NCBI RefSeq assembly: GCF_000760295.1
Contig: NZ_JNBA01000023.1
Location: 1 to 43,625, forward strand
Length of the DNA stretch: 43,625 nt
Origin: Prochlorococcus sp. MIT 0701
Lineage (GTDB): Bacteria > Cyanobacteriota > Cyanobacteriia > PCC-6307 > Cyanobiaceae
Direction: 5' to 3'
Part shown: in pieces, positions 1-43,625 of the stretch
Position numbering within the stretch: the first letter of the stretch is position 1
How the letters are laid out: the number at the start of each line of letters is the position of its first letter
Made by a program: the position numbers and the translations under genes
Notes under the pieces: generated by a model
What the model was told of the DNA's origin: nothing
Seen by the model: the letters and a program-made list of their open reading frames with translations, nothing else
Databases searched by the model: none

Positions 1-53
1 AGCTCTTGATCGAGCAGTTCAGTGTTGTTGTAGTCAGTGTTGAAAGTAGTCAT
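1..53 (-). CDS. Double-glycine leader peptide gene, 5' part only (cut by window edge)
   Basis: The start codon is at 53-51 on the minus strand and 17 codons are visible before the window ends. They read MTTFNTDYNNTELLDQE, identical to the first 17 residues of the peptide genes at 34892 and 43003. Those relatives continue into a helical leader ending in GG, followed by a variable core, so this is expected to be a secreted small peptide precursor. The core lies outside the window and cannot be described. No Shine-Dalgarno sequence lies close to the ATG, as in the sister copies. Identification rests on identity to the other copies, not on a recognised database family. Confidence 0.8.
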   Translation of the reverse strand, partial: MTTFNTDYNNTELLDQE

Positions 54-187
54 TGTTTTAAAGGTGATAAGTGTGTGAATTGTGTTGGGTTGTTTTCCCT
101 CGACTCCTACAAGATCTCAGACTTTCTGGTGAAAACTCCTATTTCTTTCTGGTGGAGAGAGCAGGGGTTACTGGTGAAAAGCTGGTG
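54..187 (-). promoter_or_regulatory. Cassette upstream region with four phased CACCAG boxes and GGAGTCGAGG element
   Basis: Read on the minus strand, CACCAG occurs at 187-182, 176-171, 154-149 and 131-126. The spacings are 11, 22 and 23 nt, the same as in the other four cassettes. A GGAGTCGAGGG element and a weak GGG/CCC hairpin (99-97 with 89-87) lie between the boxes and the ATG. The boxes look like a regulator binding array on DNA. The element below them would be in the 5' untranslated RNA. Confidence 0.7.
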
Positions 188-448
188 AAGCACTTAGCAC
201 TTCCCCTGCAGCGCCTCTCACAACTAGATCAATCCCTTACAAGCAATTTAAACACTGTATCAAGCAAGCAATGTGACTTCAGAAAAGCCAATTCCTGCAA
301 CCAGAAAAAATGTTGACATCAGCTGCCCGGAGTAAATCTCAGGGAAACTAAGACAAACTCTCAACTGTAGCGATATTACTTATTTAAAGCTGAAACAGCA
401 ACTCGAAAGATACAGTGGATGCAGCATTCGTAGTAATGCTATACAGAA
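188..448. other. Gene-free spacer
   Basis: I see no convincing gene or RNA here. The stretch separates the regulatory region of the left peptide cassette from the terminator of the histidine kinase gene. It is A+T rich and its reading frames are short. Confidence 0.5.
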
Positions 449-473
449 AAGAAGCCTCCTCCAAGAGGCTTAT
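449..473 (-). terminator. Probable terminator of the lipoprotein-kinase operon
   Basis: Inverted repeat AAGCCTC / GAGGCTT with a six-base loop. On the minus strand it is followed by a T-rich run (CTTTTC). It lies about 160 nt past the stop of the kinase gene, which is read toward it. The gap 474-630 holds nothing recognisable. Confidence 0.55.
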
Positions 474-630
474 ATTGGTCGCTTCAGCTAGGGGATCTAT
501 TGACCAACAAGCTTGAGCAACTAAAAAAGATAGCGAATTGAGGCCCAGCTATTCAATAGCCAAAAGCGAATGTCACGCAAACCATTAAGCAAGTTGATTA
601 GTCATTAAATCCTGCCAATATTTTAAATAT

Positions 631-2100
631 TCACACCTGTTCATCAACCGCTTTCAAATCAATACTGAACTGACTCCCCTCCCCAACTATGGATTTAACC
701 GTTATAAAGCCGCCCATAGCATCTACAAGCATTTTCACAATCGACAGTCCCAAGCCGGAGCTTGAGTCACCATCACGTAGAGATACTCCTTGAGCACGTT
801 TAAATCGTTCAAAAATGATCTCAAGTTGATCTTCAGGGATACCCTGACCATAGTCAATGACAGAAATCCGCACGATATTGTCTAAAGGCATGATCTTTAA
901 CTGAACCTCGCCCGACTCTCGTGAATATTTAACAGCATTTCCAATTAGATTTTCAAGACACTGCACTAAGCGATCTGAATCTCCTCTGGCAAATACTAAT
1001 GAGACTTGGTCAAGATTGTCTTTGATCAAATTTGGGAAGGCCTTTCTTGATAGCCGAAGTGCTTGATCGCATGATTGTTTAACATCAATAATCTCCTGCC
1101 TAACCGTAAGCTGATTATTGTCTAAACGACTCAGATCAAGCAAATCACTCAACATCCTATTAAGGCGTAAGGTTTCACCATTTGCGATCAAAAGCGAATC
1201 CTTAAATGGTTTGTCTAGATCAATTGCACGCTTTAATACTGATTGGATGAAACCCGATATAACTGTTAAAGGAGTACGAAATTCATGGGATATAGTGGAA
1301 GCAAATTGCTTTTGATTTAATGCTGATTGGCGTAATCGTTCAATCATTTTATTGAATTCAACTAAAATTGGCTGTAGCTCCGTGGGCCTACCCGAAACAG
1401 TTAATTCTGCAGAATCAAGATGATTTAACTGGATCGATGCAATGTCTTCTTTGATCCTTCTAACGGGTCGGAATATTAACCAGAGTGCTACAAGTAAAAA
1501 CGCAGAGAGTGAAAACATCATCATTAGCTCAGAAAGCAACTTAGTTCGAGCAAGTTGCTTGATCAATGGCATCTCATAAACCGGTCTTATATATACAAGA
1601 TGTCCTGTTTGCGGGCCGCCACTTAGCTTTACAGCCATGACAGCGATAGGATTGACTACGCCGTCAGTAACAACCGCAAATCCTGTGTTAGAAGCGATAG
1701 CAAGCCTTGAATATCTTTCAAGTTCTTTATTAGAGTAAAAAGCATAAGTTCCTTGTAGAGCCTGATATCCAGCACTGCCAGCTATTAAAAAAGTTTTTTC
1801 ATCTCCTGGCAGGATTTCTGGAAGAAAAGACCGGTAATCCTCAAGCGAGCAACAGCGTATGGCCTCTACTTCCGTTAATTGATCAAGACGTTCTGAAATT
1901 AAATTCAATGGGCCTATAATCTGACGTTCAAGTTTTTGTTCAAGATAATTTTTTAAAAAAGCTGCTCTCAATTGTGTAGAAACCGCAATACTAATTAATG
2001 CCTGGCTTGAAATCAATAAAAAGATAATCAAAAACAAGCGACGGACTATAGACCAGCTTCTACGAGAAGAGGCTGATTTTGTTGAAAGCATTCTGCTCAT
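631..2100 (-). CDS. Membrane sensor histidine kinase
   Basis: 489 residues. A membrane segment at about 21-43 is followed by an extracytoplasmic sensor region of about 145 residues and a second membrane segment at about 188-211. Then come a HAMP-like linker, a dimerisation domain with the phospho-acceptor His272 in SHEFRTPL, and an ATPase domain with N box (ENLIGNAVKYS, around 383-393), G1 (DYGQGIP, Asp416), an F box (FERF) and G2 (GLGLSIVK, about 449-456). All catalytic motifs are intact. The ATG overlaps the stop of the upstream lipoprotein gene (ATGA), so the two are co-transcribed and probably translationally coupled. It is expected to phosphorylate the divergently encoded regulator at 3602. 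The signal sensed is unknown; the binding protein upstream is the likely partner. Confidence 0.92.
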   Translation of the reverse strand: MSRMLSTKSASSRRSWSIVRRLFLIIFLLISSQALISIAVSTQLRAAFLKNYLEQKLERQIIGPLNLISERLDQLTEVEAIRCCSLEDYRSFLPEILPGDEKTFLIAGSAGYQALQGTYAFYSNKELERYSRLAIASNTGFAVVTDGVVNPIAVMAVKLSGGPQTGHLVYIRPVYEMPLIKQLARTKLLSELMMMFSLSAFLLVALWLIFRPVRRIKEDIASIQLNHLDSAELTVSGRPTELQPILVEFNKMIERLRQSALNQKQFASTISHEFRTPLTVISGFIQSVLKRAIDLDKPFKDSLLIANGETLRLNRMLSDLLDLSRLDNNQLTVRQEIIDVKQSCDQALRLSRKAFPNLIKDNLDQVSLVFARGDSDRLVQCLENLIGNAVKYSRESGEVQLKIMPLDNIVRISVIDYGQGIPEDQLEIIFERFKRAQGVSLRDGDSSSGLGLSIVKMLVDAMGGFITVKSIVGEGSQFSIDLKAVDEQV

Positions 2101-3104
2101 GATGTTTGCCCATAGTCTTTATTACAAGTGGGTAAGCGACCAGATTTCTGAATTAATTTGTCAATCTCGAGATTAATATCCGCCGGGAATGAATCGGTTG
2201 GCAGATCAAAGCCTGTATAACCCCAAACATCGAGAACAATCTTATCTCTTACTCGTTTAGAGTTAAGAGATAAGATTGCTTGTTTGACGAGTTCAATATT
2301 GGCCCTTTTAGTTTCATCTATATCTCTAGCCTGCGCTATAATATAAGCATTACGCTTGGGTTCACTTTCCCACAATTTTTTGACTTTTGACTTAATACTA
2401 GAGGGTACATTCCTTAAAGGGTCCGGATGATAGCTATGGAGAAATGCAAAGTCAAAAAATCCCGTAGCAACAAGTGACGGCAAATTCGATACGATTGGTT
2501 CATTATTACAATGAGCAAGATCTGTAATTACAAGACTATTCTTCTGCATCTCTAGAAGAGGGTGCATAAAGGATGAGCCTGAAAAGCGGCTGCCAAAGCC
2601 AACACGTTTGCCGTGCAAAAGGGGAAAAGGGGTATTCTTTGCCTCGCCCGGGTTTAGAGCCTGTTTTTGCTTAGGAGCTGTAGTTTGCTGATTAGTGATT
2701 AAGATGTTTCTCATTGAAGGCTTCTGAATTGCAATCGGAACTGCTTCTGGATTGTTTTTTAAAATCTGATAGCCTCCGTAAATTCCAACATTTATCAAAT
2801 CAACATCACCATTCCTAAACAGCGCATAACTATGCGCATAGTTTATGGCCGGCACATATGCAATCTTTAACTTTGTCATATCTTCAAGATATTGTATGAG
2901 AGTTGCCATCTTTTTATTTTTATACTTTTGCTTCTCGTATGGTTCTTCAGTAAGCCTGATATCAAACTCTTGGGTTTCTTTGAGTTCTGCTGAAGATGTA
3001 AGAGAGCTTGAGGATTTGCATGAAACAAGGCAAAGAAGCATAATTCCTGCCGCAAGGATTGACTTGGCCTTAAGACCAGGCATTGACTCAAAGTTGCTCC
3101 ACAT
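2097..3104 (-). CDS. PhnD-like periplasmic binding lipoprotein, probable partner of the sensor kinase
   Basis: 335 residues. The N-terminus has a lipoprotein signal: a hydrophobic stretch ending in the lipobox LVSC with the modified cysteine at residue 29. The body resembles phosphate/phosphonate-type solute-binding proteins (PhnD family), e.g. FRNGDVDLINVG near 96-107, GKRVGFGSRFSGSSF, and a late DVWGYTGF. No permease or ATPase of an uptake system lies beside it. Instead its stop overlaps the start of a histidine kinase gene. A sensory role, presenting a ligand to the kinase as LuxP does to LuxQ, is therefore more likely than transport; this is inference. An alternative start at residue 8 (MPGLK) would give a more standard signal peptide. 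The ligand cannot be predicted; phosphonate or phosphite is only a family-based guess. Confidence 0.8.
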   Translation of the reverse strand: MWSNFESMPGLKAKSILAAGIMLLCLVSCKSSSSLTSSAELKETQEFDIRLTEEPYEKQKYKNKKMATLIQYLEDMTKLKIAYVPAINYAHSYALFRNGDVDLINVGIYGGYQILKNNPEAVPIAIQKPSMRNILITNQQTTAPKQKQALNPGEAKNTPFPLLHGKRVGFGSRFSGSSFMHPLLEMQKNSLVITDLAHCNNEPIVSNLPSLVATGFFDFAFLHSYHPDPLRNVPSSIKSKVKKLWESEPKRNAYIIAQARDIDETKRANIELVKQAILSLNSKRVRDKIVLDVWGYTGFDLPTDSFPADINLEIDKLIQKSGRLPTCNKDYGQTS

Positions 3105-3311
3105 TTCATTTTAGCCTCTTTATGCAGCTTTTTTATTTAATTCACAAATTATTGCCAGTGCTTCAAGCCAAGTTTTTGGCAACACTGAGCAATCCACGGC
3201 AAGAGCAAACCTTCCGGACGAGGAGCAGGCAGGCATTCACTAGAACTTCTGCCAGGCTAGCCGTGCTGTGAACTATGAAACATTGAAATTAATGTCGCGA
3301 TAGTTCCATCA

Positions 3312-3332
3312 GTTAAACAATGACTGTTTAAC
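3312..3332. promoter_or_regulatory. Perfect 8-bp palindrome, candidate operator
   Basis: GTTAAACA at 3312-3319 and its exact reverse complement TGTTTAAC at 3325-3332 are separated by five bases. It sits in the control region shared by the divergent two-component genes, about 220 nt upstream of the rightward promoter. It could bind a dimeric regulator, possibly the encoded response regulator. A TTAAC repeat (3337-3341) follows directly. Confidence 0.45.
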
Positions 3333-3546
3333 TTGCTTAACTAGAAAGTCCAACCATAGCCATGAAAGAAGTCTGTTATTATAGCGATTAAAGCAGTCTG
3401 CATTCTAATAGGTTTTGCAATGGGTCTGGAAAGTCAGATTATTGAAATACTCATACATCCCTATCCTTTATGCCAACATGCGCCAGTCAAAAAACAATCT
3501 CCTTCTCAACACCGAGAATATAATTACTCTTTTTAAATAAATCTAC

Positions 3547-3574
3547 TTGCACCCACTGGTCATTTGGCTATAAT
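3547..3574 (+). promoter_or_regulatory. Sigma-70-type promoter of the response regulator gene
   Basis: TTGCAC (3547-3552), a 16-nt spacer and TATAAT (3569-3574). Transcription would start near 3581, giving a 5' leader of about 20 nt before the ATG at 3602. Confidence 0.6.
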
Positions 3575-3601
3575 TGAATAAGATTTAGGCTTTGAAATTG
3601 C

Positions 3602-4288
3602 ATGGACCAAGGTCAGACAATTTTAATTGCCGATGATGAAAAAAATATCCTGACGCTCCTTGAAATGGAGCTCAGTGCCGAAGGCTATAAGGTCATCAGC
3701 TTTTCAGACAGCACGCAAGCCATGGCTTGCCTCCGACAAGGGGAAGTCGATCTTGCCCTTTTAGATTGGAATATGCCAGTAATGTCAGGTCTGGATATCT
3801 GCAAGCGACTGCGAAATACAGGCCAGTTCGTTCCTGTGATTATTATCACAGCACGAGATGAAATGGACGATCAAATTGCTGCATTAGATTCCGGTGCTGA
3901 TGACTTCATTTCCAAACCTTTTAATATAAGAGAAGTGCTCGCTCGTGCCAAAGCTCTACTTCGTAGATCTAAAGGTGTTTCTTCTGATCTTCTTGTCGTA
4001 GGTGAGCTGAAGCTAAATGGAGTTGAAAGAACCTGCTCTTACAAAAGTCAAGAGCTTTTACTCACTGTCAGAGAGTTCGACCTTCTGGAATGGTTTATGC
4101 GCAATCCCAGGCAGGCCATCAGTCGCACCAAACTCATTGAGAATGTATGGGGCTATGATTACTTTGGAGATGATAATGTTGTCGATGTATACGTGCGCTA
4201 TTTACGTCGCAAGCTTGAAGAGATTGATCCGGAAAGAATTATTCAGACCGTTCGTGGTGTTGGTTTTGCTCTAAAGTTTAATGAATAG
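3602..4288 (+). CDS. PhoB/OmpR-family response regulator
   Basis: 228 residues. The receiver domain has the acidic pair Asp11-Asp12, phospho-acceptor Asp55 in LLDWNMP, Thr83 in TARD and Lys105 in SKPF, all conserved. The C-terminal winged-helix DNA-binding domain is complete, with LTVREFDLLEW, a VDVYVRYLRRKLE recognition helix and the closing TVRGVGF. It is a full-length member of the family. It is transcribed away from the kinase and lipoprotein genes and is their obvious partner. Proteins of this class usually bind direct repeats spaced about 11 bp. That spacing is found in the CACCAG boxes of the peptide cassettes in this window, but no direct evidence ties the two together. Confidence 0.93.
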   Translation: MDQGQTILIADDEKNILTLLEMELSAEGYKVISFSDSTQAMACLRQGEVDLALLDWNMPVMSGLDICKRLRNTGQFVPVIIITARDEMDDQIAALDSGADDFISKPFNIREVLARAKALLRRSKGVSSDLLVVGELKLNGVERTCSYKSQELLLTVREFDLLEWFMRNPRQAISRTKLIENVWGYDYFGDDNVVDVYVRYLRRKLEEIDPERIIQTVRGVGFALKFNE

Positions 4289-4451
4289 AGGATTCCAAAG
4301 AGCAAGTAGCACGAATCCGGCTATCTACCAATTACTCAAAGAGAATATACTTGGCCAGCCATAAGATGGCTAATTTATGCAGCATATTTAATATCACAAT
4401 TCCAAAAAGCTAAAATTAATACCAAGGCCTCAAATACGAGTGCTTAAGCTA

Positions 4452-5002
4452 GGTTTGCTTGGTATTCCGCCATGGCCTTAAACCGCTTGAGCGGGCCTTG
4501 TGGACACTTCTGGGAGGCCAGGTATTTCTCAACGCCGATCCACCCAAAAGATCACCTGCGAATGCTGAATACCTTGCGGACTATCCATGCCAATCCAAAG
4601 GCTGCAGGAATCAGAAAAGGGTTTTATGACCCCTATTCCAACTATGGGCATTGCGGCAGGTTGGAATGTAATGGCATCAGTGAGTGGCATCCAAGCTTTC
4701 TGCAGCTGGCATCAAGCCTGAAAGCTTGTTCCAAACGGTATGCGCGGTTCTGCCAGAACTACCGGCACCAAAGCAAAATCGGCTCAAGGTGCCATTGGGG
4801 CTCAAGGATGCTGAAACGACTGGTTGAAAAAGGCAGAGGCAGACAAAGCAGGAAGAACCGGATTTCACCAGGACAGCAAAAATTACCCTTTGCCTTTGAT
4901 ATTAGTCTCAATCAAATTCCAGACGAGTGGTATCAAGTTGTGGTGAGATTTAGAAAAGCCAATGGCATCCGCGATGGTGATATGAGAATGCTGCTTTCAT
5001 GA
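4452..5002 (+). pseudogene. REP-associated tyrosine transposase (RAYT), truncated remnant
   Basis: Similarity to the RAYT at 40085 begins at about 4452 (FAWYSAM) and the frame then runs to 5002. The N-terminal third with the HLH metal-binding motif is missing. The expected catalytic tyrosine in RYIHANP is a threonine here (RTIHANP; TAT changed to ACT). The rest is open to a normal C-terminus with LNQIPDEWYQVVVRFRK, which matches the fragments at 42169-42495 and 43150-43311. Loss of both the metal site and the nucleophile means it cannot act as a transposase. It shows the undisrupted sequence across the point where the second copy is split. Confidence 0.8.
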
Positions 5003-5153
5003 ATAATTTTCGCAATGAATGTCGCAACAATAGGGCAAATAACTACATTGCTAGAGGAATTAAACACAAAGGCAGCATTCACTGTGCCTGAGTTTTAATG
5101 CAACTTAGATTTTAAATAAACCGATCCAACCAAGCCAACTCTATGCTCAGATC

Positions 5154-5164
5154 GTGCCAGGTAT
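5154..5164 (+). repeat. GTGCCAGGTAT motif downstream of RAYT remnant
   Basis: GTGCCAGGTAT lies 152 nt after the RAYT stop. The same 11-mer lies 127-130 nt after the stop of the second RAYT (42622-42637), and in reverse complement inside the peptide array (35206-35221). It may mark an element end. The rest of 5003-5229 holds nothing I recognise. Confidence 0.4.
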
Positions 5165-5229
5165 TGAACCGCCAATGAGCTGCTTTTATGAGAGCTTTGA
5201 TTGGATATTAAATCCCAGACAGGCCAGTA

Positions 5230-6366
5230 CTATTGAGCGTTTTCCCAGCCGCCATTTTTATCATACCCTGGGTTACAGTGCCACTCGCCCGTTTTTTCCC
5301 AGAATCCCGTTTTTGCCCCACCAGCCGTCAAGGAAGTTTTAAATATCGTCAAGCCAGTTCGTTCGCTCCCCATGAAGGAACCGATTAACTTGCCGTCGAA
5401 CGGACTCAACAACTTACACTTCGCTTTTGGATCTGTTGCATCATGAACGCGAATATTTCTGTTTTTAACGCTTTCAGATAAGGCTTGAATGGTTGGTTTT
5501 TGCCATGCATTTTTCTTGGTTTCTGCAGCTGAACTATTGCTACCAAAGCGATACTCAATGTTGCCTGAAACTCTGGTTTCAAATGCTTCGTCATAGGAAA
5601 CATTGATTCCTGCTGTTAAACCATCAGCGATTAGATAATCCAGCCCCACCTGTACGCCAGAACCATCTGCTTCTCCTAGATCACCACTTTGGTAGTAGTA
5701 ACCAACAGAGGCATTAAGATCAGGCGTGATGAAATAACCAACATCAAGCCCATAAGTATCAAGAGCGCCACCGAGATAACGACTATTGAGCCGCTGCTCT
5801 GTATCACCAACAGGGATTAAGGCATAGGCATTGAAGTTCCAGGTATCGGATACAGCTTCTAGACCTGCTGCGATCTGCTGGAAGAAGGCACTTTCCTTGT
5901 TGTAGAGCGTGACACCTGAATCAGCATTACCTGTATTCATCGGTCTGCTGTCATAGCCGCCGTTAATGCCATACATCCAGCTACGGTCACTATTCAGCCA
6001 GCGGTAGCCAAGTCTTGATGAGGTGCTGATCGTGGTTCCAGCAACCTCTGTATTGACGATGCTGCTGGTGCCGTCGTAATCAGCAAAGTTTGCATTGAGC
6101 AGAACATCAGCAAAGAACACACTGTTCTCGCCAACAGCAATTGGAAGGAACCCGCCGATACCTGCTTGATTCGGCGTGCCTGCTCCTTGCAGTGCGCCTT
6201 GAAAACCCCAGTTGAATTTGACCGCATCCTTGAGGTTGATCTCCATCACCCCCAGATCTGCTGCACTGCCGTCTTCTTGAGCAGCTAATGGTTGGATGGG
6301 AGTACTGGCTAAGGCAAGCGCGGCAGCACCAGTGAGCGATAAGGAAAGGCGGAGGGAACGCTGCAC
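5230..6366 (-). CDS. Outer-membrane beta-barrel protein, inverse-autotransporter-like, with C-terminal extension
   Basis: 378 residues with a clear signal peptide (about 1-29, cut near LAA-Q). Residues about 45-275 show alternating hydrophobic/aromatic beta-strands. The motif LGYRWLNSDRSWMYGINGGYD is the kind seen in the translocator barrels of intimin/invasin-type inverse autotransporters. About 100 residues follow the apparent end of the barrel (EYRFGSN), with two cysteines (CKLL and WHCNPGY). The protein is predicted to sit in the outer membrane, with the tail possibly exposed as a passenger. It lies downstream of trpB on the same strand but separated by 140 nt, so it is probably a separate unit. 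Function is unknown; a general porin is the alternative. Confidence 0.7.
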   Translation of the reverse strand: MQRSLRLSLSLTGAAALALASTPIQPLAAQEDGSAADLGVMEINLKDAVKFNWGFQGALQGAGTPNQAGIGGFLPIAVGENSVFFADVLLNANFADYDGTSSIVNTEVAGTTISTSSRLGYRWLNSDRSWMYGINGGYDSRPMNTGNADSGVTLYNKESAFFQQIAAGLEAVSDTWNFNAYALIPVGDTEQRLNSRYLGGALDTYGLDVGYFITPDLNASVGYYYQSGDLGEADGSGVQVGLDYLIADGLTAGINVSYDEAFETRVSGNIEYRFGSNSSAAETKKNAWQKPTIQALSESVKNRNIRVHDATDPKAKCKLLSPFDGKLIGSFMGSERTGLTIFKTSLTAGGAKTGFWEKTGEWHCNPGYDKNGGWENAQ

Positions 6367-6432
6367 TTGGATTGAACGCTTAGAAGGTCAGCTCATAGTG
6401 CTTTAAAAACTGAGTTGCAGAGCAGAGCCTGA

Positions 6433-6497
6433 GGCAGTCGCTTGGCTGGCAAGCAAGAGAAAATACCTAGATCACAACCCTCGCCTCAGCGACTGCC
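6433..6497. terminator. Inverted repeat between trpB and the barrel gene
   Basis: GGCAGTCGCT (6433-6442) and its exact reverse complement AGCGACTGCC (6488-6497) flank a 45-nt loop just past the trpB stop. It may be a long-loop terminator or a processing site; there is no clear T run. Confidence 0.3.
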
Positions 6498-6509
6498 GGC
6501 AGCCATCAC

Positions 6510-7760
6510 TCAAAGCTGATTGCCTAGTTTCTCTGCCACGGTGTTGACATCCTTATCGCCGCGACCAGAGCAATTGATCACCACTTCTGTTCCAGCGGCG
6601 AGAGTGGGGCAAAGCGTCTCTAACCAAGCAAAGGCATGGGCTGTCTCCAGGGCAGGAATAATTCCCTCTAATTCACTCACCAGGCGCAAGGCATCCAAAG
6701 CCTGCTGATCGGTCACCGCGGCATACTCCGCCCGACCAATCTCACACAAGTAGCTGTGTTCTGGACCAACTCCCGGGTAGTCGAGGCCGGCACTAATCGA
6801 ATGCGCTTCTTGCACCTGACCTTCATCATCCTGGAGCAACAAACTCATCGCTCCATGCAAGACGCCTACTCGACCTTCGGTGATTGTTGCTGCATGACGA
6901 CCAGTTTCAACACCATCACCAGCGGCTTCAACTCCAATCATGCGCACAGAGCGGTCCTGCACGAAGGGATGAAACAAACCCATGGCATTGGACCCTCCAC
7001 CAACGCACGCCAAAAGAACATCAGGCAATCGACCGAAAGCCTCAGCACACTGCTGCCTGGCCTCCTGACCGATCACGGCATGAAAGTCCCGAACAAGCAT
7101 CGGATAGGGATGGGGACCAGCCACCGAACCAAGGATGTAATGGGTGCTCTCCACATTGGTGACCCAATCACGAATCGCCTCACTCGTCGCGTCCTTCAGC
7201 GTGGCCGTGCCTGCGGTTACAGGCTGCACTGTGGCTCCAAGCAGACGCATGCGGAACACATTCAAAGCCTGACGGCGCATGTCCTCAGCGCCCATGTAAA
7301 CAACACACTCGAGGCCAAAGCGTGCACACACTGTGGCCGTCGCCACTCCATGTTGACCCGCACCGGTTTCGGCAATGATCCGCTTTTTACCCATGCGTAA
7401 CGCCAACAGGGCCTGACCCAAAGCGTTATTGATTTTGTGGGCACCTGTGTGATTGAGATCCTCACGCTTCAGCCAGATTCTTGGCCCCCCATCAGGGCGG
7501 CAGTAATGAGCTGTGAGTCGCTCGGCCTCATAGAGCGGCGTCGCCCGGCCCACATAGCTACGCAGCAACCGATCCAACTCAGTCGTGAAGGCAGGATCTT
7601 TCCATGCCTGCGCAGCTGCTTGCTCCAGTTCAGCCAAGGCAGGCATCAAGGTTTCGGGCACGTACTGGCCCCCATATCTGCCAAAACGCCCCTGGGCAGA
7701 AGGTCGCGCACTCACAGCGAGGTCCGCATCTTTGGGCTGAGAGGGCAGAGTGCTGGTCAC
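6510..7760 (-). CDS. trpB: Tryptophan synthase beta subunit
   Basis: Joins indole to serine to make tryptophan, working with the alpha subunit. I chose the GTG at 7760, which gives 416 residues and the usual N-terminus (TSTLPSQP, then [22 protein letters not shown]). An ATG 60 nt further upstream would add about 20 unusual residues. The PLP-binding lysine lies in [17 protein letters not shown] (Lys109 from the GTG). The glycine-rich phosphate loop is [10 protein letters not shown] and the C-terminus NCSGRGDKD is typical. trpA is not adjacent, as is usual for scattered cyanobacterial trp genes. Confidence 0.96.
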
Positions 7761-7872
7761 CGGTACGCCAGGCAAGAACGACACCACCCTAGGAATCGAA
7801 AGAATCACCCCAAGCAGCAAAGAGTGCTTTCGTTTGAAGCCGCAAAGTTAGAGGGAGTCTTTGCCAGCCAAC

Positions 7873-9801
7873 TCAACTGCGCCAAACGCGCGAGGCATTG
7901 AGAATTGCCAGCAAGGCAACTCCTACATCAGCAAAGACAGCCGACCAAAGAGTCGCCGCACCAAAGGCAGCAAAGGCGATGAACAGCCCCTTCACGCTCA
8001 GCGCCATAGCGATGTTTTGCAAAACAATCCGCCTGGTGCGCTTGCCGATATCAATCGCCTTGGCGACCTGAGAAGGGGCATCGGTCATGATCACCACATC
8101 AGCGGTCTCAATGGCGGCATCAGAGCCGAGTGCTCCCATCGCCATGCCTACATCAGCGCGAGCAATCACCGGTGCATCGTTAATACCATCGCCCACATAC
8201 GCCACCGTGCCCCCAGCTTGATGGGCGCTGCGCAGCGCGCCATCGAGTGCAGCAACCTTCCCTTCAGGCAACAGATCAGCGCGAAAGCCATCGAGACCAA
8301 GCTGATCGGCAATGATTTCAGCCACTGGATGGCTATCGCCTGTGAGCATGGAAACTTCAATTCCACGCTTATGGAGAGCGTTCACCGCATCAACAGCATC
8401 CGGCTTGATGGCATCTGCAATCAGGATGCGGCCGCTGTATTCACCATCCACCACCACATGCACCACGGTGCTGTCCACTGCACAGGCCTCATGGACGATG
8501 CCATCGCGATGCAGCAATCGATCATTACCAATCAGCACTGAATGTCCGTTCACCTCAGAACGAATGCCATGGCCTGGGATCTCCTCTACCGCGGCGATTC
8601 TGGATGAATCAATCGGGGCTGCATAGGCCTGCTTGATCGATTGAGCCACTGGATGTGTTGACTGTGACTCCGCCATGGCGGCCAATCCCAACAGCTGCTG
8701 CTCTGAGAAACCATTGGCCGAGATGACTTGCGAAACGCGAAAGCTGCCCTGAGTCAATGTGCCCGTCTTGTCGAACACCACCCTTTTCACCTTGCTAAGG
8801 GCATCGAGAAACATCGATCCCTTCACCAGAATTCCCTGCCGCGCAGCACCGCCAACCCCACCGAAATAGCCGAGGGGAATGCTGATCACCAAGCCACATG
8901 GGCATGAGATCACCAACAACACCAAAGCGCGATTCAGCCACTCAATTGGATTGGCCTGCACAACTAAAGGAGGCACGACCGCCACAAGCAGTGCCAAAGC
9001 CACCACGATCGGCGTATAAACGCGAGCAAAACTGGTGATCAGCTTTTCGGTAGGAGCCTTGCGACTGGCAGCGCTTTCCACCAGTTGAAGAATCTTGGCC
9101 ACAGAGGATTCTTTCAATGGCCTGATCACCTGCAGCACCAAAGCGCCCGACTGGTTGATCGTTCCGGCCAAAGCCTTATCACCCAATTGAACGGCTCGTG
9201 GTTGCGATTCACCAGTGAGGGTCGAGGTGTCCAAACTTGAACGCCCCTCCACTACATCCCCATCCAAAGGCACCTTCTCACCAGGCCGAACCAACACCTT
9301 GTCGCCAACCTTGACACTGTTGGGATCAACCTCGATGAGCTGATCACCAACCATCAGATTGGCCCGATCAGGTTTGACTTGAAGCAAGGCCTGAATAGAG
9401 CGCCTGGAACGCCCAACCGAATAGCCCTGGAACAATTCACCAATCTGAAAAAACAACATCACAGCCACTGCCTCTGGCAGTTCGCCGATACAGATCGCGC
9501 CAATCGTTGCGATGCTCATTAAAAAGTTTTCATCAAATAGCCGACCTCGCAGGATGTTGCGACCAGCCGTATTCAGCACACCCCAACCACTAATCAAATA
9601 GGCGGGGATCATCACGGCCAACTCAACCATGCGCCCCATGGGCCCTGCCCAAGCCAGGCCAATAACGAACAGGCTGGCGGCCGCTGCGATTGGAATCAGC
9701 TCTCTACTCAAGCTGAATTCCTTCGCGTTAGCGCTGCAATCGTTGTTGCAGCAACCATCCAGCAGAGCATCACCAGCAGCCATCGAATCGCGGAGTTGCA
9801 T
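7873..9801 (-). CDS. P1B-type heavy-metal ATPase (Zn/Cd/Pb export type)
   Basis: Membrane pump that exports divalent soft metals. From the ATG at 9801 it has 642 residues: TGES (196-199), the metal-binding membrane motif CPCG (300-303), the phosphorylated Asp in DKTGT (344-348) and GDGINDAP near the C-terminus. There is no full HMA domain. Instead the short N-terminus is cysteine-rich (GCCNNDC, 16-22), which may bind metal. The start was chosen because GAGGGG lies 5 nt upstream. A TTG at 9870 would add 23 residues with more cysteines (CCECTG) and would touch the start of the divergent SUI1-like gene. CPCG with this architecture fits the ZntA/CadA group; exact metal specificity is inference. 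Confidence 0.92.
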   Translation of the reverse strand: MQLRDSMAAGDALLDGCCNNDCSANAKEFSLSRELIPIAAAASLFVIGLAWAGPMGRMVELAVMIPAYLISGWGVLNTAGRNILRGRLFDENFLMSIATIGAICIGELPEAVAVMLFFQIGELFQGYSVGRSRRSIQALLQVKPDRANLMVGDQLIEVDPNSVKVGDKVLVRPGEKVPLDGDVVEGRSSLDTSTLTGESQPRAVQLGDKALAGTINQSGALVLQVIRPLKESSVAKILQLVESAASRKAPTEKLITSFARVYTPIVVALALLVAVVPPLVVQANPIEWLNRALVLLVISCPCGLVISIPLGYFGGVGGAARQGILVKGSMFLDALSKVKRVVFDKTGTLTQGSFRVSQVISANGFSEQQLLGLAAMAESQSTHPVAQSIKQAYAAPIDSSRIAAVEEIPGHGIRSEVNGHSVLIGNDRLLHRDGIVHEACAVDSTVVHVVVDGEYSGRILIADAIKPDAVDAVNALHKRGIEVSMLTGDSHPVAEIIADQLGLDGFRADLLPEGKVAALDGALRSAHQAGGTVAYVGDGINDAPVIARADVGMAMGALGSDAAIETADVVIMTDAPSQVAKAIDIGKRTRRIVLQNIAMALSVKGLFIAFAAFGAATLWSAVFADVGVALLAILNASRVWRS

Positions 9802-9869
9802 CTGATCCCCTCGAAGATGGCATGCAGAAACACCAACCCCCGTACATTCACAACATTGGCGATCAAACA

Positions 9870-10211
9870 ATGCCCCGAGGTGGCTGGCAAGAATTCACAG
9901 GCCCAGGTGGTTTTTCAGGACAATCCAGCGCGATGGAGCGCCCCGATATCAGCCAAGCAAATCCCAAGGAGCAGCAAGCTGTGCGGGTGCAACGCACACG
10001 CGGAGGCAAGCGTGGCAAAACAGTGACCCAGATCACTGGGCTGGCACTCCCCGCCACAGAAGCCAAAGCGTTGCTCAAGCGCCTTAAGGCCCTGGCTGGC
10101 ACAGGCGGAACAGTCAAAGACGATCTACTCGAGCTACAGGGCGACCAGGTGACCCTGGTAATGGACTTCCTGCAAAGAGAGGGCTTCCGTCCCAAACAAG
10201 CTGGTGGCTGA
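9870..10211 (+). CDS. SUI1/eIF1-like translation factor (YciH family)
   Basis: 113 residues from the ATG at 9870 (MPRGGWQEF). The C-terminal half is a SUI1 fold: RTRGGKRGKTVTQITGL, then LLKRLKALAGTGGTVKDD and a closing VTLVMDFLQREGF. Bacterial members are thought to influence start-codon selection, but their role in cyanobacteria is not settled. It starts divergently from the metal ATPase, 68 bp from that gene's preferred ATG, and is followed 27 nt later by cysC on the same strand. Confidence 0.88.
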   Translation: MPRGGWQEFTGPGGFSGQSSAMERPDISQANPKEQQAVRVQRTRGGKRGKTVTQITGLALPATEAKALLKRLKALAGTGGTVKDDLLELQGDQVTLVMDFLQREGFRPKQAGG

Positions 10212-10238
10212 AAGGAGCTGACAAATCAGCTAGGCGGA

Positions 10239-10922
10239 ATGGAGAATGGCAGCCCAATCAAAACCAAGACCATGAGCTCTGCCCCGCAAGGAGATACAAA
10301 CCCCAAGGGCACGAACATTGTCTGGCATGAAGCCTCGGTAGACCGTCAATCGCGAGCACAACAACGCGGCCACCGCAGTGCAATCCTCTGGTTCACTGGC
10401 CTATCCGGTTCCGGCAAGAGCACCCTTGCCAATGCAGTGAATGCGGCACTGTTTGAGCAAGGTCTTGCCACCTATGTATTAGATGGCGACAACATTCGCC
10501 ATAGCCTCTGCAAAGACCTCGGATTCTCCGACTCAGATCGAGAGGAGAACATTCGCCGCATCGGCGAAGTCGCCAAGCTCTTCCTCGATGCCGGTGTCAT
10601 CGTGCTCACCGCTTTCGTCTCCCCCTTTCGAGCTGACCGTGACAAAGCCCGCAAGCTTGTTGATGTTGATGATTTCATCGAAATCCACTGTGCAGCGGAC
10701 CTGAACATTTGCGAAGAGCGAGACACCAAAGGGCTCTATGCCAAAGCCAGGGCAGGCGAGATCAAAGATTTCACCGGTATTTCAAGCCCCTATGAAGACC
10801 CTGCATCACCCGAACTAAAAATCAATACCGGTGAACACAGTCTGGAAACTTGCGTTGAGATCGTGCTCAAGACTCTGCTGGATCGAAAGGTAATTCCCGC
10901 CAAGCATCAACCAGTGTCTTAA
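10239..10922 (+). CDS. cysC: Adenylylsulfate kinase (APS kinase)
   Basis: Phosphorylates adenylylsulfate to PAPS in sulfate assimilation. 227 residues, with a Walker A motif GLSGSGKS at 54-61, then DGDNIRHSLCKDLGFS and RRIGEVAKLFLDAG, all typical of the family. The usual family N-terminus corresponds to the in-frame ATG at 10272 (MSSAPQGDTNPKGTNIVWHE), so the true start may be there. It probably shares a transcript with the SUI1-like gene. Its last 56 bp overlap the 3' end of the convergent permease gene. Confidence 0.95.
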   Translation: MENGSPIKTKTMSSAPQGDTNPKGTNIVWHEASVDRQSRAQQRGHRSAILWFTGLSGSGKSTLANAVNAALFEQGLATYVLDGDNIRHSLCKDLGFSDSDREENIRRIGEVAKLFLDAGVIVLTAFVSPFRADRDKARKLVDVDDFIEIHCAADLNICEERDTKGLYAKARAGEIKDFTGISSPYEDPASPELKINTGEHSLETCVEIVLKTLLDRKVIPAKHQPVS

Positions 10923-11934
10923 TGCAACTCGCCACGGGAACGGCCAGCAATAACCCCAAGAGCTGACCAAAACCAAATAATGCTCCTGTTCTGGCACCAA
11001 TCGGCAGAGCAATGAGCAACCAAGCAGGCTGCAAGCCAACGATGCTTCCCATCAGGCGCGGTTGGATCACTTGATCCACGATCTGACCAACAGCAATCGC
11101 AGCGGCCAGAATCTCTAGACCCATGCGGGGGTCCTGTAATGCGAGCAATGCACTAACACCAACAATCGTGAGCGCACTGGCGTAGGGGATCAAAGTCGTA
11201 AAACCAATTAAGACCGCAAATAACACTCCAAAAGGAATGTCCAGCAAAGTAAAAACAGCGATTTGACCGCCGCTAAGAATCAATGCAAGCAAGACCTGCC
11301 CGGCAAAATAACCACGGAATGTGCCCGTGATGGTATCCACCACAAGCTCCCTCCATTGATCCGGCAGCCAACGAGCCAGCCCAGCAGTGATTGGATCGCC
11401 CCCCAGCAAAAGAAACACTGCCAAGACAAGCACCAACAACGTGTTGATGGTGATGCCAAGAGTGGCGCCAAGAATGCCGAGTAATTGCTGACTCAACTGA
11501 GTAGCCACGCCGCTAAGTCGTGTCAGTAGATCACTACTGAAGTCTCCGAATTCACTTGGCAATCCCCGACCCGAAGCCCATTCCTGCAGCCGACTCACCC
11601 AGCGTTCTGCAGCCACAAGCCAGCCGGGTAATTCATTGATCAACTGGCCAAGCTGATCAATCAGACGGGGCACCAAAGCAACGCCCGCCAACACCAACAA
11701 GCCCACCGTCAAGACTGCCACCAGAGCGATGGCCAACCAACGGGACAGTCCGCGCTGATTCAACCATCGACTGGGAATATCTAGCAAAAATGCAATGAGC
11801 GCTGCCGTGACAAACAGCCCAGGGAACGGAGCTAAAGGCAGTAGTAACTGACGCAGCACCCAAAGATTGAGGGCGAACAGAGGCAAAACCAGACTGAGCC
11901 GCAACCAGATAGGGAATACCAATGGCCCAAGCAT
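10867..11934 (-). CDS. AI-2E family (PerM/YdiK-type) membrane transporter
   Basis: 355 residues with about eight membrane segments. The family pattern is clear: paired N-terminal membrane helices, a central soluble stretch (about 95-165), then TGTFRGYFAGQVLLALI, a LIPYASALTIVG stretch and the late VDQVIQPRLMGSIVGLQPAWLLIALPIGA signature. Members have been linked to export of signalling molecules or to ion exchange; the substrate here is unknown. It converges on cysC with a 56-bp overlap of coding ends. The membrane protein gene at 11965 lies just upstream on the same strand (30 nt), suggesting one transcript. Confidence 0.85.
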   Translation of the reverse strand: MLGPLVFPIWLRLSLVLPLFALNLWVLRQLLLPLAPFPGLFVTAALIAFLLDIPSRWLNQRGLSRWLAIALVAVLTVGLLVLAGVALVPRLIDQLGQLINELPGWLVAAERWVSRLQEWASGRGLPSEFGDFSSDLLTRLSGVATQLSQQLLGILGATLGITINTLLVLVLAVFLLLGGDPITAGLARWLPDQWRELVVDTITGTFRGYFAGQVLLALILSGGQIAVFTLLDIPFGVLFAVLIGFTTLIPYASALTIVGVSALLALQDPRMGLEILAAAIAVGQIVDQVIQPRLMGSIVGLQPAWLLIALPIGARTGALFGFGQLLGLLLAVPVASCIKTLVDAWRELPFDPAES

Positions 11935-11964
11935 CAGAGAACTCTCATTGAGATCCTCAGCAGA

Positions 11965-12585
11965 TCAGTCGCTGGCGCAAAGCTTGGCTCCTCGCAAAGA
12001 AGCCTGCCACCAAAAGGCAAGCCAGCAGGCAATCCCAACAAACTTAAAGCCCTCTTCAAACAACTGCACCGTGGCGTAGCCAATGGGTAAAGACTCCTGG
12101 AAACGATCACTCAACACCGAGAGGCCCAAAAGCAAGGCCGCCGCCAAGAAAGCCACACCATCAGCCTGGAGCACAAGCTGACGAAAGCGCAACAAAATGA
12201 TCACGGCAAGAACGGCATAGAGGATGTAGTAAGAGCCCTCGTGCCCTAAAACGTGGCGATCATGCAGCAAGAAGAGATCGTCGAGGCAAAGCGTGGTGGA
12301 GAAGATTCCTCCTACGAGCAGCAGCTGACGCCAACCACGCTGAACAACCAATCCCGAGAAACAAGCAAAAAAACTAATCGCCGCAGCCGCAGCCCAAAGC
12401 AGAATGCCCAAATTGGAAAGCATGCCCACACCAATTGGGTATTTACAGGTCTGCATCAGGTCACGCACAACCAACCCGGGCTCAATGCCAGCGGCAACCG
12501 CAAGGGCGAGGACGACGACATAAACGATCAGAGCCGGAACAACGGCAAAAGCCAGAAGGCGGGCCACTGGATGACTGAGCATCAA
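11965..12585 (-). CDS. Hypothetical integral membrane protein
   Basis: 206 residues, about six predicted membrane helices. Short conserved-looking polar motifs are TTLCLDDLFLLHDRH and SDRFQESLPIGYATVQLFEEGFKF. The repeated acidic/His residues between helices (DD, HDRH, EEGFK) hint at a metal site, like some membrane hydrolases, but I do not recognise the family. Start could be residue 2 (MLSHPV). It lies between purE and the AI-2E permease, all on the minus strand. Confidence 0.7.
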   Translation of the reverse strand: MMLSHPVARLLAFAVVPALIVYVVVLALAVAAGIEPGLVVRDLMQTCKYPIGVGMLSNLGILLWAAAAAISFFACFSGLVVQRGWRQLLLVGGIFSTTLCLDDLFLLHDRHVLGHEGSYYILYAVLAVIILLRFRQLVLQADGVAFLAAALLLGLSVLSDRFQESLPIGYATVQLFEEGFKFVGIACWLAFWWQASLRGAKLCASD

Positions 12586-12658
12586 ACCTCAATACGCAAT
12601 GATCAAGCCGGGACCATACCCATGGCTTCATCGGAGTTGATCAGTTCCAACAGGACCG

Positions 12659-13240
12659 TCACATCTGCCCCAAATAAGCCTCACTGCCAAGCTCCAACAA
12701 GCGAGCATCCTTGGCTACCACGGCATCGTGAAGATCCTGGCGGTAGGCCCTCAACCGCTCTGCAAGCTGTGGATCACAGATCGCCAGGATCTGAGCCGCC
12801 AGCAAGCCAGCATTAAGCCCTCCACCAATCGCCACTGTTGCCACAGGGATTCCCCCAGGCATCTGCACAATCGAATGCAGGGAATCCACCCCGGAAAGAG
12901 CCCTGCTCTGCACAGGTACTCCAATCACTGGCAGCGTGGTGAGTGACGCCACCATGCCCGGCAAATGAGCAGCACCGCCGGCACCTGCCACGATCACCTT
13001 CAAACCTCTCTGATGAGCCTGCTGCGCAAAGGCCACCATCTCAAGGGGCGTACGGTGCGCGGAAAGCACACGCACCTCCACCTGCACACCGAACTCCTCT
13101 AAGACGGTGACAGCCGGTTGCAGGGTTGGCAAATCAGAATCACTACCCATCACCACAGCCACCTGCGGCGGCGATTCAGCAGCTGCCAAAGGCACAGGCA
13201 GAGAAGCAGAGGTCACGATGAATAATGACGACAATGCCAT
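12659..13240 (-). CDS. purE: N5-carboxyaminoimidazole ribonucleotide mutase
   Basis: Purine biosynthesis: rearranges N5-CAIR to CAIR. The 193 residues contain the class I PurE signatures [10 protein letters not shown] (31-40), SAHRTP (60-65) and [10 protein letters not shown] (86-95), then [25 protein letters not shown]. The first 20 residues are poorly conserved, and a later start (for example the GTG just before TSASLP) is possible. It is divergent from nagA, with about 30 bp between the likely starts. Confidence 0.95.
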
Positions 13241-13272
13241 GGTCCCGCACTAGCACCACCTGGCCACCTCCC

Positions 13273-14427
13273 ATGCATCGGATCACCCACATCCGCCTGC
13301 CCAAACCTCTAAACGCCATAGACACCAAGCTGTGGTGGTTGGCCGTAGATGAGCACGAGCGGGTGCTCAGTGTTCAACCCATGGCAGATGGCTCTGCCAT
13401 GGACGGGGAGAGCTGGCAGGGCGACTGGATCAGCCCCATGGGCATCGATCTACAAATCAATGGAGGGCTGGGATTGGCCTTCCCCGAGCTCACCGCCAAA
13501 GACATTCCCCAGCTCCTGAAGCTGCTCGACAAACTCTGGCAAGACGGTGTACAGGCAATCTGCCCCACGCTTGTGAGCTGCGGGGTAGCAGCCCTGCGTC
13601 AATCTTTAACGGTGCTGCATGCAGCCCGAGAACAACACTGCCCACAACGCTGTGAACTGCTAGGGGCCCACCTTGAAGGCCCTTTTCTGGCAACGGCACG
13701 CCACGGCGCCCATCCCCTGGAGCATCTCTGTGCTCCGAGCCTAAGGGCACTGGATGAACGCATTCGCGGTTTTGAACAAGACATCAGTCTGATGACCCTG
13801 GCTCCAGAACTGCCCAGATCATCTGAAGTGATTGAACGACTAAGAACCCTAGGCATCGTGGTATGCCTAGGGCACTCGAACGCAGATGGGGAAGCATCTG
13901 CCGATGCCTTCTCCCAGGGAGTGGGAATGCTGACCCACTCTTTCAATGCCATGCCCGGTCTTCACCATCGTGCAGCTGGCCCAGTTGGGGAAGCCTGCAT
14001 TCATGGAGAGATCGCTATGGGACTGATCGCCGATGGCGTTCATGTTGACCCCACCATGGCGGTGCTATTGCAAAGACTGGCACCACAACAGCTGGTACTT
14101 GTGAGCGATAGTCTCGCTCCCTACGGCCTCAAAGATGGCAAGTATCGCTGGGATGAAAGGGTTCTGCTGGTCGAAAAAGGAACCTGTCGCCTGGAAGATG
14201 GCACTCTGGCAGGAGTCACACTGCCCCTCCTGGAAGGAAGTCGACGTTTAGCCACTTGGAGTGGTGAACCTGCCGCGGCCATCTGGGCTGCCACCATGGC
14301 CCCTCGGCAGGTGATGGGCAATCGCCGCACACTGGATGAGCTACTTGTGAATCAGCCCTTAACAGACTTACTCCGCTGGCAGTGGAAACCAGATACTGAA
14401 GAGCTGATCTGGAAGCATGCTGCTTAA
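13273..14427 (+). CDS. nagA: N-acetylglucosamine-6-phosphate deacetylase
   Basis: Removes acetate from GlcNAc-6-phosphate, used in amino-sugar and cell-wall recycling. The start was taken at 13273 (MHRITHIRLPKP), which gives 384 residues and avoids overlapping purE. An ATG 48 nt upstream adds a low-complexity N-terminus. Amidohydrolase motifs are present: GIDLQINGG (replacing the usual GFIDxHxHG), AHLEGPFL, LGHSNAD, THSFNAM and the catalytic Asp in VSDSLAPYG. The first metal motif lacks its HxH pair, as is common in the NagA group with a single metal. Confidence 0.88.
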   Translation: MHRITHIRLPKPLNAIDTKLWWLAVDEHERVLSVQPMADGSAMDGESWQGDWISPMGIDLQINGGLGLAFPELTAKDIPQLLKLLDKLWQDGVQAICPTLVSCGVAALRQSLTVLHAAREQHCPQRCELLGAHLEGPFLATARHGAHPLEHLCAPSLRALDERIRGFEQDISLMTLAPELPRSSEVIERLRTLGIVVCLGHSNADGEASADAFSQGVGMLTHSFNAMPGLHHRAAGPVGEACIHGEIAMGLIADGVHVDPTMAVLLQRLAPQQLVLVSDSLAPYGLKDGKYRWDERVLLVEKGTCRLEDGTLAGVTLPLLEGSRRLATWSGEPAAAIWAATMAPRQVMGNRRTLDELLVNQPLTDLLRWQWKPDTEELIWKHAA

Positions 14428-14453
14428 GATCCCGATCGTCTGAACCCAACTCA

Positions 14454-15167
14454 ATGGCCATGGAACAGCGCCAAGAGCTCAAACAGGCTGAAAAAACTGA
14501 AGTGGCCAACTACTTCAACGGAACAGGATTTGATCGCTGGAATCGCATCTACAGCGAAAGTGATGACGTCAATAAAGTGCAGCGCAACATCCGCATCGGC
14601 CATCAAAAAACGGTGGATGATGTGCTCGCCTGGCTTCAGGAACGCGGTGATCTGAGTGCCATGAGTTTCTGCGACGCCGGCTGCGGGGTAGGAAGCCTCA
14701 GCCTTCCTCTGGCCGCAATGGGGGCTGGATCGATTGCCGCAAGTGACATTTCCGCCGCCATGGTGGCCGAAACCAAACGCCGTGCTGAAGATGCGGAGCT
14801 GGATCTAAGCCGACTGACCTTCACCACCTCCGACCTCGAAAGCCTGCAGGGCTGCTTTCACACCGTGATCTGCCTGGATGTCTTCATCCACTACCCCCAA
14901 CAGGCAGCTGAAGAGATGGTCCGTCACCTATGCGGACTCACACAAGAAAGTTTGCTGGTGAGCTTTGCCCCTTACACCCCTCTACTAGCGGTACTCAAAC
15001 GCATTGGCCAGCTGTTCCCAGGTCCTAGTAAAACCACTCGCGCATATACCCTTCGCGAAGACGGCATCATCAAAGCAGCAATGGGCTGCGGATTCGAACC
15101 CATCCGCAGCAAACTCAATCAGGCTCCATTCTACTTTTCACGACTGATTGAGTTCAAGAAAAGTTAA
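14454..15167 (+). CDS. chlM: Magnesium-protoporphyrin IX methyltransferase
   Basis: Methylates Mg-protoporphyrin IX in chlorophyll synthesis, so it is strong evidence of an oxygenic phototroph. 237 residues; the SAM-binding motif is FCDAGCGVGSLSLPLA (72-87). The family N-terminus VANYFNGTGFDRWNRIYSE and the C-terminal QAPFYFSRLIEFKK are both present. It follows nagA by 26 nt on the same strand, a spacing that allows co-transcription although the functions are unrelated. Confidence 0.96.
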   Translation: MAMEQRQELKQAEKTEVANYFNGTGFDRWNRIYSESDDVNKVQRNIRIGHQKTVDDVLAWLQERGDLSAMSFCDAGCGVGSLSLPLAAMGAGSIAASDISAAMVAETKRRAEDAELDLSRLTFTTSDLESLQGCFHTVICLDVFIHYPQQAAEEMVRHLCGLTQESLLVSFAPYTPLLAVLKRIGQLFPGPSKTTRAYTLREDGIIKAAMGCGFEPIRSKLNQAPFYFSRLIEFKKS

Positions 15168-15222
15168 AATTACAGCCAAATCCTCTGGCATAAGCAATAG
15201 AGAAAGACAATATCTATTAAAC

Positions 15223-15801
15223 TCAATCAAGCTTGAATTGGTTGAACAAATTAATATCAACCACGACTGCATCTCCGGGCTCAACAAATGCGGTGCCCAC
15301 CATTCCAGTGTAAGAACCACCCTCGCCAATGACGGAAAGCCTATGGCTCTCAGGAAAGATGTTGGCAAGCACAAGATCAATAGCGCCGGATTGATTAATA
15401 GCTTTCCACTTGCTAGCGTTTAAACCGAGAGAACCCAGGCCTCGCAACTGAAGATTGCCTTTCTTCAACCTAAAAGTTCCCTGAAAATGGGTCACAAAAG
15501 TCTGCTGCCGATCATGGCCCAAAGCCTGCCTCATCACAATCTGCTCAACAGCATAAAAGGTTGATTGCGACTGAGCACAAGCAGCATCCTCAGAAACATT
15601 AAAAACATACGTCATATGATCTCCAACTGAAATTTGTCCGTCCTGATTTGCATCAGAGAAAAACGTAGATTTTATTTTGCAGACTAATAATTGCAGATCC
15701 AATCTTTCAGGCTGCAACACTTCATGCTGGCGCACAGAATTCAAAGAGCAGCCTGCAATTCCCATCAAAGAACATGCAATCAGCAACCCACGCTTCAACA
15801 T
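15223..15801 (-). CDS. Hypothetical lipoprotein with calcium-loop-like motif
   Basis: From the ATG at 15801 it has 192 residues and a lipoprotein signal (MLKRGLLIACSLMGIAGC, modified Cys18). A longer start at 15837 would put 12 extra residues before the signal. The motif DANQDGQISVGD resembles a dockerin/EF-hand calcium loop, and GEGGSYTGMVGTAFV resembles strands of allene-oxide-cyclase/dirigent-type barrels; both resemblances are weak. No function is proposed. It converges with chlM, with about 55 bp between the coding ends. Confidence 0.7.
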   Translation of the reverse strand: MLKRGLLIACSLMGIAGCSLNSVRQHEVLQPERLDLQLLVCKIKSTFFSDANQDGQISVGDHMTYVFNVSEDAACAQSQSTFYAVEQIVMRQALGHDRQQTFVTHFQGTFRLKKGNLQLRGLGSLGLNASKWKAINQSGAIDLVLANIFPESHRLSVIGEGGSYTGMVGTAFVEPGDAVVVDINLFNQFKLD

Positions 15802-15861
15802 CAACAAGTCACGAGCTCTTGGGGATTCAACGATCACCCTAACTGGTAAAATAGGCGCCGC

Positions 15862-16878
15862 TTATCTTTCCGTCTCCATCTGGAGGTGCCGCGGCGAGCA
15901 GGCTGTGAAGCCATGCAGATGGTTGCGGTAGGGCACATCCAGAAGCCTGTGAGCATGAAGACAATAACCACCATCACCTGGTGTTGCTGCTGATGAAATC
16001 TGCCCATCAAAGCCATATAAAGGATCTCCAATCAAGGGCGAACCAATCGCTGCCAGATGGATTCGGATTTGATGCGGACGCCCAGTTTGAATTGCTACCT
16101 CCAACAAATCTGCATCCGAACGTCGCTCCAGCAATCGCACAGTTGACAAGGCTGTAAGAACACGAGATTCAGACTGCTTTGAATCATGTTGAAGGGATGA
16201 ATCAGCAGCAACCCAAACCTGGCCCACCATGGGGTGAGCAGTCTGCACAATCGGGACCCTGATCGTGGCAACCTCATCGCAATGGACATTCAGATTGCGG
16301 TGCGCCAAAGCGCGATAAATCTTCTTGCAGCCTTGATCACCGGCAGTGGCACGACGAAACATCGCTGAGAGTTTCGCTCGAGTCTCCCTTTGCCTAGCGC
16401 AGATCAACAGTCCCGATGTGAACCTTCCCAGGCGATGCACCGGCCGTGGCACCTGAGACTCCCCAGCCAGCTGACAACGACGTTGCAGCAGCCCCGTAAG
16501 CGTGTGATCAAGGAACCCCCCACCTGGGATCACCGGCAACCCTGAAGGTTTATTGACAACCAGCAGATCGCCATCATCAAAAATCACCTCCCAGCTCGCC
16601 GGAACCGCAGCTTCCAGCCATGGAGGGCGCTGCCAAGACACCTGATCACCTGAGGCGAGCAGCTGATCCAATCGCACCAGCTCGCCATTCAGCCGAATCT
16701 GCCCAGCCTGCAAACGCTGTTGCCATACATCGCGACTCGAGTGGGTGTAATGAACCGCAAGCAGCTCCACCAACCCTCGACCAGCATCCACAGCAGCAAT
16801 GCGTTGGCTGTAGGTCCAGCCATGGTTGAAGCTGGCTGAAAGCCAATCCGCATCAGACACGCCATTGCAGCCTGCCAA
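15862..16878 (-). CDS. RluA-family pseudouridine synthase-like protein with altered active site
   Basis: 338 residues. The N-terminal S4-like part (QRLQAGQIRLNGELV) is followed by the synthase domain: LLVVNKPSGLPVIPGGGF, PVHRLGRFTSGLL, LEVAIQTGRPHQIRIHLAAIGSPLIGDPLYG and a late LHAHRL. All match RluA-type enzymes, which isomerise uridine in rRNA or tRNA. In the active-site motif the family normally has HRLD with the catalytic Asp; here the position is Gly (HRLG). I recall similar HRLG sequences in some plant/cyanobacterial members, so this may be a lineage feature rather than decay. Its 3' neighbour is the lipoprotein gene on the same strand. Confidence 0.85.
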   Translation of the reverse strand: MAGCNGVSDADWLSASFNHGWTYSQRIAAVDAGRGLVELLAVHYTHSSRDVWQQRLQAGQIRLNGELVRLDQLLASGDQVSWQRPPWLEAAVPASWEVIFDDGDLLVVNKPSGLPVIPGGGFLDHTLTGLLQRRCQLAGESQVPRPVHRLGRFTSGLLICARQRETRAKLSAMFRRATAGDQGCKKIYRALAHRNLNVHCDEVATIRVPIVQTAHPMVGQVWVAADSSLQHDSKQSESRVLTALSTVRLLERRSDADLLEVAIQTGRPHQIRIHLAAIGSPLIGDPLYGFDGQISSAATPGDGGYCLHAHRLLDVPYRNHLHGFTACSPRHLQMETER

Positions 16879-16881
16879 TGG

Positions 16882-17607
16882 TCATGTCACTAACTGGTTT
16901 TCCAAGGCATAACGAACCAACTCAGTGCGACTTGACGTGCCCGTTTTGATGAACAAACGACTCACGTACTTCTCAACATTGCGAATTGATGTCTCCAACT
17001 GCCGAGCGATCTCCTTATTCATCAACCCCTCAGCCACCAATTGCAGAACACTCGCCTCCCGCGGCGTGAAATTGTGAAGCGCTACATCCTTGGATGAACT
17101 GCCATCACCATGGGCAAGCATGGTGCGAATCTCTGTGATCTGGCGGGCCATCTGACCCACATCAGTATCCGCGAAACGAGCTGCTTCCCGAAGAAGACGA
17201 TCTTGCCGACGAACCACGTTGCGGACACGAGCCACCAACTCCTCAGGGTCAAAGGGTTTAGGGATGTAGTCATCCACCCCAGCCAGATAACCCTCGGTGC
17301 GATCGGCCGTCATCCCCTTAGCAGTGAGAAAAATCAAAGGAGTGCCACCCAAGCGCTCGTCCTCCCGCATCCGCTTAAGCAGTCCATAGCCATCACAACG
17401 CGGCATCATCACATCGCTGATGACCAAATCAGGCAGCATCTCTTGAGCCTTCTGCCAGCCATCGTCTCCATCGACGGCAGTGGTGACCTCAAATCCTTCA
17501 TCCTCCAGATAAGCCTGCACAGCCGTGCGCAGTCCCGGTTCATCATCAACCAGTAGTAACCGCGGAGACGGGGCAGCCTCCACATTCTGGGGAAGGGTCT
17601 CACTCAT
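16882..17607 (-). CDS. NarL/LuxR-type response regulator (Ycf29-like)
   Basis: From the ATG at 17607 (MSETLPQN) it has 241 residues; the longer frame to 17715 adds 36 residues that do not look like a receiver domain. The receiver carries LLLVDDEPG, phospho-acceptor in LVISDVMMPRCDG, FLTAKG and IPKPFDPEEL. A linker leads to a LuxR-type helix-turn-helix, FTPREASVLQLVAEGLMNKEIARQLETSIRNVEKYVSRLF. The arrangement resembles Ycf29/TctD-like regulators conserved in cyanobacteria and red-algal plastids. No kinase gene is adjacent, and targets are unknown. Confidence 0.9.
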   Translation of the reverse strand: MSETLPQNVEAAPSPRLLLVDDEPGLRTAVQAYLEDEGFEVTTAVDGDDGWQKAQEMLPDLVISDVMMPRCDGYGLLKRMREDERLGGTPLIFLTAKGMTADRTEGYLAGVDDYIPKPFDPEELVARVRNVVRRQDRLLREAARFADTDVGQMARQITEIRTMLAHGDGSSSKDVALHNFTPREASVLQLVAEGLMNKEIARQLETSIRNVEKYVSRLFIKTGTSSRTELVRYALENQLVT

Positions 17608-17677
17608 GGGCCAACAGGATTGCAAGCCATAAAAATCTAGAAGCGATCGCCCCAACAGTCCTGAAGCGATAGGGACC

Positions 17678-18196
17678 TCAACGGACTGGTCCGACCAAGA
17701 CTTCTTGGGATTCAACTAACACGGTTGAATAACCGAGTGATAGAGCCTTATCTTTCAGATTGGTTGGATCTGTGCCGCCCAGCTCTGGGACACAAGCCGC
17801 CCACCACACAAGATGGTCCTCCCGATTCGCTGGGGTCACAATCCCCCCTGGATTAAGACGACGCACATACACCGCTCTGCTATCTCGGGTGATCCGTAGA
17901 GGTTCTGCGGGGCTGCAGCTCACTGACTCAGTGTGAACGTTGAGGTCATATGACCACTCCTGCCAAAGTTTGAAGCGCCGCAGATCCTGATCAAACTTGT
18001 CCGTCTTGAGCGCATACATCCCCAAGAGATAGTCGCCACCAACATCAGGGCGCTTGATTAACACCACCAAATTGGCAGGCCGACTCTTCTTCATCTGCTC
18101 AATGACCTCCTGAGGCTCAATAGCCTCTGAAGGGCGGAAACACAACAAAAACAACGCTGTGAGGCTCAGACCGACGATCCTGAAAGAACGACGCAT
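17678..18196 (-). CDS. Hypothetical secreted protein
   Basis: 172 residues from the ATG at 18196, with a signal peptide (MRRSFRIVGLSLTALFLLCFRPSEA). The frame is open to 18268, but the longer starts put 10-24 residues before the signal and overlap the divergent desulfurase. The mature part has no motif I recognise. It contains two cysteines (VSCSP, WAACVPE) that could form a disulfide. It lies 70 nt upstream of the response regulator on the same strand. Confidence 0.65.
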   Translation of the reverse strand: MRRSFRIVGLSLTALFLLCFRPSEAIEPQEVIEQMKKSRPANLVVLIKRPDVGGDYLLGMYALKTDKFDQDLRRFKLWQEWSYDLNVHTESVSCSPAEPLRITRDSRAVYVRRLNPGGIVTPANREDHLVWWAACVPELGGTDPTNLKDKALSLGYSTVLVESQEVLVGPVR

Positions 18197-18224
18197 GCGC
18201 GACAGAGCAACGGAACTTTCCACC

Positions 18225-19403
18225 ATGCTGCCAAGCCTTTCCAGTGGATTCCTAAAACAATCCCCCATTTGCTTGGATTATCAGGCAACCACACCCTGTG
18301 CTGCCGAGGTTGTAGAGGCCATGGCCGCCTACTGGAGTGAAGACTGGGGGAATGCCTCAAGCCGTCAACATCGCTCTGGGCTGAAGGCCGCAGCCGCAGT
18401 GAGCCTCGCTCGAGAGCAACTGGCCTCCCATCTGCGCGTCACACCGCAACGCGTGATCTTTACTAGCGGGGCCACAGAAGCCAATAACATTGCGCTACTC
18501 GGTCATGCCAGGGCAAGAGCAGAACAACGCGGTTCACCAGGCCACCTGATCACGCTGATTACTGAACACCATGCCGTACTCGATCCGCTGCGCCAACTGC
18601 AAAAGGAAGGTTTCCGACTAACGGAACTAGAACCACGGGCGGATGGTCTGCTGCGACCGGAGCAGCTGGCTGAGGCATTTGAAAACGACACGCTGCTCGT
18701 GAGCGTGATGGCCGCCAACAATGAAACGGGCGTCATCCAACCCCTAGCAAAGTTGGCAGAGCTATGCCGTGCGCGTGATGTGGTTCTGCATAGCGATGCC
18801 GCACAAGCCTTTGGTCACGTCCATCTCGATCCAGATGCTCTAGCGCTCGATCTAATCAGCATCAGCGGCCACAAGCTTTACGGCCCTAAAGGGATCGGTG
18901 CACTCGTCGTACGTCCTGAAGTGCCAATCAACCCCTTGCAGTGGGGTGGAGGCCAAGAGCAGGGCCTAAGGCCTGGGACACTCCCCGTGCCATTGATTGT
19001 GGGCCTCGCTAAAGCCGTAGAACTAGCAATGAAGGACATCACGAGCCGCCAAGACAAGCTCTGCACGCTGCGCAATCAACTCTGGGATGGTTTACGAGAA
19101 CGCCTCCCCGATCTCATCCTCAATGGATCGCTAGAGCACAGGCTGCCTCACAATCTCAACATCACAATTCCAGGAGTGCGCGGCAGCAGCCTGCATCAAC
19201 AATTGCGACCGCTGATTGCTTGCAGCAGCGGCTCTGCCTGCAGCCAAGGAGCCCCATCGCATGTGCTGATGGCCTTAGGTCGCACATCAGCTGAGGCGGA
19301 AGCCTCGCTTCGACTGAGCTTGGGTCGCAACACCTCAAGCGAAGACATCAGCCAGGCTGTGGAGTCGATTAGCAATGTCGTGACCGACCTAAGAGCTGGC
19401 TAG
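18225..19403 (+). CDS. Cysteine desulfurase (NifS/IscS class)
   Basis: Removes sulfur from cysteine for Fe-S clusters and other thio-cofactors. 392 residues from the ATG at 18225. The usual N-terminal ICLDYQATTPC is followed by FTSGATEANNIAL, the PLP-binding lysine in SISGHKLYGPKGIGAL and the active-site cysteine in ACSSGSACSQG. In-frame ATGs at 18195 and 18159 would overlap the divergent secreted protein gene. The catalytic loop has the insertion length of group I (NifS/IscS) rather than SufS. Confidence 0.9.
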   Translation: MLPSLSSGFLKQSPICLDYQATTPCAAEVVEAMAAYWSEDWGNASSRQHRSGLKAAAAVSLAREQLASHLRVTPQRVIFTSGATEANNIALLGHARARAEQRGSPGHLITLITEHHAVLDPLRQLQKEGFRLTELEPRADGLLRPEQLAEAFENDTLLVSVMAANNETGVIQPLAKLAELCRARDVVLHSDAAQAFGHVHLDPDALALDLISISGHKLYGPKGIGALVVRPEVPINPLQWGGGQEQGLRPGTLPVPLIVGLAKAVELAMKDITSRQDKLCTLRNQLWDGLRERLPDLILNGSLEHRLPHNLNITIPGVRGSSLHQQLRPLIACSSGSACSQGAPSHVLMALGRTSAEAEASLRLSLGRNTSSEDISQAVESISNVVTDLRAG

Positions 19404-19497
19404 CAACAACTGCCTCACAATCGATGTCGCAGTTTCAAAAAATCCTGAGCAAAACTGTTACTGCGGCTAGTTTTTAACAACATCTGTGTATTAGACG

Positions 19498-20268
19498 GTG
19501 GCAACTACTCCAACCGGCTCCAGCCTTCAGGTGCTCAAAGCCGTCGAGGACGGCTGGAACGCCTTCTGTAAAGCTCCCTGGAGTTTTTTGCTTTTCCAAA
19601 TCCTGGTGGGGGTGGTAACGCTCCCCTTCATCGGCCTTGCCGCGCTTGGCGGTACTCGCATCGCCGCTGTCAAAGAAGTTGCATGGTTACATCCAGTCCT
19701 GGGTTATCTACTGCTGGTCGTTGGCCTGATCGGTTACATCATCGTGGTGCTATGGGGAATTGTGGGACTAATCCGAGGCGCTTGGACTGCACTCGATGGT
19801 CAAAAGCCTGACTTCGCCGTCTTTACACGTTGGGATCAAACCTCCAGCTGGCGGCTACTGGGCTCATTGATCCTTTATATCGTCGTGATTGCTGTTGCCT
19901 CGGTGATTGCCTACCTGATAGGCCTGGGGCTAGGCCAGATCAATCAAGCCCTGATTGTGATTCCAAGCATTGCCCTAGCAATCTTTGCAATCTGGTTCCT
20001 GGTAACCCAACAGTTCCTCGTTCAAAACAGCCTGCTTGGCAGCCAGAACTCAGCCAATGCATTGAGTTCTGGTATCGATGTGATCAACCCTTCCTGGTGG
20101 ATCGTGCTCTGGCTGCTGATCGTGGAGGCTGTGATCCATGCCATCGCCGCCACCTTCCACTATGGAGGCCTCTTCGTGATGGTTCCTGCCATGGTTTGCA
20201 TCTCAACTGCTGCCTACCGTCAGTTATTCGGCAGCACAGACAACACTGGCCTGCTTAAGCCCAACTGA
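19498..20268 (+). CDS. Hypothetical integral membrane protein
   Basis: 256 residues from a GTG start (ATTPTGSSLQVLKAVEDGW). Five or six hydrophobic helices cover most of the length. The N-terminal part, with a helix followed by WNAFCKAPWSFLLFQ, and the layout resemble DUF975/DUF2189-like membrane proteins, but I am not certain of the family. It follows the cysteine desulfurase by 94 nt. It converges with the DUF456 gene, and the last 14 bp of coding sequence overlap. Confidence 0.75.
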   Translation: MATTPTGSSLQVLKAVEDGWNAFCKAPWSFLLFQILVGVVTLPFIGLAALGGTRIAAVKEVAWLHPVLGYLLLVVGLIGYIIVVLWGIVGLIRGAWTALDGQKPDFAVFTRWDQTSSWRLLGSLILYIVVIAVASVIAYLIGLGLGQINQALIVIPSIALAIFAIWFLVTQQFLVQNSLLGSQNSANALSSGIDVINPSWWIVLWLLIVEAVIHAIAATFHYGGLFVMVPAMVCISTAAYRQLFGSTDNTGLLKPN

Positions 20269-20791
20269 GCAGCAAAAAACCAGCGATGCCGAGTAGCGCC
20301 AAAACGAATTGGGCTACTCGGCTCACCAATAGGCCAGCAACCACTGCAAGCCCGACCAGCGCACCACGACGAGCTGCAAGCAACCATCCAAGTGCTAACG
20401 GAGGTTGACTAGCCGTCAACGTTTCCACCAAAGCAGCACCCAGCCAAGGTCCAAAGAGAGCCCCTAGCAATGGGCCTCCAAAAGGCAAAGCCGGCAACAG
20501 ACCCACCAAGCCAAGCAGCAGCCCCAATCCAGCACCCAAAACTGCCCAGCGGCTTGCTCGTAAACGAGCAGAAGCAAGAGCTACCGCTAACAGATCAGCG
20601 ATAAGGCCAAGTAGAAAAACAATGCAGGCCAAACCAAGGCTGAGCCAACCTGCACTCCAGCCCACATGCCAAACCCATAAACCAGCACCGAGCGGCAACC
20701 ACAACAAACTCGGTAGCACCGGCAACAATGCTCCAGGGAGAGCTAACAGTTGCACTCCAAAAGCCCACCACCAGATTGGATCAGAGGGCAT
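20255..20791 (-). CDS. DUF456 family membrane protein
   Basis: 178 residues, very hydrophobic, with four to five membrane helices and the family's glycine-rich turns ([21 protein letters not shown]). No function is known for the family. Its start overlaps the end of rsmH by 11 bp on the same strand, so the two are translationally linked. Confidence 0.75.
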
Positions 20792-21713
20792 CGGCAGTCA
20801 TCGCTTGAGGCAAGCGGCGAGCGAATCGACACTTTGCACTACGGCTTCGTGGATTGGCAGCGATCTCCATCTCGCTGGCCACCAAAGGCTTACGGGTTAG
20901 CCGCTCCAGGCGCTGATCACGCAAGAAAGCGGTCTTGACGCGACGGTCTTCAAGGGAATGAAAGCTGATCACTGCGAGCAAACCACCTGGTACTAACCAG
21001 TCAGGGGCCTTTTGCAAGAAGCGATCTAAGGCATCCAATTCATCATTCACAGCAATGCGCAGGGCCTGAAAAGTGCGGGTGGCTGGATGAATACGACCAC
21101 GACGGGCCTTCGGCGGATAGCAACCAGCCACCGCATAAGCCAAAGCGGCGGTGCCGGCATAGGGTCCTTGCTCTGCCAGATCGTGCTTAATACGCCGGGC
21201 GATGCGACGGGACAAGCGCTCCTCGCCATAGGCATAGATGAGATCTGCCAGCTCGGTTTCTTCGAGACGCCCAATCAGCTCAGCCGCCGTTTCGCCCACC
21301 TGGGGGTTCATGCGCATGTCGAGCGGACCATCAAGGCGAAAGCTAAAACCCCTTTTCGCCACATCCAGTTGGGGACTGCTCACTCCCAAGTCAGCCATCA
21401 CCACCACTGCCGGCTCGGCTGGGCTGAAATCAACAAAATTAGTCGCCACGATCGTGACGCGATCTCCAAATAGCGCCAGTCGCTCAGCCGCCGCCGCACG
21501 AGCCGTGGGGTCTTGGTCCAAACCGATCAGGCGGAGATCTGGATGACGTTCCAGCAACAGAGCACTGTGGCCGCCACCGCCAAGGGTGGCATCGATCATC
21601 AACCCGCCATCGAGCAGCTGTGCAGGCAAAGCAGCGACAGGCTGCGACACGGCATCTGCCAGTACAGACAGATGCTTGAAACCTGAATCCGAGTTAATGG
21701 ACGAATCGGGCAT
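20781..21713 (-). CDS. rsmH: 16S rRNA m4C1402 methyltransferase
   Basis: 310 residues. Methylates N4 of C1402 in 16S rRNA. The SAM-binding signature is [17 protein letters not shown], followed by [50 protein letters not shown] and [12 protein letters not shown], all diagnostic of RsmH (MraW). It is divergent from ndhH, with 46 bp between the start codons, so both promoters must be packed into this gap or lie within the genes. Confidence 0.96.
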
Positions 21714-21759
21714 GGGTTCCTTCCTAAGATCCCGCTAACGCTCTGCAACTCAAGGCCCC

Positions 21760-22944
21760 ATGTCGCAGCTGGAAACGCGTACGGAGCCAATGGTCGTCAA
21801 CTTCGGCCCCCATCATCCCTCGATGCATGGAGTGCTGAGGCTGGTGGTCACCCTCGACGGTGAAGACGTCGTGGACTGCGAACCGGTGATCGGTTATCTC
21901 CATCGGGGCATGGAAAAAATTGCCGAAAACCGCACGAGTGTGATGTTCGTGCCCTACGTGAGCCGCATGGACTATGCAGCCGGAATGTTCTACGAGGCAA
22001 TCGTCGTGAACGCTCCGGAGCGCTTGGCCAACATCTCTGTGCCGAAGCGAGCCAGCTACATCCGCGTGGTGATGCTCGAGCTCAATCGCATTGCCAACCA
22101 CCTGCTCTGGCTTGGCCCCTTCCTGGCTGATGTGGGTGCCCAAACACCCTTTTTCTATATCTTCCGAGAAAGAGAAATGATCTACGACCTGTGGGAAGCA
22201 GCCACAGGTCAACGATTGATCAACAACAACTATTTCCGCATCGGTGGCGTCGCCTGTGATTTGCCCTGGGGTTGGCTGGAGAAATGCCAAGACTTCTGCG
22301 ACTGGTTTGGTCCCAAGATCGATGAGTACGAAAAACTAATCACCAACAACCCAATCTTCCGTCGCCGCATCGAAGGTTTGGGCGCCATTGGACGAGATGA
22401 GGCGATCAACTGGAGCCTTTCGGGGCCGATGCTACGGGCTTCAGGAGTGCCATGGGATCTACGCAAAGTGGATCACTACGAGTGCTATGACGACTTCGAT
22501 TGGGATGTCGCCTGGGAGAAAGAAGGCGATTGCTATGCGCGCTATCGCGTTCGAATCGAAGAAATGCGCCAATCGCTGAAGATCTTGCGACAGGCCTGCG
22601 AGATGATCCCAGGAGGACCAACAGAAAACCTCGAAGCTCAGCGAATGGCCGAGGGTAAGAAGAGCCCCTTTACCGGATTTGACTATCAATACGTCGCCAA
22701 GAAAGTTGCACCCACCTTCAAGATCCCGAATGGTGAGCTTTACACCAGGCTTGAGTCAGGCAAGGGAGAAATCGGTGTTTTCCTACAAGGCAACAATGAC
22801 GTCACACCGTGGCGTTTCAAAATCCGTGCTGCTGACCTCAATAACCTGCAAATCCTTCCCCATATCCTCAAGGGAGCGAAAGTCGCAGACATCATGGCGA
22901 TCCTTGGCTCCATCGACGTGATCATGGGTTCTGTGGATCGCTAA
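21760..22944 (+). CDS. ndhH: NAD(P)H-quinone oxidoreductase subunit H
   Basis: 394 residues, the 49-kDa-type subunit of the photosynthetic NDH-1 complex at the thylakoid membrane. Family motifs are [48 protein letters not shown]-like [15 protein letters not shown], and the C-terminal [28 protein letters not shown]. Complete and of usual length. The DUF2752 gene follows about 11 nt downstream. Confidence 0.97.
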
Positions 22945-22955
22945 GGCACAAGGCA

Positions 22956-23357
22956 CTGAACCGTTTTCTGCGACGGCTGCAACGGGCTGGTTATCTACTG
23001 CCTGCAACACTCACTGGCTGCCTGTGGATCAAGGGTCTGCATCCATCGCTGCCAGGCTGGCCCTGCCCACTCAGAGCTCTCAGCGGCATTCCCTGCCCAA
23101 CCTGCTTCCTTACTAGGGCCACGACTGAAGCACTACATGGAGATCTGAATAGCTCAGTGCAATGGCATGCTTTTGGGCCAGTAATGGCAGCAATGTTGAT
23201 CGTCTGGTCGGTGCTGGCAATCCAGCAGCGCCGATTGATGCCCTTTGCCATCCACGCTTGGCAGTTGATCGTGGCAGCCGTTGCGTTGATCAGCTACTGG
23301 CTCGTGAGAATTGGCCTGAACTTTGGCCTAGGAATGCAAGGGTTCCCCGCGCATTGA
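22956..23357 (+). CDS. DUF2752 membrane protein, apparent CTG start
   Basis: The reading frame shows the DUF2752 signature CPLRALSGIPCPTCFLTRATTEAL followed by two membrane helices, ending GMQGFPAH. No ATG, GTG or TTG occurs before the conserved part; the first such codon is GTG 23157, inside the domain. CTG at 22956, 11 nt after the ndhH stop and just after AAGG, would give 133 residues beginning LNRFLRRLQRAGYLL. That fits where a start is expected, so CTG initiation or a recently mutated ATG is the simplest reading. Function is unknown. Confidence 0.65.
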   Translation: MNRFLRRLQRAGYLLPATLTGCLWIKGLHPSLPGWPCPLRALSGIPCPTCFLTRATTEALHGDLNSSVQWHAFGPVMAAMLIVWSVLAIQQRRLMPFAIHAWQLIVAAVALISYWLVRIGLNFGLGMQGFPAH

Positions 23358-23451
23358 GCGAACCAAACAGATAAAAAACAAGAATAGATTTGGACTGTTA
23401 GCGAGGCTTATGCAGCCTTCTACTGAAAGCAAAATACATCGTTTCTAGTTT

Positions 23452-23580
23452 CTAGTTTAATCTTGTCCAAATCAGCCAAGCTGCTATCACCAATCCATTG
23501 AGACCTAATGCCAAGCCAATCGTGATATACGCGAAGACATTACCTACTGCATTCTTCTCCCCGTTGAGGTTGACTCTCAT
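23452..23580 (-). CDS. Small single-pass membrane protein
   Basis: 42 residues: a polar N-terminus (MRVNLNGEKNAVGN), a single hydrophobic helix (about 15-38) and a short basic end (TRLN). The composition looks like small photosystem- or membrane-associated proteins of picocyanobacteria, but it matches none I can name. No strong ribosome site is visible. Confidence 0.5.
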   Translation of the reverse strand: MRVNLNGEKNAVGNVFAYITIGLALGLNGLVIAAWLIWTRLN

Positions 23581-23695
23581 GACTAGCCATTAGGGTTCAA
23601 GGTAAGTATATGATTTCGAGAGCCTGACAGTATTAACACCGCTTCATTCACAGCATTAATTCTGATAACTATACAAGGGCCACTTGCCCAATCCA

Positions 23696-23800
23696 TTAAA
23701 GATGTTCTTCTTTGGCTTGGATGGCTTGTCTGCCTTTACTCAGTAGATCTGTTACATCATCAGCTCGGTGGTGGAAGTAATGGTCTTGTATGTATTTCAT
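23696..23800 (-). CDS. Possible very small protein (34 residues)
   Basis: Starts ATG at 23800 with a CCAGG ribosome-site-like sequence touching it. Reads MKYIQDHYFHHRADDVTDLL and then a charged helical tail ending KEEHL. An in-frame stop shortly upstream supports this start. The histidine/acidic composition does not look random, but there is no other evidence. The rest of 23581-24032 shows nothing else I recognise. Confidence 0.35.
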   Translation of the reverse strand: MKYIQDHYFHHRADDVTDLLSKGRQAIQAKEEHL

Positions 23801-24032
23801 CCTGGCGTCAGTCTTCTCTCAAAAGACAGGAACGGGAACACTGACTCTAAGCCACATGCTTGATTAAACCAATAACATCGCCAGCCAGTTATTGTCCAGC
23901 AGGTCAATCGCTAGCGCATCCGCGAAAGCATCTACAACACTCAAACGATCACAGCAGCTACCAATAAAATCTGCCGCCAACACCCCATCACAATGATGAT
24001 GGTGATCTTCGCCTTCGACCAGAATCCCAAAC

Positions 24033-24488
24033 ATGAATCCAGAAAACTGGTTATTGCTGCGCCGCGTCGTGCGTTTTGGCGATACTGATGCCGCCGGCGT
24101 GATGCATTTCCATCAGCTATTCCGCTGGTGTCATGAAGCATGGGAAGAAAGTCTTGAGCAATACGGCCTAACCACCGCAGAGATCTTTCCTGGCAGCCGC
24201 AACTCTGAGATCACACCAGTAGCCGCCTTACCGATCATCCACTGTCAAGCAGATTTTCGACGTCCGCTAAAAACCGGCGACGCCTTGGTTGTCGAGCTAC
24301 GCCCAGAGCCACTCAATCCAAACAGCTTCCAAGTTCACTTCGAATTCAACTGCGGAGACCAGATCGCTGCCCACGCTCTCATCCGCCATCTAGCGATCAA
24401 TGCCCAGACACGTCAGCGTTGTGCACTGCCAGAAGGCATTGATCGCTGGCTGGAGGCTTCCGGCCTGGGGAAGATTGGCTCAATCTGA
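24033..24488 (+). CDS. 1,4-dihydroxy-2-naphthoyl-CoA thioesterase
   Basis: 151 residues, hot-dog fold of the 4HBT type. The active-site motif is RFGDTDAAGVMHFHQLFRWCHEAWE, with the catalytic Asp in DTD. It probably releases DHNA from its CoA ester in phylloquinone synthesis. The assignment to that substrate rests on the adjacent menE, menC, menA and menF genes; other acyl-CoA thioesterases share the motif. Confidence 0.85.
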   Translation: MNPENWLLLRRVVRFGDTDAAGVMHFHQLFRWCHEAWEESLEQYGLTTAEIFPGSRNSEITPVAALPIIHCQADFRRPLKTGDALVVELRPEPLNPNSFQVHFEFNCGDQIAAHALIRHLAINAQTRQRCALPEGIDRWLEASGLGKIGSI

Positions 24489-24654
24489 CCCACACCAACG
24501 CCCCCAACTGCAGCGGCAAAAAACTTGCCATCAATGCAAAAGGATGAAAGGCATCATGTGGCAAAGAAGCGAAGATACTACAACTCATCAGAGCGGATCC
24601 TGCAAGCACCAGCCGTGGCAATGTTCGCATCGAAGGAACAACCATCAGAACCAC
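24397..24654 (-). CDS. Possible small membrane protein overlapping the thioesterase 3' end
   Basis: 85 residues with two hydrophobic stretches (LPRLVLAGSALMSCSIFASLP and PFALMASFLPLQLGALVWVRL) separated by HDAFH. This pattern looks like a real two-helix protein rather than a chance frame. Its last 92 nt lie antisense to the thioesterase. The start could be the ATG of MRTLPRL (24627). It follows the TM2 gene with a small overlap and may share its transcript. Confidence 0.35.
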   Translation of the reverse strand: MVLMVVPSMRTLPRLVLAGSALMSCSIFASLPHDAFHPFALMASFLPLQLGALVWVRLSQSSPGRKPPASDQCLLAVHNADVSGH

Positions 24655-24923
24655 TCCTTGTCACCATCAAGATAAATCTCCTTAAATTCCTTCGGTGTTT
24701 GTGTTAAATAAATAATGCCCTCAATTAAACCTATAACCTGCATGACTGCATATGCAATCCCACATGTAATGGAACCACCCGCAAGCGAAACCACCAACAT
24801 AATAATAGCCGGGTTATTCTTGCCTATGACGAATTTATGAATACCTAAAGCACCAAGAAAAATCCCTAGCAAACCCGCGGCTAATTTCTTATTACTGAGC
24901 TCAGTATCAGAAAGACTGGCCAT
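24645..24923 (-). CDS. TM2-domain membrane protein
   Basis: 92 residues from the ATG at 24923. The TM2 domain is clear: NKKLAAGLLGIFLGALGIHKFVIG, a short charged turn, then a second hydrophobic region with GGSITCGIAYAVMQVIGLIEGIIYL. The protein starts 2 nt past the menE stop, so it is read from the men transcript. The function of TM2 proteins is unknown. Its relatively A+T-rich codons differ from menE, suggesting later arrival. Confidence 0.8.
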   Translation of the reverse strand: MASLSDTELSNKKLAAGLLGIFLGALGIHKFVIGKNNPAIIMLVVSLAGGSITCGIAYAVMQVIGLIEGIIYLTQTPKEFKEIYLDGDKEWF

Positions 24924-24925
24924 AG

Positions 24926-26164
24926 TCAAAGCTCTGTACTTTCCGCTTCTAGCAACCGCAACCATTGCTGCCAATGGCCCCGTTGCCATTTTCCATTAGC
25001 CATCGGAGCAAGTATTGGACAAAGCCGCCAATGCATCGGCCGATCGGCAGGAGACCAATCGGCAGTGAGATGGCGTAGTTGCTTGATCAAACCCTCTCCA
25101 TTTACCCCAGCAGCAGGACGCACAAGCGCAACCAAGCGTTGACCCCATTCCCTGTCTTCAACGGCAAGCAGCAACACAGCCTCCAGAGGCAAACCTTGTG
25201 CCGCCGCTTGTAAACGGACCTCCAACTGTTCAGGGAAAACAGTTTCACCACCAGAGTGAATCGCACCATCCAAACGGCCAGCGATGCTGAGTCGAAGCTG
25301 GTTGCTCTCAGTTGTCAAACAACCAGCATCTCCAGAGGTCCACCAGCCTTGCTGATCTCGAACATCCTCCAAGCCCTCACCTGACCAGCGCGCCAACGCC
25401 AACCGCTCTGTTCGAACTTGCAGCGCACCTGCTTGCGTCAACTGCAGCTCCACATCATCAAGCGGTGATCCACAGCCCGTCGCACCCGCCAGGAAATCCT
25501 CAGGAGCTAGCGCTGTCACCATCGCCGCCGTCTCAGTGGCTCCATAGCAGGGTGCCAAGCGCAACCCTTCGGCCCGTGCCGCTTTCATCAACGCTGACGA
25601 GAGCACTGCTCCACCAACCCAAATCACAGCACAAGCTTTCAATACACGCACACCAGCGGTGTGCGTCAACAAACGCTGCAGCTGTGTTGGCACCAAAGAA
25701 ATCAAGACAGGCTGCTCTCCCCATCCCGGCAACGACCCACACAACTGCTCCAAAGCGTCTGGATCCCTCATCAAGCCAGGCTGTAGCCATGCATGCCCAA
25801 CTCGCCAACAACGACTACGCCACCAAGGCATCAAGCCACTAACGTGATGCAACGGCAAAGGATTAAGCAACATGCATTGCTGCAGGTCGTAACCCTGCTG
25901 CTGGAGCCATTGACCTGTGGCCGAAGCTGATAAGTCGAGATGGCTGCAAGGCTGCAAACAGTGCTGCTGTCCGCCGGATGTGCCTCCACTGGCCACCACC
26001 ACACCAGGACCATCAGGCAAAAGATCCCTAGGGATCAAACCCCGAGTACCACCCACGGGCGGCAGCAATTGCACCCAATCGCCTTTTCCCAAGGCCTGAG
26101 CTAGCTGCAAGGCCTTTTGCTCCGCCTGAGCGGGATTGCAACGCAGGGCAACCAACTCCCTCAT
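24926..26164 (-). CDS. menE: 2-succinylbenzoate-CoA ligase
   Basis: 412 residues, an ANL-superfamily adenylating enzyme that activates o-succinylbenzoate with CoA in phylloquinone synthesis. Motifs: the ATP loop VVASGGTSGGQQH, CYGATETAAMV, GWWTSGDAG and IAGRLDGAIHSGGETVFPEQLE, with the late lysine in NGKWQRG. It is shorter than typical ANL enzymes, mainly in the N-terminal domain. Its start overlaps the menC stop (ATGA), and menC and menA lie upstream in the same operon. Confidence 0.92.
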   Translation of the reverse strand: MRELVALRCNPAQAEQKALQLAQALGKGDWVQLLPPVGGTRGLIPRDLLPDGPGVVVASGGTSGGQQHCLQPCSHLDLSASATGQWLQQQGYDLQQCMLLNPLPLHHVSGLMPWWRSRCWRVGHAWLQPGLMRDPDALEQLCGSLPGWGEQPVLISLVPTQLQRLLTHTAGVRVLKACAVIWVGGAVLSSALMKAARAEGLRLAPCYGATETAAMVTALAPEDFLAGATGCGSPLDDVELQLTQAGALQVRTERLALARWSGEGLEDVRDQQGWWTSGDAGCLTTESNQLRLSIAGRLDGAIHSGGETVFPEQLEVRLQAAAQGLPLEAVLLLAVEDREWGQRLVALVRPAAGVNGEGLIKQLRHLTADWSPADRPMHWRLCPILAPMANGKWQRGHWQQWLRLLEAESTEL

Positions 26165-27129
26165 GCCGCAGCCCAGACCACTTCAGGATCAGCACTAAAT
26201 AAAAGTCCATCAGGGCACCAACCCGGGGCCAGGCCAGGAGCCACTGGTGTAGGGCCCTGATGCTGCAAAGCAGCGAGATGGTGGAGCCAACGCCGACCAA
26301 TGCCGGTTTCAAAGGCCGTGCTCAACATCCGGTAGCCCACACCCTCCTGCAGCTCATGTAGCAGAGGTCTTGGATCACCGTCTAAGAGCGGACGCCGCAC
26401 CTGCCAACCAGACCATGACTCTCGTAGTGATGGCTCAAGCAGAAGCGACTCATCAAGAGCCACGGGAGCCTGTTGAGCCAAAGCTCTTAACCCCTCAAGA
26501 TCACTAGCAGGCAAAGGTTGTTCCAACCATTCCAGCCTCGGATCCTGCAGACATCGCTCCACCCACCAGCTGACCACACTGCGATCCCAACCGCCATTGC
26601 CATCAAGCCTGAAGCGCGCATGGCCTGGCAGCCGATCCAACAGTTGCAACAAGAGACGGCGCTCCAGTGCATCCGGAGCGACCGCTACCTTCCACTTCAC
26701 AGTGAAGGGATCAGCTGCTGAGGCATCCATCTCAAGCATGGAATCCAACGCATTCAAAAGGGCCTCACCGGCCGGCAACAACACAGCCGAGGCAGGCGCC
26801 GCGAGCCAACCGCCTGTTGCCACAGACCCCACGAGGCCATCCAATTCCGCCAAAGCTGCACCCACGCCAAAAGCTAAGGGCGCAGGCCAAAACGCCATGC
26901 CATCCTCCAACTCCAAACGCGTTGGTGGCAAGCGAAGCTTGACCAAACAATCGCCGCAGGCCTTTAAACCAGCGGCATCCATCGGAGCTACCTCCCCCCA
27001 ACCACAACGACCAGCGGAATCCTCCAATCTCAGCAACCAACCCTGCCGTTCTTCAACAACCCCCTGAGCCGTCTGCAACACCCGACTCAAACGAAATGAA
27101 AACGGTTTGCACTGAAACTTGAAAACCAT
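26161..27129 (-). CDS. menC: o-Succinylbenzoate synthase
   Basis: 322 residues from the ATG at 27129 (MVFKFQCKPFSFRL); an upstream ATG at 27162 would overlap menA. Enolase-superfamily barrel: KxK lysines in FTVKWKVA, metal-binding acids in RFRLDGNGGW, LEWLEQPLP and VALDESLL. It dehydrates SHCHC to o-succinylbenzoate, the substrate of MenE, encoded next. Overlap with menE (4 nt) and a 4-nt gap to menA indicate a tight operon. Confidence 0.92.
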   Translation of the reverse strand: MVFKFQCKPFSFRLSRVLQTAQGVVEERQGWLLRLEDSAGRCGWGEVAPMDAAGLKACGDCLVKLRLPPTRLELEDGMAFWPAPLAFGVGAALAELDGLVGSVATGGWLAAPASAVLLPAGEALLNALDSMLEMDASAADPFTVKWKVAVAPDALERRLLLQLLDRLPGHARFRLDGNGGWDRSVVSWWVERCLQDPRLEWLEQPLPASDLEGLRALAQQAPVALDESLLLEPSLRESWSGWQVRRPLLDGDPRPLLHELQEGVGYRMLSTAFETGIGRRWLHHLAALQHQGPTPVAPGLAPGWCPDGLLFSADPEVVWAAA

Positions 27130-27133
27130 CAAC

Positions 27134-28108
27134 TCAAGCTGCGCTAGACATCGCAAAGCCAAAGCAAGGAGCTAGCGCTAGGCCCAAGCTCAACCCCAAG
27201 CCATTGAGCGCCTGAAAGCGCAATGCCAAAAACTTGCTACCACGAATCTTCTCTGGCTGATCATGGTGATGGCGAAGCAAACGGATCAGCGCTGCTCCTG
27301 CAGGCAATCCCAGGCCGCCAAGCAGAGCCGTCAGCGGCCAATCTCCCTGCAGCACAGGGATCCACTCCAGAACAAACACAAGCGAAAGCATCCAGGGCAC
27401 CAGAGCCGCCGCACGAGCTGTGCCCAAGCGCACCACAGGCGATCGTTTGCCAAAAGCCGCATCTTCAGCGACTTGATGAAAATGAGAGCAGAAGAGCACC
27501 AAGGTTGTCGCTAAGGCCGGACCACTCCCCAGGGTGAACGCCGTTGTCCATGGAATAGCTGATCCATCAGCGTTGAGCGGTGCCAACGCCAACAAGGCAG
27601 CGGCAGTAGCGAAAGGGCCAAAAGCCAACCAACACAAAGGCTCACCAAGGCCTATGTAGCCCCAGCGAAAGGGCGGCCCCTGGTAGAGGTAACCCAAACC
27701 ACAACTCACCAGCACCAAAAAGAGCACAGCAGAACTACTGCGCAAAGCCAACACCAACATCAACAACAAACCCAGCACGAGCGCTAAGTGGGCAAATCGG
27801 CGCACAGGCCTCCGCTGACCCAGCAGCGCAACCACCGAATGCAACTTGGTGAAGCTGTCCACGCCGGTATCTGCATCAAAGAGGTCGTTGCTGAGGTTTT
27901 CCCAAAGCAAAAGCAGCACAGCCGCAACCAAAAAGCCAAGCAGTTGGTCAAGACGCACTGCTTCGCCGGCCCCAACCCGCCAACCTGCCGCCAGCAACGC
28001 CGGCATCACTGCCACGGAGTACATCGGCCACTTGATCGCGGCTTTCCAAAGAGCTCGCCTTGTGGAGGCCTTGGCGTAAAGGGATGCAACATCCTGCTGG
28101 TCTGGCAT
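27134..28108 (-). CDS. menA: DHNA phytyltransferase
   Basis: 324 residues from the ATG at 28108 (MPDQQDVASLYAKA). UbiA-type prenyltransferase with about eight membrane helices. The first aspartate motif is ENLSNDLFDADTGVD, and the second region, HFHQVAEDAAFGKRSPVVRLG, binds diphosphate through magnesium. It adds the phytyl chain to DHNA for phylloquinone, the electron carrier of photosystem I. It is divergent from menF, 71 bp between the chosen starts. Confidence 0.93.
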   Translation of the reverse strand: MPDQQDVASLYAKASTRRALWKAAIKWPMYSVAVMPALLAAGWRVGAGEAVRLDQLLGFLVAAVLLLLWENLSNDLFDADTGVDSFTKLHSVVALLGQRRPVRRFAHLALVLGLLLMLVLALRSSSAVLFLVLVSCGLGYLYQGPPFRWGYIGLGEPLCWLAFGPFATAAALLALAPLNADGSAIPWTTAFTLGSGPALATTLVLFCSHFHQVAEDAAFGKRSPVVRLGTARAAALVPWMLSLVFVLEWIPVLQGDWPLTALLGGLGLPAGAALIRLLRHHHDQPEKIRGSKFLALRFQALNGLGLSLGLALAPCFGFAMSSAA

Positions 28109-28179
28109 GGGAAAGAAGCCTGGAAACCAGGGAAAGGCCCATACATTTGAGCAGCACCCGCGCTCAACTCCCATCCCGG

Positions 28180-29601
28180 ATGACAGCTGACCGTAGTTTC
28201 AGCAACCTTTTAACTGCCGCATCCCGGGGCTGGTGCGAACGCAAGGGCGATGAAGGTGTCCTCAGCCTGGCCCTGCCTCTCGACGAGGTGGATCCGCTGT
28301 ACCACCTGCCCTTACTAGCCGATGAGCATCCCTTCCAGTTTCTCTGGGATAGTGCACCCGGCCTTTGCTTTGCAGCAGCAGGTCAGTGCCAAAGCCTTGA
28401 TCTTGCAGGCCCCAGACGCTTTGAGGTGGCCCAACGATTCAGCGATACAACCCTGGCACGCCTCACAGACGCGACGCCCAACGCCCCTGCTCAGGCCCGA
28501 CCAAAAATCCTGCTGGCCTTTTCCTTTTTCGACCATCCCGCAGAACGACAACGCAGCCAGATCCGCACCAGTGCAGTGCAGGCGGTACTGCCACGCTGGC
28601 AACTCAGCCGCCAGGGTCGACACGGTTGGCTGCGTCTCAATGGCGTGATCACCCAGCAAGCAGAAGCACGGGACCTGGCAGAACAACTTTGGCTGATGGC
28701 GGAAAACCTGCTCGACCCCAATCACAATTCAAAAGATTGCTGGCCCAGCAGCGTCCGCGGCACCACAGAACTCCAGCCCTGGCAGGAGTGTTACAGACCA
28801 GCTCTCAAACGGGGACTGGATTTAGTCAGCAGCGGTGAGCTCAACAAATTGGTGCTGGCTGTGCGCCAATCCATTCAGCTCCAAACACCCTTAAACCCGC
28901 TGCCAGTACTGGTCAAGCTACGCCAACAGCAATCAGGTAGCTGCCGCTTCTTATGGCGAAGAACCCACGAGGATGCCTTTTTTGGGGCTTCGCCTGAACG
29001 GCTACTGAGCCTGCAAGGTCATCAGCTACGCACCGACGCTCTGGCCGGCACTGCTGATCGCAATGACGATGGACAAGAACTGCTCCGCTCGGAAAAGGAC
29101 CGCCGCGAGCATGAACTTGTCGTTGCCTCAATTACCAGTCAGCTGTGCAATCAAGGGCTGACACCACGGCGACCACGAAACCCCCAACTCGCTCGTCATG
29201 GCCAACTGGTGCATCTGCATACACCGATTACAGCCAATGCCATTGGTCAAACATCCCTCAATTTGGCCAAAATTCTGCACCCAACGCCGGCGGTAGCGGG
29301 TCTGCCTTGCCGGGAGGCGATGGCCTGGCTGCGCACATTGGAACCTTTTGAACGTGGCAGCTATGCGGCGCCGATTGGCTGGATCGACAGCCAAGGCGAC
29401 ACGGAACTGCGCGTGGCCATCCGTTGTGGCCACGCACGCGGGACAGTGCTTGATCTCACCGCCGGAGCTGGTTTGGTCCGAGGGTCTGTGGTCGAACGGG
29501 AATTACAAGAAGTTGGCATGAAGCTGTCTGTACTGGCCGACCAACTCGACCTGCGTACCAAGGATCAACCAAGACTGAGCAGCAAACGCGCAATCACTTG
29601 A
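28180..29601 (+). CDS. menF: Isochorismate synthase
   Basis: 473 residues from the ATG at 28180 ([11 protein letters not shown]). Chorismate-binding fold with [75 protein letters not shown] and the late [16 protein letters not shown]. Converts chorismate to isochorismate at the entry of phylloquinone synthesis. It is divergent from menA, so the cluster is read both ways from one control region. The last 37 bp overlap the gshB 3' end. Confidence 0.95.
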
Positions 29602-30491
29602 TCAGCGAGGGGAACCCCCTTGAGGCGCTCCACCTCACGAATGCCAGTGGGACTGGTGACATTGATCTCACTCAGCAGGCCATCAATCACATCAATTCCC
29701 ACAAAAAACAAACCCTGTTCTCTCAAAACGGGTGCCAATTCTGCACAGATCTGCAATTCACGACTGTCTAGCTCTGTGGGTTCAGGGCGTCCACCCATGG
29801 CAAGGTTGCTGCGAAAATCTCCAGCCTTAGGACGTCGGTTCACTGCACCAAGAGGCTCTCCATCCACCAACAGGATGCGCTTGTCTCCTTCAATCACAGC
29901 CGGCAAAAACCGCTGAGCCATCACCGGTAGCTGCTCCTGATCCGTGACCAACTCCAGTAAGGCCTCAAGTCCGGGAGCGGCACCAGCGACTCGCACCAGC
30001 CCCTGACCAGCTCGACCCCCTAAAGGTTTGAGCACCACCTCTCCTTGCTCACGGGCAAAGACCGCAAGCTCACTGACCCGACTGGCCACAAGCGTGGGAG
30101 CCATCAGGCTGTTGAAACGCAGCGCACCGAGCTTTTCATTCCAGGCCCGCAACGCTGCTGGCCGATTAATCACCAACACACCAGTCCGCTCGGCCAGCTC
30201 GAGCAAATGGGTGGCATAGAGATAGGCCTCATCGACCGGAGGATCCTTACGCATCCAGATGCAGGCGAAGTCAGTCAGAGGAAGGCTCTGCGGCTCACCG
30301 GTGCTAATCCAAGGCTCAGGCACCACAGGGATGGCAATCACATAGAGCTGATCTCCGCGAGCCTGAAGATCAGCGGGTGTACAAGCCCAAACCTCAATCG
30401 ATGCCCGTTGGGCCGCCTGCATCAAAGCAGCTGTGGAATCCTTGGCGGGTTGAATGCACTGCAAGGGGTCCAAAACGAACAGGTGTCGCAT
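29565..30491 (-). CDS. gshB: Glutathione synthetase
   Basis: 308 residues from the ATG at 30491 ([20 protein letters not shown]), the normal start of the family; longer frames overlap the glutaredoxin gene. ATP-grasp enzyme: [68 protein letters not shown] and [10 protein letters not shown]. Joins gamma-glutamylcysteine and glycine. It lies 4 nt after the glutaredoxin gene, forming a redox operon. Confidence 0.96.
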
Positions 30492-30495
30492 GGCG

Positions 30496-30759
30496 TCAGA
30501 CCTTGCCTTGGAGCAAACCATCAAGTTTTTGAGCCCCCTCAAGGGCATGCAACTCATCACAGCCACCAATACTCAGATCATCGATAAAGATCTGGGGCAA
30601 CGTGTTACTACCCCCAGCCCGGCTCGCCATCGCTGCGCGAGCTTCCTGGTCGCCATCGATGGCGTGCTCCTGGTAACTCACCCCTTTGCGATCCAAGAGA
30701 GCCTTGGCACGCAGGCAGAATGGGCATGACTGCCAGGTATAGATCTCAACCTTGGCCAT
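30496..30759 (-). CDS. grxC: Glutaredoxin (GrxC type)
   Basis: 87 residues. Dithiol active site CPFC (12-15), then [22 protein letters not shown] for glutathione binding. Uses glutathione to reduce disulfides. It is encoded directly before gshB, which makes the glutathione it needs. Confidence 0.95.
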
Positions 30760-30839
30760 GGCACTGTGATCACGTCACTGAGATCCTATTCAGGCTGGAC
30801 CCGCTGATAGCGTCAGATCGCTGGACTCAAGCACCAACG

Positions 30840-31968
30840 TTGCTGGACCTCACCGACTTCAAACGCGATCTTTCTGAGCTCACCGACCGCCTGGGCCAAG
30901 CCCAGGACTGTCTTTGACGTCCCTGCTCTAAACGCTCGCCAACAAGATCTTGAGCAACTCGCTGCTCAACCAGATTTCTGGGACGACCAGCAAAACGCCC
31001 AGAAGCAGATGCGTCAGCTGGACGAAGTCAAAGCCCAGCTGGTGCAAATCACGCTCTGGCGTAGTGCCGTCAATGATGCCCAGGCAACCTTAGAGCTCTA
31101 CGACCTCGAGCCAGACGACGAGATACTGAGCGAAGCCCAATCGGGGCTTCAACAGCTGCGCCAAGGCCTTGATCGCTGGGAGCTCGAACGACTACTGAGC
31201 GGCGAGTACGACAAGGAAGGAGCCGTGCTCTCAATTAACGCTGGGGCTGGTGGCACAGATGCTCAAGACTGGGCTCAGATGCTGCTCAGGATGTACACCC
31301 GCTGGGCAGAGGATCACGACATGAGAGTGACCGTGGACGAGCTTTCCGAAGGGGAAGAGGCAGGAATTAAAAGCGCCACGGTAGAGATTGAAGGCCGCTA
31401 TGCCTACGGCTACCTGCGTAATGAAAAGGGCACCCACCGCTTGGTGAGAATCTCTCCTTTCAACGCCAATGGCAAGCGCCAAACAAGCTTTGCAGGCGTG
31501 GAGATCATGCCAAAAATCGATAAGGAAGTAGAGCTCGATATCCCCGAGAAAGATCTAGAAGTAACCACTAGCCGCTCCGGGGGCGCCGGTGGCCAAAACG
31601 TCAATAAGGTGGAGACAGCCGTACGCATTTTGCATATCCCAACAGGATTAGCCGTGCGCTGTACGCAAGAGCGCTCACAACTACAAAACAAAGAGAAGGC
31701 GTTGGCTCTCCTGAAAGCCAAACTGATGGTGATCGCCCAGGAGCAGCGTGCTGCCGAGATCGCTGACATCCGCGGCGATATCGTTGAAGCTGCCTGGGGC
31801 AATCAGATCCGCAACTATGTCTTCCATCCCTACCAAATGGTGAAAGACCTGCGCACAGCAGAAGAAACCACAGACGTGCAAGCGGTGATGAATGGTGATT
31901 TAGACCGATTCATTCAGACCCTGCTGCGTCAGGGTGTCGATCGTCCAGGCAGTGATATGGATAGCTAA
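30840..31968 (+). CDS. prfB: Peptide chain release factor 2, with programmed +1 frameshift
   Basis: Recognises UAA/UGA stops. The first frame starts at TTG 30840 ([19 protein letters not shown]) and reaches CTT TGA at 30912-30917. A +1 shift on CTT moves reading to GAC at 30916 and on to 31968, giving about 375 residues. CTTTGAC is the standard RF2 autoregulation site, and AGGA lies four bases before it as an internal ribosome-binding element. The tripeptide SPF in LVRISPF marks RF2 specificity, and [11 protein letters not shown] holds the peptidyl-tRNA hydrolysis motif GGQ. An annotation without the shift would begin late, around 31009. Confidence 0.95.
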
Positions 31969-31980
31969 ATCAGACATGCA

Positions 31981-32172
31981 ATGACGACAGATCCAAGCTC
32001 CAAGGAGCCTCCATCACAAGCAACACCACCGCCAAGTTTCGTGAAACTAGCGATGCGCAACATGGTGCGCAAAGGTGGACAAAGCCTCTGGCACTTCGGC
32101 CTCACCGCCTTTGGCGTTGTGGGGTTCATCCTGATGATCGCCTGGCTAGGCAGGCCAACACTTCCCCATTGA
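31981..32172 (+). CDS. DUF3188 small membrane protein
   Basis: 63 residues: a proline/serine-rich N-terminus, then MRNMVRKGGQSLWHFGLTAFG leading into one membrane helix. The family is small and found in marine cyanobacteria; function unknown. It lies 12 nt after prfB and 7 nt before ybeY, so is part of that operon. Confidence 0.75.
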   Translation: MTTDPSSKEPPSQATPPPSFVKLAMRNMVRKGGQSLWHFGLTAFGVVGFILMIAWLGRPTLPH

Positions 32173-32179
32173 TGCGCGA

Positions 32180-32743
32180 ATGAGCGCAAATCAATCCTCT
32201 CCGATCAACCTCGACCTCGATCTGGCCTTTCATCCCGCCAACGATGATGCCTTGACGAGCTTGGTTGATGCAGACACAAAGCGCCGCCTCACCAATGCAA
32301 GTCCCTGGCAGCAAGACCTCAAAGCCTGGATTGAAAGCGTCCGTCGTGACCCAACCCTGACCTGTCCTGAGATTGTGCGCCTCAGCCCGATGCTCAGCCT
32401 GGGACTTCAACTCACGGATGACGCCACCATGACCGAACTGAATCACTCTTGGCGCCAACGATCTGAAACGACTGACGTCCTCTCCTTCCCAGCAGTGGAT
32501 AACAGCCTCGTCCTACCAACAGACACTTGCGTCGAACTGGGCGACATTGTCGTCTCAGTGCAAACAGCACAACGCCAAGCCAAACAACACAGCCATGAAC
32601 TTGGCCTAGAACTCCGCTGGCTGGTAAGCCATGGCCTCCTGCATCTACTGGGCTGGGACCACCCAACAGATCAGAGCCTGAAAACGATGCTGAGCTACCA
32701 GGAGCAACTTCTCAGCATCAACGGTAAGGTTCATCACCACTAG
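32180..32743 (+). CDS. ybeY: Endoribonuclease / rRNA maturation factor YbeY
   Basis: 187 residues. The zinc-binding signature HGLLHLLGWDH (HxxxHxxxxxH) is intact, preceded by SETTDVLSFP and LGDIVVSVQTAQRQA, both typical. Acts in 16S rRNA 3'-end processing and ribosome quality control. The first 50 residues are more variable. It is followed by dgkA at 25 nt, the pair's usual order in bacteria. Confidence 0.95.
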   Translation: MSANQSSPINLDLDLAFHPANDDALTSLVDADTKRRLTNASPWQQDLKAWIESVRRDPTLTCPEIVRLSPMLSLGLQLTDDATMTELNHSWRQRSETTDVLSFPAVDNSLVLPTDTCVELGDIVVSVQTAQRQAKQHSHELGLELRWLVSHGLLHLLGWDHPTDQSLKTMLSYQEQLLSINGKVHHH

Positions 32744-32767
32744 TGATGCAATCCAAGAGATCACTAC

Positions 32768-33226
32768 ATGCTCCCTCAGACCAACAATTTGTTGTCCGAA
32801 GAGATCACCCCACTATCCAGCCAAGGGCATCAAGCTGCCCGGCGGGGCGCCTGGCGAATTGCCGCAGACCTACCAACCAGTTTTCGCTACGCAGCCCAAG
32901 GTCTGGCCTATGGCATCGTCAGTCAGCGCAACTTCCGCATCCATGTCGTGATCGGCGCCGTCGTTTTCGGTCTGGGGCTCTGGCTGCAACTGAATCTCAA
33001 CGATCTAGCCGTATTGGTTCTCACGGTGGCGGCAGTGTTGGTTCTGGAGTTGCTCAATACATCCATCGAAGCTGTGGTGGACCTAGCAATCGGTCGCCGC
33101 TTTCACCCCCTTGCCCGCATCGCCAAAGACACTGCTGCTGCTGCTGTCATGGTTGCCGCCATTAGCTCTCTACTGATTGCCCTGCTGCTGCTGCTACCTC
33201 CTCTACTGATCCGCCTAGGGCTCTGA
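32768..33226 (+). CDS. dgkA: Diacylglycerol kinase / undecaprenol kinase
   Basis: 152 residues with three membrane helices. Family motifs: [25 protein letters not shown], and [38 protein letters not shown], which holds the catalytic Glu and metal ligands. Phosphorylates lipid alcohols at the inner membrane. The extra 30 N-terminal residues are polar. Confidence 0.93.
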
Positions 33227-33240
33227 CGCCCTGCAGCCCC

Positions 33241-33849
33241 ATGCTCCTGATTATCGACAACTACGACAGCTTCACCTTCAACCTGGTGCAGTATTTAGGG
33301 GAACTGGCCGCAAAGCATCCTGTAGCTGCTGATCTACGGGTTGAGCGCAACGATGCTCTCTGCCTAAGCCAAATCAGGGAGCTACACCCCGCCGCCATCC
33401 TGCTCTCACCTGGTCCGGGCAATCCTGATCAATCCGGAGTTTGCATGGAGGTGCTTACCGAGCTGGCTCCCACAATCCCCACCCTCGGGGTGTGCTTGGG
33501 GCATCAAGCCCTAGCTCAAGCCTACGGAGGCAAGGTGGTGCAAGCTGATGAACTGATGCATGGCAAAACCTCGCCTGTGCTGCACAACGGCGAAGGGCTG
33601 TTTAAAGGCTTACCCCTACCACTCACTGCTACCAGATATCACAGCCTGATTGCAGAGCGAGAGAGCCTGCCGGACTGCCTAGAAGTCACAGCATGGCTTG
33701 AAAACGGCACGATCATGGGCTTGCGACATCGAGCCCACCAACATCTTCAAGGTGTGCAGTTTCATCCAGAAAGTGTGTTGACTGAAGCAGGCCACCAACT
33801 GCTCAGCAACTTTTTAAGGCTGGCTGAACCAATCGAAAAGCACTGCTAA
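33241..33849 (+). CDS. trpG: Anthranilate/aminodeoxychorismate synthase glutamine amidotransferase
   Basis: 202 residues, class I glutamine amidotransferase. [17 protein letters not shown] at the start, the oxyanion loop [13 protein letters not shown], the nucleophile Cys85 in GVCLGHQAL and the His-Glu pair in [11 protein letters not shown]. Supplies ammonia for anthranilate or for p-aminobenzoate. A single amphibolic protein often serves both in bacteria, so trpG versus pabA cannot be decided here. It starts 14 nt after dgkA. Confidence 0.93.
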
Positions 33850-33875
33850 CTTCCTGAGCCTGACGGCTTTTACTG

Positions 33876-34616
33876 ATGCCCGCACGATTCAAAGCCCTGA
33901 GGTCCCTCAGCCTGTCCGCTTTTTCCGCGATAGGCCTAGTTCTCACCACCGCCCTCTCTGCCGTGGCGAACGGAGTCACCATCACCAGTTATGGCCATAG
34001 CTCCCTCATGATCCGAGGTGGTGGGCAATCGGTGTTGCTCAACCCATTCAAGGCCGTGGGCTGCGCTGCAGGCCTTGGTGAACCCCGCGTTAATGCCACG
34101 GTGATCCTTGCCAGTTCAGAGCTGGCCGACGAAGGCGCCAGAGGAGTCGCAAGCGGCAAGTTTCTTGTCGAGCCGGGCTCCTATCGCATCGGCGGACTCA
34201 ACCTGGAAGGATTTGCAGCTCCTCACGACCGTCTTGGTGGTCGCCGCTTTGGCCAAGCCACACTCTGGCGCTGGAAGCAAGGGGGACTGCAGTTTGCCCA
34301 CCTCGGCGGTAGCGCCGCACCGCTTTCAGGCGAAGACAAGGTGCTGCTTGGACGCCCCGATGTCTTGATCATTGGCGTTGGCGGTGGAGCCAAGGTCTAT
34401 GACGGCAAAGAAGCAGCGCAAACGGTGCAGGAGCTCAATCCCCGACGGGTCATTCCAGTTCAATACGTGCGCGGCGAGGCGCCCAGCAACTGCGACCAAG
34501 GTGATATTCAACCCTTCCTTGATGCCATGGGGAGTACACCTGTGCAGCAAGTGGGCACCAGCTTCAGCTTGCCTGCAGGGCTAAGCGATGGTCCGGTAAT
34601 CGATCTGATGCGCTGA
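33876..34616 (+). CDS. Secreted metallo-beta-lactamase-fold protein with degenerate metal site
   Basis: 246 residues; a signal peptide at about 1-32 (ending ALSAVANG) is followed by VTITSYGHSSLMIRGGGQSVLLNPF, as in UlaG-like MBL-fold proteins. Later strands ATLWRWKQGGLQFAHLGGS and DVLIIGVGGGAKVYDGKEAAQTVQELNPRRVIPVQY also fit. The usual HxHxDH metal motif is replaced by SSELADEGAR, and the expected HLGD is HLGG, so hydrolase activity is doubtful. It is the last gene before the peptide array. No function is proposed. Confidence 0.75.
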   Translation: MPARFKALRSLSLSAFSAIGLVLTTALSAVANGVTITSYGHSSLMIRGGGQSVLLNPFKAVGCAAGLGEPRVNATVILASSELADEGARGVASGKFLVEPGSYRIGGLNLEGFAAPHDRLGGRRFGQATLWRWKQGGLQFAHLGGSAAPLSGEDKVLLGRPDVLIIGVGGGAKVYDGKEAAQTVQELNPRRVIPVQYVRGEAPSNCDQGDIQPFLDAMGSTPVQQVGTSFSLPAGLSDGPVIDLMR

Positions 34617-34639
34617 GGAATCAGCAAAACTAACTCAAT

Positions 34640-34669
34640 AGTCTCGGGGCTGAAAAGAGCCTTGGGACT
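34640..34669 (+). terminator. Long hairpin after the MBL-fold gene
   Basis: A 12-pair stem (three G-U pairs) with the loop GAAAAG lies 23 nt after the stop codon. There is no T run, so it may act in RNA 3'-end protection or together with the terminator at 34683. Confidence 0.4.
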
Positions 34670-34682
34670 AAGCATGCATTGA

Positions 34683-34706
34683 GGCCCGCCACGAGCGGGG
34701 TTTTTT
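34683..34706 (+). terminator. Rho-independent terminator at the start of the peptide array
   Basis: CCCGC / GCGGG stem followed by six T. The same GCCCCGC-CACAA-GCGGGG type recurs before the cassettes at 35233 and 36136, so it is part of the repeated unit. Confidence 0.7.
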
Positions 34707-34891
34707 AATGGCTTTGGTGTCTGCACTTAAGTCTCTTACTGAGATCTGTGCGGTTCACCAGAAGCTCACCAGAACCTCTTGGGGTCTACACCAGAGCTAT
34801 GAAGTGGGGATCACCAGAAAGGCTGTGATCTTGAAGGAGTCGAGGGGGCAACACCCCCAATACAACTCACACACTTATCCCCTTTAAAACA
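34707..34891 (+). promoter_or_regulatory. Cassette upstream region, array copy 1
   Basis: Begins with TGGCTTTGGTGTCTGCACTT, shared with copy 2. CACCAG boxes start at 34756, 34767, 34789 and 34812 (spacing 11, 22, 23). Then AAGGAGTCGA and a GGGGG-CAACA-CCCCC hairpin (34844-34858), with the ATG 33 nt after the stem. No ribosome site lies near the ATG; AAGGAG sits upstream of the hairpin, too far for normal use. Confidence 0.7.
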
Positions 34892-35068
34892 ATGACTACT
34901 TTCAACACTGACTACAACAACACTGAACTACTTGATCAAGAGCTGACGATTGAACAGCTTGAATGCGTGGCAGGTGGCGTAGAATTTTTAAGCTATAGAG
35001 AGCTGGTTTTAAAAGATATTAAGAAGCAGCAACAGCGTAGAGTTGATATTTTGGTTAGTAGAATGTGA
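34892..35068 (+). CDS. Double-glycine leader peptide, array copy 1
   Basis: 58 residues. The leader MTTFNTDYNNTELLDQELT IEQLECVAGG (written with a gap) ends in a GG pair at 28-29. The core of 29 residues starts VEFLSYRELV, is lysine/arginine-rich in the middle (KKQQQRR), has no cysteine and ends VSRM. A C39-type peptidase/exporter would be expected to cut after GG. The core is unrelated to the other copies, while the first 18 residues are nearly identical to them. Function is unknown. Confidence 0.75.
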   Translation: MTTFNTDYNNTELLDQELTIEQLECVAGGVEFLSYRELVLKDIKKQQQRRVDILVSRM

Positions 35069-35140
35069 CTTTTACGTGTAAATGTTCGCAATATGAGTGG
35101 TTATAGGGAAGTTGTCTCGTGTAACTAGTCTGCTTGCATC

Positions 35141-35169
35141 AAAGCCCCTGCAACCGCAGGGCTTTTTTA
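35141..35169 (+). terminator. Terminator of array copy 1
   Basis: Stem AAAGCCCCTGC / GCAGGGCTTTT with the loop AACC, followed by T residues. It lies 73 nt past the stop of the first array peptide. Confidence 0.75.
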
Positions 35170-35205
35170 TTGCTTCAATAGCCTGACTAATCCCATAAAT
35201 CAGCC

Positions 35206-35221
35206 TCCGATACCTGGCACT
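35206..35221 (-). repeat. RAYT-flank motif inside the peptide array
   Basis: On the minus strand the 16-mer AGTGCCAGGTATCGGA is identical to 42622-42637, downstream of the split RAYT, and shares 11 bases with 5154-5164 downstream of the RAYT remnant. This suggests a transposase-associated end in the array. Confidence 0.45.
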
Positions 35222-35232
35222 AATTAATACTC

Positions 35233-35257
35233 AGCCCCGCCACAAGCGGGGTTTTTT
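35233..35257 (+). terminator. Repeated-type terminator before array copy 2
   Basis: AGCCCCGC-CACAA-GCGGGG followed by six T. It is nearly the same as those at 34683 and 36136 and marks a unit boundary. Confidence 0.65.
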
Positions 35258-35439
35258 CATGGCTTTGGTGTCTGCACTTCAGCCTCATACAAGGATCTGA
35301 GCGGTTCACCAGAAGCTCACCAGAACTTCGAGGGGTCTACACCAGAGCTATGTAGTGGGGTTCACCAGAAGGGCTGTGATCTTGAAGGAGTCGAGGGGGC
35401 AACACCCCCACACATCACTCACTCAACTCACTTAAAACC
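35258..35439 (+). promoter_or_regulatory. Cassette upstream region, array copy 2
   Basis: Same layout as copy 1. CACCAG boxes start at 35307, 35318, 35340 and 35363 (11, 22, 23). The GGAGTCGAGG element is followed by the hairpin at 35395-35409, with the ATG 30 nt later. Confidence 0.7.
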
Positions 35440-35670
35440 ATGTCTGATCTCAACACTGATTACAACAACACTGAACTGCTCGATCAAGAGCTGACTACTG
35501 CAGAACTATCACAAGTATCTGGTGGTACAAGTATTGCCTGTGAGACACCCGTTTATCAGCCTGCCACGGGCGATCAACTAGAGACTGTTGGTGCCAACGA
35601 AACATGTCGGCAGGTGAGTGATCCCAGAACAGGCATTAGCCGCATGGTTTGCGAGCAATACATTGGTTAA
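35440..35670 (+). CDS. Double-glycine leader peptide, array copy 2
   Basis: 76 residues. The leader (MSDLNTDYNNTELLDQELT, then TAELSQVSGG) ends at residue 29. The 47-residue core TSIACETPVYQPATGDQ... has three cysteines (near 34, 55 and 71) and no strong hydrophobic stretch. TAELSQVSGG is a textbook double-glycine site for bacteriocin-type exporters. The cysteines could form disulfides or be modified; no modifying enzyme is encoded nearby. The leader relates it to the other copies, and the core resembles nothing I know. Confidence 0.85.
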   Translation: MSDLNTDYNNTELLDQELTTAELSQVSGGTSIACETPVYQPATGDQLETVGANETCRQVSDPRTGISRMVCEQYIG

Positions 35671-35692
35671 TGATTCCGTAAGCGTCCATATA

Positions 35693-35718
35693 GAGCCCCG
35701 CCCATAGCGGGGTGTTTT
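35693..35718 (+). terminator. Terminator of array copy 2
   Basis: GCCCCGC-CCATA-GCGGGG stem followed by TGTTTTA. It lies 24 nt after the stop. Confidence 0.65.
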
Positions 35719-35808
35719 ATTGCCTCATCACTGATGTGAGCAACATCACAGCACTGCTTGATGCCGGTCATCACCTGTGCCATTGATTCGGGAGATGGTG
35801 TGTTCATC

Positions 35809-35853
35809 GGGGGGGAAACACCTCCGCGTCTAACTCACACAACACACAAAAAC
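35809..35853 (+). promoter_or_regulatory. 5' leader hairpin of the ISGG-type peptide
   Basis: GGGGG (35811-35815), a five-base loop AAACA, then CCTCC (35821-35825) mimics the hairpin of the other cassettes, including position relative to the ATG (28 nt). The CACCAG boxes are absent, so it shares the RNA element but not the presumed binding array. Confidence 0.5.
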
Positions 35854-36117
35854 ATGGCTCAATCAACTGCACTCATCAACGAGATCACAGATCAAGAACT
35901 CGATCTAGCCACACTTACCGCGATCAGCGGTGGCGGCAAACAAGCCAAGAAAAAAGTTGGTAAGTGGATCGAAAAAACCTTTGGAAATGGCGACGGAGAG
36001 CACACTTTTGGCGACTATGCCGATGAAGCCATCAAAATCATCACGATCATTGCGGGGAGTGCTGGCGTTCACCAAGAACCTGGAACTGAAGATCCTGGCC
36101 CAGGTGTTTTGCACTAA
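35854..36117 (+). CDS. Double-glycine leader peptide of a second leader type
   Basis: 87 residues from the ATG at 35854 (MAQSTALINEITDQELDLATLTAISGG). The frame is open further upstream, but that part covers the hairpin region. The leader differs from NTDYNN copies yet shares DQEL and the GG end. The 60-residue core starts strongly basic (GKQAKKKVGKWIEKTFGNG), has a short hydrophobic helix (IKIITIIAGSAG) and ends in a Pro/Gly/acidic tail, without cysteine. A cationic amphipathic start plus helix resembles unmodified class II bacteriocins; this is only a resemblance. Confidence 0.75.
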   Translation: MAQSTALINEITDQELDLATLTAISGGGKQAKKKVGKWIEKTFGNGDGEHTFGDYADEAIKIITIIAGSAGVHQEPGTEDPGPGVLH

Positions 36118-36135
36118 AGCAATCGTGCCAAGCAA

Positions 36136-36160
36136 AGCCCCGCCACAAGCGGGGTTTTTT
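36136..36160 (+). terminator. Terminator between ISGG-type peptide and array copy 3
   Basis: AGCCCCGC-CACAA-GCGGGG followed by six T, identical in type to the one at 35233. It terminates the ISGG-type gene and begins the next repeated unit. Confidence 0.7.
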
Positions 36161-36338
36161 ATTGGCTGTGGAGTTTCACTTCCAGGCTTTGACTGGGATC
36201 TGAGCAGTTCACCAGAAGCTCACCAGAACTATTCCGGTGCTTCACCAGAGCTATGCAGTAGGGCTCACCAGAAAGGCTGTGATCTTGAAGGAGTCGAGGG
36301 GGCAACACCCCCAAACCCAAAATCACTCCTTTAAAACA
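36161..36338 (+). promoter_or_regulatory. Cassette upstream region, array copy 3
   Basis: CACCAG boxes start at 36210, 36221, 36243 and 36266, again 11, 22 and 23 nt apart. GGAGTCGAGG is followed by the hairpin at 36298-36312, with the initiation site at 36339, 26 nt later. Confidence 0.7.
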
Positions 36339-36575
36339 ATTACTGCTTTCAACACTGACTACAACAACACTGAACTGCTCGATCAAAAGCTAAACTTCGA
36401 TGAACTGCAAGAAGTTAATGGGGGCGTATTACAAATTTTTTGGTTACTTCAAATTCCAGGAATTATTGCAGACACTCAAAACATAGAGAACCAAAGATAT
36501 GTCGACAAGAGAACCCATGGAAATACAGCACCCCCAGGCTGGGAGACCCTAGTTACTGACCCCTTGGATTCATGA
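36339..36575 (+). CDS. Double-glycine leader peptide, array copy 3, with ATT in place of ATG
   Basis: The homologous start codon is ATT (36339-36341), and the frame then reads TAFNTDYNNTELLDQKLN, FDELQEVNGG and a 49-residue core beginning VLQIFWLLQIPGII. The core has no cysteine, an unusual hydrophobic start and a PPGW motif near its end. The frame is otherwise intact for 78 residues, so either ATT is used weakly, a GTG at 36237 in the same frame reads through the 5' region, or the gene has been silenced recently. The following sequence carries a duplicate of the core end (36575-36598). Confidence 0.55.
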   Translation: MTAFNTDYNNTELLDQKLNFDELQEVNGGVLQIFWLLQIPGIIADTQNIENQRYVDKRTHGNTAPPGWETLVTDPLDS

Positions 36576-36598
36576 ATACAGAACCCCCAGGCTGGGAA
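36522..36598 (+). repeat. Direct repeat of core end in array copy 3
   Basis: About 24 nt encoding NT(A/E)PPGWE occur at 36522-36545 and again at 36575-36598, 53 nt apart. The second copy lies just after the stop and reads MNTEPPGWEN before its own stop. It looks like a tandem duplication of the end of a core. Confidence 0.65.
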
Positions 36599-36630
36599 AA
36601 TTGAGTTGGCAATTGACAGAACCAGTGGTA

Positions 36631-36667
36631 CTCCATCGAACCCCGACTAGAGCGGGGTTCGATGGAG
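36631..36667. terminator. Perfect 15-bp hairpin between peptide array and hisC
   Basis: CTCCATCGAACCCCG pairs perfectly with 36653-36667 across a 7-nt loop. There is no T run on either side, but it sits between convergent units and probably works as a bidirectional terminator. The stretch 36668-36787 shows nothing else. Confidence 0.6.
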
Positions 36668-36787
36668 TTGAATAAAACGAGATCGCTAAAATAAGGGTGT
36701 CAGCTAGGGACATTGCAGCCCGCATTATGACTCCAAAAGAAATTCAATTCTGCATCAGGCATGTGTTGCCGCTTGTCATGGTCGGGA

Positions 36788-37921
36788 CTAAACAGACACG
36801 ATCGCTGCAAAGTTCTCCCAGAACTGCTGCATTTGCTCAATGCTGCCGATGCTGACCCGCAAGGATCCATCAATCAGAGGTTTGCCAGTCATCAGTCGAA
36901 CCAAGATGCCCCGCTTGCGCAAGGCTGCTTCCACCACTGCTGGTTGCTGCTGCGGCCAGATCAACAGGTAATTCCCTCCATCGAGGTGGTAACGCAAACC
37001 AGAGGCTTCAAGCCGAGCGCGAATCCAATCACGCGCCTTCAACACATCAGCCACGTAGGCATCCACATAGGCCTGATCATTAAGAGCCGCGAAAGCTGCT
37101 GTTACCGCAAAACTATTGATGTCATAAGGCCCAGTCACACGACTGATGCGCTCCACGACATCAGCAGAGCCGATCGCAAACCCCATGCGAAGACCCGCCA
37201 AACCTGCGGTTTTGGCTAACGAACGCAACACCAACAGATTCGGGGTAACACTGAAATCTGCTTGCGGCAAAACGCTATCGCCCGTGAACGCCTCATAAAG
37301 CTCATCGACTACCACCAACGTTTCAGGCGCAGCCATAGCAAGTTGCTGAATCTGTTCTGGTGCCAAACGAGTGCCTGTGGGATTGTTGGGATTGCAGAGC
37401 AACAACAGCCTTGGCTTCTGCTCCAGCACACGCTTACGAATCGCCTCAAGCGGAAAGCAAAAGTCGCTGCCTTCATAGGGAATAGCCAGAATCTCCATCC
37501 CCTGCATCTGGGCGCAGGGCGTGTAGTAGCCAAAGGTAGGGCTCGTGGTCAGCAGGCGATCACCACGATCGCCATAGGCATGAAAAATGGCGTGAATCGC
37601 AGCATCAACGCCGTTAAATAAGCCAATCTGACTAGGGCTAAGTGGTTGGGTCAGCCCTGGTCGGCCCTGATCACGATTGCTCAAATTGGCCACCACCGCT
37701 TTTTGCAACCCGTCGTACTCCGGATAAACGGCGATCTGATCAGCAGGAATCGCTCGCAACGCCTCGACCACACGCGGGCTAGGCCCGATCGTATTTTCAT
37801 TGAAATCAAGCCGTAGCAATCCACGCCGACCCTCAAGTGGAGCGCTATAGGCCTTCAGACACTCCACTTCCAACCGAGGAGCGGGGGCACCAGAACTCAT
37901 TCGTGAAGGTGAAGACCCCAT
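36788..37921 (-). CDS. hisC: Histidinol-phosphate aminotransferase family protein
   Basis: 377 residues from the ATG at 37921, which shares its A with the argS stop (TGATG). Class I/II PLP aminotransferase: RLDFNENTIGPSPRVVEAL, FNGVDAAIHAIFHAYG, LLCNPNNPTGT, VVVDELYEAF and the PLP lysine in LRSLAKTAGLAGLRMG. It probably converts imidazole acetol phosphate to histidinol phosphate. Members of this family can also act on aromatic or other amino acids, so hisC is likely but not certain. Confidence 0.88.
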   Translation of the reverse strand: MGSSPSRMSSGAPAPRLEVECLKAYSAPLEGRRGLLRLDFNENTIGPSPRVVEALRAIPADQIAVYPEYDGLQKAVVANLSNRDQGRPGLTQPLSPSQIGLFNGVDAAIHAIFHAYGDRGDRLLTTSPTFGYYTPCAQMQGMEILAIPYEGSDFCFPLEAIRKRVLEQKPRLLLLCNPNNPTGTRLAPEQIQQLAMAAPETLVVVDELYEAFTGDSVLPQADFSVTPNLLVLRSLAKTAGLAGLRMGFAIGSADVVERISRVTGPYDINSFAVTAAFAALNDQAYVDAYVADVLKARDWIRARLEASGLRYHLDGGNYLLIWPQQQPAVVEAALRKRGILVRLMTGKPLIDGSLRVSIGSIEQMQQFWENFAAIVSV

Positions 37922-39732
37922 CACATCCGCTCCAGCGTGGGAATACCCAACAACGACAGCCCTAGTTTTAGGGTATCTGCCGTGAGCCGGCAGAGCGCTA
38001 GGCGACAGCTACGAGATGGTGGCTCAGCTTTCAACACCGGCACCTGATCGTAAAAGCGATTAAACACCTGGCTGAGCTCAAACAGATAAGTGCAGAGACG
38101 ATTGGATAACAACTCCTCCTCAACTTCGGCAATCACTGCATCAAACTTGAGTAACTCCCGCACTAAAGCCCATTCCTGAGTTTCACTGAACTGAAGCTCA
38201 GCCGTAGTGGCATCAAGATCACCCCCCTTGCGCGCAATACCGGCGATACGAACAACTGCATAAAGCAGATAGGGAGCTGTATTGCCCTGCAGAGCAAGCA
38301 TGCGATCAAAACTGAACTGGTAGTTGGTGATTCGGTTCTGGCTGAGATCGGCATACTTCACTGCTGCCAGCCCCACCGTGGTAGCCACATGCTCAATAAA
38401 GGATTCATCTTCATCCCGGCCCTCTTCCTGCAAACGTCTACGCAGATCTGCCTCTGCACGCTCCACGGCTTCATCAAGCAGATCACGCAAACGCACGGTG
38501 TCACCAGCACGTGTTTTGAGCTTCTTGCCATCTTCCCCCTGCACCAAGCCAAAAGGCACGTGCTGGAGACGACCAGCATCAGGGATCCAACCTGCGCGCT
38601 GAGCAACCTGAAAGACGCCAGCGAAATGATTAGCCTGGCCAGCATCGGTCACGTAAATCACACGCCGAGCGCCATCACCTTGGGGAGGAGCAGCAAAGCG
38701 ATAGCGAATGGCTGCCAGATCGGTGGTGGCGTAATTGAAGCCACCATCACTCTTCTGAACAATCACAGGCAGAGGTTTGCCGTCCTTACCCGTAACACCC
38801 TCAAGAAAAACACACTGAGCGCCGTCATCGCTAACGAGCAAACCGGAGACATTTAGATCCTCAACGACGCTCTCGAGATAGGGGTTATAAAACGATTCGC
38901 CGCGTTCACAGAGACGAACATCGAGTCGATCGTAGATCTTCTGAAATTCACGACGCGACTGATCACATAGCAAACTCCAAGCCTTCAAGGAAAGAGGATC
39001 ACCCCCTTGCAATTTCACCACCTCCTCACGGGAGGTGGTCTGAAAAGCCTCGTCGTCATCAAAGCGTTGCTTCGCCTGGCGATAAAACACCACAAGATCG
39101 CCAAGATCAACAGCATCAGCTGTTTCAAGAGCCTCTGGTGCCACTTGCTTCAAGTGGGTAATCAACATCCCAAACTGCGTACCCCAATCGCCTACATGGT
39201 TAAGACGCAGCACGGGGTGTCCACGAAACTCCAACACTCGAGCCAGGGAATCGCCAATGATCGTGGAACGCAAGTGCCCCACATGCATCTCCTTCGCGAT
39301 GTTGGGGCTGGAGAAATCCACCACCACTAGAGCTGGTTCCTGTCCATCGCCATCAGCCTCCACCAGCGGCACGCCAAGACGGGCATCAGCAAGCCTTGCC
39401 TGCACTTCAGCAGCCAAGCATTCGGGACGGAGGGTGAGATTAATGAAGCCTGGCCCAGCAATTTCTGGCTTCAAGCAAATGGCATTGAATGCCGTATCGA
39501 CCATCAGCTGATCGACAATCGCTGCAGCAATTTGACGCGGAGGCTGCTTCAGCGGCTTGGCAAGGGGTAAAGCCGCATTGGCCTGAAAGTCACCAAATTC
39601 AGGCTTGCTGGCTGGGGCCAATTGTGGATCCAATCCAGCGCCACTCACACGTGCGGAGGCTGCGGCTTCAGGGAAGGCACGGTCGATCGCCGCACGCAGT
39701 TGACTCTCCAGAGCGTGGGCAAGGCTGAGCAT
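37921..39732 (-). CDS. argS: Arginyl-tRNA synthetase
   Basis: 603 residues from the ATG at 39732 ([16 protein letters not shown]), chosen because CGGAG lies just upstream; an ATG 27 nt earlier is possible. Class I motifs: [20 protein letters not shown] (HIGH), [39 protein letters not shown] in place of KMSKS, and the C-terminal anticodon domain ending [12 protein letters not shown]. Complete and of usual length. It overlaps hisC at its end. Confidence 0.97.
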
Positions 39733-40025
39733 GAACTCCGAAGCGAAATGGGCCTGCAATCAACATGATCATCACTGACCACGATGCCGGCAGCCAGCCA
39801 GCCTGCTTCAGCACGTTCTGAAGCGATCACCATCAACAATGCGCGCTGCTCTGTTGAACGGTGAAAGAGCAGCAGGCAAAGATTGTCTGGCTATACCTGA
39901 GAGTTTCTTTCTCTGTCTAAGTTCTTGCGGAATAAGCGGTTCAATAAAAGCTGAATAAGCAGAGCCAATGCACTAATCATTTCGTTCTCGTGATCAGCTA
40001 TTGGTTGTTCCCTTGCTGATGATTC
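39733..40025. other. Gene-free region between argS and the split transposase
   Basis: No convincing gene or RNA. It should contain the argS promoter and marks the boundary between core and accessory DNA. Confidence 0.5.
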
Positions 40026-40060
40026 TGGTCAGACCCCATAGCCCATGGCTCGGATGACCT
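40026..40060. repeat. REP-like palindromic sequence before the transposase
   Basis: TGGTCAGACCCCATAG at 40026-40041, with GGTCA matched by TGACC at 40055-40059. RAYT genes are commonly flanked by GGTCAGACC-like palindromes, so this may be the left recognition end. It is 59 nt from the start codon. Confidence 0.4.
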
Positions 40061-40084
40061 ACTGCCTACAACTGGGTACTACGC

Positions 40085-40546
40085 ATGGTTCGAGCGCAAC
40101 GCTTACTGCCATCTGGCTGCAGTTTTCAGATCACGTTGCGCTGCAATAGCCGGCAGTTCTTAATTGCCAAAGCCCTTAGGCGTGATCTGTTGTTGGCGGT
40201 ACTTAAAAAGGCCCAGCAAAAGTTTGCGGTGAAGGTTTATGGGCTCTGCCTGATGGCTAACCACCTTCACTTGCTCGTTAAGCCAGAAGAAGCCAAGGAG
40301 CTGCCCAGGTTGATGCACTGGTTCGCGTGGTATTCCGCCATGGCTCTAAACCGTTTGAGCGGGCGTTGCGGGCACTTCTGGGAGGCCAGGTATTTCTCAA
40401 CGCCGATCCACCCCAAAGATCACAGGCGACTGTTGAACACGCTCAGATATATCCATGCCAATCCCAAAGCTGCAGGTGCACGAAAAGGATTATTTAACCA
40501 CTATAGCAATTTTGGCCACTACAACAGGTTGCAATCAGAGACATGA
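40085..40546 (+). pseudogene. REP-associated tyrosine transposase, N-terminal part (split gene)
   Basis: 153 codons. It has the metal-binding motif MANHLHLLVKP (His60, His62) and the expected nucleophile Tyr122 in RYIHANPKAAG, so the catalytic half is intact. Sequence matches the remnant at 4452-5002 until NRLQS, then departs and hits a stop. The matching C-terminal half resumes at about 42169. The gene has therefore been split by about 1.63 kb of foreign DNA. The N-terminal half might still be made but lacks the C-terminal DNA-binding part. Confidence 0.85.
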
Positions 40547-40682
40547 CGGTGTCGCATTTTACGAGATAGTGATGTCAGAACTGTTATCTTCGACTTAATT
40601 GATTGCAAAAAATCATCACATTGATCCCCTCTTTCTCGAACTTCACTGAGATCCCCCAGATCAGTTGATTTAAATAAGTTTT

Positions 40683-41183
40683 TTACAGACCCGGATAACC
40701 CCAAGCTCCCTCTAGTGCCGCTCGCATGCCCGCACCCCGCATATGCGAATCGGGGTCGGCCGACCATGGCTGACCATTCCCCCCATCGAACCCACCACTT
40801 CTCGGACGATTATTACCTTTGCTTCCACCAGAAACCATTTCTAGTTCCTCGTCAGTGAGTTCTCTATTTTGATAAGCGACGACATCTTCTACATTAATTT
40901 CAAACCCAGCAGCTTTAGCAACCTCTACAATCGCAATAGGATCATCTCCTTTCCCTTCTAGTTGTTCCTGCAGGGAAGGATCTATTTGAACCTTGTCGAG
41001 GAATGACTTTGTTCTCCTCCTTCTTTTCACATCCTCTACATTGATTTCAAACCCTGCACTTTTTGCAATTGCTACAATCGCTTCGGGAGCAGCTCCTGTT
41101 CCTCCTTCTGATTTTAGCTGTTCCTGCAGGGAAGGTTCTATTTGAACCTTTTTAATAAATGCCTGAGTTTGCTCTTGTGACAT
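40683..41183 (-). CDS. Tandem Nif11-domain peptide precursor with double-glycine site
   Basis: 166 residues. Two Nif11-type leader domains follow one another (about 5-53 and 59-105), each with FxxKVQI(E/D)PSLQEQL and AGFEINVEDV. They are 52 codons apart and very similar in DNA, a recent internal duplication. A basic KRRRR links them. NRELTDEELEMVSGG ends the leader, and a 46-residue glycine-rich core (SKGNNRPRSGGFDGG... WGYPGL) follows with no cysteine, which excludes a lanthipeptide. Nif11 leaders guide RiPP-modifying enzymes. The divergent gene at 41425 encodes a GNAT-like protein, a possible partner. Confidence 0.88.
   Translation of the reverse strand: MSQEQTQAFIKKVQIEPSLQEQLKSEGGTGAAPEAIVAIAKSAGFEINVEDVKRRRRTKSFLDKVQIDPSLQEQLEGKGDDPIAIVEVAKAAGFEINVEDVVAYQNRELTDEELEMVSGGSKGNNRPRSGGFDGGNGQPWSADPDSHMRGAGMRAALEGAWGYPGL
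40965..41148. repeat. 156-bp-spaced internal repeat in the Nif11 gene
   Basis: TTCCTGCAGGGAAGG followed by TCTATTTGAACCTT occurs at 40965 and at 41121, a shift of 156 bp (52 codons). The near identity shows that the second leader domain arose by recent duplication. Confidence 0.7.
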
Positions 41184-41424
41184 TTGGAATTAGAAAATAA
41201 AAAATAATTAATTTACTTGATACCATAGCGAAGCATGTGACTGAATTCTGCTATGTTTAACATTTAAACATACAATGCCATGAGTAGGAAAGCCAGCGAG
41301 GCTTGATTGGAGCAAATTAGCAGCTTGATGTTTGAAAAATCTCTTAGGCTCACTTGTTTCACTCCAAACCAAATCAACCAATTCATAAAATGCAAAGTCT
41401 CAATTCTATAATGAGGTTTTTTCT
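41184..41424. promoter_or_regulatory. Divergent control region of Nif11 and GNAT-like genes
   Basis: An A+T-rich gap of 241 nt. A TATAAT at 41407-41412 lies 12 nt before the GNAT-like ATG, so that transcript may have almost no leader. I could not place the promoter of the Nif11 gene. Confidence 0.4.
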
Positions 41425-42033
41425 ATGCATAAAGGCATGAACGGTATCACCACCACAAAGCCAAATGAGGTTTTTGACTTTACTTTTGTATTTCCAGATA
41501 TAAATGCAGAATATGCGTCGAAGTTCGATAGTTTTTGGGCAGAACATGAGAAATATTTCCTCGAGGAAATGAACAGCTATGGTACTGCTATCAATTATGA
41601 AAGCCTAAGCACAATTTCAACTGAACAGAGTAAACGCGATTCTAGTTTAATGCCTGCGGCCTTAGCTCTTAGCCGCTCTGGCGAAATCATTGGCGTAGCT
41701 TTTGTAAAACTAGTAAAAATGGATGTATCACTACTTTTTGGAAGCCACGCATATCATCAGACAATGTATATCCGAAAGGAAAAAAGAAAGGCTCAGTTCT
41801 TTCGCCTAGCATATCCATTATATAAAGCATTTTTCAATGGATTTACATCCGAAAGCTGCCCAAGGGATTCTCGTGCACGTTATTTAATAGCTGAAAACAT
41901 CAATCCAAGCATGCGCAAGCCAAGCATGAGATACGCGAAAAGCTTGGGATTTCGTCTACTTGGCAAGCACTCATTGGGTTCAGAAACTTGGATCCTTCCT
42001 CTTCTGCCCCCTGGATGCAAACAAAAGGGTTGA
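41425..42033 (+). CDS. GNAT-like acetyl/acyltransferase, probable
   Basis: 202 residues. The pattern SGEIIGVAFVKLV (a beta-strand pair), then YHQTMYIRKEKRKAQFFRLAYPLYKAFF at the acyl-CoA binding turn, and AENINPSMRKPSMRYAKSLGFRLLG near the end fits the GNAT fold, though the RxxGxG/A turn is not canonical. It is divergent from the Nif11 precursor, and both lie in the DNA that splits the transposase, so they probably moved together. GNAT enzymes paired with Nif11-type precursors are known to acylate peptides (selidamide-type lipopeptides), a tempting role here. Start may be Met5 (MNGITTTKP). Confidence 0.55.
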   Translation: MHKGMNGITTTKPNEVFDFTFVFPDINAEYASKFDSFWAEHEKYFLEEMNSYGTAINYESLSTISTEQSKRDSSLMPAALALSRSGEIIGVAFVKLVKMDVSLLFGSHAYHQTMYIRKEKRKAQFFRLAYPLYKAFFNGFTSESCPRDSRARYLIAENINPSMRKPSMRYAKSLGFRLLGKHSLGSETWILPLLPPGCKQKG

Positions 42034-42168
42034 ATCAACTACCAAAAGCAGATTTCACTGCGCAGTTGGTTGGAACACTAAATCACAGGGGAAACAAGGG
42101 GAAAGGATAGTTTCAGGAATCACGGCTCAAACTCCTGACAAATGATTGATTAGCAGCTAAATCTTACA

Positions 42169-42495
42169 AGCATCAGTGACTGCCACCCGACCTTTTTAAA
42201 GCTATCGGCATCCCTGGATGGATCTGCCAAGCGCTATGAGCGTTTCTGCCAGGGTTATCGCCATCACAGTAAAAGGGCTCCGAGGAGGCACTGGGGTAGT
42301 CGCATGCTCAAACGACTAGTTAGTAGTGCAAAAACTAGAAGCAAGAAGAAGAGGGTTTCTCCAGGTCAACAACGATTGCCATGGGATTGGGATGTTCGCC
42401 TCAACCAAATCCCAGACGAGTGGTATCAAGTTGCGGTGCGATTTAGAAAAGCCAATGGAATCAGAGATGGTGATTCACGTCTGTTGCTGTGGTGA
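42169..42495 (+). pseudogene. REP-associated tyrosine transposase, C-terminal part (split gene)
   Basis: In frame from about 42169, SISDCHPTFLKLS... RYERFCQGYRHHSKRA... leads to LNQIPDEWYQVAVRFRKANGIRDGDSRLLLW and a stop at 42493. This aligns with the C-terminal half of the remnant at 4452-5002 and continues what is lost at 40546. The sequence is well conserved, so the split is recent. Confidence 0.85.
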
Positions 42496-42621
42496 TTAAG
42501 TTGAGGGTATAAGTAGTTTTAGGGCAAAAGGGTTTAAAGGCAAATTTGTGATGAATACGAAAAACTATTGCTAGTTGTTGCCTGCCAAAGAAGACATCAA
42601 GGCAACTTTCTGCAAGTCAAT

Positions 42622-42637
42622 AGTGCCAGGTATCGGA
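42622..42637 (+). repeat. RAYT-flank motif after split transposase
   Basis: AGTGCCAGGTATCGGA, identical to the reverse complement of 35206-35221 in the peptide array. It lies 127 nt after the transposase stop. Confidence 0.45.
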
Positions 42638-42670
42638 TGTCGTTTTAAGCGAATATGGAAGTGGTTAAAG

Positions 42671-42702
42671 AAATAAAAAGCCCCTGCATTATCAGGGGCT
42701 TT
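42671..42702 (-). terminator. Terminator of the right-end peptide cassette
   Basis: AAAGCCCCTG / CAGGGGCTTT stem with a six-base loop. On the minus strand it is followed by TTTTTATTT, so it ends the transcript of the peptide gene at 43003-42833 after about 130 nt of trailer. Confidence 0.75.
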
Positions 42703-42711
42703 GCGTGTGTT

Positions 42712-42819
42712 TTAGGCTGGTGCGGTCACCTGAGGTTGTAGACCTTCTCGGCCTGTGGCCGCCAGCTCCACAGTCCCAACTGGTCTCAGCTTTCCGCGTC
42801 GCACACACAGTACTTCTGA
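42712..42819 (-). pseudogene. Relict core sequence behind the right-end peptide gene
   Basis: After the stop of the peptide gene, a second copy of the leader end (TTAE, then SEV after a one-base deletion) runs into an open frame of 35 codons, LCVRRGKLRPVGTVEL and on, ending at 42712. It looks like an older core displaced when a new leader-end plus core segment was inserted. It has no start of its own. Confidence 0.45.
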
Positions 42820-42951
42820 TATTCAGCTGTAGTCACCGGTAGTAAATGTACATTTTCGCTTGTGGGATAGTTCCAGCTTCTCTGTCCTTCATGCTTGGGC
42901 AATCTAGGTAAGTACAGCCTCCAGATACTTCTGATAGTTCAGCTGTAGTCA
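42811..42951 (-). repeat. Duplicated leader end flanking the current core
   Basis: The 26-nt segment at 42926-42951 that encodes TTAELSEV in the leader recurs at 42811-42835 with a single base missing. The two copies bracket the present core, and the second copy supplies its stop codon. Confidence 0.75.
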
Positions 42952-43003
42952 GCTCTTGATCAAGTAATTCAGTGTTGTTGTAGTCAGTGTTGAAAGTAGT
43001 CAT
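42833..43003 (-). CDS. Double-glycine leader peptide with two-cysteine core (right-end cassette)
   Basis: 56 residues. The leader (MTTFNTDYNNTELLDQELT, then TAELSEVSGG) ends at residue 29. The 27-residue core is CTYLDCPSMK, DREAGTIPQA and KMYIYYR, with two cysteines four residues apart and a tyrosine-rich basic end. The leader is the same type as array copy 2, while the core is unrelated. The Cys-x4-Cys loop could form a small disulfide ring or be a modification site. No ribosome site near the ATG, as in the other copies. Short enough to be missed by usual gene-length cutoffs. Confidence 0.8.
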   Translation of the reverse strand: MTTFNTDYNNTELLDQELTTAELSEVSGGCTYLDCPSMKDREAGTIPQAKMYIYYR

Positions 43004-43140
43004 TGTTTTAAAGGTGATAAGTGTGTGAGTTGTGTTGGGTTGTTTTCCCTCGACTCCTACAAGATCTCAGCCTTTCTGGTGAAAACTCCTATTTCTTTCT
43101 GGTGTAGACCGGAGCAGTTATTGGTGAAAAGCTGGTGACA
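43004..43140 (-). promoter_or_regulatory. Cassette upstream region, right-end copy
   Basis: Read on the minus strand, boxes lie at 43137-43132, 43126-43121 (CACCAA, one mismatch), 43104-43099 and 43081-43076, spaced 11, 22 and 23. The GGAGTCGAGGG element and weak hairpin match the left-edge copy. Positions 42951-43137 differ from 1-187 by roughly 13 bases. Confidence 0.7.
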
Positions 43141-43149
43141 GGCTCAGAT

Positions 43150-43311
43150 CAACCTTCTCGTCAAAATTTTGCCCCTACCTGGAGCTGGGATTGGGATCTT
43201 CGGCTCAACCAAATTCCTGAGGAGTGGCATCAAGTTGCGGTGAGATTTAGAAAAACACATGAGATCAGAGATGGTGATATGAGGTCCGCTTCTGATGGGT
43301 TGGTTAGTTGA
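43150..43311 (+). pseudogene. REP-associated tyrosine transposase, C-terminal fragment
   Basis: The frame reads PSRQNFAPTWSWDWDLRLNQIPEEWHQVAVRFRKTHEIRDGDMR and ends at 43311. It matches the C-terminal ends of the two other copies. The fragment begins about 10 nt from the outermost CACCAG box of the right-end cassette, so the cassette and transposase sequence meet almost directly. No N-terminal part is present. Confidence 0.7.
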
Positions 43312-43625
43312 TAATTTAAAAGAATTTAAGGAGCTAATGGTTGTATCCTATTTTTTAGTCTCAAATAAATATCAACAGCTTTACTCTGATCTAGTGCATA
43401 CGTATTTGAGCAAATAAAGTCAAGAAGGAGTCAGCTATTGGATGGCTTTAGGCATTTAAAAGCCCCGCACAATGGCGGGGCTCGGGGTTCACCAACAACT
43501 CAACTCAAAAGAGGAAGCCTGTTTTGAGAAAGGAGTTAAAGGTTAAAGCTGATCACAGACCTAGATCGCATCGGCCTAAAGAGCTACATCATCGGGACTT
43601 GCCGAAGGCACGCTCTAAAAGTTCA
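43312..43625. other. Gene-free end of the window
   Basis: No believable reading frame. It contains the hairpin listed at 43458 and the start of an unidentified region to the right. Confidence 0.5.
43458..43482 (-). terminator. Hairpin terminator read leftward
   Basis: AGCCCCGC-ACAATG-GCGGGGCT, followed on the minus strand by TTTTAAAT. It would terminate a minus-strand gene lying to the right of 43482, possibly another peptide cassette; GGTTCACCAAC lies just beyond it. Confidence 0.5.

What the first reader, a model, noticed from the sequence alone, without database searches (positions are those of the whole stretch)
34683..36667. Modular array of peptide genes with a fixed leader and unrelated cores
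Three cassettes in 2 kb share a terminator, an upstream region, a 5' RNA element and an almost invariant leader (NTDYNNTELLDQ to GG), while their cores are unrelated in length, charge and cysteine content. A fourth gene with a different leader but the same GG end and hairpin is nested between them. Two more cassettes of the first type lie at the window ends. This is the pattern of a diversifying family of secreted peptides. Double-glycine processing is known for bacteriocin-type exporters, and Prochlorococcus is known for large lanthipeptide families with long Nif11/NHLP-type leaders. These short leaders are a different type, and I do not recognise a described family.
Basis: partly seen in the sequence, partly recalled or inferred. 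Interest (0 to 1): 0.9.

Follow-up and report, generated by a model that had tools for sequence, protein, structure and literature searches.

The report
Signal-controlled regulon of secreted cyanobacterial peptides
The three look-alike peptide genes are real members of a known kind of exported cyanobacterial peptide, but the bigger finding is that they share an on-switch with dozens of otherwise unrelated secreted peptides and proteins in marine cyanobacteria, probably worked by one sensor-regulator gene set that sits in this same stretch of DNA.

Summary
Three cassettes at 34743-36575 share a ~124-bp 5' module and an NTDYNNTELLDQ...GG leader in front of unrelated cores. Two more lie at the window ends, and the genome holds about 20. 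The third window copy has lost its ATG (ATT). The leaders are an extended variant of the described CCRG-2 double-glycine peptides: one member passes the curated model and the best window gene falls just below it.

The new part is the 5' module. It carries TCACCAG half-sites on an 11-bp grid (0, 11, 33, 56) and shows no RNA covariation. It precedes not only these leaders but other GG peptides, Nif11/prochlorosin-type precursors, Sec-signal proteins, RTX proteins and a subtilase. I read 131 modules; 19 of 400 family genomes carry it.

The likely regulator is the OmpR/PhoB-type response regulator in this window (3602-4288), beside a histidine kinase and a PhnD-like binding protein. Its orthologue and the module co-occur (15 both, 2 regulator only, 4 module only, 379 neither). 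It is physically linked to modules, with boxes in front of its kinase gene in relatives.

Best reading: a three-part sensory system switches on a horizontally exchanged set of exported peptides. Binding, signal, export and peptide function are untested.

The parts
34743..34866 (+). promoter module of cassette 1: TCACCAG half-sites at 0, 11, 33, 56 and conserved TGNGAYCTTG(A/T)AGGAGTCGAGG, then G-run/C-run stem
   Evidence: repeat search, box positions, alignment, model match
34892..35068 (+). cassette 1 gene, 58 aa, leader MTTFNTDYNNTELLDQELTIEQLECVAGG, basic core without cysteine
   Evidence: ORF; NF033456 RiPP_CCRG-2 21.9 bits against cut-off 24
35146..35168 (+). terminator-like hairpin after cassette 1
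35294..35417 (+). promoter module of cassette 2
35440..35670 (+). cassette 2 gene, 76 aa, leader MSDLNTDYNNTELLDQELTTAELSQVSGG; core (VGANETCR...RMVC) has a relative behind a different leader in genome G276
   Evidence: ORF; core match 63% over 30 aa, E 1.6e-7
35695..35721 (+). terminator-like hairpin after cassette 2
35854..36117 (+). nested gene, 87 aa, different GG leader (MAQSTALINEITDQELDLATLTAISGG), without the TCACCAG module
   Evidence: sequence; no boxes
36197..36320 (+). promoter module of cassette 3
36339..36575 (+). cassette 3 reading frame, 78 codons, start codon ATT instead of ATG; possibly decaying
   Evidence: sequence and comparison with other copies
42833..43003 (-). cassette gene near right window end, 56 aa, leader MTTFNTDYNNTELLDQELTTAELSEVSGG, core with 2 Cys
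43027..43150 (-). promoter module of the right-end cassette
1..53 (-). cassette gene cut by the contig end (leader only)
77..200 (-). promoter module of the left-end cassette
631..2100 (-). sensor histidine kinase (HAMP, HisKA, HATPase), 489 aa; conserved near the regulator in most other genomes
2097..3104 (-). PhnD/phosphonate-type periplasmic binding protein, probable lipoprotein, 335 aa; probable input subunit of the kinase
   Evidence: PF12974; 33-43% identical relatives beside the kinase gene in other genomes
3602..4288 (+). OmpR/PhoB-type response regulator, candidate regulator of the TCACCAG module
   Evidence: PF00072+PF00486; co-occurrence with module; linkage; conserved recognition helix

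Best explanation
The array is one branch of a regulon of exported peptides and proteins in picocyanobacteria. Each gene is a separate unit: (i) a ~124-bp promoter module with four or more TCACCAG half-sites on an 11-bp grid, the last about 9 bp upstream of a conserved GAYCTT that may be the -10; (ii) a short 5' untranslated stem; (iii) in this branch a 29-residue double-glycine leader; (iv) a core; (v) usually a terminator. The OmpR/PhoB-type response regulator encoded in this window, fed by the neighbouring histidine kinase and PhnD-like binding protein, binds the half-sites and activates the units together. The GG precursors are then cut after GG and exported by C39-peptidase ABC transporters encoded elsewhere in the genome. 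Units are copied, exchanged between genera and recombined, so the same core can appear behind different leaders and the same module before GG, Nif11, Sec or RTX products. Shown from sequence: module, grid, gene classes, co-occurrence, linkage, exporters present, leader swapping, cross-genus cassette similarity. Inferred: regulator binding, activation, signal, processing, and function of the peptides (most likely released interaction factors such as bacteriocins or signals).
For: Module specific to the cassettes: in the own genome TCACCAG-4-TCACCAG with up to 1 mismatch occurs 21 times against 0 for the reversed control; 20 of 21 lie at the same distance upstream of a cassette start (some cut by contig ends) or of the subtilase gene. 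Grid: half-site matches peak only at 0, 11, 33, 56 in 37 diverse modules, and at 0, 11, 33, 44, 55 in strongly diverged ones. The module precedes different exported products at a near-fixed distance (ATG mostly at +134 to +151 from model start): of 131 modules, 117 have a usable reading frame, of which about 65 encode short GG leaders, 15 Nif11 leaders, 17 Sec-like, 2 RTX and 1 subtilase. Regulator: orthologue in 17 of 400 genomes, module in 19, both in 15, Fisher p = 8e-22; among genomes at least 90% complete all 12 regulator genomes have the module. The regulator is near modules in G270, G276, G294, G316, G221, G164 and G326, and box pairs lie between binding-protein and kinase genes in five genomes. 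Recognition helix (D/E)NVVDVYVRYLR(K/R)KLE is nearly invariant among orthologues of the main group and differs from PhoB. Full NHLP exporter in the genome.
Against: No binding, expression or secretion data. Co-occurrence is not corrected for phylogeny; most co-occurring genomes are one genus (g34). G245 (complete) has three modules but no regulator orthologue, though one of its module genes is frameshifted; G098, G306 and G311 also have modules without it but are incomplete. In the distant g10 genomes both module and regulator are weak matches. The putative -10 (GAYCTT) is a poor match to consensus and no standard sigma-70 promoter was found. About 16 of 117 downstream products carry no recognised export signal. 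The scan scored only 8 candidates per genome with strict filters. 'Sec-like' was called by a simple hydrophobicity rule.
Confidence: 0.75

Rival explanations
1. The 5' module is a structured regulatory RNA (5' UTR, riboswitch or actuaton-type sRNA/mRNA) rather than an operator array.
For: Actuatons, sRNA cassettes fused to different genes, are described in cyanobacteria (PMC5386190); a G-run/C-run stem is conserved next to the start.
Against: No covarying structure over 37 diverse copies; no Rfam hit at gathering score; conservation is concentrated in direct repeats on an 11-bp grid that also holds in diverged modules, which is typical of DNA half-sites.
Confidence: 0.1
2. Ordinary tandem duplication: the upstream regions are alike only because the genes were copied recently, with no shared regulation.
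For: Copies in this window are 84-91% alike over 178 bp and cassettes are clustered.
Against: The same module precedes unrelated genes (Nif11, Sec, RTX, GG) in several genera, and in diverged copies the sequence between boxes has changed while the grid is kept.
Confidence: 0.08
3. The regulon is real but its regulator is another, universal response regulator (PhoB, RpaA, RpaB) or an unknown factor; the window regulator is only a hitch-hiker in the same genomic islands.
For: G245 keeps three modules without the orthologue; PhoB-type proteins use similar 11-bp spacing (general knowledge).
Against: PhoB-like and other regulators are also in module-free genomes; boxes lie in front of the kinase gene and modules beside the regulator gene in several genomes.
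Confidence: 0.17
4. The cassettes are decaying repeats without function.
For: Start codons are lost in a few copies (ATT at 36339, CTG at C37, one in G270).
Against: Most frames are open. Related cores across genera show dS 0.18 and dN 0.01, or dS 0.46 and dN 0.12; leader codons 1-18 are conserved (pN 0.046, pS 0.131).
Confidence: 0.05

Closest known systems
CCRG-2 family RiPP (NCBIfam NF033456; summarised in PMC8120280, which cites Aharonovich & Sher 2016)
   Same: Small Prochlorococcus/Synechococcus peptides with a ~13-residue export motif ending in GG; one cassette gene in this genome (C7:280) scores 27 bits against cut-off 24, the best window gene 21.9.
   Different: Extra conserved N-terminal NTDYNNTELLDQ, shared promoter module and dedicated regulator candidate; a plain CCRG-2 array in the same genome (C39:181.5-183.2 kb) lacks that N-terminal part.
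Prochlorosins (ProcA; Nif11/NHLP-type leaders, LanM-modified)
   Same: Many precursors per genome, conserved leader ending in GG, variable core, dispersed genes; in G276 and G294 Nif11-type precursors carry the same module.
   Different: The window leader is 29 residues and not Nif11; the window cores mostly lack the Cys pattern expected for lanthionine rings.
Pho regulon (PhoB and pho boxes)
   Same: OmpR/PhoB-type regulator; direct-repeat half-sites every 11 bp with the last one close upstream of the -10 (general knowledge).
   Different: The regulator is 37-39% identical to the PhoB-like proteins of the compared genomes, below the PhoB model cut-off; targets are exported peptides.
GG-motif secreted proteins of Synechococcus elongatus (PMC4997328)
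   Same: Short GG-leader proteins secreted by a cyanobacterium, there shown to act in biofilm development (abstract).
   Different: No direct comparison of sequences or regulation was made here.

Membership tests
CCRG-2 family RiPP | GG motif matching NF033456 above its cut-off | tested here: inconclusive
   Best window gene 21.9 bits (cut-off 24), but member at C7:280 scores 27
CCRG-2 family RiPP | released into the medium and responsive to co-culture | not testable with these tools
   needs culture; the original paper was not held
Prochlorosin (ProcA) | Nif11-like leader | tested here: not met
   no Nif11 match for the window peptides
Prochlorosin (ProcA) | co-occurring LanM synthetase | not tested
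   not searched
Double-glycine peptides exported by C39 transporters | C39-peptidase ABC exporter in the genome | tested here: met
   three, one NHLM_micro_ABC1 at 1036.9 bits over cut-off 853.3
Double-glycine peptides exported by C39 transporters | cleavage after GG and export shown | not testable with these tools
   needs protease assay or mass spectrometry of medium
Class II bacteriocins (PF10439, TIGR01847) | curated model score | tested here: not met
   12.4 against 27.1 bits; 15.5 against 15.7 bits
Pho regulon | regulator is PhoB | tested here: not met
   208 bits against cut-off 296; 37-39% identity to the PhoB-like proteins
OmpR/PhoB-type regulon | receiver plus winged-helix domain and direct half-sites every 11 bp | tested here: met
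OmpR/PhoB-type regulon | regulator binds the sites | not testable with these tools
   needs gel shift or footprint
Actuaton / structured 5' RNA | conserved RNA structure | tested here: not met
   no compensatory pairs, -2.4 kcal/mol; no Rfam match at gathering score

The most novel reading that the evidence does not exclude
Picocyanobacteria own a dedicated three-part sensor (PhnD-like binding protein, histidine kinase, OmpR-type regulator) that detects something outside the cell and releases a whole battery of unrelated exported products at once: double-glycine peptides, prochlorosin-type precursors, Sec proteins, RTX proteins and a protease. They are tied together only by a portable promoter cassette that is traded between Prochlorococcus and Synechococcus and can turn a newly acquired frame into a regulated, secreted one.
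Probability: 0.5. Interest if true: 0.85.

Novelty: new variant of a known kind. Interest (0 to 1): 0.72.

Why it matters
The biological role of prochlorosins, the best-known secreted peptides of the ocean's most abundant phototrophs, is described as unknown (PMC10783134). A common operator and a single candidate regulator give a handle: find the signal for one sensor, or delete one gene, and the whole set can be switched and assayed. The half-site array also gives a way to find new secreted peptides that does not depend on their leader, including products with no recognisable leader.

Tried and rejected
Phage origin: no match to the leader protein in phage records and no confirmed relative among IMG/VR contigs. 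Prochlorosin membership of the window peptides: rejected, no Nif11. PhoB as regulator: rejected, the window regulator is a separate group and PhoB-like proteins are also in module-free genomes. MIT9313-sized relative G029: no regulator orthologue, no exact box pair, no model hit; it served as a negative control. A link to the DNA-damage literature of CC9311 (sensor kinase sync_0675, PMC3744912) could not be made because locus tags could not be mapped. The UW105 record could not be opened by accession.

Full report
What is there. The window is contig C23 of a 2.59-Mb, 53-contig genome. It shares a genus with a genome of 2,410,873 bp, which from memory is the size of Prochlorococcus MIT9313, so a low-light clade IV Prochlorococcus is likely but not shown. 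Three cassettes lie between the MBL-fold gene (33876-34616) and the gene at 36788-37924. They share a 178-nt upstream repeat and a 101-nt start/leader repeat, with chance expectation 0. Two more lie at the window ends. The genome has 23 places within 3 mismatches of the leader DNA and 40 hits of the leader profile at E <= 1, about 20 of them strong. Many copies sit at or near contig ends, so the count is a lower bound. The third window cassette starts with ATT.

Peptides. The first 18 leader codons are conserved (pN 0.046, pS 0.131 over own copies); codons 19-29 vary more (pN 0.346, pS 0.614). The GG motif is that of NF033456 RiPP_CCRG-2: 21.9 bits for cassette 1 and 27.0 for the C7 copy, cut-off 24. 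PMC8120280 describes CCRG-2 as secreted small peptides related to prochlorosins, with a 13-residue motif ending GG. From memory, the original paper (Aharonovich & Sher 2016) named them for response to co-culture with Alteromonas; it was not held. Three C39-peptidase transporters are in the genome. One sits in an NHLP export operon (1036.9 bits against cut-off 853.3 for the peptidase subunit).

Cores. Inside the array they are unrelated. Across genomes they are not random: the cassette 2 core matches a G276 core behind another leader (63% over 30 aa, E 1.6e-7), and G270 and G294 share a core behind different leaders. The own C22 core is 97% identical to one in G270, a different genus, with dS 0.18 and dN 0.01, and the cassette DNA aligns closely through leader and core. 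The MBL gene beside the window array is only 73% identical between the same genomes at protein level. This points to horizontal exchange of cassettes. One core pair (G270/G276) instead shows more non-synonymous than synonymous change (15 against 1), so not every core is conserved.

Promoter module. Upstream of each cassette, TCACCAG half-sites stand at 0, 11, 33 and 56. In the own genome the box pair marks the cassettes and one subtilase gene; the single remaining site (C18:41123) has no matching product. A sequence-only model from 37 copies found the module in 19 of 400 family genomes. I read 131 modules. Of 117 with a usable frame, about 65 encode short GG leaders, 15 Nif11-type precursors, 17 Sec-like proteins, 2 RTX proteins and 1 subtilase; the rest are unassigned. 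Diverged modules (G221, G024) keep boxes on the 11-bp grid at 0, 11, 33, 44, 55. RNAalifold finds no covarying structure. Direct repeats on a helical grid with the last close to a putative -10 are the anatomy of OmpR/PhoB-type activation (general knowledge).

Regulator. Trans_reg_C proteins of 15 genomes were listed. The regulator in this window (3602-4288) has orthologues at 63-71% identity in eight other module genomes and at most 39% identity to every other such protein read. Over 400 genomes the orthologue is in 17 and the module in 19, both in 15 (Fisher p = 8e-22). Among genomes at least 90% complete, 12 have both, none the regulator alone, one the module alone. That exception, G245, lacks the regulator and carries one frameshifted module gene. 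The neighbourhood is conserved: a binding protein and kinase are divergent from the regulator in G097, G024, G316, G270, G252, G294, G276, G326 and here. Box pairs lie between the binding-protein and kinase genes in G024, G316, G270, G294 and G276. A full module lies directly downstream of the regulator in G316, G270, G294 and G276, and modules are nearby in G221, G164 and G326. The recognition helix is nearly invariant in the main group and differs from PhoB. The regulator scores below every curated equivalog cut-off shown.

Mechanism proposed. Signal (unknown; the PhnD-like binding protein suggests a small oxyanion or phosphonate-like ligand, inference only) to kinase to regulator to TCACCAG arrays to joint expression of exported products; GG precursors are cut and exported by C39 transporters. 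Steps up to 'regulator and module belong together' rest on tool results; binding, activation, signal, export and effect are inference.

Limits. Phylogeny is not corrected for. The module scan scored only 8 candidates per genome. 'Sec-like' was called by a simple hydrophobicity rule. Genome names other than UW105 are from remembered sizes. The literature library holds open-access papers only; no relevant paper joining TCACCAG and Synechococcus was found there.

Verdict. Observation confirmed; the peptides are an extended variant of a known kind. The shared operator and its probable sensor-regulator locus are the part worth pursuing.

Noticed in passing
G000 C37:53428- (L131:7615-9282): A 555-aa subtilase (PF00082) starts MTTF exactly where the leader would and has the full module; the only own-genome module product that is not a small peptide.
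   Followed up: partly
G000 C23:40115, C11:5412, C37:50513: IS200/Y1-type transposase genes (8 in the genome) lie within about 3 kb of cassette clusters in three cases; possible link to cassette mobility, judged after the fact.
   Followed up: partly
G000 C39:181504-183243 (L129): A separate array of CCRG-2-type GG peptides (ELSTDELKSVSGG) without the NTDYNN part and without the TCACCAG module.
   Followed up: partly
window 36522-36597: A 23-bp repeat (AATACAGCACCCCCAGGCTGGGA) spans the end of the cassette 3 frame, once inside and once at and after the stop.
   Followed up: no
G000 C18:515-634: One leader carries an in-frame expansion of a 15-bp unit (NTDYSNTEYSNTEYSNTELLDQ).
   Followed up: no
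contig ends of C7, C11, C18, C23, C36, C37, C40, C45: Cassettes sit at or near many contig ends, so the repeat family seems to break this assembly and is undercounted.
   Followed up: no
G245 C1:1533531: In the WH7803-sized genome without the regulator, a module gene intact in G252 is frameshifted.
   Followed up: partly
G221 C1:665078 and 1025793: In the CC9311-sized genome two module genes encode RTX-repeat proteins (PF00353), one about 1 kb from the regulator gene.
   Followed up: partly
window 40683-41183: Nif11-domain protein (PF07862) near the right-end cassette; no module noted before it.
   Followed up: no
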